From: Burkholderiales bacterium
Lineage (GTDB): Bacteria; Pseudomonadota; Gammaproteobacteria; Burkholderiales; Burkholderiaceae_C
Assembly: GCA_017307855.1 (NCBI GenBank)
Contig: JAFKGD010000003.1
Coordinates: 276,707 to 340,706, forward strand
Length of the DNA stretch: 64,000 nt
Reading direction: 5' to 3'
A program made the position numbers and the translations under genes. Below, in pieces: positions 1-64,000 of this stretch; position 1 is the stretch's first letter, and the number at the start of each line of letters is the position of its first letter. The notes below the pieces were generated by a model. The model was not told the DNA's origin and searched no databases. It saw only the letters and a list, made by a program, of their open reading frames with translations.

Positions 1-1
1 G

Positions 2-646
2 GGTGTCTCCTTCCTCATGGGGGCCGAGCAGTTCTTCGCGCTGCGCTTCCTGTGCATGGTGATCGCCTTCGGCTTCACCTGGTTCTGCCTGGGCGCTCTG
101 GAAAAAAGCTCCCCCATGAGCCTGTTCGTGGCGCTGCTGGTGGGCTTCTACTATCCGACCATCTGGCTGTCGGACGTGCGCAAGAAGCGCGTGGTGCAGG
201 TGCAGAAGACGCTGCCGACCTATCTGGACTACATCACCATGGCGGTGGAAGCGGGCCTGAACATGACGGGCGCCATCAACCAGGCCATGGAAAAGGGCCC
301 GCCGGGCCCGCTCAAGCACGAGTTCTACCTGGTCGTGCGCGACCTGCGCGCCGGCGTGCCGCGCGCCGACGCGTTGCGCCGCATGGAAGCGCGCATGCAG
401 ATGAGCGAGATCACCAGCTTCGTGGGCACCACCATCCAGGCCGAGAAGATGGGCGCGCGGCTGGGTACGGCCCTGCGCGCGCAGGCCGAGCAGCGCCGTT
501 CCGAGCGCTTCCAGCGCGCCGAGAAGCAGGCCATGGAAGCGCCGGTGAAGCTGATCTTCCCGCTGCTGGTGTTCATCTTCCCGCTCACCTTCCTGATCCT
601 GGGCTTCCCGATCGCCATGAAGTTCCTGGCCTCGGGCATCATGTAG
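2..646 (+). CDS. tadC: TadC-like type II secretion F family protein, C-terminal part
   Basis: The reading frame is open to the left edge, so the gene starts outside the window. The visible 214 residues carry a T2SSF/GspF-type domain: a central soluble helical part rich in Glu and Arg, preceded by two hydrophobic segments and followed by one near residues 180-205 (APVKLIFPLLVFIFPLTFLI). This is the usual inner-membrane platform protein of tad/Flp pilus assembly. A TPR lipoprotein and a TadE-like pseudopilin follow on the same strand, which supports a tad locus. TadB and TadC are similar; TadC is chosen because it is normally the last of the pair. Confidence 0.85.
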   Translation, partial: GVSFLMGAEQFFALRFLCMVIAFGFTWFCLGALEKSSPMSLFVALLVGFYYPTIWLSDVRKKRVVQVQKTLPTYLDYITMAVEAGLNMTGAINQAMEKGPPGPLKHEFYLVVRDLRAGVPRADALRRMEARMQMSEITSFVGTTIQAEKMGARLGTALRAQAEQRRSERFQRAEKQAMEAPVKLIFPLLVFIFPLTFLILGFPIAMKFLASGIM

Positions 647-1009
647 ATGGAAGGTCTGCCGATGGGGGTGCTGCTTCGTCCGCCCGCAGGCGCGCCGCTG
701 GTGCCCAGGGCCTGGCGCGCCGACACCGCCCTCGCGCGCATGCGCGGCCTGCTGGGCCGGCGGCCGCTGGTGGCGGGAGAGGCGCTGCTGATCACCTCGT
801 GCTCGTCCATCCATACCGTGGGCATGCGCTACGCGCTGGACGTGGCTTTCGTCGACGCGGGCGAGCGCGTCGTCAAACTGTGCCGGAACCTCCCGCCGCT
901 GCGGGCCGCCTGGTCATGGCGCTCGCGCCATGCGGTGGAAATGGTGGCCGGCGAGATCGATCGCCTCGGCCTGGCCGTCGGCGACCGGCTCGAATGGAGA
1001 AACCGATGA
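647..1009 (+). CDS. DUF192 family protein
   Basis: This 120-residue protein belongs to the DUF192 family of small beta-rich proteins of unknown role. Family hallmarks are RMRGLLGR near residue 30, the SCSSIHTVGMRYALDVAFVD stretch around residues 50-69, and GEIDRLGLAVGDRLEW at the end. There is no signal peptide. The start codon follows the tadC stop codon directly and the stop overlaps the next start (ATGA), so it appears to be translated with the tad genes. The link to pilus biogenesis is positional only. Confidence 0.75.
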   Translation: MEGLPMGVLLRPPAGAPLVPRAWRADTALARMRGLLGRRPLVAGEALLITSCSSIHTVGMRYALDVAFVDAGERVVKLCRNLPPLRAAWSWRSRHAVEMVAGEIDRLGLAVGDRLEWRNR

Positions 1010-1548
1010 ACTTGACGAAGCTGCCCGCGCGCTGCGCGGCGCTGGCCCTCGCGGCCACGCTGCTGGCGGGCTGCGCCGCCGGTGGCGGCACGCAGGGTGG
1101 CCCCCTGGTGCAGTCGCCCCAGGGCGGCGAGACCGACCTGCTCACGCGTGCGCAGTTCGGCCCCAACGACGGCGAGGCCGCGCGCACCGAGGCGCTCTAC
1201 ATCAGCGTGCTGCGGCGCGTGCCCAACGAGGCCGAGACCTGGTTCCGCCTGGGCAACCTGTACGCCAACCACAACCGGCCCGACCCGGCCGCCGCGGCCT
1301 ACAACCGCGCGCTGCTGGCCGACAACGGCAATGCCCGCGCGTACCACAACCTGGCCGTGATCCGCCTGCGCCAGGCCTATGCGGCACTGCTGCAGGGCCA
1401 GATGGCGGTGGATCCGACGGAGGAGGGCATGGTGCGGCGCATCGACGAACTGGTCGAGCAGGTGGGCCGCGTCTCGGCCCTGCGCGCGCAGGCCGAAGAG
1501 GCCCGCGATGCCGCGCCCGCGCGCAACGGCGAGAAGGCCGCGCCGTGA
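1006..1548 (+). CDS. TPR-containing lipoprotein of the tad locus (TadD-like)
   Basis: A 180-residue lipoprotein: the signal peptide ends in the lipobox LLAGC (Cys about 25). The middle carries tetratricopeptide-like helices (ETWFRLGNLYANHNRPDPAA, then NARAYHNLAVIRLRQA). TadD proteins are TPR lipoproteins thought to help outer-membrane assembly of the Flp pilus secretin, and the position between TadC-like and TadE-like genes fits. The start overlaps the upstream stop by ATGA, implying translational coupling. It is shorter than many TadD proteins, so the call is made at subfamily level only. Confidence 0.7.
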   Translation: MNLTKLPARCAALALAATLLAGCAAGGGTQGGPLVQSPQGGETDLLTRAQFGPNDGEAARTEALYISVLRRVPNEAETWFRLGNLYANHNRPDPAAAAYNRALLADNGNARAYHNLAVIRLRQAYAALLQGQMAVDPTEEGMVRRIDELVEQVGRVSALRAQAEEARDAAPARNGEKAAP

Positions 1549-1550
1549 CG

Positions 1551-2411
1551 ATGCCTGCCCGCTCCCGCCACGGCCCGCGCTCGCGGGGCGCCCGCGCGGC
1601 GGCGGGCCAGTCGATCGTCGAGTACCTGATCATCCTGCCGACCCTGCTGCTGCTGCTGCTGTCGGCCGTGCAGTTCGGCCTGCTCTACCAGGTCAAGAGC
1701 CAGCTCAACTACGCCACCTTCAACGCGGTGCGCACGGGCGCGCTCAAGAACGGCAGCATGACGTCGATGAAGGACTCGCTGGCCGCGGGCCTGTCGCCGC
1801 TGTTCACGCACAAGCCGGGCCTGGAGGGCATGCTGCGCGGGCGCCTGGTGGGCACGATCGAGGTCTTCAATCCGATGGTCACGAAGGTGACGGTGCTCAA
1901 TCCCACGTCGACGATGTTCGACGCGCACAAGGCGGCCGATCCGCGCGGCTCGGGCAAGCAGCAGATTCCCAACGACAACCTGCAGTACCGCCCCACCACC
2001 GTGAAGGGCGGCGTCAACATCCAGGACGCCAACATCCTGAAGATCCGCGTGACGTACTGCGCCAAGCTCGTCGTGCCGATCGCCAACGTGGTGTTCTACA
2101 CCCTGGTCTCCGGCGCCGACGACATCTCCAACGTGATGGGCGGCAAGATCTACCAGAACCCCAACCCGGCGCTGCCGGTGAACACCACCTGCAAGGGACT
2201 GCACAACCTCTACGGCGGCAAGATCATCGGCGCGCTGGGCACGGTGGATACCTATCTGGGAACCGACATGAAGAACGAGGCCCAGAAGGCGCTCGACCAG
2301 GTCAACGAGATCCTCAAGACCAACATCCCCTTCATCAACTGGAATCTGGGCGGCTACCGCATCCCGATCACTTCCGAGGCCGTCGTGCGCATGCAGACGC
2401 CCTACCGGTAG
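1551..2411 (+). CDS. TadE/TadG-like pseudopilin
   Basis: A 286-residue protein. A short basic N-terminus is followed by GQSIVEYLIILPTLLLLLLS at residues 23-42, the TadE signature with the conserved Glu five residues into the hydrophobic segment. The remaining ~240 residues are periplasmic and poor in recognisable motifs. TadE and TadF are minor pseudopilins processed by a prepilin peptidase. ATG at 1551 was chosen; a GTG at 1545 overlapping the previous stop (GTGA) would add two residues. It ends the visible tad block. Confidence 0.75.
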   Translation: MPARSRHGPRSRGARAAAGQSIVEYLIILPTLLLLLLSAVQFGLLYQVKSQLNYATFNAVRTGALKNGSMTSMKDSLAAGLSPLFTHKPGLEGMLRGRLVGTIEVFNPMVTKVTVLNPTSTMFDAHKAADPRGSGKQQIPNDNLQYRPTTVKGGVNIQDANILKIRVTYCAKLVVPIANVVFYTLVSGADDISNVMGGKIYQNPNPALPVNTTCKGLHNLYGGKIIGALGTVDTYLGTDMKNEAQKALDQVNEILKTNIPFINWNLGGYRIPITSEAVVRMQTPYR

Positions 2412-2423
2412 CAGGGCGGACGC

Positions 2424-2993
2424 ATGCGATTGCCTGCAGGCCTGTCGCGGCACGGCGCCGCGAGCCTCGTCATCCTGGCGCTGTGGAGCGGTGCCTGTGC
2501 CGCGCAGGGGCCGCGGCCATCCGCGTCTGTGCCGGCGCCGTCCGCCGCGCCGCTGCCTGACTTCAAATTGCGCTCGGGCCTGTGGCGTATCGGCGTGGCG
2601 ATCGAGATCACGCCGCGCATCGAAGGCCCCACCACCGGGCCGATCGAGGTCGACCGCTGCCTCAACGCGAAGGACACCTCCAACCTGCTGATGACGCCGC
2701 CCGGCGCCAGCTGCAGCATCGAGCGGGGCCGCACCACGGCGGAACTGCTGGAATGGAAGGCCGTCTGCCGCCTCAACGGCCAGACCTCCACTGCCCAGGG
2801 GCAGTTGCAGTTCAAGGACACCCGCATCGAAGGCCGCATCGTCACCGAAGCCGCGGGCATGGACATGCGCATCGACACGCGCCTGGCGGGCCGCTATGTG
2901 GGCGCGTGCACGCCGATCCGCGTGCCGCAGCCCGCGACGCCCGCGCCGGCGCCTGGTGCGGCGGCAGGCGGCCTCAAGCGCTACACGCCCTGA
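2424..2993 (+). CDS. DUF3617 family secreted protein
   Basis: A 189-residue protein with a Sec signal peptide (LVILALWSGACAAQG, cleavage near residue 27). The body matches the DUF3617 pattern: an N-terminal LRSGLWRI strand, three or four Cys residues (RCLNAKD, SCSIERGR, AVCRLNG) and an ending of the GRYVGACTP type. DUF3617 proteins are small periplasmic proteins of unknown function. It follows the pseudopilin by 12 bases and may be co-transcribed, but the family is not otherwise linked to pili. Confidence 0.65.
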   Translation: MRLPAGLSRHGAASLVILALWSGACAAQGPRPSASVPAPSAAPLPDFKLRSGLWRIGVAIEITPRIEGPTTGPIEVDRCLNAKDTSNLLMTPPGASCSIERGRTTAELLEWKAVCRLNGQTSTAQGQLQFKDTRIEGRIVTEAAGMDMRIDTRLAGRYVGACTPIRVPQPATPAPAPGAAAGGLKRYTP

Positions 2994-3009
2994 ACGCTGG
3001 CGGCAGCCG

Positions 3010-3027
3010 CCGTCACATCACTGACAT
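3010..3027 (+). promoter_or_regulatory. Pho-box-like site before phoX
   Basis: CCGTCAC - 4 bases - CTGACAT gives two heptamers with 11-base periodicity. Each matches the PhoB half-site CTGTCA(T/C) at 5 of 7 positions. It lies 72 bases upstream of the phoX start. The match is modest; the main support is that phoX is a classic Pho-regulon gene. Confidence 0.5.
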
Positions 3028-3098
3028 CCTGCGGACACACCGGCGTCATCGCCGGACGGGATGCTCTCGTGCATCGAGCAACCACGAGAACATCCCCG

Positions 3099-5024
3099 AT
3101 GAGCAAGGATTTCAGCACCATGGAGGACTCCAATCCGTCCTCCAACCCGAGCATCCATGAAGTGTCCGACCCCTCGCGCCGCCTGTTCGTGCGCGGTGGC
3201 GTGGCCACGGCCGCCGGCGGCCTGTTCGCGGGCCTGGCCGGTTGCGCCAGCCCGGCGTCGAACACAACGGACCTGAGCCGCGCGCCCAAGGGCATCGGCT
3301 TCAAGGGCGTGGCGATTTCCACCGCCGACAGCATCGTCGTGCCCGAGGGCTACACCGCGCAGGTGATCGCGCCCTGGGGCGATCCGGTCGGCCTCTCGGG
3401 CGAGATGCCGAAGTTCAAGCCCGACGGCACCAACACCGCCGCCGAGCAGGAAGCCCAGATGGGCATGCACCACGACGGCATCCACTACTTCGAGCTCGAC
3501 GGCTCCAAGCGCGGCCTGCTGGTGATGAACCACGAATACACCGACGACGGCCTGCTGCACGCGGGCGGCATGGTGCCGTGGACGGCCGAGAAGGTGCGCA
3601 AGGCGCAGGCCGCGCACGGCGTGGCCGTGATCGAAGTGGAAGACCGGGGCGGTGCGTGGCAGGTGGTGCAACCCTCGCCCTGGGCGCGCCGCATCACGGC
3701 CCGCACGCCGATGACGGTGAGCGGCCCGGCCGCCGGCCACGCCCTGCTGAAGACGGCGGCCGATGCCAGCGGACGCAACGTGCTGGGCACGTTCAACAAC
3801 TGCGGCAGCGGCATCACGCCCTGGGGCACCTACCTCACCTGCGAGGAGAACTTCATCAACTACTTCAAGGGTCCGGACACTCCCAGCGCGCACGAGACGC
3901 GCTGGGGCCTGAAGAAGGGCGACCCGAGCGGCTACCGCTGGCACGAGTTCGACGAGCGCTTCGACGCGAGCCGCCATCCCAACGAGCCCAACCGCCACGG
4001 CTGGGTGGTCGAGATCGACCCGATGAACCCCAGCTCCACGCCGATGAAGCGCACGGCGCTCGGCCGTGCCGCGCACGAAGGCGCCACCGTCGCCGTCACC
4101 AAGGACCAGCGCGCCGTGATCTACATGGGCGAGGACGCGCGTTTCGAATACATCTACAAGTTCGTCAGCCGCGATGCGATCAAGCCGGGCGGTGCCCGCG
4201 CCAACGCCACGCTGCTCGACCACGGCACGCTGTACGTGGCCCGCTTCGACGCCAATGGCCAGGGCCAGTGGCTGCCGCTGGTGCACGGCCAGGGACCGCT
4301 GACGGCGGCCAACGGCTTCGCCGACCAGGGCGAGGTGCTGATCAAGAGCCGCCAGGCCAGCGACCTGCTGGGCGCCACCAAGATGGACCGCCCCGAGTGG
4401 ACGGCCGTGGACCAGGCCCGCGGCGAGGTGTATTGCACGCTCACCAACAACAGCAACCGCACGGCCAGCGGCAAGACCGGTGTCGATGCCGCCAACCCGC
4501 GCGCCAACAACACCATGGGCAACATCATCCGCTGGCGCGAGCAGGGTGACTTCCACGGCGAGCGCTTCGTGTGGAACCACTTCGTGATGGCCGGCGACCC
4601 GACGCTCGCCCGTGCTGATGCCCGGGGCAACGTCAAGGGCGACGCCTTCAGTTGCCCGGACGGCCTGTGGGTGGACGGCCGGGGCATGCTCTGGATCCAA
4701 ACCGACATGTCGACCTCGGCCATGGGCAAGGGTGATCTGGCCAACCTCGGCAACAACGTGATGCTGGCCGCCGACACGCAGACCGGCGAGATCCGCCGCT
4801 TCCTCACCGGCCCGAGCGGCTGCGAGATCACCGGCGTGACCAGCACGCCCGACCTGCGCACGATGTTCGTGAACATCCAGCACCCCGGCGAGAGCCCGAG
4901 CGAGCGCAGCGACCCGGGCAAGCCGCAGGCCATCAGCCAGTGGCCCGGCGGGCCGCAGGGCGGCCGGCCGCGCTCGGCCACCGTCGTCGTCCGGCGCAAG
5001 GACGGCGGCATCGTCGGCACCTGA
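3099..5024 (+). CDS. phoX: PhoX family alkaline phosphatase (DUF839)
   Basis: A 641-residue PhoX-type phosphomonoesterase. A twin-arginine signal (SRRLFV, residues 26-31, then a hydrophobic stretch ending LAGCAS) predicts folded export through Tat. Family motifs include NHEYTDDGLL, NNCGSGITPWGTYLTCEENF, RHGWVVEIDP, MGEDARFEYIYKFV and FSCPDGLWVDGRGMLWIQTD. Known PhoX enzymes use Ca and Fe cofactors and release phosphate from organic phosphoesters in the periplasm. ATG 3099 was preferred over GTG 3069 because a GAGA ribosome site precedes it. A Pho-box-like repeat upstream and a strong terminator downstream suggest a single-gene, phosphate-controlled unit. Confidence 0.92.
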   Translation: MSKDFSTMEDSNPSSNPSIHEVSDPSRRLFVRGGVATAAGGLFAGLAGCASPASNTTDLSRAPKGIGFKGVAISTADSIVVPEGYTAQVIAPWGDPVGLSGEMPKFKPDGTNTAAEQEAQMGMHHDGIHYFELDGSKRGLLVMNHEYTDDGLLHAGGMVPWTAEKVRKAQAAHGVAVIEVEDRGGAWQVVQPSPWARRITARTPMTVSGPAAGHALLKTAADASGRNVLGTFNNCGSGITPWGTYLTCEENFINYFKGPDTPSAHETRWGLKKGDPSGYRWHEFDERFDASRHPNEPNRHGWVVEIDPMNPSSTPMKRTALGRAAHEGATVAVTKDQRAVIYMGEDARFEYIYKFVSRDAIKPGGARANATLLDHGTLYVARFDANGQGQWLPLVHGQGPLTAANGFADQGEVLIKSRQASDLLGATKMDRPEWTAVDQARGEVYCTLTNNSNRTASGKTGVDAANPRANNTMGNIIRWREQGDFHGERFVWNHFVMAGDPTLARADARGNVKGDAFSCPDGLWVDGRGMLWIQTDMSTSAMGKGDLANLGNNVMLAADTQTGEIRRFLTGPSGCEITGVTSTPDLRTMFVNIQHPGESPSERSDPGKPQAISQWPGGPQGGRPRSATVVVRRKDGGIVGT

Positions 5025-5037
5025 TGCCACCCACCAC

Positions 5038-5061
5038 AAGCCCCGCCTGCCGGGGCTTTTT
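5038..5061 (+). terminator. Rho-independent terminator of phoX
   Basis: Perfect 8-base stem AAGCCCCG / CGGGGCTT with a 5-base loop, followed by TTT, starting 14 bases after the phoX stop codon. Confidence 0.85.
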
Positions 5062-5077
5062 CGTATCCGGACATTCG

Positions 5078-5095
5078 AAGACAGACAGATGACAA
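5078..5095 (-). promoter_or_regulatory. Candidate reverse-oriented Pho box before the lipid-remodelling block
   Basis: On the minus strand the site reads TTGTCAT - CTGT - CTGTCTT, two heptamers each 6/7 to the PhoB half-site with exact 11-base spacing. The orientation is opposite to the genes it precedes. It covers an alternative ATG at 5089, which argues that translation of the next gene begins at 5113. Confidence 0.45.
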
Positions 5096-5112
5096 CCGAC
5101 GGAGCACAGACC

Positions 5113-5949
5113 ATGAACGAACTGCCGACGCCGACCTTCCCGCTCTCGCCCTCCATGCTGCCCAGGGGGTCGCTTCATCGCAGCGATGCGCAACCTGGCC
5201 CGTCGCATGCGGCTGCAGCGGGGGGCATCAGCGTCGCATGGGCCCGCCACCAGGACGAAGTCCGCGAGGCGCAGCGCCTGAGGTTCGATGTCTTCGCGGG
5301 CGAGATGGGCGCACGCCTGACCACGCCGATCGAAGGCCACGACATCGACCTGTTCGACGACTTCTGCGAGCACCTGCTGGTGCGCGATGCGGCCAGTGGC
5401 CAGGTGGTGGGTACCTACCGCGTGCTCACGCCTGCACAGGCGCGCCGTGTGGGCAGCACCTACAGCGATACCGAATTCGACCTCACGCGCCTGCGTTCGC
5501 TGCGCGAGCGCATGGTGGAGCTGGGCCGCAGCTGCGTGCATGCCGAGCACCGCCAGGGCGGCGTGATCCTGGCGCTGTGGGGCGCGCTGGCCGAGTTCAT
5601 GGTGCGCAACAAGCTCGACACCATGATCGGTTGCGCCAGCATTCCGATGCTCAGTGGCGGCGTGGTCAGCGGCGACGTGGCGGCCAGCATCTGGCGCCAG
5701 CTGTCGGCCACGCATCTCGCGCCGATCGAGTACCAGGTGCGCCCGCGCCTGCCGCTGCCGGTGGAGCAGCTCGACAGCCACCTGCAGGTGGAGCCTCCCG
5801 CGCTGATCAAGGGTTACCTGCGGCTGGGCGCCAGGGTGCTGGGTGCGCCGGCGTGGGATCCGGACTTCAACACCGCCGACCTGCCCATGCTCATGCGCAT
5901 CGCCGACCTGCCGCCGCGCTACCGCCGCCATTTCCTGGGGGCCGCGTGA
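5113..5949 (+). CDS. OlsB-like GNAT N-acyltransferase (ornithine-lipid type)
   Basis: A 278-residue acyltransferase of the hemolysin/OlsB GNAT family. Seen here: the segment from VREAQRLRFDVFAGEMGAR, a GTYRVL strand, the VELGRSCVHAEHRQGGVI acyl-donor core near residues 135-155, and GCASIPMLSGG. OlsB transfers a 3-hydroxyacyl chain from ACP to ornithine to make lyso-ornithine lipid. Coupling to a PlcP-like phospholipase and an Agt-like glycosyltransferase makes a phosphorus-free lipid role likely. ATG 5113 has GGAG eight bases upstream. No OlsA partner is in view, so another amino-acid acceptor or unlinked second step is possible. The stop overlaps the next start (GTGA). Confidence 0.7.
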   Translation: MNELPTPTFPLSPSMLPRGSLHRSDAQPGPSHAAAAGGISVAWARHQDEVREAQRLRFDVFAGEMGARLTTPIEGHDIDLFDDFCEHLLVRDAASGQVVGTYRVLTPAQARRVGSTYSDTEFDLTRLRSLRERMVELGRSCVHAEHRQGGVILALWGALAEFMVRNKLDTMIGCASIPMLSGGVVSGDVAASIWRQLSATHLAPIEYQVRPRLPLPVEQLDSHLQVEPPALIKGYLRLGARVLGAPAWDPDFNTADLPMLMRIADLPPRYRRHFLGAA

Positions 5950-6830
5950 AGGGCCTCGAAAGCGTGCTGGCGGCGGCGCGCGCGGCGGCCGTGCCGGCGG
6001 GCGACGACCTGTCGTCCACCCGCGCGCGCTGGCGCACCGTGTTCATCTCCGACCTGCACCTGGGCACGCCCGGCTGCCAGGCCGAGGCGCTGCTCGACTT
6101 CCTCAAGGCCAATCCGAGCGAGCAACTGTTCCTGGTCGGCGACATCGTCGACGGCTGGCAACTGCGCCGCCGCTGGTACTGGCCGCAGGCCCACAACGAC
6201 GTGGTGCAAAAGCTCCTGCGCGCCGCGCGCAAGGGCTGCCGCGTGGTGTTCGTGCCGGGCAACCACGACGAGTTCGCGCGCGCCTTCACCGGCAACGCCT
6301 TCGGCGGCATCGAGGTGCTCGAAGAAGCGGTGCACATGACGGCCGACGGCCGGCGCCTGTGGGTCATTCACGGCGATCATTTCGATGGCGTGATCCAGTG
6401 CGCCAAGTGGCTGGCCTACCTGGGCGACAACCTCTACGAATTCACGCTGCGCCTGAACCGCCACCTCAACACGCTGCGCGCGCGGCTGGGCCTGCCGTAC
6501 TGGTCGCTGTCGGCCTACCTCAAGGGCCGGGTCAAGACGGCGCTCAACTACGTCACCGACTTCGAGGTGGCCGTGGCCGCCGAGGCCCGGCGGCGCGGCC
6601 ACCAGGGCGTGGTCTGCGGCCACATCCACCGCGCCGAGATGCGCGAGATCGATGGCACGCTCTACTGCAACGACGGCGACTGGGTCGAGAGCATGACCGC
6701 CCTGGTGGAGGACTTCCAGGGCCGCCTGTCCATCGTGCAGTGGCAGCCGCCGCCGCGCGCGGGTGGGCATCGGCAGCCCGACAGGGCCCAGGGCGTGCGT
6801 GCCGGGCGCCTGGAGGAGATGGCTGCATGA
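5946..6830 (+). CDS. plcP: PlcP-like metallophosphoesterase (phospholipase C)
   Basis: A 294-residue calcineurin-like phosphoesterase. The full metal-site set is present: SDLHLG (Asp36, His38), GDIVDGW (Asp66), GNHDE (residues 105-109), HGDHFD (142-147) and GHIHRAE (225-231). It resembles LpxH-type UDP-diacylglucosamine hydrolases. The PlcP branch removes the phosphate head group of membrane phospholipids during phosphate starvation, giving diacylglycerol and a phospho-head group. Direct coupling to an Agt-like glycosyltransferase by an ATGA overlap is the diagnostic plcP-agt arrangement known from other proteobacteria. GTG start at 5946 overlaps the upstream stop. Substrate is inferred from context. 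Confidence 0.75.
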   Translation: MKGLESVLAAARAAAVPAGDDLSSTRARWRTVFISDLHLGTPGCQAEALLDFLKANPSEQLFLVGDIVDGWQLRRRWYWPQAHNDVVQKLLRAARKGCRVVFVPGNHDEFARAFTGNAFGGIEVLEEAVHMTADGRRLWVIHGDHFDGVIQCAKWLAYLGDNLYEFTLRLNRHLNTLRARLGLPYWSLSAYLKGRVKTALNYVTDFEVAVAAEARRRGHQGVVCGHIHRAEMREIDGTLYCNDGDWVESMTALVEDFQGRLSIVQWQPPPRAGGHRQPDRAQGVRAGRLEEMAA

Positions 6831-7921
6831 AGCTCGCGCTGGTGACGGACGCCTGGACGCCGCAGGTCAACGGCGTGGTGACCACGCTGGTGGAGCTGGT
6901 GCGCGAGCTGCGGGAGCTCGGGCACGAGGTGCTGGTGGTCGAGCCCGGCCAGTTCCGCACGCGCCCCTGCCCGGGCTACGCCGGCATCGACCTGGCCGTG
7001 CGCCCGGGCCGCGAGGTCACGCGCCGGCTCGACGACTTCGAGCCCGATGCGATCCACGTCGCCACCGAGGGACCGCTGGGCTGGGCCGCGCGCCGCCACT
7101 GTCTGCGCCGCCAGTTGCGCTTCACCACCGCGTTCCACACCAAGTTTCCCGACATCCTCAACGCCGCGCTGCGCGTGCCGCTGTCGTGGGGCTACGCGCT
7201 GTTCCGCCGTTTCCACCGGCCGTCGTCGGGCGTGATGGTGCCCACCGAAGGCGTGCTGCGCATGCTGCAGCAGCGCGGATTCCGCAACCTGCGCGCCTGG
7301 ACGCACGGCGTGGACACGCGCCTCTTCGCCTTCGAGCCCGAGGTCCGATTGCACCCGCTGCTGGGCACGCTCGCGCGCCCTGTGCTGCTGTTCGTGGGCC
7401 GGGTCTCGTACGAGAAGAACATCGAGGCCTTCCTCTCGATGCCCTTTCCCGGCACCAAGGTGGTGTGCGGCGTGGGTCCGCTGCTCGACCGGCTGCGCGA
7501 GAGCCATCCCGACGTGCGCTGGCTCGGCGTGATGCCGCGCGACGAACTGGCGCGCGTGTACGCGGCGGCCGACGTGTTCGCGTTTCCGAGCCGCTCCGAG
7601 ACGTTCGGCCTGGTGATGCTGGAAGCCATGGCGGCCGGCACGCCGGTAGCGGCTTATCCGGTGGACGGCCCGCTGCAGGTGCTGGGTGCACGGGACGACG
7701 GACAGGGCGCGCAGGGCGGCGTGCTGCACCATGACTTGCACACCGCGTGCTGGGGTGCGCTGGCGGTGCCGCGCCACGAAGCGCGCGGGCGCGCCATGGC
7801 GTTCGCCTGGTCGGAGGCTACGCGTTTGTTCCTGTCATACCTCGTGCCGGTGCGTGATAGGGTGTCATTCGCGGGTCATGAAGGTTCCGTGACTGTCACA
7901 TCCCTGTCATCCGGCGCGTGA
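6827..7921 (+). CDS. agt: Agt-like GT4 glycosyltransferase (glycolipid synthesis)
   Basis: A 364-residue GT-B glycosyltransferase. The N-terminal Rossmann domain starts with the acceptor-domain motif TDAWTPQVNGVVTTL. The C-terminal donor domain has FVGRVSYEKNIEAFL and the EX7E motif in SETFGLVMLEAMAAGTPVAAY. Agt enzymes of the Pi-starvation response glycosylate diacylglycerol with glucose or glucuronate, so the PlcP product would be its acceptor. ATG 6827 overlaps the plcP stop. The last ~20 codons encode two tandem Pho-box-like repeats that serve the next gene, so the C-terminal tail (VTVTSLSSGA) is shaped by regulatory DNA. The sugar donor is not predictable. Confidence 0.75.
   Translation: MKLALVTDAWTPQVNGVVTTLVELVRELRELGHEVLVVEPGQFRTRPCPGYAGIDLAVRPGREVTRRLDDFEPDAIHVATEGPLGWAARRHCLRRQLRFTTAFHTKFPDILNAALRVPLSWGYALFRRFHRPSSGVMVPTEGVLRMLQQRGFRNLRAWTHGVDTRLFAFEPEVRLHPLLGTLARPVLLFVGRVSYEKNIEAFLSMPFPGTKVVCGVGPLLDRLRESHPDVRWLGVMPRDELARVYAAADVFAFPSRSETFGLVMLEAMAAGTPVAAYPVDGPLQVLGARDDGQGAQGGVLHHDLHTACWGALAVPRHEARGRAMAFAWSEATRLFLSYLVPVRDRVSFAGHEGSVTVTSLSSGA
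7862..7910 (+). promoter_or_regulatory. Tandem Pho boxes upstream of ppk1
   Basis: The downstream site is a perfect PhoB operator: CTGTCAC (7893-7899), ATCC, CTGTCAT (7904-7910). A second, weaker pair, GTGTCAT (7862-7868), TCGC, GGGTCAT (7873-7879), lies 31 bases upstream, about three helical turns. Both are inside the 3' coding end of the glycosyltransferase gene. The perfect site ends 61 bases before the ppk1 ATG. Confidence 0.85.
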
Positions 7922-7971
7922 ACACTGGCGGCCAGGCAGGCAGCGGGTGCCCGCCGGTGTCTCGCGAAACC

Positions 7972-10122
7972 ATGCAGCCCCTGATAGAACGACCACCCTC
8001 CGCCGAGACGGCAGTGCCCGCGCGGGCCGCAACGGACGGCCCGCCGCTGGTCCTGCTCGACCGCGACCACAGCATCCTGGCCTTCAACGAGCGCGTGTTC
8101 GACGTGGCCTGCCGGCCGGACGTTCCGCTGCTCGAACGCCTGCGCTACCTGTGCATCGTCTCGTCCAACCTGGACGAGTTCTTCGAGGTGCGTGTCGCAC
8201 CGCACCTGAAGGCGGCGCAGGTCGATGACCACAAGGGCCTCTACACGGCCGGGAGCTGGGCCGCGCTGTCCGAGGCCGCCCACAAGCTCGTCGCGCGGCA
8301 GTACGCGCTCTACAACGACGAACTCATGCCGGCCTTCCACGCGCAGGGCATCCGCATCGTGTCGCACGGCGAGCGCAACGAGGCGCAGCGGCGCTGGGTA
8401 CGACAGCACTTCGAGCGCGACGTGCGTCCGCTGCTGGTGCCGGTGGGGCTGGATCCGGCCCACCCGTTCCCGCAGGTGGCCAACAAGTCGCTCAACTTCA
8501 TCGTGCGCCTGTCGGGCCAGGACGCGTTCGGCCGCGAGAACGAGATCGCCATCGTGAAAGTGCCGCGCGTGCTGCCCCGGTTCGTGCGCATGCCGGACAA
8601 GCTGGCGCGCGGCGGCGTCGCGTTCGTCTCGCTCTCCAGCGTGATCCGTGCCCACCTGTCCGATCTGTTCCCCGGGCGCGAGGTGGGCGAGTTCTCGCAG
8701 TTCCGCGTCACGCGAAACTCCGACCTCGAAGTCGACGAGGACGACGTCAAGAACCTGCGCATGGCGCTGCGCCAGGGCCTGCAGCAGCGCCACTACGGGC
8801 AGGCGGTGCGGCTGGAAGTCTCGGCCGGTTGTTCCGATCACCTCGCGCATTTCCTGCTGCGCCAGTTCGACCTGCCGGAATCCGCGCTCTACCGCGTGCA
8901 CGGTCCGGTGAACCTGGTGCGGCTCACGCAACTCATCGATCTGATCGATGCGCCTCAACTGCTGTTTCCGCCCTGGAAGCCCGCGCCGTGCGCGGCCTTC
9001 GCCAGCGGCGGCTCGGTGTTCGACCGGCTACGCCAGGGCGACGTGCTGATCCATCAGCCGTACGAGAGTTTCGACGCCGTGCTCACCTTCCTGCGCGAGG
9101 CGGTGAACGATCCGAACGTGCTGGCCATCCGCCAGACCATCTACCGCACGGGTGCCGACTCGGAGCTGATGGATCTGCTGCGCGAAGCCGTGCGCCGCGG
9201 CAAGGAAGTGATGGTGGTGGTGGAGTTGAAGGCGCGGTTCGACGAAGAGGCCAACATCAACTGGGCCGAGAAGCTCGAATCCATCGGCGCGCAGGTGGTG
9301 TACGGCGTGGTGGGTCTCAAGACGCACGCCAAGATGCTGCTGGTGACGCGGCGCGAAGGCACGCGGCTGCGCCGCTACGCACATCTCTCCACCGGCAACT
9401 ACAACCTGCGCACGGCGCGCCTGTACACCGACATCGGCCACTTCACGGCCGATGCCGCGCTGACGGCCGACGTCGAGCAGGTGTTCGTGCACCTGGCCAG
9501 CCAGAGCCGCCTGCCGCGCATGAACCGGCTGTGGGTGGCGCCGTTCCAGCTGCACAAGCGGCTCATCGCGCGCATCGACGCGCTGGCCATGGCCGCCGCG
9601 GCCGGCCGCGACGCCCGCGTGATCGCCAAGATGAACGCGCTGACCGACGAGGCGCTGATTCATGCATTGGTGCGCGCGGGCCAGGCGGGGGTGCGCATCA
9701 ACCTGATCGTGCGCGGCGCGTGCATGCTGCCAGCGGGCGTGCCCGGCGTCACCGACAACATCCGCGTGCGGTCGCTGATCGGGCGCTTTCTGGAGCACAC
9801 GCGCGCGTTCTACTTCCGCGACGGCGAGGAAGAAGAGCTGCTGCTCTCCAGCGCCGACTGGATGAACCGCAACATGCTGCGCCGTGTCGAGCTGGCCTGG
9901 CCCGTGACCGACCCGGCGCTGCGCCGCCGCGTCATCGACGAATGCCTCGTCTCGGGCCTCTACGACGGCCAGGACGCCTGGGACCTGGGGCCCGACGGAC
10001 AGTACCGCCGCGTGAGCGGCAGCGCCTATCCCGGCGCGCAGGCGGCCCTCATGCAGCGCCACGCGCAGCCGCTGGTCGCCAGGCCCAACGCCACTTCACC
10101 GGGAGCATCGACATGGACCTGA
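7972..10122 (+). CDS. ppk1: Polyphosphate kinase 1
   Basis: A 716-residue PPK1 that polymerises the gamma phosphate of ATP into polyphosphate. The N domain starts at LLDRDHSILAFNERV. The catalytic C1/C2 PLD-like domains carry GLKTHAKMLLV, whose His452 is the predicted phosphohistidine (E. coli His435 equivalent), HLSTGNYNLRTARLYTDIGHF, and GRFLEHTRAFYF with His609. ATG 7972 was chosen; an in-frame GTG at 7918 would overlap the previous stop and add 18 residues lying on the promoter. A perfect Pho box upstream predicts PhoB control. The 3' end overlaps sixA by 10 bases. Confidence 0.97.
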   Translation: MQPLIERPPSAETAVPARAATDGPPLVLLDRDHSILAFNERVFDVACRPDVPLLERLRYLCIVSSNLDEFFEVRVAPHLKAAQVDDHKGLYTAGSWAALSEAAHKLVARQYALYNDELMPAFHAQGIRIVSHGERNEAQRRWVRQHFERDVRPLLVPVGLDPAHPFPQVANKSLNFIVRLSGQDAFGRENEIAIVKVPRVLPRFVRMPDKLARGGVAFVSLSSVIRAHLSDLFPGREVGEFSQFRVTRNSDLEVDEDDVKNLRMALRQGLQQRHYGQAVRLEVSAGCSDHLAHFLLRQFDLPESALYRVHGPVNLVRLTQLIDLIDAPQLLFPPWKPAPCAAFASGGSVFDRLRQGDVLIHQPYESFDAVLTFLREAVNDPNVLAIRQTIYRTGADSELMDLLREAVRRGKEVMVVVELKARFDEEANINWAEKLESIGAQVVYGVVGLKTHAKMLLVTRREGTRLRRYAHLSTGNYNLRTARLYTDIGHFTADAALTADVEQVFVHLASQSRLPRMNRLWVAPFQLHKRLIARIDALAMAAAAGRDARVIAKMNALTDEALIHALVRAGQAGVRINLIVRGACMLPAGVPGVTDNIRVRSLIGRFLEHTRAFYFRDGEEEELLLSSADWMNRNMLRRVELAWPVTDPALRRRVIDECLVSGLYDGQDAWDLGPDGQYRRVSGSAYPGAQAALMQRHAQPLVARPNATSPGASTWT

Positions 10123-10574
10123 TCTTCTGGCGTCACGCCGAAGCCGAGGAATGGGTGGAAGGCTGCAACGACATGGAACGTTCGCTCACCCCGCGCGGCG
10201 AGAAGCAGGCGGCGCGCATGTCGCAGTGGCTCGACCGCCAGTTGCCCGATGGCGTGCGCATCGTCTGCAGCCCGGCGCGCCGGACCGAGCAGACCGTGCT
10301 GGCGCTGGGCCGCAAGTACAAGCTGCGCAGCGAACTGTCACCCGACGGCACGCCCGACCAGTTGCTCGAACTCGTGCAATGGCCGACCAGCCGTCAGACC
10401 TTCCTGGTCGTGGGCCACCAGCCGCTCCTGGGCCAAACCATCGCGCGCCTGGCCGGGCTGCAGGACGAGGAGTGCGCCGTGCGCAAGGGCGGCGTCTGGT
10501 GGCTGCGCCATCGCGAGCGCCATGGCGTCGGGCAAACCGTCGTCGTGACGGTGCAGTCGCCCGAGATGCTGTGA
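10113..10574 (+). CDS. sixA: SixA phosphohistidine phosphatase
   Basis: A 153-residue histidine phosphatase with the short branch-2 fold. The active-site motif is FWRHAEAEE (His8), with SPARRTEQT and VVGHQPLLG supplying further catalytic Arg and His residues. SixA proteins remove phosphate from phosphohistidine on phosphotransfer proteins. The gene overlaps ppk1 by 10 bases in another frame, so it is translationally coupled to a kinase that itself works through a phosphohistidine. No other two-component HPt protein is adjacent. Confidence 0.9.
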   Translation: MDLIFWRHAEAEEWVEGCNDMERSLTPRGEKQAARMSQWLDRQLPDGVRIVCSPARRTEQTVLALGRKYKLRSELSPDGTPDQLLELVQWPTSRQTFLVVGHQPLLGQTIARLAGLQDEECAVRKGGVWWLRHRERHGVGQTVVVTVQSPEML

Positions 10575-10596
10575 CGCGTGCCCGGCGGCGCTGCCG

Positions 10597-11157
10597 TCAG
10601 GCCTTGCCGGGGCGGCCGGTCTTCAGCGCCGGCACCTGGCCCAGCGCGGCGAGCAGCGCCGCATCGGTGAGGCCCGACAGCAGCTTGATGCCGGCGCGCA
10701 GCACTTCGCTCTTCTTGGCCGGTTGACCCAGCCTGGCCGAACGGGCCTTGAGATCGTCGATCACCGCGTATTCGGTCTTGGGAATGGTGAAGCTGTCGCG
10801 CACCAGCTTGGGCTTGCGCGCCTTGGCTTCGCGCGTGGCCTTCTCGGCCCCAGCCTTGGCCGGCGTGGCGGCTTGCGTGGCAGCCTTGCTGACGGCGGAC
10901 TTGGCGGGGCTGGTCTTCACGGGTGCGGTCTTCACGGGCGCCGCCTTCGCCGGAGCGGAGGATTTCGCCGCCTTGGCCGCAGACTTCTTTGCCGCAGCCT
11001 TCTTCACGGCCTTCGCAGGGGCCGCCTTGACTGCCGGTTGCGCGGGCGCGGTGGCCGTGGGCGCCACCGGCGCAAAGGCCTCGGCCAGCGAGCGGCCGGC
11101 GGGTGCCGGCGCATTGGCGATCGAGGGGCGGGGAGTGGTCTTGCGTGCAGTTGCCAT
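10597..11157 (-). CDS. AlgP-like Ala/Lys-rich protein with C-terminal DNA-binding-like domain
   Basis: A 186-residue basic protein in two parts. Residues ~40-125 are a low-complexity Ala-Lys-Pro tract with repeats of the KTAPVK and AKKSAAK kind, resembling histone H1/AlgP tails that bind DNA without specificity. Residues ~125-186 are non-repetitive (KLVRDSFTIPKTEYAVIDDL onward) and resemble a ribbon-helix-helix type segment (RDSFTIPKTEYAVID). It is convergent with sixA. A perfect inverted repeat lies 21 bases upstream of its start and could be its own operator. Role in nucleoid or polyphosphate granule organisation is speculative. Confidence 0.7.
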   Translation of the reverse strand: MATARKTTPRPSIANAPAPAGRSLAEAFAPVAPTATAPAQPAVKAAPAKAVKKAAAKKSAAKAAKSSAPAKAAPVKTAPVKTSPAKSAVSKAATQAATPAKAGAEKATREAKARKPKLVRDSFTIPKTEYAVIDDLKARSARLGQPAKKSEVLRAGIKLLSGLTDAALLAALGQVPALKTGRPGKA

Positions 11158-11178
11158 GATGAACTTCGAGTGAAATGA

Positions 11179-11216
11179 AAAACGGTGTAAACAGTTTATA
11201 CCGTTTACACCGTTTT
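11179..11216. promoter_or_regulatory. Perfect 14-base inverted repeat with a third half-site
   Basis: AAAACGGTGTAAAC (11179-11192) and GTTTACACCGTTTT (11203-11216) are exact reverse complements with a 10-base spacer. On the minus strand a further half-site, CGGTATAAA, lies inside the spacer, giving three CGGT(G/A)TAAA copies. It sits between ppx and the AlgP-like gene. The dyad and AT-rich centre suit an operator or promoter. Terminator function for ppx is possible but the T-tract is short. Confidence 0.6.
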
Positions 11217-11254
11217 CATCTATCGCGGCATGGCGGGCCGCAGGAGCGTGGTCT

Positions 11255-12754
11255 TCAGCCCATGTCGAGCTGCAGGCCGAAGGGTATCTTCTGCCAGGCC
11301 GCCACTTCCTCGCGCAGCAGCCACGCCGACTGCGGCCAGGCCTCGGCCCAGCCGGGGCGCACGGAGATGCGCGCGCCGTCGCGGCGCCGCTCGACGCGGA
11401 AACCGTCCAGATCCGGATCGCGGCGCGCATGGCACAACACCACGGCCAGGCGAAGCGCCAGCAACTGGTGGGTGAACGTCGCATCGGCCCAATCGCTCTC
11501 CAGTTTGCGCAGCTTGCCGCGGTGGCCCAGCACCAGCAGGCTCAGGCGGTGGAGCTCGGGCATGGCGAAGCCGGGCGCATCGGCGTTGTCGAGGATGTAG
11601 GCGCCGTGCTTGTGCGCATCACTGTGCGAGATGAGCGCGCCGATCTCGTGCAGGCGGGCCGCCCAGTGCAACTCGCGCGCGAGGCCGGCGGTCTGCGCCG
11701 CGTCGGCCTGCGACGCGCCGGCGCGCAACTGAAGGAACAGCTCGCGCGAGACCTGATCCACCCGGCGCGCCTGCGCGGCGTCGGCCTCGAAGCGCAGAGC
11801 CAGGCGCTCCACCGTGGCATTGCGCACGTCGCTGTGCTCGTCCTCGCGCGCGATCAGGTCATACAGCGCGCCATGGCGCAGCGCGCCTTGCGCGGCATGC
11901 AGCTCGTCGATCTCCAGCAATTCGAAGACGGCCCGCAGCACGCTCACGCCGCCGCCCAGCACGGCACGGCGGTCGTCCTTGAGGGCATCCAGGCGCAGGC
12001 GGTCGGTGTGCTGGGCGCGCAGCATGCGATCGACGAGCCAGTCCAGCCCCTCGCGCGTGACGCGCGCCTCGCCGAAACCGGCGGCCTGCAGGATGTCGGC
12101 CACCGCACCCACGGTGCCCGAGGCGCCGTAGGCCACGTCCCAGTGCCGCCGGCCGTAGGCCTCGGCCGCCTCGTCGAGCACGGCCTTGGCGGCGATGCCG
12201 GCGGTCTCGAACGATTCGCGTGTGAGCTGGCCCCCGGGAAAGTACTTCATCGACCACGCGACGCTGCCGACGCGGTAGGACTCCATGGCGCGCGCCTCGA
12301 AGGCCTGGCCCAGGATCAGCTCGGTCGAGCGGCCGCCGATGTCGATGACCAGGCGCCGCTCCTGGCTCTGCGGCAGCAGGCGCGAGACGCCCTGGTAGAT
12401 GAGGCGGGCTTCCTCGCGGCCGGGAATGACGTCGATGGGAAAGCCCAGCACCACGCAGGCGCGGGCCAGGAATTCGTCGCGGTTGCGTGCTTCGCGCAGA
12501 GTCTGGGTGGCGACGGCACGCACCTGCGCGGGCTTGAAGCCCGCCAGGCGTTCGCCGAAGCGGGCCAGGCAGTCCCAGCCGCGCTGCATGGCGTCGGCGG
12601 TGAGGTTGCGTTCCGCATCCAGGCCATTGCCCTGGCGCACGGTTTCCTTGAGGTACTCGATGCGCTGGACCTGGCCGTGGTCGAGCCGGCCGATTTCGAG
12701 CCGGAAGCTGTTGGAGCCGAGGTCGACCGCGGCGAGTAGGGTTCCGTTCTGCAT
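11255..12754 (-). CDS. ppx: Exopolyphosphatase, Ppx/GppA family
   Basis: A 499-residue enzyme that trims phosphate from polyphosphate ends. The N-terminal actin-like ATPase fold has AAVDLGSNSFRLEIG (phosphate 1 motif), VIDIGGRSTELILG (phosphate 2) and VAYGASGTVGAVADIL. The C-terminal half is the HD-like helical region (LHEIGALISHSDAHKHGAYI). Length matches bacterial Ppx. ATG 12754 was chosen because residues upstream are not conserved-looking. It lies opposite to ppk1, so synthesis and breakdown of polyphosphate are encoded in one locus but transcribed separately. Confidence 0.93.
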   Translation of the reverse strand: MQNGTLLAAVDLGSNSFRLEIGRLDHGQVQRIEYLKETVRQGNGLDAERNLTADAMQRGWDCLARFGERLAGFKPAQVRAVATQTLREARNRDEFLARACVVLGFPIDVIPGREEARLIYQGVSRLLPQSQERRLVIDIGGRSTELILGQAFEARAMESYRVGSVAWSMKYFPGGQLTRESFETAGIAAKAVLDEAAEAYGRRHWDVAYGASGTVGAVADILQAAGFGEARVTREGLDWLVDRMLRAQHTDRLRLDALKDDRRAVLGGGVSVLRAVFELLEIDELHAAQGALRHGALYDLIAREDEHSDVRNATVERLALRFEADAAQARRVDQVSRELFLQLRAGASQADAAQTAGLARELHWAARLHEIGALISHSDAHKHGAYILDNADAPGFAMPELHRLSLLVLGHRGKLRKLESDWADATFTHQLLALRLAVVLCHARRDPDLDGFRVERRRDGARISVRPGWAEAWPQSAWLLREEVAAWQKIPFGLQLDMG

Positions 12755-12866
12755 GGATCGTTGTGTGTGGCGGCGCGTCGATGGTAGCCGCTGCCGCGAT
12801 CCGGCCCTGCGAAGAAGATGCATGAAGACGTGCGTGTTCCGGTGTCCGAGGCCTGGCTGCGAGCGC

Positions 12867-14045
12867 TCAACCCACCAGGCGTCCGTCGCGGGTGAGCATG
12901 CTCTGCGTCACGTAGGTGCTGCCCAGGCCGCTGGCGCCCGCATTGATGCGAAAGCCTCCCAGTTCCACCGCCGGCCGCCGCGCGAACGCCGCGAGCACGC
13001 TCTGCCGCGAGGGCGTGCCGTCCATGCCACGCATGACCTGTTGCGTGTAGCGCGCAGCCAGGTATCCGGCCAGGCTGTGCGGCGTGGGCGCTTCGTCGAA
13101 CAGCCGCGCCAGCGCGTCGCGGAACTGGCGCACGACGGGCATCGACGCCGTCACCACCGGCACGGGCTGCGTGCCGATCACGGGAACGTTGGCCGGCGCG
13201 CCCGAGAGCGCCAGTGTCTGCAGGTTGGCATCGGCCAGCGCCACCACGAACTGCTGTCGCACCGAGCCGGCGCGTGCCAGCAGCTGGCACAGGCGCACCA
13301 GTTCGGGCGTGCCGCCCACGAACAGCACGATGGCCGGCGCACCGGAAGGATTCCCGGGGGGCACCACGCGCAGCGTCAGCTTCATGTCGTCGGCGGCGCG
13401 CTGCACGCTGCCATGCGACTGGCGGCGATCTTCGGGCGTGGCGTAGATCACGCCGATTTCGGGCACGCCCACGATGGAAAGCGTGCGCAGCGCGTGGCCG
13501 ATCTGCTCCTCGCGCGGGGCGAAGATGGGGAAGGTGAGGGCGTCGTCACCGGCCGGCGTGTCGTGCAGCCAGGGCGCGACATGCGCGACGGGCGGCGAGC
13601 CTTCGCGTACGCCGGCCTGCACCAGGCGGCCCAGCGCCGAGGCGGTGGCATGGCCGGTGGTGCCGGTCAGCGCGATGTGCTGCGGCTCGCGCCGCACGTC
13701 GTTCCAGACTCGGGCCAATGCATCGGCGCTGCCGTCCACCTCGATCACCTGGTGCTGCACGATACGGCCCTGCAGGCCGCCATTCGCGTTGAACTGCTGC
13801 CAGGCCGCGCGGGCGCCCGCCACGAAGTCGCGCGAGATGTCCTGCTGTGCGGGCGACATGTCGGTGATCTGCACGACCGACAGGTCGCGCGCCGCGGTGC
13901 GTGTCTGCGCGTGGACGGCGGGGCCGGCGAGGCCCGCCGCGGCCAGGCCCGCGCCGGCCTTCAGCCAGCGGCGGCGTGCCGGCGACGTGGGTGCGGCGCA
14001 CGCGGCAGAGGCGAGGGAGGACTGTGGATGAGGAGGCTGCGACAT
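12867..14045 (-). CDS. ABC transporter substrate-binding protein, branched-chain amino acid type
   Basis: A 392-residue type I periplasmic binding protein of the LivK-like (Peripla_BP_6) class. The N-terminus has a twin-arginine-like segment RRRWLKAGAGLAAAGLAGPA with cleavage near HAQ. The opening strand VVQITDMSPAQQDISRDFVAGARAA and the ALTGTTGHATASALG segment are typical. No permease or ATPase gene is adjacent, so it is an orphan component, common in Comamonadaceae. Ligand unknown. It is divergent from pstS, and the two share a 338-base intergenic region. Confidence 0.8.
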   Translation of the reverse strand: MSQPPHPQSSLASAACAAPTSPARRRWLKAGAGLAAAGLAGPAVHAQTRTAARDLSVVQITDMSPAQQDISRDFVAGARAAWQQFNANGGLQGRIVQHQVIEVDGSADALARVWNDVRREPQHIALTGTTGHATASALGRLVQAGVREGSPPVAHVAPWLHDTPAGDDALTFPIFAPREEQIGHALRTLSIVGVPEIGVIYATPEDRRQSHGSVQRAADDMKLTLRVVPPGNPSGAPAIVLFVGGTPELVRLCQLLARAGSVRQQFVVALADANLQTLALSGAPANVPVIGTQPVPVVTASMPVVRQFRDALARLFDEAPTPHSLAGYLAARYTQQVMRGMDGTPSRQSVLAAFARRPAVELGGFRINAGASGLGSTYVTQSMLTRDGRLVG

Positions 14046-14314
14046 CGGGAAAGGCGACCTGCGGTTGGAGGAAAGTGCGCTGGCGAACGTCCGGCGGCAC
14101 CGGACGGCGATGGCGCCAATCTAGGAAAACTCCATGACATCCCTGCGGCAAGCCGGTCATGTGCCGTTTCCTGTGGCGCGGGTGCGACGAGGGGTGTCAC
14201 GAGGATTTCATTGCCCGCCGTCATCCTGCCCTCGCACCGTGCGACACGAGGCTGCGGCTTTGCGAAAGCCTCGCGCGGTGAGCGTCAGGTGTCAGCTGCG
14301 TGACGACTGCGTGG

Positions 14315-14348
14315 CTGTCACGAGGTCGTCACAAACACTGCCTACATT
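14315..14348 (+). promoter_or_regulatory. PhoB-dependent promoter of pstS
   Basis: Pho box CTGTCAC (14315-14321), GAGG, TCGTCAC (14326-14332) has exact 11-base half-site spacing. A candidate -10 element TACATT begins at 14343, ten bases after the box, which is the standard spacing where the Pho box replaces the -35 element. The rest of the 338-base intergenic region (14046-14383) shows no further gene. Confidence 0.8.
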
Positions 14349-14383
14349 GCCCTGATCGAGCTCTTCCAACCCAGAGGTAACAG

Positions 14384-15421
14384 ATGAAATTCCACTCCAA
14401 GCTTGCCGCCATCGGCGTGGCGACCACCGTCCTGATGGCCCAGGCCGCCCTGGCGCAAGACGTGACGGGCGCTGGCGCGTCCTTCCCCGCGCCCGTGTAC
14501 GCCAAGTGGGCCGATGCCTACAACAAGGCCACCGGCGCCAAGGTGAACTACCAGTCCGTCGGCTCGGGCGCCGGCATCAAGCAGATCCAGGCCAAGACCG
14601 TGGACTTCGGCGCTTCGGACGCGCCCCTGTCGGACGAACAACTGGCCAAGGACGGCCTGATCCAGTTCCCCACCGTGATCGGTGGCGTGGTGCCGGTGGT
14701 CAACGTCAAGGGCATCGCCCCCGGCCAATTGAAGCTGACCGGCGCCGTGCTGGCCGACATCTACCTGGGCAAGATCGCCAAGTGGAACGAGCCGGCCATC
14801 GCTTCGCTCAACCCCGGCGTCACGCTGCCGGACGCACCCATCGCCGTGGTGCGCCGCGCCGACGGTTCGGGCACCACCTTCGCCTTCACCGAATACCTGA
14901 CCAAGGTCAGCCCCGCCTGGAAGGCCGAAGTCGGCACGGGCACCGCCGTCAAGTGGCCCACCGGCGCGGGTGGCAAGGGCAACGAAGGCGTGTCGGCCTT
15001 CGTGATGCGCCTGCCGGATTCGATCGGCTACGTCGAGTACGCCTACGCCAAGCAGAACAAGATGTCCCACGTCGCGCTGCAGAACGCCGACGGCGCCTAC
15101 GTGCAGCCCGACGACGAGACGTTCAAGGCGGCCGCGGCCGGCATCGACTGGTCCAAGTCGTTCGCCCAGAGCCTGACCAACGCCAGCGGCAAGACCGCAT
15201 GGCCCATCTCGACGGCCACCTTCATCCTGGTCTACACCAAGCCGGACAACCCCGCCAAGACCGCTGCCGCCCTGAAGTTCTTCGACTGGGCCTACACCAA
15301 CGGCGACAAGGCCGCCGCCGATCTGGACTACGTGCCGTTCCCGGCCAACGTGAAGAGCGCCATCCGCACGTCCTGGGGCAAGGTGATGGGTGCCGACGGT
15401 CGCCCCGTCGCCTACAAGTAA
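14384..15421 (+). CDS. pstS: Phosphate ABC transporter substrate-binding protein
   Basis: A 345-residue periplasmic phosphate-binding protein. The signal peptide is cleaved after AQAALA (about residue 24). The mature protein starts with QDVTGAGASFPAPVY, the PstS hallmark, and has NYQSVGSGAGIKQI and RADGSGTTFAFTEYL, which supply phosphate ligands. AGAGGT lies just upstream of the ATG. It heads the pstSCAB-phoU-phoB-phoR operon. A strong hairpin follows the stop codon and may raise pstS transcript levels relative to the membrane genes. Confidence 0.97.
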   Translation: MKFHSKLAAIGVATTVLMAQAALAQDVTGAGASFPAPVYAKWADAYNKATGAKVNYQSVGSGAGIKQIQAKTVDFGASDAPLSDEQLAKDGLIQFPTVIGGVVPVVNVKGIAPGQLKLTGAVLADIYLGKIAKWNEPAIASLNPGVTLPDAPIAVVRRADGSGTTFAFTEYLTKVSPAWKAEVGTGTAVKWPTGAGGKGNEGVSAFVMRLPDSIGYVEYAYAKQNKMSHVALQNADGAYVQPDDETFKAAAAGIDWSKSFAQSLTNASGKTAWPISTATFILVYTKPDNPAKTAAALKFFDWAYTNGDKAAADLDYVPFPANVKSAIRTSWGKVMGADGRPVAYK

Positions 15422-15474
15422 GCCCCTTCCACCGACGCAGGACCGCCCGTGTCTTCCGCCTTTCCCGCAGAACC

Positions 15475-15504
15475 GATGCCGGCGGGCCTGTCCCGCCCGG
15501 CATC
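15475..15504 (+). promoter_or_regulatory. pstS-pstC intergenic hairpin
   Basis: GATGCCGGCGGG pairs with CCCGCCCGGCATC (one bulged base) around a 5-base loop, with no T-tract. Such a stem after a highly expressed binding-protein gene usually protects the 3' end of its mRNA or partly attenuates read-through. It also argues that pstC starts at ATG 15521 rather than the in-frame GTG 15449 upstream of the stem. Confidence 0.65.
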
Positions 15505-15520
15505 GGACGACAGAACCAGA

Positions 15521-16486
15521 ATGAAAACTCCTCCTCCTGCGCGGACGCCTCGTACCGGCCCGCTCGCAGACCGGCTGTTCGGCTGGGCGGCCAAGGGCGC
15601 GGCGCTGCTGACGCTGGCGCTGCTGATCGGCATCCTGCTGTCGCTGATCGCCGGGGCCTGGCCGGCCATTGCCAAGTACGGGCTGGGCTTCCTCACCAAC
15701 GCCGAATGGGATCCCGTGCAGGAGGAATTCGGCGGCCTGGTGATGATCTACGGCACCTTGGCCACATCGGCCATCGCGCTGCTCATCGCGGTGCCGATCA
15801 GCTTCGGCATCGCCCTGTTCCTGACCGAACTCTCCCCCAGCTGGCTCAAGCGCCCGCTGGGCACGGCCATCGAACTGCTGGCCGCGGTGCCCTCCATCGT
15901 CTACGGCATGTGGGGCCTGCTGGTGTTCGGCCCCATCCTCGCCACCTACGTTCAACGGCCGCTGCAGCAACTGCTGGATGGCGTGCCCTTCCTCGGGGCC
16001 TTCGTGTCCGGCCCGCCGGTGGGCATCGGCATCCTGTCGGCCGGGATCATCCTGGCCATCATGATCATTCCGTTCATCGCCTCGGTGATGCGTGACGTGT
16101 TCGAAGTCACGCCGCCGCTGCTCAAGGAGTCGGCCTACGGCCTGGGCTCGACCACCTGGGAGGTGGTCTCCAAGGTCGTGCTGCCCTACACCAAGGCCGG
16201 CGTCGTCGGCGGCATCATGCTCGGCCTGGGCCGGGCGCTGGGCGAGACGATGGCCGTCACCTTCGTGATCGGCAACATGAACCAGTTGTCGTCGCTCTCG
16301 CTGTTCGAGGCTGCCAACAGCATCACGTCCGCGCTGGCCAACGAATTCGCCGAAGCCGGCACCGGCATGCACCAGGCGGCGCTGATGTACCTGGGCCTGG
16401 TGCTGTTCTTCATCACCTTCGTCGTGCTGTCGCTGTCCAAGATCCTGCTGGCGCAGATGCGCAAGAGCGAAGGGACCAAATCATGA
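15521..16486 (+). CDS. pstC: Phosphate ABC transporter permease PstC
   Basis: A 321-residue inner-membrane permease with six predicted membrane spans, the first at [20 protein letters not shown]. The cytoplasmic coupling loop is [20 protein letters not shown], followed by [16 protein letters not shown], both typical of PstC. It forms the phosphate channel with PstA. The gene follows pstS after the hairpin, and its stop overlaps the pstA start (ATGA), indicating coupled 1:1 synthesis. Confidence 0.96.
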
Positions 16487-17373
16487 ACGCCGGCACCGGA
16501 CAACAACTCATCGCTTCGGCCGATCTGGCGCGCCTGCGCCAGGCCAAGTACGCCCGCCGCAAGACGGTGAACCAGATCGCGCTGGCGCTGTCGCTGGCGG
16601 CCATGGCCTTCGGCGTGTTCTGGCTGGTGTGGATCCTCTGGGAAACGCTGCGCCTGGGCCTGGCCGGCCTGTCATGGGCGGCCTTCAGCCAGATGACGCC
16701 GCCGCCCAACGAAGTGGGCGGCATCGCCAACGCCATCTACGGCTCGTTCCTGATGGTGATGCTGGCCACCTTCGTGGGCACGCCCATCGGCATCATGGCC
16801 GGCATCTACCTGGCCGAGTACAACCCCCGGGGCTGGCTTGCCTCGGTGACGCGCTTCGTCAACGACATCCTGCTGTCGGCACCCTCGATCGTGATCGGCC
16901 TGTTCGTCTACGCCGTGATCGTGGCGCGCTTCAAGAGCTTCTCGGGCTGGGCCGGCGCGATGGCGCTGGCGCTGATCGTGATCCCGGTGGTCATCCGTAC
17001 CACCGAGAACATGCTGCAACTGGTGCCGCCGGGCCTGCGCGAGGCGGCCTATGCGCTGGGCACGCCCAAGTGGAAGGTGATCATGTCCATCACCCTGCGG
17101 GCGGCGCGTGCCGGCGTGGTGACGGGCATCCTGCTGGCCGTGGCACGCATCTCGGGCGAGACCGCTCCGCTGTTGTTCACCGCGCTGTCCAACCAGTTCT
17201 GGACGTCGAACCTGTCCGAGCCGATGGCCAGCCTGCCGGTGACCATCTTCAAGTTCGCGATGAGCCCGTACGAGAACTGGCAGCAACTGGCTTGGGCCGG
17301 CGTGTTCCTGATCACGCTCGCCGTCCTCGCGCTGAACATTCTGGCCCGGGTGCTGACCCGCGCCAGACACTGA
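16483..17373 (+). CDS. pstA: Phosphate ABC transporter permease PstA
   Basis: A 296-residue permease with about six membrane spans. PstA features include [20 protein letters not shown], the EAA-like loop [20 protein letters not shown] and [20 protein letters not shown]. The start codon overlaps the pstC stop, and the product pairs with PstC. The stop is 32 bases before pstB. Confidence 0.96.
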
Positions 17374-17404
17374 ACGACAACGAACAACGCAAGGGCCACA
17401 CGCC

Positions 17405-18193
17405 ATGCAAACCGCTACCGCCACTACTGTCGTGAACTCGCCGTCCAAGATTTCGGTCAAGGACCTGAACTTCTACTACGGCAAATTCCACGCTCTCAAG
17501 GGCATCAATCTCGAGATTCCCGAGAAGAAGGTCACCGCCTTCATCGGCCCCTCGGGCTGCGGCAAGTCCACGCTGCTGCGCACCTTCAACCGCATGTTCG
17601 AGCTCTACCCCGAGCAACGCGCCGAAGGCGCGATCGTGCTCGACGGCGAGAACCTGCTGACCAGCAAACAGGACGTCGCGCTGGTGCGCGCCAAGGTCGG
17701 CATGGTGTTCCAGAAGCCCACGCCGTTCCCGATGTCGATCTACGACAACATCGCTTTCGGCGTGAAGCTGTTCGAGAACCTCTCGCGTTCCGACATGGAC
17801 GACCGCGTGGAGTGGGCGCTGAAGAAGGCCGCGCTGTGGAACGAGGTCAAGGACAAGCTCCAGCAGAGCGGCTCGGGCCTCTCGGGCGGCCAGCAGCAGC
17901 GCCTGTGCATCGCCCGCGGCATCGCGATCAAGCCCGAAGTGCTGCTGCTCGACGAGCCGTGCTCGGCGCTCGATCCGATCTCGACCGCGAAGATCGAGGA
18001 GCTGATCGCCGAACTCAAGAGCGACTACACCGTGGTGATCGTGACCCACAACATGCAGCAGGCCGCGCGTTGCAGCGACTACACGGCCTATATGTACCTG
18101 GGCGATCTGGTGGAGTTCGGGGCGACGGAACAGATGTTCTTCAAGCCCCAGCGCAAAGAGACGGAAGACTACATCACTGGAAGATTCGGCTGA
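17405..18193 (+). CDS. pstB: Phosphate ABC transporter ATP-binding protein
   Basis: A 262-residue ABC ATPase that powers phosphate import. Walker A is GPSGCGKST (residues 48-56), the ABC signature is LSGGQQQR, Walker B is [14 protein letters not shown] and the H-loop is [12 protein letters not shown]. The C-terminal GRFG is the usual PstB end. With PhoU it is thought to signal phosphate sufficiency to PhoR. It is followed by a 106-base repeat-rich spacer before phoU. Confidence 0.97.
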
Positions 18194-18196
18194 TCC

Positions 18197-18275
18197 CCGA
18201 AGCGACCTGCGGTCGCCTCCCCCACGGGGGCAACACCAGCGGCCCGGCAGAGCCGTTTCCGCGGTGTTCTCGGTC
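18197..18275 (+). repeat. Triple-hairpin intergenic repeat between pstB and phoU
   Basis: Three consecutive dyads are visible: GCGACC-TGC-GGTCGC (18202-18216), CCCCC-AC-GGGGG (18219-18230) and an outer stem AACACC/GGTGTT with inner GCGG/CCGC. From general familiarity, near-identical elements are scattered through Comamonadaceae intergenic regions. Here it splits a single operon. Confidence 0.65.
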
Positions 18276-18299
18276 AAGTCAATCAATTAGGAGGTTTCC

Positions 18300-19001
18300 A
18301 TGCCTGATAAACATCTTTCCACCCAGTTCGACAGCGAACTCAATGGCGTGTCCTCGCGCGTCATGGAGCTCGGCGGTCTGGTCGAGTCCCAGATCGGCCT
18401 GGCGGTCTACGCCCTGCAGAACCTGGCCAGCGACGCGGCCGATCAGGTCACCGAGATCGAGCATCGCGTGAACGCGATGGAGATCGAGATCGACCGCGAG
18501 CTTTCATCCATCATCGCCCGCCGCCAGCCGACGGCACGCGACCTGCGACTGTTGATCGCCATCAGCAAGACCACGGCCAACCTCGAGCGCGTGGGCGACG
18601 AGGCCAACAAGATCGCGCGCATGGTCAAGTCCATCATCGAATCGGGCGCACCGCGCGCGCTGCCGTCTTCGGACCTGCGCGTGGCGGCCGACCTGGCCTC
18701 CGGCCTGATCCGTCGTGCGCTCGATGCGTTCGCGCGCCTGGACACCGCAGCCGCCGTCTCGATCCTCAAGGAGGACGACGCCATCGACCGCGAGTTCGAC
18801 GGCTTCGTGCGCAAGCTCATCACCTACATGATGGAAGACCCGCGCACCATCGGCGCCAGCCTGGACCTGCTGTTCCTGGCCAAGGCCATCGAGCGCATCG
18901 GCGACCACGCCAAAAACATTGCAGAATTCATCATCTACATCGTCAAGGGCGCCGACGTGCGCCACACCTCGATGCAGGAGATCGAGTCCGCGGTCCAGTA
19001 A
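18300..19001 (+). CDS. phoU: Phosphate signalling regulator PhoU
   Basis: A 233-residue all-helical PhoU made of two repeats of a three-helix bundle. Repeat motifs include LGGLVESQIGLAVYAL with ARDLRLLIAISKTTANLERVGDEANKIA, and the second copy SLDLLFLAKAIERIGDHAKNIAEFI. The ERxGDxxxNIA motifs bind metal clusters. PhoU represses the Pho response when phosphate is ample by linking the Pst transporter to PhoR. A consensus AGGAGG ribosome site (18289-18294) lies five bases before the ATG, suggesting high translation despite the spacer repeat. Confidence 0.97.
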   Translation: MPDKHLSTQFDSELNGVSSRVMELGGLVESQIGLAVYALQNLASDAADQVTEIEHRVNAMEIEIDRELSSIIARRQPTARDLRLLIAISKTTANLERVGDEANKIARMVKSIIESGAPRALPSSDLRVAADLASGLIRRALDAFARLDTAAAVSILKEDDAIDREFDGFVRKLITYMMEDPRTIGASLDLLFLAKAIERIGDHAKNIAEFIIYIVKGADVRHTSMQEIESAVQ

Positions 19002-19004
19002 AGA

Positions 19005-19700
19005 ATGAAACGTCATCCCCGAGTCCTCATCGTCGAAGACGAGTCCGCGATCGCCGAGCTGATCGCCGTCAATCTGCGCCACAACGGCTTCGAGCCGATC
19101 TGGTCGGAGGATGGCGAGTCGGCGCAACGCGAACTCGATGCCGTGCTGCCCGACGTCATCCTGCTGGACTGGATGCTGCCGGGCCAGAGCGGTGTGCAGC
19201 TGGCGCGCAAGTGGCGCGGCGACGCGCGTACCCGGGGTATCCCGATCCTGATGCTCACCGCACGTGGCGACGAGCCCGACAAGATCGCGGGCCTGGACGC
19301 CGGGGCAGATGACTACATCACCAAGCCGTTCTCCACGCAGGAAATGCTCGCGCGCATCCGCGCCGTGCTGCGCCGCCGCGCGCCCGAGCAGGTGATCGAC
19401 AGCGTGAGCATCGGCCCGCTGGTGCTCGACGGCGCCACGCACCGAGTGACCTGGAACGGCCAGCAGCTCAAGGTGGGCCCCACCGAGTTCAAGTTGCTCA
19501 ACTACCTCATGAAGCATGCCGAGCGCGTGCACAGCCGCAGCCAGCTGCTCGACAAGGTGTGGGGCGACCATGTCTTCATCGAGGAGCGCACGGTGGACGT
19601 GCACGTCAAGCGCCTGCGCGAGGCGCTGGGCGAAGGCGCGCCGATGGTCGAAACCGTGCGCGGCGCGGGTTACCGCCTCACGGCGCAGCCGCAGTCCTGA
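19005..19700 (+). CDS. phoB: Phosphate regulon response regulator PhoB
   Basis: A 231-residue OmpR/PhoB-type regulator. The receiver domain has the acidic pair in VEDE (residues 10-13), phosphoacceptor Asp55 in ILLDWMLPG, and the conserved Lys in DDYITKPFS. The C-terminal winged helix (from about residue 130) includes RTVDVHVKRLREAL and ends RGAGYRL. It binds the Pho boxes described in this window. It starts three bases after phoU and is followed by phoR after 49 bases. Confidence 0.97.
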   Translation: MKRHPRVLIVEDESAIAELIAVNLRHNGFEPIWSEDGESAQRELDAVLPDVILLDWMLPGQSGVQLARKWRGDARTRGIPILMLTARGDEPDKIAGLDAGADDYITKPFSTQEMLARIRAVLRRRAPEQVIDSVSIGPLVLDGATHRVTWNGQQLKVGPTEFKLLNYLMKHAERVHSRSQLLDKVWGDHVFIEERTVDVHVKRLREALGEGAPMVETVRGAGYRLTAQPQS

Positions 19701-19749
19701 ACGGTTCTTCGCAGGGGCGGCGTGACGTCGCCGCACCGATAATCTGCCG

Positions 19750-21105
<1,356 letters not shown>

Positions 21106-21118
21106 GCGGGCGGCGTCC

Positions 21119-22477
21119 TCAGTTCGCGGCGGTCGCGCCGTTGCGCTCGGGCGCCGAGCGGTGGCGCACCAGCAGCACGAAGATGATGGCCGTCAGCGCA
21201 AGGGCGGCCCCGCCCGTGATCCAGAACGCCTGCGGCGCCTGCAACGCAGGCCGGCCGGCAAGGCCTTCGTAGGCCAGCAGGTAGCCGCCACCCAGGCCCA
21301 CGCCCCAGAGCAGCACGCAGTACACGACGAGCGGTGCGATGGCCACGCGATAGCAACGCAGTACGAACACGCTGAGCGCCTGTGTGGCATCGGCCACGTG
21401 ATAGACCGCCACCCAGGCCAGCAACCCACCTGCCAGCGCGGCCACCTGGGTGTTGGCGGCATAGAGGTTGGCGAGGCCGTGGCGCGACAGCAGCAGCAGT
21501 GATGCCAGCACCACGGCCGCGCCGAGCGTGAGTTTGAAACCCGTGACCAGCACGCGCCGCGCGCGATGCGGATCGCCGGCGCCCAGCCAGTAGCCCACGC
21601 GGGCACTGGTGGCAATCCCCAGCGACAGCGGCACCATGTAGAGCACGGCGGCCACGTTGGCGGCCACCTGGTGCGCGGCAGACGCTACCGTGCCCAGGCG
21701 CGCGATGAACAGCGCCATCAGCGTGAACGAGGTGACTTCGACCAGGATCGCCAGCCCGCCCGGCACGCCTAGCCGCGCATACCGCGCCAGCGTGGGGCCG
21801 TGCGGCCGCTCCATCGGCCGCCACAGCCCATACGGACGATAGAACGGCTCGGAGCGCAACAGCCAGAAGGCGGTGAACAGCATCAGGTAGTTCACCACCA
21901 GCGACGCCCAGGCACACCCCACGGCGCCGCCGGCCGGCAGCCCCAGGCCGCCGAAGGCGAACCAGATCGACAGCGGCACCTTCACGGCCAGCGAACCGAT
22001 TTGCAGCCACGTGACGAGCAGCGGCTTGCCCAGGCTCTGGTTGAGCGTGGCGTACATGCGGAACAACAGCGCGGCCGGCACCGACCACGCCAGCACGCGC
22101 AGATAGCCGCGCACTTCTTCCTGCATGGCCTCGGGCACCCCGGTCAGCCGCAGCAGCGGATCGGGATGCAGCAGTGCAGCCATGCCGATCACGATCGTGA
22201 TGCCACACAGGTAGAGCGCCTGGCGCAGCGACCGGCCCACCTCGGCCGGGCGGCCGGCGCCGTGCAGTTCGGCCCACACAGGCAACAGCGCCTGCAGCAC
22301 GCCCATCAGCGCCACGAACACGCTGATGAAAACGGCCGAGCCCACCGAGAGGGCGGCCAGTGCCTCATTGGAATGGCGGCCGGCGATGACGGTGTCGACC
22401 ACACCATAGGCCGTCACGGCCAGCTGGCCGACGAGCACGGCGCCGCCATGGCGCAGGATGTCGCGCAGCTCGGTCAC
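21119..22477 (-). CDS. MATE family efflux transporter
   Basis: A 452-residue multidrug and toxin extrusion protein with about twelve membrane spans. It begins LRDILRHGGAVLVGQLAVTA and has the typical VDTVIAGRHSNEALAALSVG first-repeat motif, the equivalent second half from LGVPGGLAILVEVTSF, and LPVWAELHGAGRPAEVGRSL. Such exporters use Na or H gradients. The GTG start at 22477 overlaps the stop of the upstream minus-strand gene, so the two are coupled. The longer open frame upstream is a GC shadow. Confidence 0.88.
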   Translation of the reverse strand: MTELRDILRHGGAVLVGQLAVTAYGVVDTVIAGRHSNEALAALSVGSAVFISVFVALMGVLQALLPVWAELHGAGRPAEVGRSLRQALYLCGITIVIGMAALLHPDPLLRLTGVPEAMQEEVRGYLRVLAWSVPAALLFRMYATLNQSLGKPLLVTWLQIGSLAVKVPLSIWFAFGGLGLPAGGAVGCAWASLVVNYLMLFTAFWLLRSEPFYRPYGLWRPMERPHGPTLARYARLGVPGGLAILVEVTSFTLMALFIARLGTVASAAHQVAANVAAVLYMVPLSLGIATSARVGYWLGAGDPHRARRVLVTGFKLTLGAAVVLASLLLLSRHGLANLYAANTQVAALAGGLLAWVAVYHVADATQALSVFVLRCYRVAIAPLVVYCVLLWGVGLGGGYLLAYEGLAGRPALQAPQAFWITGGAALALTAIIFVLLVRHRSAPERNGATAAN

Positions 22478-24183
22478 GGGTTGGCGACGGGGAGCGTGCG
22501 CCGGTAGACCAGCATGTTCTTGTCGCGGTCGGTGGGATGGCGCACGCGCGACTGCAGGGTCCATTCCCCGCCGGAGGTGACCGTGGGCAGGGTGGACAGT
22601 GCGCTGTCGTTCACCAGCAACCAGTCGCAATGCGTAGCGTCCCCGGTGGGCTGCAACGTGAGCGGGCTGTAGAAGCGGAAGGCCGCCAGCTGCGCCCGAG
22701 TCAGTCCGTGCGTTTCGGCGCACGTGGCGCGGCCGAGCGTGGGCGTGATGGCCTGCACCAGCGGGCCGTAGCTGAGCGAGAAATTGAGCAGCGGCAACCA
22801 CAGCGTGGTCAACAGCAGCCACGAGAGCACGGCACCGCTGGCGGGCAACACCAGGCTCTTCCACAGCGCGCGCTGATGGCGGCCCACGCGCCACTTCACC
22901 AGCCAGCACCAGGCCAGTGTGGCGGCCAGCGCCACGATGAGCGCACCGAGCGAGAAGGAGGGCGTGAAGCCCGGTGCGAGCTTGGCGACGTTGGCCGCAG
23001 GCTGGCGCGGGAAGCCGGTCTGCATGGCGATCCAGATCACCCAGATGACGACGGCGCATCCGGTGAAGAAGAGCAGCGTGAACCAGTCGATCAGCGCGGC
23101 CACGCTGCGCCGCAGCGTCGGCAACGCGAAAGCGGCCAGGGCGGCCAGGGGCGGCAGGGCCAGCAGCAGGGCGCGGTCGGCAGCAGGTGCAGTCAGCGCC
23201 GAGAGGGCCACCACGACGACGATGCCCAGCGGCCAGGCCAGATGGCGGCTGGCGAGCTGGCGGCGCCAGCGCCACACCGTCCACAGCGCCAGCGCCAGCG
23301 CCGGCCACGTGAACCAGACCAGCAGCCGGCCCAGGCTGCGCCAGGCGCTACCGTTCTGTGGCAATGCGGGCTGCCAGCGCCACTCGCCCAGCAGCGCCGC
23401 GAAGCCAGCGGCCAGCAGCGTCGCGCCGACGAGCCAGGCCGCCATTCGCAGGCGAGGGACAGTCAGCGGTCCGTCGTGCCCATGCACCGGGCTCGAGTCG
23501 AAGGTGATCAATGCCGCAGCGCCGAGCCCCAGGAGCAGGGCGAGGGCGGGCGCGCCCGAAAGTGCCAGGCCGAGCAGACCCAGAAGTGCCGTCAGCGGCG
23601 GCAGCAGCGGCCGGTAGGGCAGGGCGGCCACGCCATGGAACAGCAGCGCAAGGCTGGCCAGTTGAGCCAGCGCTGGCGTGGTCTCGTGCGACATCTGCGC
23701 CAGGCCCAGGCTGGCGATCAGTGCCAGCAGGCCCCCGTCGGCGATGGCACGCGCATAGTCGGCCGGCAGCGCCTCTCCGCCAAAGGCGAACGCGACCGGC
23801 TGTGCCTGCGGGCTGCGCGCCAGGTAATACACCGCCCACCAGCTGGCTGCGAGCGTGATCGCCAGCATCAATATGAAGGGCAACCGGGCGGCCAGATCAG
23901 GGGCGAGCCACGATGGCGCGACGCGGATCGCGGCCGCGCCGAGCCAGTACGCCAGAAGGCCGTCTGTGTCAGGCGCCAGGCCCATGAGACGGGGTTGCAG
24001 CCAGCCGCTGGCGCCCCGGGCGATCTCGGCCATGTAGCCGAACGCCGTCATGTCCGCGTTCTTCCAGGGCTCGCGTCCCAGGTAGCCGGGCAAGACGTAA
24101 GTCGCGCACAGCAGCCACAGCGCCAGCCGGGGCAGGCGCCTGACGGCAGCCTGTGCGACGATGGCAGGGGTGGGCTGGTTCAC
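22474..24183 (-). CDS. Polytopic membrane protein, ArnT-like GT-C fold
   Basis: About 569 residues with ten or more hydrophobic spans and an extracytoplasmic C-terminal domain. The first loop, GREPWKNADMTAFGYMAEIA, resembles the acidic first loop of GT-C glycosyltransferases such as ArnT/PMT, which move sugars from polyprenyl phosphate carriers. Subfamily and substrate cannot be named. An upstream ATG (24261) lies inside the rpmE2 terminator, so GTG 24183 is preferred, though no clear ribosome site precedes it. Coupled to the MATE gene by a 4-base overlap. Confidence 0.65.
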   Translation of the reverse strand: MNQPTPAIVAQAAVRRLPRLALWLLCATYVLPGYLGREPWKNADMTAFGYMAEIARGASGWLQPRLMGLAPDTDGLLAYWLGAAAIRVAPSWLAPDLAARLPFILMLAITLAASWWAVYYLARSPQAQPVAFAFGGEALPADYARAIADGGLLALIASLGLAQMSHETTPALAQLASLALLFHGVAALPYRPLLPPLTALLGLLGLALSGAPALALLLGLGAAALITFDSSPVHGHDGPLTVPRLRMAAWLVGATLLAAGFAALLGEWRWQPALPQNGSAWRSLGRLLVWFTWPALALALWTVWRWRRQLASRHLAWPLGIVVVVALSALTAPAADRALLLALPPLAALAAFALPTLRRSVAALIDWFTLLFFTGCAVVIWVIWIAMQTGFPRQPAANVAKLAPGFTPSFSLGALIVALAATLAWCWLVKWRVGRHQRALWKSLVLPASGAVLSWLLLTTLWLPLLNFSLSYGPLVQAITPTLGRATCAETHGLTRAQLAAFRFYSPLTLQPTGDATHCDWLLVNDSALSTLPTVTSGGEWTLQSRVRHPTDRDKNMLVYRRTLPVANP

Positions 24184-24225
24184 GGGAGGGAGGATAGGTG
24201 CAATCGGGGCGGGATCCGGAAACAA

Positions 24226-24259
24226 AAAAGGCAGCACGGTGACCGGCTGCCTTTTCTGC
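24226..24259 (-). terminator. Rho-independent terminator of rpmE2
   Basis: Stem AAAAGGCAGC (24226-24235) / GCTGCCTTTT (24246-24255), with an inner CGGT/ACCG stem closing the loop. Read on the minus strand it ends in TTTTTTG. Symmetric, so it could act in both directions. Confidence 0.85.
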
Positions 24260-24303
24260 ATGGGGCACGCGCGGCAGGGGCCGCCAGTGCCAGGAACGGG
24301 GGC

Positions 24304-24561
24304 TTACTTGGCGGCGGTCTTGCCGAAGCGGTTGCGGAACTTCTCGACGCGGCCACCCATGTTGTCCACCGACTTCTGCGTGCCGGTGTAGAAGGGGTGC
24401 GATTCGCTCGAGGTATCCAGCTTGTACAGGGGCAGTTCGCGGCCGTCGTCGCTGGTGCCCATTTCCTTGGTGGAAACGCACGAGCGCGTCACGAACTTGA
24501 AGCCGTTGGACAGGTCCACGAAGAGCACTTCGCGGTAGTTGGGGTGAATGCCTTCTTTCAT
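24304..24561 (-). CDS. rpmE2: 50S ribosomal protein L31 type B
   Basis: An 85-residue L31 of the C-minus (YkgM/type B) group. It lacks the Cys zinc-ribbon set of type A and has the type B pattern [20 protein letters not shown] and [20 protein letters not shown]. Type B paralogues are usually zinc-independent and can be Zur-regulated, but in many Burkholderiales this is the only L31 gene. No Zur-like palindrome is obvious upstream. It has its own promoter after rho and its own terminator. Confidence 0.95.
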
Positions 24562-24629
24562 GATCTTCCTTCAGTCACTTGCGGGAGCCGCGCCAGCCAG
24601 CCTGGCGTACTTTCCGCGAAAAGCCTTTG

Positions 24630-24635
24630 ATTATA
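24630..24635 (-). promoter_or_regulatory. -10 element of the rpmE2 promoter
   Basis: On the minus strand the sequence reads TATAAT, 69 bases before the rpmE2 ATG and within the 98-base gap after rho. No good -35 hexamer is visible at 17 bases. Confidence 0.5.
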
Positions 24636-24659
24636 GCCAGATCGCTCTGTGGGCAGTTT

Positions 24660-25925
24660 TCAGCCACCGCGGCGCATCATGTCGAAGAACTCGACGTTGC
24701 TCTTGGTGGCGCGCATGCTCTTGAGCACCATCTCCATCGACTCGATCTCGTCCATGTTGTACATGAACTGGCGCAGGATGCGGGTCTTCTGCAGCACTTC
24801 GGGCTGGAGCAGCAGTTCTTCCTTGCGGGTGCCGCTGCGATTGAGCTGGATGGAAGGGAACACGCGCTTTTCGTAGAGGCGGCGGTCCAGGTGGATTTCG
24901 CAGTTGCCGGTGCCCTTGAATTCTTCGAAGATCACTTCGTCCATGCGCGAGCCGGTGTCGATCAGCGCCGTGGCGATGATGGTCAGCGAGCCGCCTTCCT
25001 CGACGTTGCGCGCCGCGCCCAGGAAGCGCTTGGGGCGCTGCAGGGCGTTGGCGTCGACGCCGCCGGTCAGCACCTTGCCCGAAGAAGGCACGACGTTGTT
25101 GTAGGCGCGGGCCAGGCGGGTGATGGAGTCCAGCAGGATCACCACGTCTTTCTTGAGCTCGACCAGGCGCTTGGCGCGCTCGATGACCATCTCGGCCACG
25201 TGCACGTGGCGGGCGGCCGGCTCGTCGAAGGTGGAGGCGATCACCTCGGCCTTCACCGAGCGCTGCATTTCGGTCACTTCCTCGGGGCGCTCATCCACCA
25301 GCAGCACCATCATGTAGCTGTCAGGGTAGTTGGCGCTGATGGCGTGGGCGATGTGCTGCATCATCACCGTCTTGCCGCTCTTGGGCGGTGCCACCAGAAG
25401 GGCGCGCTGGCCCTTGCCGATGGGGGCGATGATGTCGATCACGCGACCGGTGATGTTTTCCTCGCCCTTCAGGTTGTCGCGTTCAAGGCGCATCTGTTCC
25501 TTGGGGAACAGCGGCGTCAGGTTCTCGAACATCACCTTGTGCTTGTTCTGCTCCGGCGGACCATCGTTGACCTTGTCGAGCTTGGTCAGCGCGAAATAGC
25601 GCTCTCCGTCCTTGGGCGTGCGCACTTCGCCTTCGATCATGTCGCCGGTGTGCAGGTTGAAGCGGCGCACCTGGCTGGGCGAGATGTAGATGTCGTCGGT
25701 GCTCGCCGTATAGCTGGTGTCGGGGCTGCGCAGGAAGCCGAAGCCGTCGGGCAGGATTTCCAGCACGCCGTCGGCGAACACCTGCTCGCCGGCCTTCGCG
25801 CGCTTCTTGATGATGGCGAACATCAGCTCCTGCTTGCGCATGCGGCCGGTGTTCTCGATCTCGAGCGCTTCGGCCTGCTTCAGGACCTCGGATACGTGCA
25901 GAGCCTTGAGTTCGTTCAGGTGCAT
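24660..25925 (-). CDS. rho: Transcription termination factor Rho
   Basis: A 421-residue hexameric RNA helicase. The N-terminal RNA-binding part begins [19 protein letters not shown], and the cold-shock-like fold includes [16 protein letters not shown] (residues ~60-75). The ATPase core has Walker A APPKSGKT, Walker [18 protein letters not shown] and the Q/R-loop segments [20 protein letters not shown]. Length and sequence match beta-proteobacterial Rho closely. The 235-base upstream region contains no other gene and could hold the usual autoregulatory leader. Confidence 0.98.
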
Positions 25926-26127
25926 GTGAGTACCCCTGGCGGGGAGTTCGGCGAAAACGGGGGAGTGGAAGGCAGGTCGGCTGAAGGTGCCGCCCGCGAA
26001 TGCTAGTGTTCTTCGGGTCGCTGCGCCTGGTGAAGGCGTCCTGCAGCGGCCGGTGCGCGGGATTATGACAGGAAAAAACGCGGCTTCCGTCAGACGGCGC
26101 CTGCACAGGCGCGGAAGCTCGCGGGGC

Positions 26128-26150
26128 GGCGCGCCCGTCGAGGGCGCGCC
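26128..26150 (-). terminator. Strong hairpin after trxA
   Basis: Perfect 9-base stem GGCGCGCCC / GGGCGCGCC with a 5-base loop, 11 bases after the trxA stop. There is no T-tract, so it may be an mRNA-stabilising stem or pause site ahead of Rho-dependent termination. Confidence 0.5.
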
Positions 26151-26160
26151 ACGTCCGGCA

Positions 26161-26496
26161 TCAGGCGGCCAGTTGCTGGTCGATGAAGGCGGTGAGCTGC
26201 GCCTTGCTCATCGCGCCCACCTTGGTGGCGGCCAACTGGCCACCCTTGAACAGCATCAGCGTGGGAATGCCGCGGATGCCGAACTTGGCGGGGATGTCGC
26301 GGTTCTCGTCCACGTTCATCTTGGCGATCTGCAGCTTGCCTTCGTACGTGCCCGACACTTCGTCGAGGATGGGCGCGATCATCTTGCACGGACCGCACCA
26401 TTCGGCCCAGTAGTCGACCAGCACGGGCTTGTCGGCGTTGAGCACGTCGGATTCGAAGGACGAGTCGGTGATGTGTTTGATGAGTTCGCTGGCCAT
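26161..26496 (-). CDS. trxA: Thioredoxin 1
   Basis: A 111-residue thioredoxin with the redox motif [13 protein letters not shown] (residues ~30-42), the cis-Pro loop [13 protein letters not shown] and a standard C-terminal helix. Start ATG 26496 is preceded by AGGAGT. It reduces protein disulfides in the cytoplasm with electrons from thioredoxin reductase. It lies directly upstream of rho, the order common in Betaproteobacteria. The longer open frame extending upstream is a shadow of the flavoprotein gene. Confidence 0.97.
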
Positions 26497-26640
26497 GTCG
26501 TGGACTCCTGTGGCTGTGGTGGCGCTACGGCTAAAGTCGGGGAATTGTGACAGAAACCAAGTGCCTCCATCGGGTATGGGCATGCTATCGCGGCCATAGC
26601 CGGGGACCATCATCCTGAGCGCTTGAGCACCCCGTTTTCC

Positions 26641-27897
26641 ATGACTCCAGATTCCCGCATCGCCGCCGTGATCGGCGCCGGCCCGGCCGGCCTCATGGCT
26701 GCCGACGAGCTCGCGCGCGCCGGCCTTCAGGTCCACTGTTTCGACGCCATGCCGTCGGCGGGCCGCAAATTCCTGCTGGCCGGACGTGGCGGGCTCAATC
26801 TCACGCATTCCGAGCCGCTGCAAACCTTTGCCACGCGTTTCGGCTCGCGTCAGGCCGCAGTGGCGCCCTGGCTCGATACCTTCGGCCCGCAGGCCGTACG
26901 CGACTGGGCGCATGGCCTGGGCGTGGAGACATTCGTCGGCACTTCGGGCCGCGTGTTCCCGCGCGAGATGAAGGCCGCGCCGCTGTTGCGCTCGTGGCTG
27001 CGCGGCCTGCGCAATGACGAGGGCGGACGTACACCGGTGCAGTTCCACATGCGCCATCGCTGGACCGGGTGGGACGACGCTGGCGCCCTGCGTTTCGACG
27101 GCCCTGCCGGCGTCATGACGGCCAGGCCCGCAGTGACGGTGTTGGCGCTGGGTGGCGCGAGCTGGCCGCGGCTGGGATCCGACGGGGCCTGGGCGCCGCT
27201 GTTGCAGGCGCGCGGTGTCGATGTCGCGCCGCTGCTGCCGGCCAATTGCGGTTTCGATGTGCGGGGCGGCTGGACGCCATTCTTTTCCGGCAAGTTCGCG
27301 GGCCAGCCGTTCAAGACGGTGGCGTTGTCGCTGCAGTTGCCGGACGGCTCGACCTGGACCCGGCGCGGAGAGTTCGTGGCCACGGCCGGCGGCATCGAGG
27401 GCAGTCTGGTCTATGCCGCGTCGGCGATGCTGCGCGACCAGATCGTCTCGGCCGGTCAGGCGCACCTCTCGATCGACCTGCTGCCCGACCTGACGGCCGA
27501 GCGCGTGCGCGCGGAGGTGATGCATCCGCGCGGCTCTCGCTCCCTGGCCAGTCACCTCAAGGGACGGCTCGGACTGGATGGCATCAAGGCGGCCTTGCTG
27601 CACGAAGTGCTGTGCCGCGATGGCATGGCCGACGGCGCAAGACTGGCCGCCACCATCAAGGCGGTTCCGCTGGAGCTGTCGGCCGCGCGTCCCGTGGAAG
27701 AGGCCATCAGCACGGCCGGCGGTGTGACGTTCGGCGCCCTTGATGCCGGCCTGATGCTGCGGCGGCTGCCCGGCGTGTTCTGCGTCGGAGAGATGCTGGA
27801 CTGGGAGGCGCCGACCGGTGGCTACCTGCTGACGGCGTGCCTTGCGTCGGGCGTGATCGCAGGCCGCGCGGCTGCCGCGTTCGCGACTGGCCGCTGA
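26641..27897 (+). CDS. NAD(P)/FAD-dependent oxidoreductase (HI0933-like flavoprotein)
   Basis: A 418-residue flavoprotein. The N-terminal dinucleotide-binding motif is [20 protein letters not shown] (residues ~8-27), then [20 protein letters not shown] typical of the HI0933/TIGR03862 group. The C-terminal FAD motif is [28 protein letters not shown]. The physiological substrate of this group is unknown. ATG 26641 was chosen over TTG 26623. It stands alone, divergent from trxA and convergent with the next gene. Confidence 0.88.
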
Positions 27898-27901
27898 GGC
27901 A

Positions 27902-28504
27902 TCAGGCCACGCGCAGCCAGGGCCACCGGCTGATGTAGCTATCGGCCTTGGCAGCGAACAGCTCGGGGTGATCGCACTTGGGATTGGGCCGGAGCAGGCC
28001 GGCCTGCAGGTCGGCCAGGCCATGGGGCGCGTAGAGTTCGGGCGCCGCGCCCTGTGTCGGCGCGCGCAGGCCAACGCAGGTGCAGGCGACCAGGAAACGG
28101 TCGATACCGTCGCGCGAGGAGCGCAGCGCGCCGTAGTGATGGCCGAACCAGTCTTCGTACCAGAGGTGCACGCGTGCCTGGTTCTTGGCCTCGATCACCA
28201 CGGGCAGGTCGGCACACAACGCTGCCAGCCGCCCCTGGACCTCGCGTTCAGTCGCCTCGGAAATGTCCGAGGGGTCGAAGTAGAACAGGTCGTAGTCGCG
28301 GATCTGCGCGGCAGCCGGTTGGCCCGTTCGCAGGTTCCAGGCGGTCTGGAAGAGACAACCTGCCACCAGCCACGCGTCGGGCAGCTCGAAGCCCGGCATG
28401 CGCTCGAGGATGGCGGCGTTGAAGCGGTTGCTCAGCACCTGCTGGACGAACCGCTCCTCGCCGGCTTCCGGCGCGGCCTGTGCGGGCAGCCAGGACGAGG
28501 TCAC
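27902..28504 (-). CDS. Nucleotidyltransferase family protein (NTP_transf_6-like)
   Basis: A 200-residue protein resembling the nucleotidyltransferase-like family PF06042. Visible features are [21 protein letters not shown] and [19 protein letters not shown], where the DYDLFYFD acidic pair would hold metal, and [32 protein letters not shown]. Function of the family is unknown. GTG 28504 overlaps the stop of the aminotransferase gene, so it is co-translated with it. The frame is open much further upstream only because it shadows that gene. Confidence 0.8.
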
Positions 28505-29697
28505 ACCACCTTCGCGATGGCGGCGCAGACGTAGTCCACGTTCTTGCTGTTGAGCGCGGCCACGCACATGCGACCGGTGTCGGTGCCGTAGACGCCGAAC
28601 TCGTTGCGCAGGCGCACCATCTGGTCCCTGGAGAGGCCCGAATAGCTGAACATGCCGATCTGCGAGGTGATGAAGCCCATGTCCTGCTTCACGCCGGCGC
28701 CTTTGAGCCCATCGACCAGCTTCTGGCGCATGGCCTTGATGCGCTCGCGCATCTCGGCCAGCTCCTTCTCCCACAGCGCGCGCAACTCGGGCGTGCCCAG
28801 CACCGCGGCCACGACGGCGCCGCCGTGGGTTGGCGGGTTGCTGTAGTTGGTGCGGATGACGATCTTGAGCTGGCTGAGCACGCGCGCCGCCTCGTCCTTG
28901 TCGGCGCACAGCACCGACAGCGCGCCCACGCGTTCGCCGTAGAGGCTGAAGCTCTTGGAGAACGATGTGGAGACGAAGAAGGTCAGGCCGGCGGCGACGA
29001 ACTTGCCGATGACCGCGCCGTCCTCGGCGATGCCATGGCCGAAGCCCTGGTAGGCCATGTCGAGGAAAGGCGTGAGGCGCGCTTCCTTGACTACGGCGAC
29101 CACCTGGTCCCACTGGGCGGGCGTGAGGTCGTAGCCGGTGGGGTTGTGGCAGCAGGCATGCAGCACCACCACGGTGCCGGCGGGTGCGGCCTTCAGGCTG
29201 GCGAGCATGCCTTCGAAGTTCACGCCACGCTTGGCGGCGTCGTAGTACGCGTAGGTCTCGACGGTGAAGCCGGCCTGCGCGAACAGGGCGCGGTGGTTTT
29301 CCCAGCTCGGGTCGCTGATCAACACCTTGGCCGACGGGTTCAGCTTCCTGATGAAGTCGGCGCCCACCTTGAGGCCGCCCGTGCCGCCGATGGCCTGGAT
29401 GGTGGCGACGCGGCCGCTCTTGACGGGCTCGCTGTCGGCGCCGAACACGAGGTCCTTCACGGCCGCGTCATAGGCGGCGATGCCGTCGATGGGCAGGTAG
29501 TTGCGCGCCTTGGGTTCGGCCATCAGCTGCTTTTCGGCCGCCTGCACGCACTGCAGCAAGGGCAGTTTGCCGTTGTCGTCGAAATACACGCCCACGCCCA
29601 GGTTGACCTTGTTGGGATTGGTGTCGGCGGCGAATTGCTCGTTGAGGCCCAGGATCGGATCGCGCGGTGCCATCTCGACGGCAGTGAACAGAGACAT
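28501..29697 (-). CDS. tyrB: Aromatic amino acid aminotransferase
   Basis: A 398-residue class I PLP aminotransferase. It begins [20 protein letters not shown], has the substrate-binding [41 protein letters not shown] and the PLP-Lys loop [19 protein letters not shown]. This is the Iα subgroup of aspartate/tyrosine aminotransferases. TyrB is the likelier assignment in Burkholderiales, but AspC-type activity cannot be excluded from sequence. Coupled to the downstream nucleotidyltransferase-like gene by GTGA and divergent from uvrB. Confidence 0.88.
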
Positions 29698-29847
29698 GTG
29701 ACGGAAGTCCTATGGAATGGTGTGTGGCGCCCATCGCGTGGCTCGGTTAACCTGCGCGATTGGCCGCGAATTTTAGCGCTGCGGCGCCTGCCGTTTCGCC
29801 GCCGAAATCGGCGGCCGGCCCGCCGCCCCGTTTGCCACAAGGAAGCC

Positions 29848-31968
<2,121 letters not shown>

Positions 31969-32047
31969 CGTCGGCAGGCGAGGCCGAGGCGCTCCCCCGT
32001 TTCGGGGATAGGCAAAATCAGCCTGGCCTCCAACAATCGGCTCCGCG

Positions 32048-32716
32048 ATGCAGACCTCGATCTACCTCATCGAAGACGACACGACCGTGCACGACTTCGT
32101 GCGGCGGGCGCTCCAGGCGCGGCCGGAGTGGCGGCTGGTCGGTCATTCGGCCTCGGTGTCTCACGCAGCCGTGCATGCGGCAGCGGCGGCGGCCAGCGTG
32201 TATCTGGTCGACCTGGGCCTGCCCGACGGGCGCGGCGAAGACCTGCTGCGCAGGCTGGCGCGCAGCAACCCGGGCTCCGAGCTGCTGGTGTTCACCGTGT
32301 TCGGCGACGAGTCGCGGCTGATCGGCGCCATCGAGGCCGGTGCCACCGGCTACGTGCTCAAGGGATGCAGCAGCGCCGAACTGGTGGCCGCCATCGAGCA
32401 GATCCAGGAGGGTGGGGCGCCCATCTCTTCGCTGTTGGCGCGCCTGCTGCTCAAGCGACTGCGTTCCGTGCAGGACGGTGTCGAAGCGCCACGCTCTTCC
32501 CCCGTGCACGGTGACTTCACCGACGTGCTGCTTTCGGAGCGTGAGACCGACGTGCTCAAGCTCGTGGCGCAGGGCTATGTGAACAAGGAGATCGCGCGCA
32601 AGCTCGACATCTCGGGCCACACCGTCGGCTCGCACATCAAGAATCTCTACCGCAAGTTGTCGGTACATACCCGCGTGCAGGTGGTGCGCGCCGCGCAGGA
32701 ACGCGGGCTCGTGTGA
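32048..32716 (+). CDS. LuxR/NarL-type response regulator
   Basis: A 222-residue regulator. The receiver domain has YLIEDD (residues 6-11), phosphoacceptor Asp55 in VYLVDLGLPDGRG and Lys in YVLKGCSSAE. The C-terminal HTH has LSERETDVLKLVAQGYVNKEIARKLDISGHTVGSHIKNLYRKL. Its stop overlaps the start of a histidine kinase gene (GTGA), so the pair forms a two-component system. The controlled genes are unknown. Confidence 0.92.
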   Translation: MQTSIYLIEDDTTVHDFVRRALQARPEWRLVGHSASVSHAAVHAAAAAASVYLVDLGLPDGRGEDLLRRLARSNPGSELLVFTVFGDESRLIGAIEAGATGYVLKGCSSAELVAAIEQIQEGGAPISSLLARLLLKRLRSVQDGVEAPRSSPVHGDFTDVLLSERETDVLKLVAQGYVNKEIARKLDISGHTVGSHIKNLYRKLSVHTRVQVVRAAQERGLV

Positions 32717-34620
32717 CCGCCGCTGCGCTGTCGGCGCGGCTGGCGCGCACACCGGCGTGGTTGTGGGTCGGCCTGCTGCTCACGGCCTTGCTGGTGGGCC
32801 TGGTGTTCGTGTCGCTGCCGCCCGTGCTGCCTGGCGCCGTCACCATCACGCATGCCACGGCCACGCTCGCGACGCCTGACGGCCCGCTGCGCCGCGACGT
32901 CCAACTGCCTCATGTCTGGGATGACGAGCGTCCGCCCTGGAACGGCATCGCGCGCTACGACATCCCCTGGCCCGCAAGCCTGGAGACGACGGGCGACGAG
33001 GCGATGGCCCTCTACCTGCCGCGCGTGGGCGCGCGGTTCCGGGTCTGGTTCAACGGACGGCTGGTGAAGTCCGAGCGATGGTCCGAGGCTGGCTATGTCG
33101 ATACCAGCGTCACACCTTTCATGGTCGACCTGCCAGCACCGTTGCCGGGCACGGCGGTGGGCCTCAACCAGATCTCGATAGAGGTGCAGGGGCAGCTGCT
33201 GCGCAAGAGCGGGCTGTCGGCCGTCACCATCGGTCCGCGGGCGGTGATCCTTGAACGCTACGCCAAGATCCACTGGTGGCAGGTGCAGGCCACGTGGATG
33301 GTCGCCGCTTGTTCCGTCTTTCTGGCGCTACTGGCCGGCCTGATGTGGCTGCAGACGCGTGAACGCGTGTTCGCCTTGCTCGCGGCGGCCTCGGCCGCAT
33401 GGGCCGTGCGATTGGGGCTCACGCCGTTGGTGAGCCCCGGAATGCCGTTCGGCCTGTGGTTCTATCTACACAAACTGTCCTTCACGATGTACTGCGGCTT
33501 CCTGTACCTGTTCCTGTGGGAGTTGTTCGACTTCCGGCAGGGCTTGGCGCGCAGGCTGGTGACAGCCTTGCTGCTGGTCGGGCCGGTCTGGCTGGCCGTG
33601 ACCACCTGGTCAGAGAGCTACAACCTCTACCGTGTCTGGACCGGCGTGCTGGTGCTGGTGGCTGTTTGTACCGTGGGGCTGATGCTGCACCGCGCACGCT
33701 GGGGCCTCGACGGCGAGCAAAGGCTGATGTTCGTGGTCTGTATGGTGACGGTCGTCACAGGGCTGCGGGATTTCCTGGTTGTGCAACTGGGCTGGCCCGG
33801 CGACGGCGATCTGCGCTGGATGACCACGGGCAGCCTCGTGTTCATGCTCACGCTGGCCTGGGTGATGGTGCAGCGCACCTCGGTCTATCTGCAGCAGATC
33901 GGTCGGCTCAACCGCGACCTCGAACGGCGAGTGCAGGACCGCGAGCGTGAACTGCGCAGCGCCTTCGACCAGTTGCGGGAGGCCGAGCGTCGCCAGGTCC
34001 TCGAGCAGGAGCGTCAACGCCTTACACGCGACATGCATGACGGCTTGGGCAGCCAGCTCGTGCAGGCACTGAACCTTGTGCGCGGAAATGAACCCGCGCA
34101 GCCATCGACGGTGGAGGCCATGCTCAGCCACGCGCTGGAGGAACTGCGCATGACTCTGGATTCGCTGGAGCCTCTGGAGGGCGACCTGCCGGCGATCCTG
34201 GGGACGCTGCGGCGGCGCATCGCGCCAGCACTTGAAGCGGCGGGCATCGAGCTTGTCTGGGAAGTGCAGGAGGTGCCGGCGATTGCCGTGCACGGACAGT
34301 CCATGGATTCTCGCGGCGTGATGCACCTGTTCCGTTGCCTGCAGGAGATATTCGCCAATATCGTCAAGCATGCCCGTGCCAGCCAAGTGACGGTGCGCAC
34401 TTGGCTGGAAGAAGGGCGAATTGTCCTGAGCGTGGCTGACAACGGTCGCGGCCTCGGCGCGGACAGTGCTCAAGCGGGCGGCGGCCGCGGGCTGGCCAAT
34501 ATCCGGCTGCGCGCCACGGAACTTGGCGCCCGTGTGAGCTTTGACGATGCCTCGCCGGGTACGGTCGTGAGGCTTTCGTTCGCACCGCTGCCGAGACTGG
34601 ACGCGGAATGGCCACATTGA
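32713..34620 (+). CDS. Membrane sensor histidine kinase, HisKA_3 type
   Basis: A 635-residue kinase. One N-terminal membrane helix (residues ~16-36) is followed by a ~150-residue periplasmic beta-rich domain, then about seven hydrophobic spans (residues ~193-385), the 7TMR-DISM arrangement. A coiled coil at 395-435 leads to the HisKA_3 motif RLTRDMHDGLGSQLVQAL (His442) and an HATPase domain with VADNGRGLG and GGRGLANIRLRATELGA. The ligand is unknown; 7TMR-DISM domains often sense carbohydrates or small ligands. GTG start overlaps the regulator gene. Confidence 0.88.
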   Translation: MTAAALSARLARTPAWLWVGLLLTALLVGLVFVSLPPVLPGAVTITHATATLATPDGPLRRDVQLPHVWDDERPPWNGIARYDIPWPASLETTGDEAMALYLPRVGARFRVWFNGRLVKSERWSEAGYVDTSVTPFMVDLPAPLPGTAVGLNQISIEVQGQLLRKSGLSAVTIGPRAVILERYAKIHWWQVQATWMVAACSVFLALLAGLMWLQTRERVFALLAAASAAWAVRLGLTPLVSPGMPFGLWFYLHKLSFTMYCGFLYLFLWELFDFRQGLARRLVTALLLVGPVWLAVTTWSESYNLYRVWTGVLVLVAVCTVGLMLHRARWGLDGEQRLMFVVCMVTVVTGLRDFLVVQLGWPGDGDLRWMTTGSLVFMLTLAWVMVQRTSVYLQQIGRLNRDLERRVQDRERELRSAFDQLREAERRQVLEQERQRLTRDMHDGLGSQLVQALNLVRGNEPAQPSTVEAMLSHALEELRMTLDSLEPLEGDLPAILGTLRRRIAPALEAAGIELVWEVQEVPAIAVHGQSMDSRGVMHLFRCLQEIFANIVKHARASQVTVRTWLEEGRIVLSVADNGRGLGADSAQAGGGRGLANIRLRATELGARVSFDDASPGTVVRLSFAPLPRLDAEWPH

Positions 34621-34702
34621 AGGAACCCTTTGTCCTTGTCGGGATCAATAGAAGCTACTGATCAGTTCAGTTACCCGATAAAAACAATAGGGTTTATGTG
34701 GT

Positions 34703-34727
34703 ATAGTTGAGTCCATTACTCGACAAC
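34703..34727 (+). promoter_or_regulatory. Candidate IscR type 1 operator before iscR
   Basis: ATAGTTGAGT - 5 bases - ACTCGACAAC resembles the imperfect dyad bound by [2Fe-2S] IscR in front of isc operons. It ends 118 bases before the iscR ATG. The long 5' leader (34728-34845) contains no evident gene. Confidence 0.6.
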
Positions 34728-34845
34728 AACAACCAACCCTTAACGATGAAGGGCCAGCGGCATCGCTGGAAGGGCGGAGACCGGGGTGCCATCCACGAGA
34801 GGGGTGGTGCCGATTCAAGCGAAGCCAACGTTTTAGGAGCTTGCG

Positions 34846-35382
34846 ATGCGTCTCACTACCAAAGGCCGTTTTGCGGTCACTGCCATGATCGATCTGGCGC
34901 TGCGCCAGAACAACGGGCCAGTAACCCTGGCCGCGATCAGCCAGCGGCAGCAGATTTCGCTGTCCTATCTGGAACAGCTGTTCGGCAAGTTGCGTCGCCA
35001 TGAGCTCGTCGAATCCACCCGTGGCCCCGGCGGCGGTTACACGCTGGGCCGCAAGGCGGCGGACATCACCGTGGCCGACATCATCGTCTCGGTGGACGAG
35101 CCGATCGACGCCACCCACTGTGGTGGCAAGGAAAACTGCCTGGGCGAAGCCGGCCGCTGCATGACGCACGAGCTGTGGTCGCAACTCAACCAGCGCATGG
35201 TCGAGTTCCTCGATTCGGTCACGCTGCAGAAGCTGGTCGATGAGCAGATCGCCAAGGGCGTGCAGATCGAGGACAAGCCCAGCCCCAAGCGCGCCATTTC
35301 GAGTGCGCCCGTGGTCAAGCCCATCCGCGTGAACGCACCCAATTCGGTGTTCGCGCTCGGCAACGCCTTCGCAAAATCCTGA
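34846..35382 (+). CDS. iscR: Fe-S cluster regulator IscR
   Basis: A 178-residue Rrf2-family regulator. The winged helix begins MRLTTKGRFAVTAMIDLA and includes ISLSYLEQLFGKLRRHELVESTRGPGGGY. Cluster ligands are Cys92, Cys98, Cys105 and His107 in the HCGGKENCLGEAGRCMTH stretch, one residue longer between the last two Cys than in E. coli. With a [2Fe-2S] cluster it represses the isc operon, giving feedback on cluster supply. First gene of iscRSUA-hscBA-fdx. Confidence 0.97.
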   Translation: MRLTTKGRFAVTAMIDLALRQNNGPVTLAAISQRQQISLSYLEQLFGKLRRHELVESTRGPGGGYTLGRKAADITVADIIVSVDEPIDATHCGGKENCLGEAGRCMTHELWSQLNQRMVEFLDSVTLQKLVDEQIAKGVQIEDKPSPKRAISSAPVVKPIRVNAPNSVFALGNAFAKS

Positions 35383-35463
35383 TGAACGACGGTGGCTGCC
35401 GTGCCGGAGTTTTCCGGCATGGCGGTCCGCCGGTGTGCCCTGCCTGAAGTATTCGAGCCAGCC

Positions 35464-36684
35464 ATGGACATGACCCCGCACTTTCCCATCTACATGGATT
35501 ACGGCGCCACCACGCCGGTGGATCCGCGCGTCGTCGACGCGATGATCCCGTGGTTGCGCGAGCATTTCGGCAACCCGGCATCGCGCAGCCATGCGTGGGG
35601 CTGGGAGGCCGAGGAGGCCGTCGAGAAGGCCCGCACCCAGGTGGCCGACCTGATCGGCGCCGATCCGCGCGAGATTGTCTGGACGTCCGGTGCGACCGAA
35701 TCGAACAACCTTGCCATCAAGGGTGCGGCTCATTTCTACCAGGGCAAGGGCAAACATCTCATCACCGTGAAGACCGAGCACAAGGCCGTGCTCGACACCA
35801 CGCGCGAGCTGGAGCGGCAGGGCTTCGAGGTCACATACATGGACGTGCAGGAAGACGGCCTGCTCGATCTGGACCAACTGCGTGCGGCCATCCGGCCCGA
35901 CACCATCCTGATGAGCGTGATGTTCGTGAACAACGAGATCGGCGTCGTGCAGGATATTGCCGCCATCGGCGCCATGTGCCGCGAGAAGGGCGTGATTTTC
36001 CACGTCGATGCGGCGCAGGCCACTGGCAAGGTCGAGATCGACCTCAAGACGCTGCCTGTCGACCTGTTGAGCCTGGCTTCGCACAAGACCTACGGCCCCA
36101 AGGGCATCGGGGCGCTGTATGTGCGCCGCAAGCCGCGCATCCGCCTGGAAGCGCAGATGCACGGTGGTGGTCACGAGCGTGGCATGCGCTCGGGCACGCT
36201 GCCCACGCACCAGATCGTCGGAATGGGTGAAGCTTTCCGCATTGCCCGCGAGGAAATGGCCAAGGACGCCGAACACGCACGCCGCCTGCAGACGCGTCTG
36301 CTGGATGGCCTCAAGGATGTCGAGCAGGTGTTCATCAACGGCCATCTCGAAAAGCGCGTGCCGCACAATCTGAACATCAGCTTCAACTACGTCGAGGGCG
36401 AGTCGCTGATCATGGGCATCAAGGGTCTGGCGGTGTCGTCGGGCTCGGCCTGCACGTCGGCCAGCCTGGAGCCCAGCTATGTGCTTCGCGCCCTGGGCCG
36501 CAGCGACGAGCTGGCCCACAGCAGCCTGCGCATGACCATCGGCCGTTTCACGACCGAGGAAGAAATCGACTACGCCATTTCAACCATCCGCCACAACGTC
36601 GCCAAGCTCCGTGAGCTGAGCCCGCTGTGGGAGATGTACAAGGACGGCGTCGACCTGAGCACCATCCAGTGGACGGCGCATTGA
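35464..36684 (+). CDS. iscS: Cysteine desulfurase IscS
   Basis: A 406-residue PLP enzyme that takes sulfur from cysteine for Fe-S clusters and tRNA thiolation. PLP-Lys208 lies in [12 protein letters not shown], and the sulfur-carrying Cys330 in [14 protein letters not shown]. The group I type active loop identifies IscS rather than SufS. ATG 35464 is used; ATG 35470 ([12 protein letters not shown]) matches the common beta-proteobacterial start and is equally possible. The far upstream GTG 35392 is rejected. Confidence 0.97.
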
Positions 36685-36747
36685 AGCGCCCCACTGCGAC
36701 CGCAAATACATAACACGTACCCACGAAATCAGCGCAAGAGGCTTGCC

Positions 36748-37146
36748 ATGGCTTATTCGGAAAAAGTGATCGATCATTACGAGAACCCCCGCAACGTCGG
36801 GTCGTTCGAAAAGGGTGATGAAACCGTTGGCACCGGCATGGTCGGTGCACCGGCCTGCGGCGACGTGATGAAGCTGCAGATCAAGGTCAACCCCGACACC
36901 GGCGTGATCGAGGATGCCCGCTTCAAGACCTACGGTTGCGGCTCGGCCATCGCGTCCAGCTCGCTTGTGACCGAATGGGTCAAGGGCAAGACGCTCGACG
37001 AGGCCGCGGGCCTCAAGAACAGCCAGATCGCTGAAGAACTGGCGCTGCCGCCAGTCAAGATCCACTGCTCCATCCTGGCCGAGGACGCGATCAAGGCTGC
37101 GGTGGACGACTACCGCAAGAAGCACGCGAGTCTGGCCACGCACTGA
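36748..37146 (+). CDS. iscU: Fe-S cluster scaffold IscU
   Basis: A 132-residue scaffold on which [2Fe-2S] clusters are built. Ligands are Cys37 (with Asp39) in GAPACGDVMK, Cys64 in KTYGCGSAIAS and His106-Cys107 in KIHCSILAED. The HscA-recognition motif LPPVK is at residues 100-104. All key residues are present. It follows iscS by 63 bases. Confidence 0.98.
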   Translation: MAYSEKVIDHYENPRNVGSFEKGDETVGTGMVGAPACGDVMKLQIKVNPDTGVIEDARFKTYGCGSAIASSSLVTEWVKGKTLDEAAGLKNSQIAEELALPPVKIHCSILAEDAIKAAVDDYRKKHASLATH

Positions 37147-37158
37147 GGAAGCCGCGAA

Positions 37159-37482
37159 ATGTCCGTCACGCTCACCGAGGCTGCTGCCCGCCATGTGACC
37201 CGCTACCTGTCCAGGCGGGGCAAGGGCGTGGGTGTGCGGCTGGGTGTCAAGACCACGGGCTGCTCGGGCCTGGCGTACAAGCTCGAGTACGTGGACGAGG
37301 TCGCGCCGGAAGACACGGTGTTCGAGGATCACGGCATCAAGGTGCTGGTCGATCCCAAGAGCCTGGCCTACCTCGACGGCACGCAACTCGACTTCGTGCG
37401 CGAGGGCCTCAACGAAGGCTTCCGCTTCAACAACCCCAATGAGCGCGATCGCTGCGGCTGCGGGGAATCGTTCCGCATCTGA
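37159..37482 (+). CDS. iscA: Fe-S cluster assembly protein IscA
   Basis: A 107-residue A-type carrier. The three conserved Cys are Cys35 ([14 protein letters not shown]) and Cys99/Cys101 (DRCGCGESF). A-type carriers pass clusters, mainly [4Fe-4S], to target enzymes. It lies 12 bases after iscU. A hairpin with a T-run follows, perhaps lowering expression of the chaperone genes downstream. Confidence 0.97.
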
Positions 37483-37505
37483 CCCGCCGGCGACGTCCGC
37501 CGACA

Positions 37506-37539
37506 GCCGCCAGCCACCTTCCGTGCCGGCGGCTTTTTT
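37506..37539 (+). terminator. Terminator-like hairpin between iscA and hscB
   Basis: GCCGCC (37506-37511) pairs with GGCGGC (37528-37533), a 16-base loop, then TTTTTT. The short stem and long loop suggest partial termination (attenuation) within the operon rather than a full stop. Confidence 0.55.
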
Positions 37540-37547
37540 CTTGAGCC

Positions 37548-38066
37548 ATGAATCTCCAGTCCAGTGATTTCGAGCTGTTCGGCGTGCCCGAGCGTTTCGC
37601 GCAGGATCGCGCCGCGCTCGATGCGCGGTGGAAGGAGCTGCAGCGCGAGGCGCACCCCGACCGTTTCGCCAGCCAGGGCGCGGCCGCGCAGCGCGTGGCC
37701 ATGCAATGGTCGGTGCGCATCAACGAAGCCTATCAACGACTGAAGGATCCGCTGCGCCGTGCGGCTTATCTCTGCGAGCGCCAGGGCGCGCGCATCGAGG
37801 CCGAGAACAACACGGCGATGCCGGCGGCCTTTCTGATGCAGCAGATGGAGTGGCGCGAGTCACTGGACGACGCGGCGGATGAGGCCGCACTGGAGGCGCT
37901 GGCCGACGACGTCCAGCGCGTGCGTCGCGCGACCTTCGATGCACTGGCCCGTACGCTGGACGAAGAGCGCGACTTCGCTGGCGCCGTGGCCCACGTCAGA
38001 GCCCTCATGTTCATTGAGCGCTTTGCCTCCGACGTCGAGGGCCGGCTCGAGAGACTGGGACAATAG
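37548..38066 (+). CDS. hscB: Fe-S co-chaperone HscB
   Basis: A 172-residue J-protein. The J domain holds [11 protein letters not shown] with the HPD triad that stimulates the HscA ATPase, followed by [17 protein letters not shown]. The C-terminal three-helix bundle (residues ~80-170) binds IscU. It starts six bases upstream of hscA in the operon. Confidence 0.95.
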
Positions 38067-38071
38067 CGTCC

Positions 38072-39922
38072 ATGGCATTGCTGCAGATTTCCGAGCCCGG
38101 ACAGTCGCCCGATCCGCACCAGCGGCGCATCGCGGTCGGCATCGACCTGGGCACCACCCATTCACTCGTGGCGGCCGTCCGCAACGGCGTGGCCGAATGC
38201 CTGCCGGACGATCAGGGCCGCGTGTTGCTGCCCTCCGCGGTGCGCTATGGCGCCGATGGCCGACGCGTCGTCGGTCATGAGGCGACGGGGCAGGGCGAGG
38301 CAGCCGACACCATCCTCTCGGTGAAGCGTTTCATGGGCCGCGGCCTGGCTGACATCGAGGGCCGTGAGCGCCTGCCCTACACCTTCGTCGACAAGCCCGG
38401 CATGGTGGCCCTGCAGACCGCGCAGGGCGAGAAATCGCCCGTCGAGGTCAGCGCCGACATCCTGGCGACCTTGCGCTACCGAGCCGAGGACACGTTCAAC
38501 GACGACCTGTACGGCGTCGTCATCACCGTGCCAGCCTATTTCGACGATGCGCAGCGCCAGGCCACCAAGGATGCCGCGCAACTGGCAGGCCTCAACGTGC
38601 TGCGCCTCATCAACGAACCGACGGCGGCGGCCATCGCCTATGGTCTCGACAACGCCAGCGAGGGCGTCTACGCCATCTATGACCTCGGAGGTGGCACATT
38701 CGACATCTCCATCCTGCGTCTGGCGCGTGGCGTGTTCGAGGTCATCGCCACCGGCGGCGACTCGGCATTGGGCGGCGACGACTACGACCGCGCGCTCGGC
38801 GAGCATGTGCTGCGGCAGGCTGGCCGAGTGGCCGCCACGCCGGCCGACAAGGCTGCCGTCAAGGCCGCGGCACGCGCCTGCAAGGAAGCCTTGTCGGCCA
38901 GCGGCGAGGCCGTGTTCGACGCCACGCTGTCGGATGGGCCGCTGCTCAGCACGGTCGATGCCACGACGTTCGAGGCCGTCACGGCCGAGCTGACGGCGCG
39001 CTCGATGTCTGCCGTGCGGCGCGCGTTGCGCGATGCGCGATTGTCGAAGGACGACGTGCAGGGCGTGGTGCTGGTCGGCGGGTCCACGCGCATGCCGCAG
39101 GTGCGTCAGGCCGTGGCGGCGTTCTTCGGTCGCGAGCCGCTCACCAACCTCGACCCGGACGAAGTGGTCGCGCTCGGTGCGGCCGTGCAGGCCAACCAGC
39201 TGGCGGGCAACGATGGCGAGGGCAACCTGCTGCTGCTCGACGTGATCCCGTTGTCGCTGGGCATCGAGACCATGGGCGGCCTGGTGGAGCGCATCGTGCC
39301 GCGCAACCAGACCATCCCCACCGCGATGGCGCAGGACTTCACCACCTACCAGGATGGCCAGACCGCGCTGGCGCTGCATGTGGTGCAGGGCGAGCGCGAC
39401 CTGGTGGCGGACTGCCGCAGCCTCGCGCGTTTCGAGCTGAGGGGCATCCCGCCTATGGCGGCCGGCGCGGCGCGCATCCGCGTCACCTTCACCATCGATG
39501 CCGACGGGTTGCTCAGCGTTTCCGCGCGCGAGCAGGGCAGTGGGGTCGAGGCCCGCATCGACGTCAAGCCGTCGTACGGACTGGCCGAGGACGACATCGC
39601 CCGCATGCTGCGCGAGAGTTTTTCCACGGCCGGGCAGGACATGCAGGCCCGCGCCCTGGCCGAAGCGCGGCTCGATGCCGACCGGCTGGTGCTGGCCACG
39701 CAATCGGCCATCGAGGCCGACGGCGACCTGCTATCGCCGCAGGAACGTACCGAAGTGGATGCGCTGATCGAGCGCTTGCGTCAGATGGCCGCCGGCACCG
39801 ACGCGGCGGCCATCGAGGCCGCCACGCAGGACCTCGCCAAAGGCACGGAAGCCTTCGCAGCCGAGCGTATGAACCGGGGCATCCGCCAGGCCCTGGCCGG
39901 TAAGAACGTCGAATCGCTTTGA
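38072..39922 (+). CDS. hscA: Fe-S assembly chaperone HscA
   Basis: A 616-residue Hsp70 paralogue specialised for IscU. The nucleotide-binding domain has [28 protein letters not shown] and [17 protein letters not shown]. The linker-substrate domain starts at [18 protein letters not shown]. HscA binds the LPPVK motif of IscU and drives cluster release using ATP with HscB. Length agrees with the family. Confidence 0.97.
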
Positions 39923-39929
39923 GAACAAT

Positions 39930-40268
39930 ATGGCGCTCATCAAGATATTGCCCCACCCCGAGTTTTGCCCGCAAGGTGCCCAGATCGAGGCGCCTGCGGG
40001 CACGTCGATCTGCGAAGCGCTGCTGGACAACGACATCCGCATCGAGCACGCCTGCGACATGAGCTGCGCCTGCACAACCTGCCACGTCATCGTGCGCGAA
40101 GGCTACGCATCGCTCAACGAGGCGGACGAGAACGAGGAAGACCTGCTCGACCGCGCCTGGGGCCTGACGCCGCAGTCGCGCCTGTCGTGCCAGGCGATCG
40201 TGGCGCGGGAAGATCTCGTGGTGGAGATTCCCAAGTACACGATCAACCATGCCCGTGAGAATCACTGA
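39930..40268 (+). CDS. fdx: ISC-type [2Fe-2S] ferredoxin
   Basis: A 112-residue adrenodoxin-like ferredoxin. Cluster ligands are Cys42, Cys48, Cys51 and Cys87 (ACDMSCACTTCHV, LSCQAIV). It supplies electrons for cluster assembly on IscU. The HIVREG and acidic NEADENEED segments are typical partner-binding regions. It follows hscA by seven bases and closes the isc operon. Confidence 0.96.
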   Translation: MALIKILPHPEFCPQGAQIEAPAGTSICEALLDNDIRIEHACDMSCACTTCHVIVREGYASLNEADENEEDLLDRAWGLTPQSRLSCQAIVAREDLVVEIPKYTINHARENH

Positions 40269-40292
40269 CATCCGCCCGAACTGGATCGCCTC

Positions 40293-41009
40293 ATGTCACG
40301 TCTGATCGTCCTCGACACCGAAACCACCGGCCTGTCGGCCGCCACCGGCGACCGCATCATCGAGATCGGCTGCGTCGAACTCGTGGCGCGCAAGCTCACC
40401 GGCAACAACCGGCACTTCTACGTCAACCCCGAGCGCGACAGCCATGAAGACGCGCTCAAGGTCCACGGCATCAGCAACGAATTCCTGCGCGACAAGCCCA
40501 AGTTCGCCGAGATCGCCGACGACCTGATGGAGTACCTGCGCGGCGCCGAGATCATCATCCACAACGCGCCCTTCGACGTCGGCTTCCTCAACAAGGAACT
40601 CGAACTGCTGGGCCGCGAGGGTTTCCACACCATCGCCGCCAGCGTGACCGACACGCTGGTGATGGCCAAGGAGCTGTGGCCGGGCAAGCGCAATTCACTC
40701 GACTCGCTGTGCGACCGCCTGGGCGTGGACAATTCGGGGCGTACGCTGCACGGCGCTTTGCTGGATGCCGAACTGCTGGCCGACGTCTATATCAACATGA
40801 CGCGTGGCCAGGACGCGCTGCTGATCGATGCGGCTGACGAAGAAAGCGAAGTCACCCAGGTCGAGGTGATCGACCTGCGCGGTATCGAGTTGCCCGTACT
40901 GCGGGCCAGCGAGCAGGAGCTGGCAGCGCATGCCGAAGTGCTTAACCAGCTTGACAAGGCGAGCGGCGGCAAGACGATCTGGCGGACAGCCGAAATTTCT
41001 GTGGCATAA
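40293..41009 (+). CDS. dnaQ: DNA polymerase III epsilon subunit (proofreading exonuclease)
   Basis: A 238-residue 3'-5' exonuclease of the DEDDh group. Exo I is VLDTETTGLSAATGDRIIEIG (Asp8, Glu10), Exo II is EIIIHNAPFDVGFLNKEL and Exo III is TLHGALLDAELLADVY. The C-terminal ~50 residues bind the polymerase alpha subunit. The gene lies directly before tRNA-Val, and the tRNA promoter must overlap its 3' end. Confidence 0.95.
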   Translation: MSRLIVLDTETTGLSAATGDRIIEIGCVELVARKLTGNNRHFYVNPERDSHEDALKVHGISNEFLRDKPKFAEIADDLMEYLRGAEIIIHNAPFDVGFLNKELELLGREGFHTIAASVTDTLVMAKELWPGKRNSLDSLCDRLGVDNSGRTLHGALLDAELLADVYINMTRGQDALLIDAADEESEVTQVEVIDLRGIELPVLRASEQELAAHAEVLNQLDKASGGKTIWRTAEISVA

Positions 41010-41034
41010 TCGCAGGCTTTCCTGCAAGGGAAAC

Positions 41035-41109
41035 GGGTGATTAGCTCAGCGGTAGAGCACTGCCTTCACACGGCAGGGGTCGCAGGTTCAAACCCTGCAT
41101 CACCCACCA
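41035..41109 (+). tRNA. tRNA-Val(CAC)
   Basis: A complete cloverleaf: acceptor stem GGGTGAT/ATCACCC, D arm GCTC-AGCGGTA-GAGC, anticodon stem CTGCC/GGCAG around loop TTCACAC (anticodon CAC, codon GUG), T arm GCAGG-TTCAAAC-CCTGC and encoded CCA. A CATAAT -10-like hexamer lies at 41005-41010. Its 3' end borders the accessory region, making it the probable chromosomal anchor of an integrated element. Confidence 0.97.
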
Positions 41110-41128
41110 GAATTTATTGAGTGAAATC

Positions 41129-41160
41129 AAGGGCTTGCAAGTGATTGCAAGCCCTTTTTT
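41129..41160 (+). terminator. Terminator of tRNA-Val
   Basis: Perfect 12-base stem AAGGGCTTGCAA / TTGCAAGCCCTT with a GTGA loop and trailing TTTT. Twenty bases after the tRNA. Confidence 0.93.
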
Positions 41161-41214
41161 GCTTTGCAGATCAGCGGCGCTTAAGCCTCTGAAGCCCACT
41201 GTAAGCACAGTCGG

Positions 41215-41652
41215 TCAGATGAGCCCACGTTCAGCAAAGCTAACGATAGTCGCGCCGCCGACCACGATGTGATCGAGTACGCGTACGTCCACGAGCGCCA
41301 ATGTTTTCTTGAGCACCTCTGTCAGCGCTAAATCGGCCATAGAAGGCTCGGCTAGGCCGGATGGGTGGTTATGCGCCAGAATGACCGCCCCAGCCCTTTT
41401 GGACAGAGCTTCGATCACCACCTCGCGTGGGTAGACTCTCGTCTGACTCAAGGTCCCGCGAAAAAGCTCTTCCGCGGCGATGAGCCTGTTCTGGCTGTCG
41501 AGGAACAGCACCATGAAAACCTCGTGCGGCCGCTCCCCCAGACGCAGCCGGAGGTAGTCCTTGACGGCTTGTGGCGACGACAGGCAATCGCGCTCCTGAG
41601 CCTCGCAGGCCAAGTACTCGAGAGCGCGCTGAATGGTCTGCTCTCGGTTCAT
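41215..41652 (-). CDS. RadC-like JAB/MPN domain protein
   Basis: A 145-residue JAMM-domain protein. The metalloprotease-like motif is [22 protein letters not shown], preceded by the [19 protein letters not shown] strand-helix unit typical of RadC. It lacks the N-terminal helix-hairpin-helix part of chromosomal RadC, a form usually found on plasmids, prophages and integrative elements. Function is unknown; a role in recombination has been doubted. Its start overlaps the stop of the ArdC-like gene (ATGA), so both are one unit. Confidence 0.88.
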
Positions 41653-42554
41653 GCTGCCTCCCGCTGTGTTTCGGCCACGCCTTCCTGATTGCAGTCCGGC
41701 GTGCAGCCGATCACGAAGTCAGCGGCCCGCTGAGCCAGACTCGCCGCCCGGAAGATCAGGCGCCTGTCGTTCTGCAGGGCTTTCAGCCACTCCTGAACGT
41801 AGGCGGCATGCTGCAGGTGAGAGTCCAGCCGGCAGTGCGCGTTGAGGAAGGCCGAGCCCATCTCGGCAACCAGCTCCTCAAAAGCGTAGGCGGAAAGGCC
41901 GAACCTTCCGCCCAGAGGTCGGCCCAGCCGATCCTTATGCCCCGTCCAGTGGGTAAGCTCGTGCAGGGCAACGTCGTAGTACGCCTCGGGCGAGGCAAAC
42001 AGCCCCTGGTCGGGAAGCCGGATCAGATCCGGCTCCGGGGCATAGAAAGCCTGCTGACCGCCATGCTCGATCCTCGCGCCGGTCCCCTTGATCAGCGCGT
42101 CGGCCTCGGCACATGCGTCCCAGGTCACGTCGGGCGGCTCGGCCGAGAACTCAGGCGGAAGCCCGTCGATCTGAGACGCATTGAAGACCGTGAACCGCCG
42201 AAGGAGCGGGTAGACGCTGCGTGCCGGCTCGCAGCCGGCCGCTGGCTCTTCGCGCTCCTGGATCTTGAAGAAGACGATCGGGCTGCCTTCTTCGCCGCGG
42301 CGGACGTGGGCGCCCAGCGACTTGGCCTGGTGGAATGTCAGCCACCGATTGGTGGGATAGCCGGCCAGCGCCGCCTGCATGTTAAGCAGCAGCACATTCA
42401 CGCCGCGGTAGGCGCGCCCGGTGGCCAGGTTCTCGGGCTGCATCGAACGCCCATCGCCTCGCCAGGGCGGAGCCCACGGGGGCGCGCCGCCCTCCAAGGC
42501 GGCGATCACTTTGTTCGTCACGAGTTCGTACAGATCCTGTTTGATGGCAGGCAT
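41649..42554 (-). CDS. ArdC-like antirestriction protein (DUF1738, zincin-like)
   Basis: A 301-residue protein. The N-terminal DUF1738/ArdC ssDNA-binding part holds [36 protein letters not shown] and [12 protein letters not shown]. The C-terminal zincin-like metalloprotease domain carries the HELTH zinc motif in [20 protein letters not shown]. ArdC proteins protect incoming DNA from host restriction or nuclease attack during conjugation. Pairing with radC is a classic plasmid/ICE arrangement. It is translationally coupled to the RadC-like gene and supports a conjugative-element origin for the region. Confidence 0.88.
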
Positions 42555-42630
42555 GGGATTGCTCCAGAAATGAAAACGCCCCGGCGAGCACTGCTCGTCC
42601 GGGGCGGAGGGGAGGTTGGTGAAGAGGCTG

Positions 42631-42786
42631 TTAGAGGCGGCTGTCGTCAGCGCTGGATGGGCTATGCCCGAGGCGGCGGGACCTCGGCACGCGTCGCCAG
42701 AAGCAGAGCGCGCGCAGCAGGCCGGCAATGGGCCAGTAGATGAGCAGGGAGATCAGCTGGAGGAGAGCGGAGATCAACGTGATCAT
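42631..42786 (-). CDS. Small single-pass membrane protein
   Basis: A 51-codon frame with one hydrophobic helix (LISALLQLISLLIYWPIAGLL) and a basic tail RRVPRSRR. GAGG lies six bases upstream of the ATG. It sits between the ArdC-like gene and another small membrane protein, on the same strand. No family recognised; such two-gene membrane pairs are common accessory genes on mobile elements. Confidence 0.5.
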   Translation of the reverse strand: MITLISALLQLISLLIYWPIAGLLRALCFWRRVPRSRRLGHSPSSADDSRL

Positions 42787-42794
42787 GTTCGGCC

Positions 42795-43070
42795 TCAGAC
42801 ATTCAGTGTGAAGTAGCCGGGAACGTACTTGCCGTTCCGGATATAGCCCAGCAGGCGGCGTGTCAGCGATGTGGTGAGGCTGGTCAGCAGACCCGCAAAG
42901 GTTGCGGCCATGACGCCGGAGAACGTGCCGAAGTGGACGACGAGCACCAGCAGGGTGACGCCAACGTCAATGGCAAGGTGGTAGTTGAGCCCGCGCAAGA
43001 GCATGCGCGTGGGCAGCTTCAGCGCGATCAGCAGCAGGCTGAGGAAGATGGCGATGCCGGTAGCAATCAA
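42795..43070 (-). CDS. Small membrane protein, two spans
   Basis: A 91-residue protein with two hydrophobic segments (IAIFLSLLLIALKLP and AIDVGVTLLVLVVHFG...MAATFAGLLTSL), ending NGKYVPGYFTLNV. TTG 43070 is chosen because AAGGAG lies six bases upstream; the open frame extends to an ATG at 43163 without a ribosome site. No family is recognised with confidence. Same orientation as radC/ardC. Confidence 0.55.
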   Translation of the reverse strand: MIATGIAIFLSLLLIALKLPTRMLLRGLNYHLAIDVGVTLLVLVVHFGTFSGVMAATFAGLLTSLTTSLTRRLLGYIRNGKYVPGYFTLNV

Positions 43071-43551
43071 GATGCACTCCTTGTGAGCGTCGCACCCCGC
43101 GAAGGCGGGGATAGAAACGACAGGAAGTGATGTCGAAGCAGGCGACGTACACGTCGCCTGCATGGAACGGCGCCGGAGGCGCGAAGAAATTCATGGGTCC
43201 CATCCCCACGAAGTGGGACTCCTATGCCGCCTGGGAAAACGTAATCCGAACCGGCCCCCCAGCTTTCCTAAGGGGTGGGAGGAGGATCAAGGCGTGGGGA
43301 TCTAAGAAAAAAACAAGCAAATCTCTCAGTGCTGTATCCAATGTTGGAACGAGCGAACAGACGAGGAGGGAGTCAATCCTCTTGAAGGCCTCAGGTGGGG
43401 CATCGGCTCGGAACACAGAACTGTGGGAGCTGCACAGATACTTTGGCCTTCGGTGCAGACGAGTGGCGCGTGCATCGCCTTCATCAGCACTTGGCCGGCC
43501 CCGAGCGCACTGTTCGTTGACACAATAGCGCTCTCACTTCTTGGATCTGCC
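43071..43551. other. Non-coding stretch with dyads between divergent mobile-element genes
   Basis: No convincing gene is seen; an open plus-strand frame covering 43127-43528 has no ribosome site and no protein-like pattern. Three dyads are present: CCCCGC/GCGGGG around 43095-43110, a perfect 24-base palindrome at 43138-43161 and CCCAC/GTGGG near 43205-43220. Confidence 0.5.
43138..43161. promoter_or_regulatory. Perfect 11-base inverted repeat
   Basis: GCAGGCGACGT and ACGTCGCCTGC are exact reverse complements separated by AC. Located 68 bases upstream of the TTG start of the minus-strand membrane gene, a position suited to an operator for the radC/ardC unit. Confidence 0.5.
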
Positions 43552-43839
43552 ATGGATGCCACTGGTTTCATCCCCCCAAGCGAGGCCAGCCTGCTAAGTC
43601 ACCTTAGCTCTCGAACACTGCTGTCGATGGGCGAGCTAATGCAGGCAATGACCGAGTCGCTCCATGAAATGCGTCGCGCAGAACTGGTCGAGATCCTTGA
43701 GGCCGGCGGAAGCCTCGGCATCCAAGCCACAGTGGATAAGAGGGGCGAGCGGACATTGAAACTCATCTCGCTCCAACCTAATGGCGAGCAGCGTACCGAG
43801 GCGACGATGCTGTTCTCTAATTCTCTTGCGCAGCGGTGA
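43552..43839 (+). CDS. Hypothetical protein
   Basis: A 95-residue frame starting ATG 43552. It is helical in appearance (LLSHLSSRTLLSMGELMQAM, then EMRRAELVEILEAGG) with a final beta segment. No family recognised and no strong ribosome site. It faces the serine recombinase gene tail to tail, 18 bases apart. Composition is less GC-biased than in the core region, consistent with acquired DNA. It may be a remnant. Confidence 0.4.
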   Translation: MDATGFIPPSEASLLSHLSSRTLLSMGELMQAMTESLHEMRRAELVEILEAGGSLGIQATVDKRGERTLKLISLQPNGEQRTEATMLFSNSLAQR

Positions 43840-43857
43840 AGCAACGTTGCGAGGCCT

Positions 43858-45414
43858 CTATGGCCCCAGGTGCGCTAGGTCCTCAAGGCGCGACGTCAAC
43901 ATCGACACGTCTGAGAACCGATATGCCTTCAGGAATGGCGGGGACAGACCGACGACACGGTAGCGGCCGGGCGGAAGAAGAATTCGCGGCACTAATTGCA
44001 GATCCAGGGCGGCCTCGTTGTTCGGGTCCATGCGTATAAACAGCATGAAGTCAGAGGACGCTCTGTCGCCAACCCATAAGTTCCACGCAGGCAATCCCTG
44101 TCGAGTCTTAATGCTTCGATGTATCTGAAGCGACAGCAATCGACCGTCAGGCAGGGCGAGAACGCTGGTGTACGAGTTCCATCTTCCGTCGAGGCCGACG
44201 CTCGCCAAGTCTGCATGAATACGCGTCGCTAGGTCGATGCGCACCCGCTCCATGCCAGCCAAGATCCTCGCTTCCTCTTGGACGTGCTCAGGCCAGTACC
44301 CGATCATCGTGTAAGCATTGAAAAGACTGCCGAATCTATGGCTGTAGCCGGCCGCAGTGAATCGGCCGAGCGAGTCGATTAATCTGCCGGAAAGGTAGCC
44401 GTGCTGCCGCAGCAACGCACGAAGGTTGTCGAGCAAGAGTTCATCGGGAGGACTGCGTGCCAGATCAACCAAGGCTGCTTGTGTACGTTCGAAGAGCTGC
44501 CGCGACACCAGTGGCTCGAACGCGTCAGCCTTGCGAAACTGCAGCTCCGGTGGACTCTCCGTTCGCCGCTTGCCGAGCCTGCTCGAAATTCGGTTGTAGA
44601 GGTTGACCCCGACGTACTTCTCGTTGACCAGCATGCCTCTGATCATTGCTCTCGACCATGGAAGTCCACGATCCCTCGGCACAGCCTCAGCGTTCAGTAA
44701 ATCTGTGATCGCTTGAGGGCCCAAGCGGTCATCTGCGCACAACGAGAAGATGCGTTGTACAAGCTCAACTTCATCGGCGGGTCCAGGTACAAGAATGGTG
44801 CGGTCGGACTTGAAGCTCTTGTGCTGCCCTTTCGCCATCAGGCCTTGGGGCTCCCCGTCCCTGTCCACTAGCATTCGCCGGAGGCCCAATCCAGGTGGCC
44901 CGCCTTGGCGAAATCCCCGCTCAGTCATCTTTCTTTGGCCCGTGAAGATCTTCTCCGACAGCTCGCGGCTGTACTCGCCGGCCATCGCGCGCTTAATACT
45001 TTTGAAAATGGCACTAACGGTCGAGCCGTCCTCGACGAATGGCTCGGCGCAGTAGATGACCTTCAAGCCGGCACGGCGGCAGAGAAATTCATAGAAGGCA
45101 CTCTCATCGGCATCTTGGAAGCGTCCCCATCTGCTGATGTCGTAAATCAGTACGGCACTGAAAGGAAAATCTCCGGCTTCAACATCTCGAAGCAACCGCT
45201 GCAGCGAATCGCGACCCCTGAGATGCAGCCCACTCTTCCCCTCATCGGCATACGTCCGAACGACAGAGTATCCGTGCCGTTCTGCATAGTCTCGGATGGC
45301 GGCCTGCTGGTTGATGCCCGAGTAGTCTTGCATCTCTGTGGACATGCGGATGTACTCGGCTGCTGCCAACTTGCCTTCGATGAGTACCTGCCGTCGCTGC
45401 CGCTTGGTAACCAT
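43858..45414 (-). CDS. Large serine recombinase
   Basis: A 518-residue site-specific recombinase. The N-terminal resolvase domain has EYIRMSTEMQDYSGINQQ with nucleophile Ser25, ADEGKSGLHLRGRDSLQRL and LIYDISRWGRF with catalytic Arg. The Recombinase domain follows (GPPGLGLRRML, PWSRAMIRGMLVNEKYVGV). The ~150-residue C-terminus is not a typical zinc-ribbon/coiled-coil and is unassigned. Such enzymes integrate or excise phages and elements, or act on inverted/deleted segments. It lies 2.7 kb from tRNA-Val and is probably the recombinase of a decayed element. ATG 45414 has no obvious competitor. Confidence 0.88.
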   Translation of the reverse strand: MVTKRQRRQVLIEGKLAAAEYIRMSTEMQDYSGINQQAAIRDYAERHGYSVVRTYADEGKSGLHLRGRDSLQRLLRDVEAGDFPFSAVLIYDISRWGRFQDADESAFYEFLCRRAGLKVIYCAEPFVEDGSTVSAIFKSIKRAMAGEYSRELSEKIFTGQRKMTERGFRQGGPPGLGLRRMLVDRDGEPQGLMAKGQHKSFKSDRTILVPGPADEVELVQRIFSLCADDRLGPQAITDLLNAEAVPRDRGLPWSRAMIRGMLVNEKYVGVNLYNRISSRLGKRRTESPPELQFRKADAFEPLVSRQLFERTQAALVDLARSPPDELLLDNLRALLRQHGYLSGRLIDSLGRFTAAGYSHRFGSLFNAYTMIGYWPEHVQEEARILAGMERVRIDLATRIHADLASVGLDGRWNSYTSVLALPDGRLLSLQIHRSIKTRQGLPAWNLWVGDRASSDFMLFIRMDPNNEAALDLQLVPRILLPPGRYRVVGLSPPFLKAYRFSDVSMLTSRLEDLAHLGP

Positions 45415-45930
45415 GATTCCGCATACAGAGTTGTGGTGCGGTCGTTTTAATCGCAGAACACTCGCGCGACATCTAAGAAAATTCTTAATTTGCGGGAGGG
45501 TTTTCCCTTGGTGGCTTATGCGGAGAGCCTGTGAAGTTCGATTGTTCGCCATCGTCAGAAACGGATTTCCATGACACTGGAGACAAGATCGAAGCAGTCA
45601 TCTTCTTCACGAGCTAGCAATCGTCCTTATAGCGCGCGGGGCCGAGGTGGTTCCAGCCGTCTCTTGCATGGCATGCGCGACGTTGAGATAGTGACCGATG
45701 CGAGCTTTGGGGCGACAACGACGAAGCTGATCGAGGTGGCGGGGCAGTACAGGGAGTGCAGGGCGGCGGCGTTTTCGTCAAACCACCGAAACAATTGAAT
45801 ATGTAATCACCTGTACACTGTGTTTCCCCGCCCCATCCGGGCCCGCCACCCTAGTGCCTCTGGCGGGCTGACGAGCTGCTTCGCTCGTTCGGGCTACATG
45901 TTTGCGCACCCTTGTGAGGAGTGAGCCAGC
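45415..45930. other. Gene-poor stretch downstream of the recombinase promoter
   Basis: A 75-codon plus-strand frame (45571-45798) is open but shows no family and no ribosome site. The part next to the recombinase is comparatively AT-rich and probably holds its promoter. Two consecutive stems, GCCCGCCA/TGGCGGGC (45841-45868) and ACGAGC/GCTCGT (45871-45888), precede the next gene by about 40 bases. Confidence 0.5.
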
Positions 45931-46260
45931 ATGGTCACCCACAAACCCCTTGCGTCCTCGGCTTCCTTGTCGGAGCTGCTCGGATCCGTCATCGTCACCG
46001 GCGACGAGAAGCTCATCCATACCGAGCCGTTTCGCGAATGGGAGCTGAACTATCACTCGGCCACCAACAGCCAGGGCGTCTACCTGATGCATTCGGTGGA
46101 AATGGCGCTGGGCGGGGCCGTGCGCGCGCGCATGACGACCGTGCGGCCGTCTCTGGAAGATGCCGCCGTGGTGGCGCTGCTGCGAGAGAAAGCGCACACC
46201 TGGATCGAAGAGTACGAAAGGCGCGACCACACCGGCGCCACGGACTTCGGTCCGCTGTAA
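45931..46260 (+). CDS. Small protein of an unnamed three-copy family, copy 1
   Basis: A 109-residue soluble protein. The body reads WELNYHSATNSQGVYLMHSVEM, a GGAVRARMTTVRP strand, a helix VVALLREKAHTWIEEYERR and the ending HTGATDFGPL. The same pattern recurs in the next gene and in the gene at 52710, so the three are paralogues. No known domain is recognised. GAGGAG lies 12-17 bases before the ATG. Tandem hairpins lie upstream. Fold guess: two beta strands plus a C-terminal helix. Confidence 0.7.
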   Translation: MVTHKPLASSASLSELLGSVIVTGDEKLIHTEPFREWELNYHSATNSQGVYLMHSVEMALGGAVRARMTTVRPSLEDAAVVALLREKAHTWIEEYERRDHTGATDFGPL

Positions 46261-46264
46261 TGCC

Positions 46265-46537
46265 ATGACCTACGCTGGGCGGGACATCTCGCTGCATACC
46301 GAAGAACTGCATGGTTGGACGTTGGTGTATGGATCGGCCACAGATGCGCAAGGCGCGTACCTCTTCCACGCGGTGACCATCGAGCAGGGAGGCATCGCGC
46401 GTGCCCGTTTGACCATCGTGCGGCCGCAACTGGAGCAGTCGCGCGTGCTGGAAGTGCTGCGCGCGCGTGCGCTGGACTGGACGGCCGCGTACAACCGGCG
46501 CGAGCACAGCGGGAACACCGACTTCGCGGCGCTGTAA
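46265..46537 (+). CDS. Small protein of the three-copy family, copy 2
   Basis: A 90-residue paralogue of the preceding gene, starting four bases after its stop, so the two form an operon. Shared pattern: LHGWTLVYGSATDAQGAYLF, GGIARARLTIVRPQLEQSRV, LRARALDWTAAYNRREHSGN, TDFAAL. The close tandem arrangement and moderate identity suggest an old duplication with both copies kept. Function unknown. Confidence 0.7.
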   Translation: MTYAGRDISLHTEELHGWTLVYGSATDAQGAYLFHAVTIEQGGIARARLTIVRPQLEQSRVLEVLRARALDWTAAYNRREHSGNTDFAAL

Positions 46538-46661
46538 GGGCGGCCTCATCATCTGCTCAGGGCAGGCGCTTCGCTCCGTCGATGGGTCATCCGGTGGCCG
46601 CCAGGCGCAGTTCGATCCGCACTGTCGATAGGTTGTTCTGACCTGCCTAGGCTGCGGCCCT

Positions 46662-46895
46662 ATGAACAAGACCATTCTTCTTACTCTTCTTCCACTCGCC
46701 GGCTTTATCGCCGGTTGCTAGACGTCTGGCCCGTTGGTCAGCGGATCCACGGCTCGGACCGTAACGGTCGAATCCCTCAGCCCTGCGCGAGCGGCCGATG
46801 CGGCCGAGGCCGAATGCGCCGCCAAGGGCACCGGATTACATGCCCGCTTCGTGGATGTGGCGGGGCGTCGCTACGTGTTCAACTGCGGGTCTTGA
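46662..46895 (+). pseudogene. Lipoprotein gene interrupted by an amber codon
   Basis: ATG 46662 opens a perfect lipoprotein signal, MNKTILLTLLPLAGFIAGC, whose Cys codon is followed at once by TAG (46719-46721). The frame then stays open for 57 codons to TGA 46893 and encodes a plausible small mature domain ending AECAAKGTGLHARFVDV then RRYVFNCGS with two Cys. The simplest reading is a single nonsense mutation in the codon just after the lipobox Cys. Amber suppression would be needed for expression. Confidence 0.75.
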
Positions 46896-46920
46896 GCCGC
46901 CGCTACAGTGGTGCAGCGCC

Positions 46921-47247
46921 TCATTCCAGCCCAGCGAACCACGCCGCATACGGCGTGTTCTTGACCATGCGACGGTTGTAATCCGGCGCTCCGTCGTACC
47001 ACCACACCGGGCCGCGCTCACCCAGGGCGCGTTTGGCTTCATCCACGCGCTGCCGCGCGGCGGCCCGCACCTCGGCCGGCTCGCGGCCCCGTAGATCTCG
47101 CCGCGCATCCATGAGCTGCTGCACCAACGCCTGGCGCTCGCTGGCCGGCAGCGCGGGATTGGCCATGCGCCAGAGCCGGCCGCGCACGACGAAGTAGCGG
47201 CCATCTGGCGTAACGGGATGCGGCGGTGGGATTCCGGCTTCTGCCAT
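46921..47247 (-). CDS. Hypothetical protein near ligD
   Basis: A 108-residue soluble protein. It begins PVTPDGRYFVVRGRLWRMANPALPASERQALVQQLMDARRDL, is rich in Arg and Ala helices, and ends GPVWWYDGAPDYNRRMVKNT followed by PYAAW. I associate this type with genes near ligD in Burkholderiales, but no function is known. It is divergent from the DUF3606/ligD unit. Confidence 0.6.
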   Translation of the reverse strand: MAEAGIPPPHPVTPDGRYFVVRGRLWRMANPALPASERQALVQQLMDARRDLRGREPAEVRAAARQRVDEAKRALGERGPVWWYDGAPDYNRRMVKNTPYAAWFAGLE

Positions 47248-47367
47248 CTGGGTAGCGTACGCGCGACGATCTACAACCGCAGCACCCTAGGCAACATCAA
47301 AGCAGTCCTACAGTACGTGAGCCGGCTACGCCACAAGATTCCCTCTTCACCAATATGAGGAATCGCC

Positions 47368-47547
47368 ATGAGTGACGACACGACCAAGACCGGAGCCGAC
47401 CGCAAACTCATCAGCCTGGAGCAGGATTACGAACGCCGCGACTGGGCCAAAAGCTTCGGCGTGAGCGAGGAAAAGCTGACCCAAGCCGTTCAGGCCGTAG
47501 GCAACTCTGCCGACGCTGTGCGCGAGTATCTGGGCAAGAACCGCTGA
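47368..47547 (+). CDS. DUF3606 family small protein
   Basis: A 59-residue protein: SLEQDYERRDWAKSFGVSEE, KLTQAVQAVGNSADAVREYL. This is the DUF3606 pattern, a short helical protein with the WAKSFGVSEEKL core, of unknown function and often found in stress-related loci. AGGAAT precedes the ATG by seven bases. It ends nine bases before ligD and is probably in the same transcript. Confidence 0.8.
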   Translation: MSDDTTKTGADRKLISLEQDYERRDWAKSFGVSEEKLTQAVQAVGNSADAVREYLGKNR

Positions 47548-47556
47548 TGGTGCGCC

Positions 47557-50130
47557 GTGGCCGCGCGCGACACCCGGCCGGCTGACGGCGACGCCCCCGC
47601 GCCGCTGGCGCGCTATCACGCCAAACGCAACTTCGGCCTGACGGCCGAGCCGGCAGGAAAGTCCACGCGCCGGCGCAAGAAAGCGACCGGCCTGGCCTTC
47701 GTGATCCAGAAACACTGGGCCAGCCGGCTGCACTACGACTTCCGCCTGGAGCACGATGGCGTGCTGCTCAGCTGGGCCGTGCCCAAGGGCCCCAGCTACG
47801 ACCCTGCGGACAAGCAGATGGCGATACAGGTGGAAGACCACCCGCTGGAGTACGGCGGCTTCGAGGGCACCATTCCGCCCAAGCAGTACGGTGCGGGCAC
47901 GGTGATCGTGTGGGACACGGGCACCTGGGAGCCCGTGGGCGACGTGGCCGAGTCGATCAAGAAGGGCAAGCTGATCTTTCACCTGCACGGCCAGAAGCTG
48001 GCCGGACTGTGGGAACTGGTGCGCATTGCCAAGCCCGGAGAAAAGCAGCCGCGCTGGATCTTCTTCAAAAAGCGCGGTGACGCCTGGTCGCGCCCGCGCG
48101 CCGACTATGACGTGGTGAAGGCCTTGCCGGACAGTGTGGTGACTCAGCCGCTCGGCCTGGTGGAAGAGCGCGAGCCGCGTGGTGTGACGGCGGCGGCCGC
48201 TGCGCCGGCGGCAGGGCCCGACCTGTCGAACGCTCGCAAAGCCCCGCTACCCGCCACGCTCAAGCCCCAGCTGGCCACGCTGGCCACCGCGCCGCCGGCG
48301 GGCGGGCAGTGGGTGCTGGAGAACAAGTTCGACGGCTATCGCATCCTCGCGCGCATCGCGCGCGGCAAGGTGACGCTGCACACCCGGGGCGGGCACGACT
48401 GGACGCACAAGATGCCCACGCTGGCCGAAGCCGTGGCGCGGCTGGGTATCGACTCGGGTTGGCTTGACGGCGAGATCGTGGTGCTGAACGACAAGGGCGT
48501 GCCCGACTTCAACGCGCTGCAGAACGCCATGGACAGCACGCGATCGGCCGCGGTGGAGTACTTCGTCTTCGATGTGCCATATCTGGGTGGATTCGACCTG
48601 CGCGAGGTGCCGCTGACGTCGCGCCGCGCGGTGCTGCAAGGCATCTTCGAGCAGGCGGGCGAGCAGGATCGTGTGCGCTTCTCCGACAGCTTCGAGGCCG
48701 CGCCGGCCCAGATGGTGCAGGCCGCCTGCCAGCTGGGGCTGGAAGGCATCATGATCAAGCGTGCCGATTCGATGTACGTGAGCGAGCGCAGCGACACCTG
48801 GCTGAAGCTCAAATGCCAGCAGCGGCAGGAATTCGTGGTGGTGGGCTTTACCGACCGGGCCAACACCCGGGCCGAAGTGGGCAGCATGCTGCTGGCCTAC
48901 CATGACGCCGCAGGCCAGCTGGCCTATGCCGGCAGCGTGGGCACCGGCTGGGACAGCAAGACCGGGCGCGAGTTGCATGCGCTGCTGAGTGGTCACGTGA
49001 CCAAGACACCCGCCGTCGATCCGCAGAGCGTGAAGCCCGGCCGCTGGAGCCGCCGCACCGCCGGCGCCGAGCGCTGGGTGGAGCCCGTGCTGGTGGCCGA
49101 GGTGGGCTTCAGCGAATGGACGCCCGATGGCCATGTGCGCCACCCGGTTTGGAAAGGCATGCGCACCGACAAGGCGCCGGCGCAGATCACACGCGAACGC
49201 GCCGCGCAGCCACCGGGCGGCGCGGCCATTGCGACCACGGCCGGCAGCGCGCTCAAGGTATCCAACCCCGGCCGCGTGATCGACCCGACCACCAAGCTCA
49301 CGAAGCTGGAGCTTGTGCGCTACTACGAATCGGTGGCGGACTGGATCCTGCCGCACCTGAAGGCACGGCCCGTGTCGCTGGTAAGGGCGCCCACGGGCAT
49401 CACGGGCGAGCTGTTCTTCCAGAAGCACCCCAAGGAATCGAGCATGCCCGGGCTGACCGAGCTGGACCCGGCCCTGTGGCCCGGCCACGCGGCGCTGCTG
49501 GCCGTGGAAAGCACCGAGGCCCTGCTGTCGGCGGCGCAGATGAACGTGGTGGAGTTCCACACCTGGAACTCCACCGTGAAGAAGATCGACCAGCCCGACC
49601 GCATCGTGTTCGACCTGGACCCCGGCGAAGGCGTGGGCTGGCGCGACGTGCAGGAGGCCGCCACGCTGATGCGCGCCATGCTGCAGGCGCTGCAACTGGA
49701 AAGCTGGTTGAAGACCAGCGGCGGCAAGGGCCTGCATGTGGTGGTGCCCATTGCTACGCGATTCGACTACGACCTGGTCAAGCGCTTTTCTCAGGCGGTG
49801 GTGCAGCACATGGCCCGCACCATCCCGGATCGCTTCGTGGCCAAGTCTGGCGGCAGCAACCGGGTGGGCAAGATCTTCATCGACTACCTGCGCAACGGCC
49901 ACGGCCAGACCACGGCCGCCGCCTTTTCCGCGCGATCGCGCCCGGGCTTGGGCGTGTCGATGACCATCGATTGGGACGACCTGGGCGCGCTCAAGAGCGG
50001 CGCGCAGTGGACCATCGCCACCGCGCGCGAATACCTGTCGTTCCGCAAGGCCGACCCGTGGGCCGGCTACTGGAAGAAGCGCCAGGCGCTGGGCCCGGCC
50101 ATCAAGGTGCTGGGATTCAAACCCGGCTAA
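47557..50130 (+). CDS. ligD: ATP-dependent DNA ligase D (PE-LIG-POL)
   Basis: An 857-residue multidomain enzyme of bacterial non-homologous end joining. N-terminal phosphoesterase (residues ~45-180): ASRLHYDFRLEHDGVLLSW and VEDHPLEYGGFEG. Ligase (~230-530): nucleotidyl Lys257 in LENKFDGYRI, LDGEIVVL, EGIMIKRADS, WLKLKC. Polymerase/primase (~560-857): VEFHTWNST, RIVFDLDPGEG with the metal Asp pair and LKTSGGKGLHVVVP. The order PE-LIG-POL is the Pseudomonas type. GTG 47557 is the first good start. No ku gene is in this window. Confidence 0.96.
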   Translation: MAARDTRPADGDAPAPLARYHAKRNFGLTAEPAGKSTRRRKKATGLAFVIQKHWASRLHYDFRLEHDGVLLSWAVPKGPSYDPADKQMAIQVEDHPLEYGGFEGTIPPKQYGAGTVIVWDTGTWEPVGDVAESIKKGKLIFHLHGQKLAGLWELVRIAKPGEKQPRWIFFKKRGDAWSRPRADYDVVKALPDSVVTQPLGLVEEREPRGVTAAAAAPAAGPDLSNARKAPLPATLKPQLATLATAPPAGGQWVLENKFDGYRILARIARGKVTLHTRGGHDWTHKMPTLAEAVARLGIDSGWLDGEIVVLNDKGVPDFNALQNAMDSTRSAAVEYFVFDVPYLGGFDLREVPLTSRRAVLQGIFEQAGEQDRVRFSDSFEAAPAQMVQAACQLGLEGIMIKRADSMYVSERSDTWLKLKCQQRQEFVVVGFTDRANTRAEVGSMLLAYHDAAGQLAYAGSVGTGWDSKTGRELHALLSGHVTKTPAVDPQSVKPGRWSRRTAGAERWVEPVLVAEVGFSEWTPDGHVRHPVWKGMRTDKAPAQITRERAAQPPGGAAIATTAGSALKVSNPGRVIDPTTKLTKLELVRYYESVADWILPHLKARPVSLVRAPTGITGELFFQKHPKESSMPGLTELDPALWPGHAALLAVESTEALLSAAQMNVVEFHTWNSTVKKIDQPDRIVFDLDPGEGVGWRDVQEAATLMRAMLQALQLESWLKTSGGKGLHVVVPIATRFDYDLVKRFSQAVVQHMARTIPDRFVAKSGGSNRVGKIFIDYLRNGHGQTTAAAFSARSRPGLGVSMTIDWDDLGALKSGAQWTIATAREYLSFRKADPWAGYWKKRQALGPAIKVLGFKPG

Positions 50131-50220
50131 GGGATGTGCCCTTGAGACGCGGCAGGGCCGTCGCGTTGTCTTGCAGTTTGCGCACCAGCGCCTGGCGCAC
50201 TCCCACATGCATCTCGACCG
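50131..50220 (-). pseudogene. 3' relic of a paralogue of the 51829-52358 gene
   Basis: The minus strand encodes VEMHVGVRQALVRKLQDNAT followed by ALPR. This lines up with the C-terminus of the gene at 51829-52358 (VEMGQAPVRKLRDQATARPA), and the DNA is clearly alike over about 60 bases. No 5' part is found. It abuts the ligD stop, just as the better copy lies beside the ligD relic. Confidence 0.6.
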
Positions 50221-50409
50221 CGCCAACTTACAAAGCGGGTCCGCACTCGCGACAATGCCAGCCAGCGCAAACGTGCATTGGAAGCCGCTAAAATAATGGC
50301 TCGGCGTGTGCTGCGTGCGCCCGGGGAATTCGCCCCGTATACGGAGAACGTTAATCCGTTTTCCGTCGGTATTTATGTTGCGCGCAGCAACCACATCGCC
50401 TTGGTCCTG

Positions 50410-50503
50410 CCTGAGCCTTCGAGCGTTCAGGCCCACCGCCGAAATCCTCAATCCCAGCCCGCGTCAGCCTAGCCCATTCGGGCCTGGCTGCTGCGCAGTG
50501 GGC
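50410..50503 (+). promoter_or_regulatory. Structured leader of nhaA, candidate Li+/Na+ riboswitch (nhaA-I-like)
   Basis: The 396-base gap before nhaA has no gene. Its last part folds well: stem CCTGA/TCAGG (50410-50414, 50427-50431), long-range stem GCCCAC/GTGGGC (50431-50436, 50498-50503) enclosing CAGCC/GGCTG (50465-50469, 50486-50490) and GCCC/GGGC with an ATTC loop. The outer stem ends 23 bases before the ATG and could control ribosome access. nhaA-I RNAs, known in proteobacteria upstream of nhaA, bind Li+. The fold is seen; the class is inferred. Confidence 0.45.
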
Positions 50504-50526
50504 GCTTTCTTCTGGAGTACTTCACC

Positions 50527-51816
50527 ATGACTGCCGCACACACGGTGTCAGGCCTGCGCTCGGCCGCACAACGCTTTCTTACCAGTGAGGCGGCGGGGGG
50601 CATCGTCCTGATGTTCGCTGCCGCGCTGGCCATTCTTGTCGCCAACAGCCCGCTGGGGCTGGCCTATCAACACCTGCTGCATGCACCAGCCGGGCCGGCC
50701 TTGAGCGACAAGCTCGGCCCCATGACCGCGCACCTGTGGATCAACGACGGGTTGATGGCCATCTTCTTCCTGCTGGTGGGCCTGGAGATCAAGCGCGAGT
50801 TGGTGGACGGCCGGCTTTCCACATGGGAGCAACGACGGCTGCCGGCGCTGCCGGCCTTGCTGGGCATGATCCTGCCGGCAGGCATCTACCTGAGCCTGAC
50901 GCAGGCAGCGCCGAGTGCGCTGAACGGCTGGGCGATTCCGGCCGCCACCGACATCGCGTTTGCCGTGGGCGCACTGGCCCTGCTGGGGCGACACGCGCCG
51001 CTGTCGCTCAAGTTGATGCTGGTGAGCGTGGCCATCATCGATGACATGGGCGCGGTGGCGATCATCGCGATCTTCTACACCGCCGCCATCAACGGCTGGG
51101 CGCTTGCCGCGGCCGCCGTCGTGGTCGGCGCAATGTGGGCGATGAACCGCGTGGGCATCAAGCGCCTGATGCCGTACCTGCTGGCCTTGGGCCTCCTGTG
51201 GTACGTGACGCTGCTGTCTGGCGTGCACGCCACCATCGCCGGCGTGGTGGGGGCGTTCTTCATCCCGTACGTGGCGAGCCCTGCGGCGCCCGATGCGCCG
51301 GAGTCGCCGCTGCACCGGCTTGAGCACGCCATCGCGCCCTGGGTGGGCTTCCTGATCGTGCCGGCCTTCGGCTTCGCGAACGCGGGGGTGTCGCTGGCTG
51401 GGGTGCAACTGGTTGACATGCTGGCACCCCTGCCGCTCGGCATCGCGGCCGGGCTGTTTCTGGGCAAGCAGCTGGGTGTGTTTGGCGGCGTGGTGCTGGC
51501 CGTCAAAGTGGGGTTGGCGGGCAAGCCGCGCGGCGCGACCTGGTTGCAGATCTATGCCGTCGCGATGCTCTGCGGCATCGGCTTTACGATGAGCCTCTTC
51601 ATCAGCGGCCTGGCCTTCCCCGCCCAGCCGGAATTGGTGGAGCAGGCCAAGCTGGGCATCATGGCTGGCTCGCTGCTGTCGGCCGTCATCGCCTGCGTGA
51701 TCCTGCGTTTCGCGCCCAAGGCGGCGGACCACGATGCGCAGCGATCGCAGCAACTGGCCGAGCTGCGGCGGGATGGAGACGTCGCCTCCCTCGAAAGGCC
51801 AGCCGCCGGCGGCTGA
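50527..51816 (+). CDS. nhaA: Na+/H+ antiporter NhaA
   Basis: A 429-residue antiporter with about twelve spans. The ion-binding Asp pair is Asp172-Asp173 in VAIIDDMGAVAII, and the upstream Asp142 lies in IPAATDIAFAVGALALLG. The periplasmic and pH-sensing region LVGLEIKRELVDGRLS is typical. It exports Na+ or Li+ in exchange for protons, protecting against salt and alkaline stress. The C-terminal ~30 residues are hydrophilic. It is preceded by a folded leader that may be a cation riboswitch. Confidence 0.95.
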   Translation: MTAAHTVSGLRSAAQRFLTSEAAGGIVLMFAAALAILVANSPLGLAYQHLLHAPAGPALSDKLGPMTAHLWINDGLMAIFFLLVGLEIKRELVDGRLSTWEQRRLPALPALLGMILPAGIYLSLTQAAPSALNGWAIPAATDIAFAVGALALLGRHAPLSLKLMLVSVAIIDDMGAVAIIAIFYTAAINGWALAAAAVVVGAMWAMNRVGIKRLMPYLLALGLLWYVTLLSGVHATIAGVVGAFFIPYVASPAAPDAPESPLHRLEHAIAPWVGFLIVPAFGFANAGVSLAGVQLVDMLAPLPLGIAAGLFLGKQLGVFGGVVLAVKVGLAGKPRGATWLQIYAVAMLCGIGFTMSLFISGLAFPAQPELVEQAKLGIMAGSLLSAVIACVILRFAPKAADHDAQRSQQLAELRRDGDVASLERPAAGG

Positions 51817-51828
51817 AGGCCGCCGGCC

Positions 51829-52358
51829 TCAGGCGCTTCGGCCGGCCGCGAGTGCAGCGGGCCGAGCGGTTGCCTGATCCCGCAGCTTGCGCACCGGCGC
51901 CTGGCCCATCTCCACCTGCATCTCGGCGATGTTCATCACGGCGCGCAGCTCATCCTGCTGCGCGTGGGTGAGGGCATGGGCGAGGGTGGTGCGCTCCACC
52001 TCGTCCAGTGCGCGGCCCAAACTGAGGGCGCGGGGCATGCCCATCATGGCGGCGTAGGCCGCGCGCGGCGCTGCAGATGCTCGCGGCTGAGGTCGAACGC
52101 CTCGCCGGCCATGTCCCAAGCCTTGGCGTCTATGGCGCGATCGAGCTCCAGCGGCAGGGGCTCGAGCGGGGCGTCCATGCCGCCCAGCAAGGTGGTGGGG
52201 AGGTTGAGGGGTTCGAGCGCGGCGGCCACGGCCGTCTCGGGATTCGTTCGATCGAGGAACACGCGAATCGCCTTCAGGTAAAAGGCTGCGCTGATCCATG
52301 CGGCGTAGGCGATCACCAGTTCGCGAACATGCCCACGTCCCGTTGTTCTCTCCGTCAT
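51829..52358 (-). pseudogene. Hypothetical gene with a central frameshift
   Basis: The 5' half (from ATG 52358) encodes 104 residues, MTERTTGRGHVRELVIAYAA onward to SREHLQRRARPTPP, then a stop at 52044. The 3' half continues at once in another frame with AAYAAMMGMPRALSLGRALD, VERTTLAHALTHAQQDELRA and a C-terminus VRKLRDQATARPA. The two parts overlap at a CG-rich run near 52050-52075, where a one- or two-base change would join them. A truncated paralogue lies beside ligD. No known domain. Two separate small genes remain an alternative. Confidence 0.55.
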
Positions 52359-52404
52359 TCACGATGGACAGGGGGATACCCATTTCCGGGTAGGCTCCCA
52401 GTCG

Positions 52405-52590
52405 GCCCGATCGCGCCCGGGCCTGGGCGTGTCGATGCCCATCGATGGGGACGAGCTGGCAGACATCAAGGGCGGCGGGCAGTGGTCCATTGGCACCGCG
52501 CGGGAATACCTGTCGTTCCGCAAGGCTGACCCGTGGGGCGGCTACTGGAAGAAGCGGCACGCGCGGAGGCCGGCGTTCAGGCCCCCGGGT
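52405..52590 (+). pseudogene. 3' fragment of a second ligD (polymerase-domain end)
   Basis: In one frame this encodes ARSRPGLGVSMPIDGDELAD, then GQWSIGTAREYLSFRKADPW and GGYWKKR. The intact LigD ends ARSRPGLGVSMTIDWDDLGA, QWTIATAREYLSFRKADPW, AGYWKKRQ. The match covers about 55 residues and nothing upstream belongs to ligD. It is therefore a relic of a duplicated or earlier ligD. Confidence 0.8.
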
Positions 52591-52709
52591 TTAGTACCGG
52601 ATAGGGGATTCCCTTCCTCTGGCACGCCACCTTTGCATAATGGGCGCTGGCCTGTGGTCTCCGGATTGCAGCATGAGCAATCAACGCACTTCGTGACGGC
52701 GTGACTGAC

Positions 52710-52985
52710 ATGGCATCTGCACAGAACTTTTTCACAACGCCGCTTCGTACTGAAACCCTGGTGGATGGTTGGAGCCTGGTGTTCTCAGTGGCGGACCTGG
52801 GCCCACCGGCGTCGTACGTTGTCGAGATGGTGCACCATGGTGCTGTCAAGGGGCGCAGCTCGATGTCCAGGCCCGACCTTACCGAGGAATTCGCCGTCAA
52901 CTTCCTTCGAGAGCGGGCCATCAAGTGGATAGAGCAGTACCAGAACCGCCCCCACACTGGCAGCTCGGATTTCACGCCGCTGTAG
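52710..52985 (+). CDS. Small protein of the three-copy family, copy 3
   Basis: A 91-residue paralogue of the genes at 45931 and 46265. Shared elements: TETLVDGWSLVFSVADLGPP, a central GRSSMSRPDL strand in place of the RARMTTVRP strand, NFLRERAIKWIEQYQNRPHT and GSSDFTPL. ATG 52710 is used; GTG 52701 would add three residues. It is the most diverged copy, lacking the GG-RAR motif. Function unknown. Confidence 0.65.
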   Translation: MASAQNFFTTPLRTETLVDGWSLVFSVADLGPPASYVVEMVHHGAVKGRSSMSRPDLTEEFAVNFLRERAIKWIEQYQNRPHTGSSDFTPL

Positions 52986-52992
52986 CCGCCGG

Positions 52993-53367
52993 CTAACGGC
53001 CGTTGTTACTGATCACCTTGCGCAATGCCGCTGAATCAATGGGCTTGGCGAGGAAATGGTCCACCGTGGACACGATCAACTGGTAGCTCGCGCCATTGAT
53101 GTCGGCGCCCGTCATGGCGATGAGTGTGATGTTGCCGCCATAGCGCCTGCGCAACTCACGTGCCAACTCGCCTCCGCTCATGAGAGGCATCATCACATCG
53201 AGCAGCACGCAGTCGTAGGGCTGCGATGCCGCCAGTTCCAGGGCGTGCGCCCCGCTGTAAGTGGCGGTGGCGTCGTAGCCCCATGTGTCCAGCAGCGCCG
53301 CCAGGGCGTCCGCAGAGTCGCGGTAGTCGTCGACGACAAGAATGCGGAGGCTGGTCTGGGTATGCAT
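52993..53367 (-). CDS. Single-domain response regulator (CheY-like)
   Basis: A 124-residue receiver domain without output domain. Key residues: Asp13/Asp14 in LVVDDYRDSADA, phosphoacceptor Asp57 in CVLLDVMMPLMSG, Thr in IAMTGAD and Lys in HFLAKPID. Such proteins pass phosphate within phosphorelays or bind partners. No histidine kinase gene is adjacent, so the partner is elsewhere. Convergent with copy 3 of the small family, eight bases apart. Confidence 0.88.
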   Translation of the reverse strand: MHTQTSLRILVVDDYRDSADALAALLDTWGYDATATYSGAHALELAASQPYDCVLLDVMMPLMSGGELARELRRRYGGNITLIAMTGADINGASYQLIVSTVDHFLAKPIDSAALRKVISNNGR

Positions 53368-53535
53368 ACGGTGCCTGGCGCGGAAAAAGCGGTGACTCTA
53401 GTGGACACTTCCGTCACCTGGAGTAGGACGGCGTGCCGGTATCAACAGGATGGTTGATACCGCGGCGTCGCTCACTCCCGCCAGCAGCGAGGTCATACGC
53501 AGGCTAGATCATTCCGGATCACCGGCAGCGAGCGA

Positions 53536-54852
53536 TCAGGCCCGCACCACCGGCATATCCTCCCACCGCGTCGTGTAGCACGGCGTCCGGCGGTCCGCCC
53601 GCATCGTCCACACACGGTTCTTGCCGGCGCCGCCCGTGCTGCCGCTGTGCAGCGTGCCCTTGCCGTACTTCTCGTTGACCTTGTCCATGGCGGCCATGAG
53701 CGCGCTGCGGTCGCGCGCTGGTGAGCTGCTGCCGTCTTCCTCGGGCTCCAGATCCAGCTCGTTCTGGTGCTGGGTGCCGGGCTGCAGGTCGAGCAGCATG
53801 ACGCCGGCCTTGACCAGGTCGTAGCCCGCTTCGTAGATGGCGCGCATGCCCGCCTGGGCGGCGTGGATGAGGGCCGTGGTGTCGTCGGTGGGCCGGCGCA
53901 GGGGCTGCACGGTGCTGCGGGCCCACTGAGGGCCGTGGCGGTGGGGGCTGGTGTGGGCGAAGACCATGACGCGGCCGGCCAGGCTGCCCTGGCGGCGCAG
54001 CTTCTCGGCCGCGCGGGTGGCGAATTCGCTCACCGCCTCCACCAGCGGCGGCAGGGTGGCGATGGTGTGGCCAAAGCTGCGGGTGCAGGCCACCTGCTGC
54101 TGGGGCGGCGGCGCGTCGTCCAAACTGATGCAGGAGGTACCCTGCAGCTCGCGCACGGTGCGCTCCATGACGACGCCGAACTGGGCACGGATGGCGGCGG
54201 CGTTGGCCCGGGCCAGGTCGAGCGCGGTATGCACCTGGCCCGCGCGCAGCTTGGCGCCCTGGCGGCGGCCCACGCCCCATACGTCGGTGACGGGGGTGGC
54301 CTGCAGGATGGCATCGCGCGCCGCCGCATCCAGCGCGCCCAGGTGGCACACGCGGGCCAGCTCGGCAGGGTAGCTGCCGGGTTTGCGCTCGGCATCCTTG
54401 GCGACGTGGTTGGCCAGCTTGGCGAGCGTCTTGGTGGGGGCGATGCCGATGCAGGTGGGGATGCCGATCCAGCGATGGATGCGGTCGCGCACCTTGTGGC
54501 TGCGCGCCACCAGGTCGCCGCGCACGCCGGCCAGGTCGATGAAGCATTCGTCGATGCTGTAGATCTCTTGCGCGGGGCCCAGGCCGGCGGCCAGGGTCAT
54601 GAAGCGATCGCTCATGTCGCCGTAGAGCACGAAGTTGGCCGAGAGGACGACGACGCCGGCCTCTTCCTCCAGGTGGCGCCACTGGAACCACGGGTCGGCC
54701 ATGCCGATGCCCAGGGCCTTGGCCTCGTTGCTGCGGGCGATGGCGCAGCCGTCGTTGTTGGAGAGCACGACGACGGGGCGGCCTTCCAGGCTGGGGCGGA
54801 AGACGCGCTCGCAGCTCACGTAGAAGTTGTTGCCGTCGACGAGGGCGAGCAT
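53536..54852 (-). CDS. umuC: Y-family DNA polymerase UmuC
   Basis: A 438-residue error-prone polymerase (Pol V catalytic subunit type). Metal residues lie in [18 protein letters not shown] (Asp6) and [10 protein letters not shown] (Asp-Glu). HhH-like [15 protein letters not shown] and the little-finger domain [20 protein letters not shown] follow. The C-terminal segment [18 protein letters not shown] is the UmuC-specific DUF4113 motif. It lies eight bases after umuD. Function: translesion synthesis in the SOS response, with cleaved UmuD dimer. An SOS box precedes the operon. Confidence 0.95.
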
Positions 54853-54860
54853 GGGTGTGC

Positions 54861-55358
54861 CTACTTGATGAAGCGGGTGATGGCGCTGGTGACCACGCCC
54901 ACCACCTCGATGGTTTGCCCGTCGCGCGGCACGATGTCGGGGAAGGTGGGGTTGGCCGGGCGCAGGCGCGTGCGGCCGGCGCGCTGGTGCAGGTACTTCA
55001 CGGTGAATTCGCCATCGAGCGTGGCGACGACGATGTGACCATGGCGCGGCTTGAGCGCCCGGTTGACCACCAGCGTGTCGCCGTCATGGATGCCGGCGTC
55101 GCGCATCGAATCGCCCGCCACGCGAAGCAGGAAGGTGGCCTGCGGGTGGGTGATGAGCACCTGGTTGAGATCGATGCGCTTGTCGAGGAAATCGTCGGCG
55201 GGCGAGGTGAAGCCGGCCCGCACGTGCATGCCGGCCACGGGCAGCAGCAGCGGTGGCAACGGGGCCGGCAACGGTGCGCCGGGCACGAGCTGGACCAAGC
55301 CGTAGGTGTGGGCACCGGCGGCGAAGGCGATGAGCGGTGACGGGGGCATGGCAGGCAC
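54861..55358 (-). CDS. umuD: UmuD-like S24 peptidase subunit
   Basis: A 165-residue S24-family protein. The self-cleavage site is the Ala-Gly bond in [20 protein letters not shown]. The catalytic Ser is in [16 protein letters not shown] and the Lys in [10 protein letters not shown]. RecA-stimulated cleavage gives UmuD', the partner of UmuC. The N-terminal ~40 residues are longer and more hydrophobic-proline-rich than in E. coli UmuD; an alternative Met at residue 4 is possible. In an operon with the 119-residue gene upstream and umuC downstream. Confidence 0.93.
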
Positions 55359-55382
55359 GGCCCCTGCGGGCCGTGGCGTGCG

Positions 55383-55742
55383 TCAGTGGGCGGCGGCGGG
55401 CTCTGGCTGCTGCAGCAGCGCGTCGATCTGGTTGCGCAGCGTAGTGAGTTCTTCGCGGCTGAAATGCGAGGCGAACGGCAGGCCGTTGGCCAGCTCGTAC
55501 TTGAGCATGAGCATGCCCTGCAACTGGGTGGCTTCGATGCGATCGAGCGCGAAGAACTGCAGGCCCTGCTGGATGACGGCGTCCTGCTGTTCCATGAGGT
55601 GGCGGAGCACGCGATCGATCAGGGCGATGGCGTGGCCGGGGTGCAGCTCCACATGCGCGCCCAGGCCCTCGAAATCGATGGCGACGTGGCCGGTGGCGGG
55701 TAGCTGGCGGACGGCGATGTCCTTCAACGCTGGCTGATCCAT
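55383..55742 (-). CDS. Hypothetical first gene of the SOS umuDC operon
   Basis: A 119-residue soluble protein, beta strand then helices (AIALIDRVLRHLMEQQDAVI, KYELANGLPFASHFSREELT, TLRNQIDALLQQ). It starts 23 bases downstream of a LexA-like box on the minus strand, 24 bases upstream of umuD, so it should be SOS-induced with the mutagenic polymerase. No family recognised; it is not ImuA. A regulator or accessory factor of Pol V activity is a reasonable but untested guess. Confidence 0.65.
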   Translation of the reverse strand: MDQPALKDIAVRQLPATGHVAIDFEGLGAHVELHPGHAIALIDRVLRHLMEQQDAVIQQGLQFFALDRIEATQLQGMLMLKYELANGLPFASHFSREELTTLRNQIDALLQQPEPAAAH

Positions 55743-55764
55743 GGTGACAAATCCCCGATTGAAA

Positions 55765-55784
55765 TACTGTACGTACATCCAGTA
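55765..55784. promoter_or_regulatory. LexA (SOS) box in the divergent umuDC promoter region
   Basis: TACTGT - 8 bases - CCAGTA matches the LexA operator CTGT-N8-ACAG with one deviation in the right half. It lies between the minus-strand umuDC operon (start 55742) and the plus-strand gene at 55795, so it can control both. TATATT at 55783-55788 may be the plus-strand -10, leaving almost no leader. Confidence 0.8.
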
Positions 55785-55794
55785 TATTGCCGCC

Positions 55795-56301
55795 ATGGAC
55801 TCGAATGCAAACTCTGTGAACCCTGAGCACGCGGTGGCGCCCGAGCTGCAGGTGATGCCCGCCGACCTGCGCCATGGCGACCTGCTGTGGTGCGGCGAAC
55901 GCTGGGGCTGGCGCGCGGTGGCCGGTGCGCTGGAAGATGGCGATGTGGTGGAGGTGATGCTGGCGCGCGGAGACGGTGAGCGCGCCCTGCCGCCCGACGT
56001 GCAGCACCAGGCGCTGCACGCACGCAAGCCGGTGCTGATCCGCCGGCCGCCCCGCGACACCGACCCGCTGACCGAGGCGCGCCACGGCTGGGGGCAGCGC
56101 TGGGTGGATGGCTTCGTGAACGAGCTGCGCCGCGCCGGCGCGCAGGCCGACATGGAGCGCGCCGCCAGCCACGCCGAGCTGGCCTACTGCCGCACGCTGG
56201 CCCGCCAGTACAAGCCCGAGGTGGCCGCGCAGATGTACCTGCGCACGCCCGACACGCCCTGGGTTCAGGCCGTGCTGGGCATGCAGGCGCAGCGGCCATG
56301 A
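55795..56301 (+). CDS. Hypothetical SOS-linked protein
   Basis: A 168-residue soluble protein. The N-terminal half is beta-rich (DLRHGDLLWCGERWGWRAVA, GDVVEVMLARGDGE) and the C-terminal half helical (RWVDGFVNELRRAGAQADME, ELAYCRTLARQYKPEVAAQM). No known family. It starts 11 bases after a LexA-like box shared with umuDC, so SOS induction is expected. The stop overlaps the next start (ATGA). An in-frame GTG-type start at 55741 would cross the operator and is rejected. Confidence 0.65.
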   Translation: MDSNANSVNPEHAVAPELQVMPADLRHGDLLWCGERWGWRAVAGALEDGDVVEVMLARGDGERALPPDVQHQALHARKPVLIRRPPRDTDPLTEARHGWGQRWVDGFVNELRRAGAQADMERAASHAELAYCRTLARQYKPEVAAQMYLRTPDTPWVQAVLGMQAQRP

Positions 56302-56510
56302 TGGGGGCCGCCGTGGACCAGATCGACTGGATTGCCGCCTGCGCGCACCGCCTGCACCGGCAGTGGCGCAGCGTGACGATCGAGGACGTGGAAGCGATTG
56401 CCGCGTCGCTGTGGCGCGACCCGGTGTTCAAGACGATGACGCCGGTGAAGGCCGCCGAGCAGTGGCTGGAGCCGGTGTTGCCGGGTGGGGAGAAGCAGGC
56501 GCCGTTTTGA
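56298..56510 (+). CDS. Hypothetical SOS-linked small protein
   Basis: A 70-residue protein: VDQIDWIAACAHRLHRQWRS, VTIEDVEAIAASLWRDPVFK, KAAEQWLEPV. Two or three helices; no family recognised. Coupled by ATGA to the upstream gene and therefore probably SOS-controlled too. Its stop is 22 bases before the first palindromic repeat of the cassette array. Confidence 0.6.
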   Translation: MMGAAVDQIDWIAACAHRLHRQWRSVTIEDVEAIAASLWRDPVFKTMTPVKAAEQWLEPVLPGGEKQAPF

Positions 56511-56532
56511 GGTGTGCGTGGGGTCAGATAGC

Positions 56533-56560
56533 ATGTCGGCTATCGGCCAATAGCGGACAT
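56533..56560 (+). repeat. Palindromic repeat R1 (type U)
   Basis: ATGTCGGCTAT - CGGCCA - ATAGCGGACAT, one mismatched pair. The CGGCCA centre marks the half-type found upstream of start codons. Ends four bases before the ATG at 56564. Confidence 0.85.
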
Positions 56561-56563
56561 TCG

Positions 56564-56803
56564 ATGAACGACGAAAACATCCGGAAAGCTGGCGTCGAAC
56601 TTAAAGCATTTGCCGACGATCTCCAGTCGAAGTTCGACGTTGCAAGTGAGAAGCATGAGCGCACGATGCGCAGATTCCGCTTCTTCTCCCATGACCGCGC
56701 CAATCTCTGGCGCATGCCTCGTTGGCTTTGGATTCCTTTAGTAGGAAGCTTGGTGCTGATACTTCTTGCGGCGCTGGCGGCTGTGGCGCGAGGTCCGGCG
56801 TGA
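56564..56803 (+). CDS. Array gene A: small protein with C-terminal membrane anchor
   Basis: A 79-residue protein: a charged helix (VELKAFADDLQSKFDVASEK), a basic stretch and a C-terminal hydrophobic span (WLWIPLVGSLVLILLAALAA). Starts four bases after repeat R1, and its TGA stop shares a base with repeat R2. The tight fit to both repeats is typical for this array. Function unknown. Confidence 0.65.
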   Translation: MNDENIRKAGVELKAFADDLQSKFDVASEKHERTMRRFRFFSHDRANLWRMPRWLWIPLVGSLVLILLAALAAVARGPA

Positions 56804-56830
56804 TGTCCGCTTCGGGCCCGAAGCTGACAT
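56803..56830 (+). repeat. Palindromic repeat R2 (type D)
   Basis: ATGTCCGCTTCGGG / CCCGAAGCTGACAT, 14-base arms with one mismatch. The GGGCCC centre marks the half-type found after stop codons. Shared by the convergent genes A and B. Confidence 0.85.
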
Positions 56831-56849
56831 GCAAGACGAACGGAAGGGC

Positions 56850-57086
56850 CTATGCGGTGAGTGAATTCGTAGTAGAAGAGCGCTTAGCCAAGCGGTGCCA
56901 CAAAAGCCCGCCGAGGAATCCGGCAGCCATGCACAGATATGTGAACCAAATGGTGTTGAGAGGGGTATAGGTGTCCACCGCCCAAGCCAGTAGCGTGGCG
57001 GTACATAGCGGAACACTGACGCGCCACCATCGCACGCAAATGCTGAGAGCAATGAGCGCCAAACTAAGGTAGAGAAGTACGTCCAT
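56850..57086 (-). CDS. Array gene B: small membrane protein
   Basis: A 78-residue protein with two or three spans (VLLYLSLALIALSICV, VPLCTATLLAWAV, IWFTYLCMAAGFLGGLLW) and a short polar tail. ATG 57086 is six bases from the type U half of R3. Codon use is clearly less GC-rich than in the core genome. No family recognised. Confidence 0.65.
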   Translation of the reverse strand: MDVLLYLSLALIALSICVRWWRVSVPLCTATLLAWAVDTYTPLNTIWFTYLCMAAGFLGGLLWHRLAKRSSTTNSLTA

Positions 57087-57090
57087 CAAA

Positions 57091-57152
57091 TGCCGCTTCT
57101 AACCGATAGGCGTCATCGTAGCGGGTCTGCTTCGGGCCCGAAGCGGACTGTC
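57091..57152 (+). repeat. Palindromic repeat R3 (U + D)
   Basis: U half GCCGCTTCTAACCGATAG, spacer GCGTCATCGTAGCG, D half GGTCTGCTTCGGGCCCGAAG. U faces the start of gene B, D faces the stop of gene C, both on the minus strand. Confidence 0.8.
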
Positions 57153-57210
57153 ACTGGCAAGTTGCGACATGGCCCACACCTGATCAGTTGGTCAGCGTGT
57201 TTTATCGACC

Positions 57211-57459
57211 CTAACCACCGAATGGGCCTTTGCCGGGAGAGGCAAGCTCTTGTCGCGATCGTACGAAGAAGAGCCACCCAATGATTCCCAGCGTTCCGCC
57301 GACGTAGCCGAGCCACTCTGGCCATCCTGGGACAAGAAAAAGCCCACCCCCACATATCAACCCAGCCGATGCCAACACCTTCGAGATCCTACTGGAGCGA
57401 CGAGAGGCAGCGAACTGCTCTTCATTCGGTGGCGGGTTCCATGAATTCATTAGCGTCAC
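57211..57459 (-). CDS. Array gene C: small membrane protein
   Basis: An 82-residue protein: basic N-terminus, then two spans (ISKVLASAGLICGGGLFLVP and WLGYVGGTLGIIGWLFFV) and a polar end. GTG 57459 has GAGGAG seven bases upstream; ATG 57450 is an alternative. Lies between repeats R3 and R4. No family recognised. Confidence 0.6.
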   Translation of the reverse strand: MTLMNSWNPPPNEEQFAASRRSSRISKVLASAGLICGGGLFLVPGWPEWLGYVGGTLGIIGWLFFVRSRQELASPGKGPFGG

Positions 57460-57500
57460 AGGTTTACTCCTCGATCGCGCGGCAAGACCGCATTGGGAGC

Positions 57501-57560
57501 GTCCGCTTCTGGTCGATAGCCGCAATCGTAGCCGGGTCTGACTCGGGCCCGCAGCGGACG
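57501..57560 (+). repeat. Palindromic repeat R4 (U + D)
   Basis: U half GTCCGCTTCTGGTCGATAG, spacer, D half GGTCTGACTCGGGCCCGCAG then CGGAC. U is on the start side of gene C, D touches the TAA stop of gene D. Confidence 0.85.
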
Positions 57561-57827
57561 TTAGATAAGCAGTAGAACACCTGCCCCAAGCGACAGCATG
57601 CCGAAGACGGCGAGCACAAGTGCCATCAATTGGGCAAGCGATGCCCCTTGGATAAGCCAGCGTGTGCGCGCCATGTCTTCGAGGGCCGGTGGTAGTTCGG
57701 CAGCTCCCGGCCCGTGAAGGGCTTCTGCGACTTGGCGGCTGGTGGGTCGCTTCACGGAAAGGTTGCGAACCGCATCAATTCCAAGGCCAAAGCAGATGAC
57801 GCCGAAAACGATTAGTGCCCACTCCAT
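57561..57827 (-). CDS. Array gene D: small membrane protein
   Basis: An 88-residue protein with N- and C-terminal spans (WALIVFGVICFGLGIDAV and LAQLMALVLAVFGMLSLGAG) around a polar middle (RQVAEALHGPGAAELPPALE). ATG 57827 is preferred because GGGGAGG precedes it; ATG 57839 would lie on repeat R5. The TAA stop abuts R4. No family recognised. Confidence 0.65.
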   Translation of the reverse strand: MEWALIVFGVICFGLGIDAVRNLSVKRPTSRQVAEALHGPGAAELPPALEDMARTRWLIQGASLAQLMALVLAVFGMLSLGAGVLLLI

Positions 57828-57837
57828 TCGCCTCCCC

Positions 57838-57936
57838 ATGTCCGCTTCTGGCCGATAGCCATCATCGTAGCCGGGTCTGCTTTGGGCCCGAAGCTGACCT
57901 CGGCTAGCATGGCGGCTATCGGCCAGAAGCGGACAT
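57838..57936. repeat. Palindromic repeat R5 (U-D-U, 99 bases)
   Basis: The element between divergent genes D and E. Outer arms TGTCCGCTTCTGGCCGATAG and its reverse complement are perfect over more than 20 bases; the centre is a D palindrome around GGGCCC. The whole element is one long imperfect dyad able to form a cruciform. Confidence 0.9.
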
Positions 57937-57947
57937 TGAGCAATGCA

Positions 57948-58358
57948 ATGATGCGTTGGATTGAACTTCTACGAGCTCGCATCATGGGCGAACGTGCCGC
58001 GCCATTTCCCTTCTTTGTTCCTCTCGCGAAGCGACCTTTGACGGGCGACGAACGCGAGGCAGTAAGGTATCTTCTCGCCGAGCAGGCAGATTTCCTTAAA
58101 GGTCAGGTAGAGCAGCTAGAGGTCGTTGGGCGTTGCGGTTGCCGCGTGGATTGCCCGACCATCTTCTTTCGAGAATACGTCCAAGGCGACCAGGAGCAAG
58201 AGCTTTCTAGTCTTCAGGGACTGGACAGTGCTGGCGGGCTTGTCGGAGCCATACTGTTTCAGAAGCAGGGCCTACTTTCGCAGTTAGACATCTTCTCTAT
58301 TGATGGCCATGTACCGTGGTCGGTTCCCACTGCGGCTAGCTTTGAACCGTTGCGCTGA
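57948..58358 (+). CDS. Array gene E: hypothetical Cys-containing protein
   Basis: A 136-residue soluble protein. Features: PLTGDEREAVRYLLAEQADF, a Cys cluster VVGRCGCRVDCPTIFF, then LVGAILFQKQGLLSQLDIFS and WSVPTAASFEPLR. This resembles a widespread family of small bacterial proteins with a CGC-CP motif and an LxxLDIxSxDG strand near the end; that is a recollection, not a database result. Starts 12 bases after R5. Confidence 0.65.
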   Translation: MMRWIELLRARIMGERAAPFPFFVPLAKRPLTGDEREAVRYLLAEQADFLKGQVEQLEVVGRCGCRVDCPTIFFREYVQGDQEQELSSLQGLDSAGGLVGAILFQKQGLLSQLDIFSIDGHVPWSVPTAASFEPLR

Positions 58359-58364
58359 TCTAGG

Positions 58365-58391
58365 ATGTCATCTATCGGCCAGAAGCGGACA
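58365..58391 (+). repeat. Palindromic repeat R6 (type U only)
   Basis: ATGTCATCTATCGGCCAG then AAGCGGACA. Only the U half is present; the D half expected after gene E is missing, the one exception in the array. Confidence 0.8.
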
Positions 58392-58422
58392 ATCGAGTCG
58401 TCGCGGCCATGAGGGTAGGGAA

Positions 58423-58680
58423 ATGCTGTTTGCTCTGAAATTGCTGATGCTGACGGTGGTGATTGGCGGCATTGCTTACGCCGCCGTCTTTATCTTTCCT
58501 CGCAAGATGCGCCTCTTGAGACGCATCGGGCTCGACAAGACCAACAGCGATGTTCTGGCGCTGGCCAAGCGCGGAGACGAAGAAGCCCAAGCATTGGTTC
58601 GGCAATCCAAACGCCTGCTGTGGGTTGTGCTGCCCACGGCCTTCCTGCTTTCGGTCGTGCACTCGTTAAGCCGCATGTAG
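58423..58680 (+). CDS. Array gene F: small membrane protein
   Basis: An 85-residue protein with an N-terminal span (ALKLLMLTVVIGGIAYAAVF), a charged middle with a TPR/SEL1-like phrase (NSDVLALAKRGDEEAQALVR) and a C-terminal span. AGGGAA precedes the ATG. Lies between R6 and R7. No family recognised. Confidence 0.65.
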   Translation: MLFALKLLMLTVVIGGIAYAAVFIFPRKMRLLRRIGLDKTNSDVLALAKRGDEEAQALVRQSKRLLWVVLPTAFLLSVVHSLSRM

Positions 58681-58695
58681 GTGATGCCGCCCCGG

Positions 58696-58756
58696 ATGTC
58701 TGCTTTGGGCCCAAAGCGGCCCCGGCTACGATGCGGCTTCGACAGAAAGCAGACAT
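58696..58756 (-). repeat. Palindromic repeat R7 (D + U, inverted orientation)
   Basis: D half ATGTCTGCTTTGGGCCCAAA, spacer with CGGCTACGATG, U half ending AAAGCAGACAT. The whole element is the reverse complement of R3/R4/R9, matching the plus orientation of genes F and G. Confidence 0.85.
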
Positions 58757-58769
58757 CGGGATCAGGAAC

Positions 58770-59168
58770 GTGGATACGCCAATCGAGACCCATGGAACGG
58801 TGCCTAGCCTGCGCGGTTTAACGTGCGGTGGCTTGTTCTCCCAAGGCGCAATCCTCGGCAATGTGCTGATTCAGGATCACATCCTCTTCATCAAGGCGAG
58901 CGACGTCTGGCACAGACTGGTTATAGACAATGGCGTAGTTTTCTGGCGGCAGCAGACCGTAGAGCCTGCGTCGTGGTCGATCCCAGAAGAAGGGTTCCAC
59001 TACCCAGTGCGTGATGTCGGTTCTGCGCGAGGCCTGCTTGGTCTGCAGTTCGAACTTCTGACGCAGACGCGCGAAAGATCCACGACCTCGGTCGCCTTCC
59101 GGTTCACCAATGGCCGCTGCATCAGGTTCAGCGAGTGTGACGACAAGACTACCCTGCAGATTGTCTAG
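58770..59168 (+). CDS. Array gene G: hypothetical beta-rich protein
   Basis: A 132-residue soluble protein, mostly predicted strands (LGNVLIQDHILFIKASDVWH, LVIDNGVVFWRQQTVEPASW, TTSVAFRFTNGRCIRFSECD). GTG 58770 has CAGGAA immediately upstream and lies 13 bases after R7. No family recognised. Gene G and gene H converge on repeat R8. Confidence 0.6.
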   Translation: MDTPIETHGTVPSLRGLTCGGLFSQGAILGNVLIQDHILFIKASDVWHRLVIDNGVVFWRQQTVEPASWSIPEEGFHYPVRDVGSARGLLGLQFELLTQTRERSTTSVAFRFTNGRCIRFSECDDKTTLQIV

Positions 59169-59183
59169 AAACCGCCGCGTGCG

Positions 59184-59211
59184 ATGTCTGCTATGGGCCC
59201 TTAGCGGACAT
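59184..59211 (+). repeat. Palindromic repeat R8 (type D)
   Basis: ATGTCTGCTATGGGCCCTTA then GCGGACAT, 12-14 base arms. Shared by convergent genes G and H; the TAA stop of gene H lies inside it. Confidence 0.85.
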
Positions 59212-59479
59212 TTCTAATCCACTCGTCCGCCTCTATGCCGAAATCCTCTGCGGCAGCTGCAAAAGCACTGGCAATGGTCTCATGCCAGGTGTCAGTCACG
59301 TACTTGCGGTCCAAGGACGAGTAGATAAGGAGGTAGTTCGCGTTCCCATCATCAGTAATCTCGATGCGGAAATCTGTCTCGAGTGAGTTAGGTGTGCCTT
59401 CATCGGCCACGGACCATCCGCCATTCGGATGCGTAGCGATAAGCACTTTGCGACACGGGATGACTGCCTGAACTTGCAT
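59201..59479 (-). CDS. Array gene H: hypothetical protein
   Basis: A 92-residue soluble protein: VQAVIPCRKVLIATHPNGGW, SLETDFRIEITDDGNANYLL, a helix HETIASAFAAAAEDFGIEAD. An alternating strand pattern with a C-terminal helix; no family recognised. ATG 59479 is 16 bases from R9. Its last four codons and stop are part of repeat R8, so the repeat encodes the C-terminus. Confidence 0.65.
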   Translation of the reverse strand: MQVQAVIPCRKVLIATHPNGGWSVADEGTPNSLETDFRIEITDDGNANYLLIYSSLDRKYVTDTWHETIASAFAAAAEDFGIEADEWIRNVR

Positions 59480-59494
59480 GTGCTTGGAACTCTC

Positions 59495-59558
59495 AATGTC
59501 CGCTTCTGGCCGATAGGCGTCATCGTAGCTCGGCCTGCTTCGCGCCCAAGAAGACAGT
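59495..59558 (+). repeat. Palindromic repeat R9 (U + D)
   Basis: U half ATGTCCGCTTCTGGCCGATA, spacer GGCGTCATCGTAGCTC, diverged D half GGCCTGCTTCGCGCCCAAGA then AGACAG. U faces the start of gene H, D faces the stop of gene I. Confidence 0.8.
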
Positions 59559-59577
59559 AACCGGCGCCAACGTCCCA

Positions 59578-60090
59578 CTAGGACTTGAACTTGGCCGTGC
59601 GCACCTTCGGCAGCAGCGCTGTCTCGGCGTCTTGCACTGATCCGGCCCCTTCGACAGTGATGATGGCGACATGCCCCACCTTGCCGATAACTGCGTACTG
59701 CAAGAGAAACCCTGGGCCATTGCCTTCGCGGGTGATGACCGGCAGCTGTGCGAGCTTGTCTCCCGACGGAAGTAGTTCGTCCGAGAACGGGCGAAGCACC
59801 GCGACGTACTTTGCAGCGGCCTTTTCGAACGTATCACGCGCAAAGGCAAGTGCGTTGCCTTGCACCTCTTGCATCTGGTCGGCTCGTGGAACGCCTTGCA
59901 GGATGTGCACGGTGATCAATGCAGCAGAGCCGTTTAAGTTTGTGTAAACGGCTGGCGAGCGCCCCTCCTTGTATGCATAACCATCGAATGCTTCAATGCT
60001 GAATGGCCCAAACGACCATTGGTCTGCAGCAGCTACGGGTGAGGCGCCCACCGCGAAAGCGGCAGCTAATGTTGAAAGTAGTCGCTTCAA
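59578..60090 (-). CDS. Array gene I: secreted protein
   Basis: A 170-residue protein with a Sec signal peptide (LLSTLAAAFAVGASPVAAAD, cleavage near residue 22). The mature part has strands SFGPFSIEAFDGYAYKEGRS, ALITVHILQGVPRADQMQEV and QYAVIGKVGHVAIITVEGAG. No family recognised; general resemblance to periplasmic proteins that probe lipid or peptide stress is not strong enough to name. TTG start at 60090 lies four bases from R10, as with other array genes. Confidence 0.65.
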   Translation of the reverse strand: MKRLLSTLAAAFAVGASPVAAADQWSFGPFSIEAFDGYAYKEGRSPAVYTNLNGSAALITVHILQGVPRADQMQEVQGNALAFARDTFEKAAAKYVAVLRPFSDELLPSGDKLAQLPVITREGNGPGFLLQYAVIGKVGHVAIITVEGAGSVQDAETALLPKVRTAKFKS

Positions 60091-60094
60091 GGGG

Positions 60095-60122
60095 ATGTCC
60101 GCTTCTGGCCGATCGCTGACAT
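60095..60122 (+). repeat. Palindromic repeat R10 (type U)
   Basis: ATGTCCGCTTCTGGCCGATC then GCTGACAT. Last repeat of the array, on the start side of gene I. Confidence 0.85.
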
Positions 60123-60135
60123 CTTAAGCGCGCAC

Positions 60136-60174
60136 AAAAAAAAGCCCCCGCCGCTGTGGTGTCGCGGCGAGGGC
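60136..60174 (-). terminator. Rho-independent terminator
   Basis: GCCCCCGCCGC (60144-60154) pairs with GCGGCGAGGGC (60164-60174) with one mismatch. On the minus strand it is followed by eight T residues. It terminates the gene at 60234-60500 and insulates the cassette array. Confidence 0.85.
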
Positions 60175-60233
60175 CAAGGCCCGGGGGGTTCAAGGAAGGG
60201 GGAGGTGCAATACCCCCGGGCGGGAGGAAAGGG

Positions 60234-60580
60234 CTACAGCGATGTGACGGCCAGGACGCGCCGACGGATCTCGCTGTCGATGATCTGCCGGGGCCGGGGC
60301 CGGGGCCGGGGCCCCGCCGCCAGGGCCAGCGCAAGCACCACGCTGAACACGAGCCCGGCGGTGGTGCGGAGGGCGGGGGTGACGTGCAGCACGAAGACAC
60401 CATCGGCATAGCCCACGATCAGCCAGAAGAGCAGCGCCGGCGTGACCACGATGGCCAGCAGCAGCGAACGCGCCAGCGAGACCGCCAGTCCGCGCAGCAC
60501 GATGGACGGCGCAGGGCCGGGCAGGTGTCGATCTCTGCCTGGATGGTGTACAGGAGGCGCTGGAGGGTAACGGGCTGCAT
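60234..60580 (-). pseudogene. Small membrane protein with probable 5' frameshift
   Basis: Residues from ATG 60580 read MQPVTLQRLLYTIQAEIDTC in one frame. Near 60515 a protein-like pattern continues in another frame: LRGLAVSLARSLLLAIVVTP, ALLFWLIVGYADGVFVLHVT, TTAGLVFSVVLALALAAG, ending at a Pro-Arg repeat and a stop at 60234. Joining them needs one indel in a CG-rich run. Alternatively GTG 60500 starts an intact 88-residue two-span protein. The GGCCGG-rich tract near 60290 encodes PRPRPRPR. Confidence 0.45.
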
Positions 60581-60662
60581 GGGCGCGCAGTATCTGCGCT
60601 GCCCCTCTGCAATGCCGCGCGCGGGAACGAAGCGCCGCCGGGCGGGAATCAACCGCGGGGTG

Positions 60663-61325
60663 TCAGAACAGTTGACGCTCCAGCGGCTCGTCGCGCGGGG
60701 CCGCGGCCATGCGATCGGCCGGGAACTGGCGAACCATGCTCCACGCTTCTTGCACGCTGCAATCGAGCCAGCGGTCTTCGTCGTGGCGCGGCAGGATGAC
60801 GACCATGCGCTTTTCGTCCTGCGGCTTGTGGAAGCGCTTCATGAGGGCGTGGTCGTCGGCGTTGACCGTGAGCATGGTGAAGCTGAGTTCTTCCTTGCCG
60901 GTGTCTTTATCGAGCCAGCTGTCCCACAGGCCGGCGATCGCATAGGGTGACCAGTCGGCCATGCCGATGCGCCAGGGCACGTGCGCGCCGGTTTCGTAGT
61001 TGGGCTCGATGATCCAGTGCACGGGCACAAGGCAGCGCCGGCCCTTGGCCCAGGCATCGCGGAAGCTGGGCTTTTCACGCACCGTCTCGCTACGCGCGTT
61101 GTAGGTCTTGCGGCCCATGGCCAGCTCGCGCGCCCAGCGCGGCACCAGGCCGAAGCGGCCCACCTGCGCCTCGCGCTCGTGCGCGTACTGGTCGGGCTTG
61201 CGGCGGATGAAGGGGGAGAGGTAGGCGGGGAAGGTGTCGAGCGGCAGCTTGCCGTCTGGCAGGGAGACGCCGAAGTGCTTCAGCAGTGCGTCCTGGTCGG
61301 TGAAGGGGCGGTAGTTGGAGCACAT
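60663..61325 (-). CDS. SRAP domain protein (YedK/HMCES-like)
   Basis: A 220-residue SRAP (SOS response-associated peptidase) protein. Catalytic Cys2 follows the initiator Met (MCSNYRPFT). Further motifs: FGLVPRWARE, YNARSETVREKPSFRDAW, RCLVPVHWIIE and the TVNADDHALMKRFHKPQDEK stretch with the active-site His region. SRAP proteins form a covalent thiazolidine link with abasic sites in single-stranded DNA, shielding them. The neighbourhood with umuDC and ligD gives a damage-tolerance theme. Confidence 0.93.
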   Translation of the reverse strand: MCSNYRPFTDQDALLKHFGVSLPDGKLPLDTFPAYLSPFIRRKPDQYAHEREAQVGRFGLVPRWARELAMGRKTYNARSETVREKPSFRDAWAKGRRCLVPVHWIIEPNYETGAHVPWRIGMADWSPYAIAGLWDSWLDKDTGKEELSFTMLTVNADDHALMKRFHKPQDEKRMVVILPRHDEDRWLDCSVQEAWSMVRQFPADRMAAAPRDEPLERQLF

Positions 61326-61340
61326 GGCGGCTACGGCAGG

Positions 61341-61772
61341 TCAGGCGGCCTGGCCGCCCAGCAGGATCTGGCGCACGACTATGTAGTCCTCCATGCGCTT
61401 CCGGTCTTTGTCGGTGCGGTGCTGGATGCGTGTGAGGTCGGTGTTGTCCGCGTTGTAGGGCAGTTTCACGGTCTTGGCCACCGGGTGCGCCGCCGCGCGG
61501 TGCGCGGCCTGGATGCGAGTTTCGCCAGGGCGCTTCGTCAGCGCATCGACGGCGGCGACGACCGTGTTGGAAAAGCCTTCCGCTGCCAGATCGTCCAAGT
61601 TGACTTCGGAATCTTCGATCACGTCGTGCAGTACCGCGGCGATCTGCTCGTCGGGTGTGCTGCACCGCAGCATCACGCGAAGCGGGTGAAGGATGTAAGG
61701 CTGACCGCCCTTGTCGAGCTGGCCGGCGTGGGCCTGGGCGGCGATGGCGATGGCGCGTTCTAGGGTGGACAT
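61341..61772 (-). CDS. HD-domain phosphohydrolase (RelA/SpoT hydrolase-like)
   Basis: A 143-residue HD domain resembling the (p)ppGpp hydrolase part of RelA/SpoT. Motifs: AAQAHAGQLDKGGQPYILHP with the first His, AAVLHDVIEDSEV with the HD pair and VKLPYNADNTDLTRI. In SpoT-like enzymes the last motif is normally VKLADxxxN; the change to VKLPYNADN removes or shifts an expected Asp. It may still act on nucleotides, perhaps as a small alarmone hydrolase. It starts upstream of the SRAP gene, 15 bases apart. Confidence 0.8.
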   Translation of the reverse strand: MSTLERAIAIAAQAHAGQLDKGGQPYILHPLRVMLRCSTPDEQIAAVLHDVIEDSEVNLDDLAAEGFSNTVVAAVDALTKRPGETRIQAAHRAAAHPVAKTVKLPYNADNTDLTRIQHRTDKDRKRMEDYIVVRQILLGGQAA

Positions 61773-61918
61773 GTGGCTTTACTTTGCCTTGGCGAGCGAA
61801 AAGCAAGCGCCCTGGACTATCGCGATCTCCGATGTTTAGAGGACGCTCTAAGCACCTAGCATAAAGGCCGATAGTCGGCGGGGGGCGCTGAGGGCCGGGG
61901 TCGAGCAGTGAAGCTTAC

Positions 61919-62146
61919 TCATAGCTTGCTGACAATGACCGTGGCATCTGCACCAATTGCCGAGCATACGCTGACGAACTCGACCACGTCGAGTTGCCGT
62001 TCGCCGCTTTCGTACTTGGAAACAAAGGACTGCGGCCTCTTCAATTTCGCCGCGACATCGCGCTGCGTCAGGCCTGCAGCATGACGCGAGTCAATCAGCG
62101 ATTGGCGTAGCTTCCGGTACGGCGCTGAGTTGATCGAGCGAGTCAC
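61919..62146 (-). CDS. XRE-type helix-turn-helix regulator
   Basis: A 75-residue single-domain HTH_3 protein: LIDSRHAAGLTQRDVAAKLK then RPQSFVSKYESGERQLDVVE. GTG start at 62146. Divergent from the membrane operon at 62202, with 55 bases between them holding a repeated CCCATA motif that it may bind. Small XRE proteins of this kind often repress their neighbours on mobile DNA. Confidence 0.88.
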   Translation of the reverse strand: MTRSINSAPYRKLRQSLIDSRHAAGLTQRDVAAKLKRPQSFVSKYESGERQLDVVEFVSVCSAIGADATVIVSKL

Positions 62147-62160
62147 CCGCCAACGGTAGA

Positions 62161-62184
62161 TCCCATAATAGAATATCCCATATC
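62161..62184. promoter_or_regulatory. Direct repeat in the divergent HTH/operon promoter region
   Basis: TCCCATAATAG then ATATCCCATATC: two TCCCATA copies 15 bases apart in an AT-rich stretch that also offers a TATTAT -10 on the minus strand. AGGAGG lies seven to twelve bases before the ATG at 62202. Confidence 0.5.
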
Positions 62185-62201
62185 AGGATCAGGAGGCGGC
62201 A

Positions 62202-62384
62202 ATGGAATGGATCGTCGGCGCGTACCTTGTGATTGGCGCATGGAAAGCTTGGGGCATGCTTCTCGCAGACGCAACCGACAAGCCTATGTGGACGTACTCT
62301 GAGAAGAACCCGATCGTCTGGGCGCTCTACCTCTTGGCATGGGTTTTGATCTGGCCCTACGCAAACAGCAAGAGGGACGGCTGA
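62202..62384 (+). CDS. Small membrane protein
   Basis: A 60-residue protein with two hydrophobic segments (MEWIVGAYLVIGAWKAWGML and NPIVWALYLLAWVLIWPYAN) joined by a polar loop with DATDKPMWTYSEK. AGGAGG precedes the ATG. One base separates its stop from the next start, so it heads a three-gene operon opposite the HTH regulator. No family recognised. Confidence 0.7.
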   Translation: MEWIVGAYLVIGAWKAWGMLLADATDKPMWTYSEKNPIVWALYLLAWVLIWPYANSKRDG

Positions 62385-62385
62385 G

Positions 62386-62598
62386 ATGGACATCCTCCTC
62401 GGCGGGATGGCCGTCATTTTCCTGATTGGTCTCTGGCTGAACGGGTACTTCTGGCCCCTGGTGATTGGGGGCGTCGTGGGCTCGTTCTTCGGGGTGGCCG
62501 GCTTTGGCGGTGCTGTCTCAGGGATGCTGCCTGGCGCGATCATCGGAGGCGTGATTGCGGTCGCAATGAAGAAGAACAAGAAGGAGGGGACGAAATGA
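62386..62598 (+). CDS. Small Gly-rich membrane protein
   Basis: A 70-residue protein with two spans (ILLGGMAVIFLIGLWLNGYF and GMLPGAIIGGVIAVAM) and a Lys-rich tail KKNKKEGTK. Glycine-rich spans resemble glycine-zipper membrane proteins. Its stop overlaps the next start (ATGA). No family recognised. Confidence 0.7.
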   Translation: MDILLGGMAVIFLIGLWLNGYFWPLVIGGVVGSFFGVAGFGGAVSGMLPGAIIGGVIAVAMKKNKKEGTK

Positions 62599-63233
62599 GG
62601 CGAGTCATTGCACGCTCATGGGTCATGGGCCTGCTCTTCCTGGAGAGCCTCCCGCTCGCCATGATCGTCTTCATCTGCTTCGGTCGCGCAAAGAGTCGAC
62701 CTATGCTGGCGCTTGTCCTTGTCGCGTGCTTGTCGACGGTGCTGCCTGGGGACGCACACGCTCAGGTTCACAAGTGCGTCGACTCTGCTGGCCGAACAGA
62801 GTACCGCGAAGCTCCATGCGCCGCTGATGCGCGTGGAGGTCAGATCAACGTGCAGGCGAACACCTCGGATGGGCAAGCCGTTGAGCGTGCGCAATTGCGT
62901 TCTGAGAACGAGCGGCTTAGAGACCGACTTCACAATGCTGAGTCGTATCAGCAGCCGCAGGGCGGGGTAGGTAGAACTCAGGCTGATCTGGCCTCCCAGG
63001 CCGGCAGCTCGCAGGCCTGCCAGCAGGCGCGTCGCAGCTACGAAACGGCGGCAAGCTCCATTGCTCCGAACAAGGCTGATATCGCAGCCAGGCGCTCTGC
63101 AATGCATGGAGCGTGCGGCACGATCGAGCCTCCAATCACTGAGGTGACCGTAATCAAGCAAGCACCGCCGCTCCAACGCGAATGCTTGGATGCTCGAGAC
63201 TGGAACTGCGTCCAGAAATTGCCAAGACGCTAG
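62595..63233 (+). CDS. DUF4124-containing secreted protein
   Basis: A 212-residue protein. Two hydrophobic N-terminal segments end in a signal-like site (VLPGDAHAQ, about residue 56). The mature part starts with the DUF4124 pattern VHKCVDSAGRTEYREAPC, then a coiled-coil stretch AVERAQLRSENERLRDRLHN and four Cys in the C-terminal half. An internal ATG near 62703 (MLALVLVACLSTVL) may be the true start. DUF4124 proteins are periplasmic and of unknown role. Coupled by ATGA to the small membrane protein. Confidence 0.75.
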   Translation: MRRVIARSWVMGLLFLESLPLAMIVFICFGRAKSRPMLALVLVACLSTVLPGDAHAQVHKCVDSAGRTEYREAPCAADARGGQINVQANTSDGQAVERAQLRSENERLRDRLHNAESYQQPQGGVGRTQADLASQAGSSQACQQARRSYETAASSIAPNKADIAARRSAMHGACGTIEPPITEVTVIKQAPPLQRECLDARDWNCVQKLPRR

Positions 63234-63236
63234 GAC

Positions 63237-63827
63237 CTATGGTGTTCGACGCGGAGCTATAGCACCAAGTTCAAGCAGCTTTATTCGCAGCCCGTTCGGG
63301 CCGGCCTCCTGCAGCAGCACATACTCGCCGGTCAGACGCGGCGGTGAACCTTGGTAACGTATCCCCACAGCCTTTGATCCGTACTGCTTGACGACAGCGA
63401 CAGTCGGCTCATCACTAAGCACGTAGAAGGCGGTCTGAGACTTTGCAACGAGCGCTCCAATGAGATACGCGAGCATGTACGCAAACATAGTGAAGACAAT
63501 GCCGCTGTACACCAATCTTGAAGGCATAGACTTCAGGCGTTGAGAGAAGGTTATCTCCTTGGCGTCTTTAATGTCTGCGGCTTTAATCCGATCAACAAAC
63601 GTACCTTTGCCTGCAATCAGCTCACCAAGATAGTTCATCAACAGGTGCAATGTGACCATGACCGCGAGAAAGACGTTCACCCATCTAAGCGGCGTAAGCA
63701 CCATCGTCGCAATCCAGATGAATGCCACGAGCACCAATATGACCTTGAACCGTACAGATGGAATCGAGTCGGTAAGCCGACCGAGGAGATCTCCGACCTG
63801 TGTTAGCTGGAGAGCTACAAGTATCAA
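63237..63827 (-). CDS. Membrane protein of unknown function
   Basis: A 196-residue protein with about four spans: FKVILVLVAFIWIATMVLTP, WVNVFLAVMVTLHLLMNYLG, then LVYSGIVFTMFAYMLAYLIG, and a C-terminal soluble domain with a strand-rich TAFYVLSDEPTVAVVKQYGS pattern. No family recognised. Convergent with the DUF4124 gene, three bases apart. Codon use is less GC-biased than the core region. Confidence 0.7.
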   Translation of the reverse strand: MILVALQLTQVGDLLGRLTDSIPSVRFKVILVLVAFIWIATMVLTPLRWVNVFLAVMVTLHLLMNYLGELIAGKGTFVDRIKAADIKDAKEITFSQRLKSMPSRLVYSGIVFTMFAYMLAYLIGALVAKSQTAFYVLSDEPTVAVVKQYGSKAVGIRYQGSPPRLTGEYVLLQEAGPNGLRIKLLELGAIAPRRTP

Positions 63828-63851
63828 GACCGTGGCTGCGAATAGAACATT

Positions 63852-64000
63852 TGACCCTGCCTCGTTTCCACGTACATCAAGTCATGCAGCCAAGCGGGTG
63901 CTCTCCCAGATCACTGGGGGCAGGAAACCGTTGGCCGAGTGCAAGCGCTGGCGGTTGTACCAGCCTTCGATCCAATTGACGATGTCCAGCCTGGCCTGCG
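63852..64000 (-). mobile_element. End of an IS3-family insertion sequence
   Basis: The minus strand from the window edge encodes the last part of an IS3-type OrfB transposase, stopping at TGA 63884-63882. The outer end probably lies near 63852, where TGACCCTGCCTCGTTTCC resembles a terminal inverted repeat. The other end is outside the window. Confidence 0.75.
63882..64000 (-). CDS. IS3-family transposase, C-terminal fragment
   Basis: The visible 38 residues include ARLDIVNWIEGWYNRQRLHS and FLPPVIWESTRLAA. The WIExWYNRxRLHSA pattern surrounds the final catalytic region of IS3/IS150-type DDE transposases. The gene runs off the right edge, so intactness cannot be judged. Confidence 0.85.
   Translation of the reverse strand, partial: QARLDIVNWIEGWYNRQRLHSANGFLPPVIWESTRLAA

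What the first reader, a model, noticed from the sequence alone, without database searches (positions are those of the whole stretch)
56533..60122. Array of nine orphan genes, each bounded by a two-type palindrome that follows gene orientation
Ten repeats separate nine small genes (A+, B-, C-, D-, E+, F+, G+, H-, I-). Two half-types exist: U (TGTCCGCTTCTGGCCGATAG) and D (core GCTTCGGGCCCGAAGC). For every gene the U half lies 4-32 bases upstream of the start codon. For eight of nine the D half lies at or near the stop codon, sometimes overlapping it. This holds on either strand: convergent genes share one D (R2, R8), tandem genes are separated by U+D units, and the divergent pair D/E has a U-D-U element. 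The repeat unit therefore turns with the gene, as if each gene plus its halves is one mobile or recombinable module. Encoded products are mostly membrane, secreted or orphan proteins with lower GC than the core. I know of no named system with this rule.
Basis: seen in the sequence. Interest (0 to 1): 0.92.

Follow-up and report, generated by a model that had tools for sequence, protein, structure and literature searches.

The report
Palindrome-bounded mobile gene cassettes outside integrons
A bacterial chromosome carries a row of small unknown genes, each fenced by 28-base palindromes; similar rows in other bacteria share genes whose matching stretch ends at those fences, which suggests a little-known, integron-like way of shuffling genes.

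Summary
Ten repeat elements, built from 28-bp palindromes with two centre types (U and D), separate nine small genes in 3.6 kb. U lies at the start of eight of nine genes and D at the stop of eight of nine. Two smaller arrays in the same genome put U at the start of five of five genes. The rule is not universal: in Lysobacter arrays D more often faces the start and U the stop.

The repeats behave as recombination boundaries. In Lysobacter the same modules occur in different species at non-orthologous places, and similarity stops in the palindromes. One gene abuts a U centre in one genome and a D centre in another. For the window's own genes no shared module was found.

A minimal tyrosine recombinase (206 aa aligned, catalytic domain only, not IntI) lies beside one array in this genome. 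In repeat-rich genomes of the Lysobacter family it lies within 150 bp of a palindrome at 7 of 8 loci examined, against 1 of 20 for glmS; but 10 of 20 such genomes lack it.

Best reading: an integron-like cassette system with 28-bp palindromic sites, probably served by this recombinase. Exchange is inferred from comparison, the enzyme from proximity. IntI and attC-box tests fail. My paper searches found no description.

The parts
56533..56560 (-). R1: U palindrome, left end of the array, 3 bp before gene A
   Evidence: single-strand DNA fold z -3.1
56564..56803 (+). gene A, 79 aa, one hydrophobic stretch by eye, no family match
56803..56830 (.). R2: D palindrome, spacer GGGCCC, shared by convergent genes A and B, overlaps A's stop by one base
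   Evidence: fold z -4.2
56850..57089 (-). gene B, 79 aa (start TTG 57089 or ATG 57086)
57089..57150 (.). R3: weak U (57089-57116, + strand, 13 of 20) plus D (57123-57150)
57211..57450 (-). gene C, 79 aa if it starts at the ATG at 57450
57499..57561 (.). R4: U (57499-57526, + strand) plus D (57534-57561)
57561..57839 (-). gene D, 92 aa; a 55% relative over 47 aa in another genome of the family (L101), with no palindrome in that 3-kb locus
57838..57936 (.). R5: U (57838-57865) - D (57873-57900) - inverted U (57909-57936) between divergent genes D and E; folds as one long hairpin
   Evidence: fold -45.2 kcal/mol, z -10.1
57948..58358 (+). gene E, 136 aa
58365..58392 (-). R6: U only, between tandem genes E and F (no D)
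58423..58680 (+). gene F, 85 aa
58696..58756 (.). R7: D (58696-58723) plus a deviant palindrome with centre TCGACAGA (58729-58756) before gene G
58770..59168 (+). gene G, 132 aa, GTG start
59184..59211 (.). R8: D palindrome shared by convergent genes G and H, overlaps H's stop
59201..59479 (-). gene H, 92 aa
59496..59559 (.). R9: U (59496-59523, + strand) plus degenerate D (about 59532-59559, by eye)
59578..60090 (-). gene I, 170 aa, TTG start, signal-peptide-like start by eye
60095..60122 (+). R10: U palindrome, right end of the array

Best explanation
The array is a row of mobile gene cassettes. Each cassette is a small gene carrying half a palindrome at either end. The 28-bp palindromes (read as 11-bp arms around a 6-bp spacer; U spacer TGGCCG, D spacer GGGCCC here and mostly CGACCC in Lysobacter) are core sites for site-specific recombination, so cassettes are gained, lost and re-joined by exchanges within the palindromes. 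The most likely enzyme is a minimal tyrosine recombinase (206 aa aligned, catalytic domain only) whose gene in this genome lies next to the C15 array and would act in trans on the other two. Because the D spacer of this genome is itself a palindrome, the site has no polarity and a cassette can go in either way round, which would explain the mixed gene directions; the non-palindromic D spacer of Lysobacter goes with one-way arrays. SHOWN by sequence comparison: the repeats; in Lysobacter, modules shared between genomes with edges in the palindromes; the closeness of the recombinase gene to the sites. INFERRED: that the window's own genes move, that this enzyme cuts these sites, where it cuts, and the spacer-polarity effect.
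For: Module S1: 380 of 395 positions identical between the palindromes in two Lysobacter genomes, but 80 of 157 and 73 of 152 in the 140 bp outside; similarity ends in U on one side and in the D centre on the other. Module S3: 519 of 552 identical inside, 81 of 158 and 81 of 157 outside; the same gene abuts a U centre in one genome and a D centre in the other. Of 86 alignment ends among 20 Lysobacter stretches, 8 have a palindrome within 60 bp in both partners; random mean 0.25, maximum 3 in 1000 draws. S1 and S2 lie in the array after glmS in G101, but in G100 on contig C1, while G100's glmS (C5) has no palindrome in the 17.5 kb downstream. Recombinase: in this genome a U lies 28 bp after its last aligned residue. 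Of 30 loci of the Lysobacter family, 7 have a palindrome (14 or more of 20) on both sides within 150 bp and 5 more on one side; one base shuffle of 103,938 bases gave 1 hit at 14 and none at 15 or more. In repeat-rich genomes 7 of 8 examined recombinase loci have one within 150 bp, against 1 of 20 glmS loci, p = 5e-5. It is present in 10 of 20 repeat-rich against 27 of 277 other genomes, p = 2e-5. Residues R, K, HxxR, H, Y seen by eye in alignment A1 (the set is recalled). Spacer: at threshold 14, adjacent U sites face the same way in 63 of 66 pairs in Lysobacter and 3 of 8 in this genome, p = 2e-4; at 13, 68 of 71 and 6 of 11, p = 8e-4.
Against: Ten of 20 repeat-rich genomes, including G100 and G101 that gave module S1, have no recombinase match at E<=1e-25. 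The recombinase family is far wider than the repeats: 82 of 399 genomes of the window's family and 397 plasmid records; the five plasmid copies read have no palindrome above 13 of 20 within 200 bp, and 3 of 29 same-family loci have one of 15 or more within 150 bp. Palindrome-flanked copies (13 of 67 rows, labelled by hand) are clustered on the tree, 8 changes against 12.1 in shuffles, but are not one clade. RecA-mediated exchange between repeats would also put edges at the repeats. No shared module was found for the window's genes; gene D's one relative (L101) has no palindrome nearby. S1's right linker is 26 of 31 identical, just above the 95% bound of random linker pairs, so that edge is not sharply set. 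The outside identities of about 50% come from end-to-end alignment and had no control of their own. The polarity test sets one genome against three related ones, and C15's left end holds a D-like palindrome with a non-palindromic centre (14 of 20).
Confidence: 0.6

Rival explanations
1. The palindromes are a REP- or MITE-like dispersed repeat family spread by some transposase, and modules are exchanged by ordinary homologous (RecA) recombination between repeats; the recombinase is one more passenger gene.
For: Of the 63 scan loci (up to 8 kb each) 19 hold a single palindrome of 15 or more and 3 none, among them Pseudomonas and Massilia loci; seven same-family sites read hold 1-3 palindromes, not arrays like the window's. 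GTAG, the REP tag (PMC3733652, passages), is in 4 of 4 U-D linkers read in this genome. Half of the repeat-rich genomes lack the recombinase.
Against: In this genome the strong matches lie at three loci, all gene arrays; only weak ones lie elsewhere (C2, C7, C11, window 44705). GTAG is in 3 of 50 Lysobacter linkers. A 28-bp repeat is short for efficient homologous recombination (general knowledge). A passenger would not be expected at palindromes in 7 of 8 repeat-rich loci on several tree branches.
Confidence: 0.2
2. The modules are real site-specific cassettes, but another enzyme (host XerC/XerD or an unrecognised recombinase) moves them, as reported for dif modules of Acinetobacter plasmids.
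For: Site size and 6-bp spacer resemble pdif sites (PMC13141974, passages); proteins that look like XerC and XerD are in the genome (by eye); repeat-rich genomes without the minimal recombinase still carry arrays.
Against: The ten repeats differ from a recalled dif consensus at 12-15 of its 24 fixed positions. The minimal recombinase gene is found at arrays; where xerC and xerD lie relative to arrays was not surveyed.
Confidence: 0.13
3. U and D are expression signals: U a 5' leader element and D a bidirectional terminator, put beside each gene by selection rather than by recombination.
For: Position at starts and stops in this genome; stable hairpins for several copies.
Against: Polarity is more often reversed in Lysobacter, D at the start and U at the stop (29 of 59 modules); module edges coincide with palindromes; the window's D copies are not followed by a run of T (by eye).
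Confidence: 0.05

Closest known systems
Integrons and CALINs (IntI with attC-bounded gene cassettes)
   Same: Arrays of small, mostly unknown genes separated by imperfect palindromes; arrays with and without a nearby tyrosine recombinase; modules shared between species (in Lysobacter).
   Different: Recombinase is not IntI (integrase_gron 17 bits, cut-off 265) and lacks the core-binding domain; no GTTRRRY box in 9 of 10 repeats; several arrays per genome; mixed gene direction here.
dif (pdif) modules of Acinetobacter plasmids
   Same: Modules bounded by 28-bp sites with a 6-bp spacer; [quoted passage not shown]
   Different: Chromosomal here; near-symmetric arms instead of distinct XerC and XerD halves; sequence unlike a recalled dif consensus; modules do not alternate C and D.
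REP/BIME elements with RAYT transposases
   Same: Short palindromes, often paired, some near stop codons; GTAG in this genome's linkers.
   Different: Here they bound gene modules at three loci; GTAG in only 3 of 50 Lysobacter linkers; RAYT not looked for.
FimB/FimE-type DNA invertases
   Same: Stand-alone tyrosine recombinases of about 200 aa; the PRK09871 invertase model matches over 40-191 (25 bits, cut-off 222).
   Different: Here beside multi-gene arrays rather than one invertible switch; below the family's cut-off.

Membership tests
Integron / CALIN | IntI-type integrase by its curated model | tested here: not met
   The array-side recombinase scores 17 bits against integrase_gron cut-off 265. 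Four other tyrosine recombinases of the genome found with this query look like XerC, XerD and two P4-type integrases, by eye only; the genome was not searched with an IntI model.
Integron / CALIN | attC core boxes RYYYAAC / GTTRRRY (recalled) | tested here: not met
   No exact GTTRRRY on either strand in 9 of 10 repeats; one match in R4.
Integron / CALIN | Array of mobile single-gene cassettes bounded by palindromic sites | tested here: met
   In Lysobacter: shared modules with edges at palindromes. Not shown for the window's own genes.
dif modules | 28-bp site with XerC and XerD halves around a 6-bp spacer | tested here: not met
   Size fits, sequence does not: 12-15 mismatches of 24 fixed positions to a recalled dif consensus (the script's label says 25).
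dif modules | Recombination by XerC/XerD | not testable with these tools
   Needs an experiment.
REP elements | GTAG (or CGTC) tag at one end of the palindrome | tested here: inconclusive
   GTAG in 4 of 4 U-D linkers read in this genome, 3 of 50 in Lysobacter.
REP elements | RAYT (Y1) transposase in the genome | not tested
Tyrosine recombinase superfamily | Phage_integrase domain with R-K-HxxR-H-Y residues (set recalled) | tested here: met
   PF00589 66.3 bits; catalytic regions of XerH, XerC-like and XerD chains matched; residues seen by eye in alignment A1.
TnpR (Tn4401) subgroup of simple tyrosine recombinases | N-terminal DUF3701 domain (PMC8138268, passage) | tested here: not met
   Only PF00589 matched at E<=0.01.

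The most novel reading that the evidence does not exclude
A chromosomal cassette system independent of integrons: a catalytic-domain-only tyrosine recombinase shuffles single genes between 28-bp palindromic sites found mainly in gamma- and betaproteobacteria, and the symmetry of the 6-bp spacer decides whether an array is one-way (Lysobacter) or two-way (this genome).
Probability: 0.4. Interest if true: 0.9.

Novelty: new variant of a known kind. Interest (0 to 1): 0.8.

Why it matters
Integrons are the textbook way in which bacteria collect single genes as cassettes. A second system with other sites and a smaller enzyme would explain a share of the orphan genes of Lysobacter and other bacteria, give a new source of cassette genes to survey, and give a natural test of how spacer symmetry sets the direction of recombination.

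Tried and rejected
Classical integron: rejected as membership (IntI model and attC box not met). Rfam: one match up to E 1, at E 0.18 and far below its gathering score. Plasmid DNA like the array or like an 88-nt composite element: no match. AlphaFold2 of the recombinase with four sequences: mean pLDDT 47, unusable, so no fold search was made. Relatives of the window's array DNA in 399 genomes of the family: 20 genomes besides its own have one short match each; by query position 7 fall in repeats and 13 in gene segments (F 7, A 3, D 3). At protein level (E<=1e-3) only the gene D match in L101 was borne out. A broad 28-bp pattern in 399 genomes returned many copies of one similar sequence that looks like part of a conserved gene, and was not used for counting. 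An inverted repeat just before many recombinase genes looks regulatory and was set aside. Literature: the sequence searches found nothing or 47 papers, of which the 20 listed look by title like work on other subjects that happens to hold such short strings; the peptide search found none; topic searches listed integron, dif-module, REP and other papers. I saw listings with starts of abstracts, and passages of PMC8138268, PMC5082802, PMC3733652 and PMC13141974; none of what I saw describes these repeats. The library holds no preprints and few subscription papers.
Full report
CHECK OF THE OBSERVATION. The window holds ten repeat elements between 56533 and 60122. They reduce to one 28-bp palindrome, ATGTCCGCTT-8-AAGCGGACAT, in two centre types: U (mostly CTGGCCGA, asymmetric) and D (CGGGCCCG, TGGGCCCG, TGGGCCCA or TGGGCCCT, with the symmetric core GGGCCC). 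At 13 of 20 arm matches or better, 15 of the 17 palindromes of the window lie in this 3.6-kb stretch. Array GC is 57.4% against 66.1% for the window. U lies at the start of 8 of 9 genes; G has a deviant palindrome instead. D lies at the stop of 8 of 9, counting one degenerate copy read by eye; E has none. The genome (4.99 Mb, 17 contigs) has two more arrays. C15 runs U-gene-D-gene-(weak U)-gene-U; C6 runs U-gene-(weak U)D-gene-U. In both the genes point inward and U is at the start of 5 of 5 (one start read by eye). Weaker single matches lie on C2, C7 and C11. No other genome of the genus is held, so direct strain comparison was impossible.

DISTRIBUTION. An exact U pattern finds 63 stretches in the named genome collection; by record title 46 of 63 are Lysobacter (26), Pseudoxanthomonas (8), Pseudomonas (8) or Massilia (4). 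Of the 63, 22 hold four or more palindromes of 15 or better in up to 8 kb, 19 hold one and 3 none at that threshold. Three Lysobacter genomes hold 54, 22 and 34 U-like matches at up to 3 mismatches, many in runs on one strand. There a frequent element is U, a linker of about 31 bp, then D. Of 100 relatives of the window's genome, 7 (its own included) have a match at up to 2 mismatches.

THE RULE IS LOCAL. In 20 Lysobacter stretches, 59 modules had a gene call by codon score; modules without one were left out. Read along the gene: D at the start and U at the stop 29, U at both ends in the same direction 11, the window-like arrangement 6, others 13. So the polarity seen in the window is more often reversed in Lysobacter, which argues against U and D being dedicated start and stop signals. 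The rule holds for the one module read in viral contig L241 and fails in the Acidovorax MAG L057.

MODULES MOVE (LYSOBACTER). All-against-all comparison found modules shared between species with dissimilar flanks. S1: 380 of 395 identical inside; outside 80 of 157 and 73 of 152, from end-to-end alignment without a control of its own; left linker 17 of 31, within the range of random linker pairs (mean 0.61); right linker 26 of 31, slightly above their 95% bound of 0.81. On the right the similarity breaks in the D centre. S3: 519 of 552 inside, 81 of 158 and 81 of 157 outside; at one end the gene abuts a U centre in G100 and a D centre in G102, after a shared left arm. Three weaker pairs are 82.5%, 79.3% and 71.7% alike; their edges are less sharp. 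Over 44 alignments, many of them outside arrays, 8 of 86 ends lie within 60 bp of a palindrome in both partners; random mean 0.25, maximum 3 in 1000. S1 and S2 lie in the same order in both genomes with 3.8 kb between them in G100 and 0.55 kb in G101, and no match of 200 bp or more was listed between those intervals.

AN ALLELIC SITE. In G101 (Lysobacter soli by record title) S1 and S2 belong to an array whose first palindrome lies 71 bp after the glmS stop codon. I fetched the DNA after glmS in the 20 repeat-rich genomes of the Lysobacter family: at 15 of 20, twelve palindromes in G101, three in G620 about 4 kb downstream, none in the 17.5 kb fetched in the other 18. In G100 S1 and S2 are on contig C1 (about 1.397-1.402 Mb) while its glmS is on C5, so the same modules sit at non-orthologous places.

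THE CANDIDATE ENZYME. In the window's genome the C15 array ends beside a stand-alone tyrosine recombinase gene, with a U 28 bp beyond its last aligned residue. The protein has only the catalytic domain: PF00589; Xer models and chains align from about their residue 110-190 onward, apart from chain 5dcf and the short PRK09871 model. It is not IntI (17 bits, cut-off 265) and shows no DUF3701. Among 297 genomes of the Lysobacter family, 37 have it at E<=1e-25. Of the 20 with at least 8 U-like hits (threshold chosen after seeing the table), 10 have it, against 27 of 277, p = 2e-5. Of 30 recombinase loci returned, 7 have a palindrome of 14 or more on both sides within 150 bp and 5 on one side; one base shuffle gave 1 hit at 14 and none at 15 or more in 103,938 bases. 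For the 10 repeat-rich genomes with the gene, 8 loci were returned; 7 of 8 have a palindrome of 15 or more within 150 bp, against 1 of 20 glmS loci, p = 5e-5. These counts treat genomes as independent, which related species are not; on the tree the flanked copies fall on several branches. Against the link: the family is far wider (82 of 399 genomes of the window's family; 397 plasmid records; 3 phage records), the five plasmid copies read have no such sites, 3 of 29 same-family loci have one, and half of the repeat-rich genomes lack the gene. As with CALINs, arrays may outlive their enzyme, but this is an inference.

SPACER SYMMETRY. In Lysobacter 73 of 83 D copies have the spacer CGACCC and none GGGCCC; adjacent U sites face the same way in 63 of 66 pairs. 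In the window's genome the D spacer is GGGCCC, its own reverse complement, and 3 of 8 adjacent U pairs face the same way at the same threshold of 14 (p = 2e-4); at 13 it is 68 of 71 against 6 of 11, at 15 it is 56 of 58 against 2 of 7. One search had used unequal thresholds (p = 0.001). One exception: a D-like copy at C15's left end has a non-palindromic centre. For tyrosine recombinases the spacer sets polarity (general knowledge), so a palindromic spacer predicts insertion either way round. This is one genome against three related ones: a lead, not a proof. Of six window pieces folded as single-stranded DNA, three reach z of -3 or lower (R1 -3.1, R2 -4.2, R5 -10.1) and three do not (R4 -1.4, R9 -0.4, R10 -0.6); two Lysobacter elements have z -4.6 and -4.7.

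WHAT THE MODULES CARRY. The nine window genes pass no family cut-off. Thirty-four Lysobacter module proteins, picked by me for coding score, match 20 Pfam families, each in one member: chromate transporter, D-Ala ligase, HxlR, LuxR-type regulator, AbiGi antitoxin, several DUFs. Such mixed content is like that of integron cassettes (general knowledge).

VERDICT. Repeat-bounded modules that exchange at 28-bp palindromes are well supported in Lysobacter and likely here (about 0.85). The minimal tyrosine recombinase is the best candidate enzyme (about 0.6 for the whole model). The system works like an integron or a dif-module system but fails membership tests of both.

Noticed in passing
G000:C15:141301-141918 (L118): The putative recombinase lies outside the window; the other matches in this genome are 30% identical or less, or short fragments.
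   Followed up: yes
L131, L133, L209, L211, L214-L217, L236, upstream of the recombinase gene: Several members of the recombinase family have an inverted repeat (such as TGAACTCC...GGAGTTCA) ending right before the start codon, perhaps a translation or auto-regulation element.
   Followed up: no
L243, L244, L247-L250: The DNA after glmS is a variable hotspot: a shared downstream block begins from about 0.3 kb (L244) to about 16 kb (L248, L250) after glmS in different genomes.
   Followed up: partly
window 53536-55358 and 60663-61325: The array lies between genes that look like umuC, umuD and a YedK/HMCES-type gene (named by eye), which are linked to DNA damage (recalled).
   Followed up: no
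window 44705-44732: A lone D-like palindrome (16 of 20) far from the array.
   Followed up: no
L241 (IMGVR_UViG_3300002854_000001) 5060-5482: A contig filed as viral carries one U-gene-D module with the same polarity and symmetric D spacer as the window.
   Followed up: partly
L191:1127-2714: Tandem duplication of about 795 bp, 98% identical, in Lysobacter sp. MMG2.
   Followed up: no
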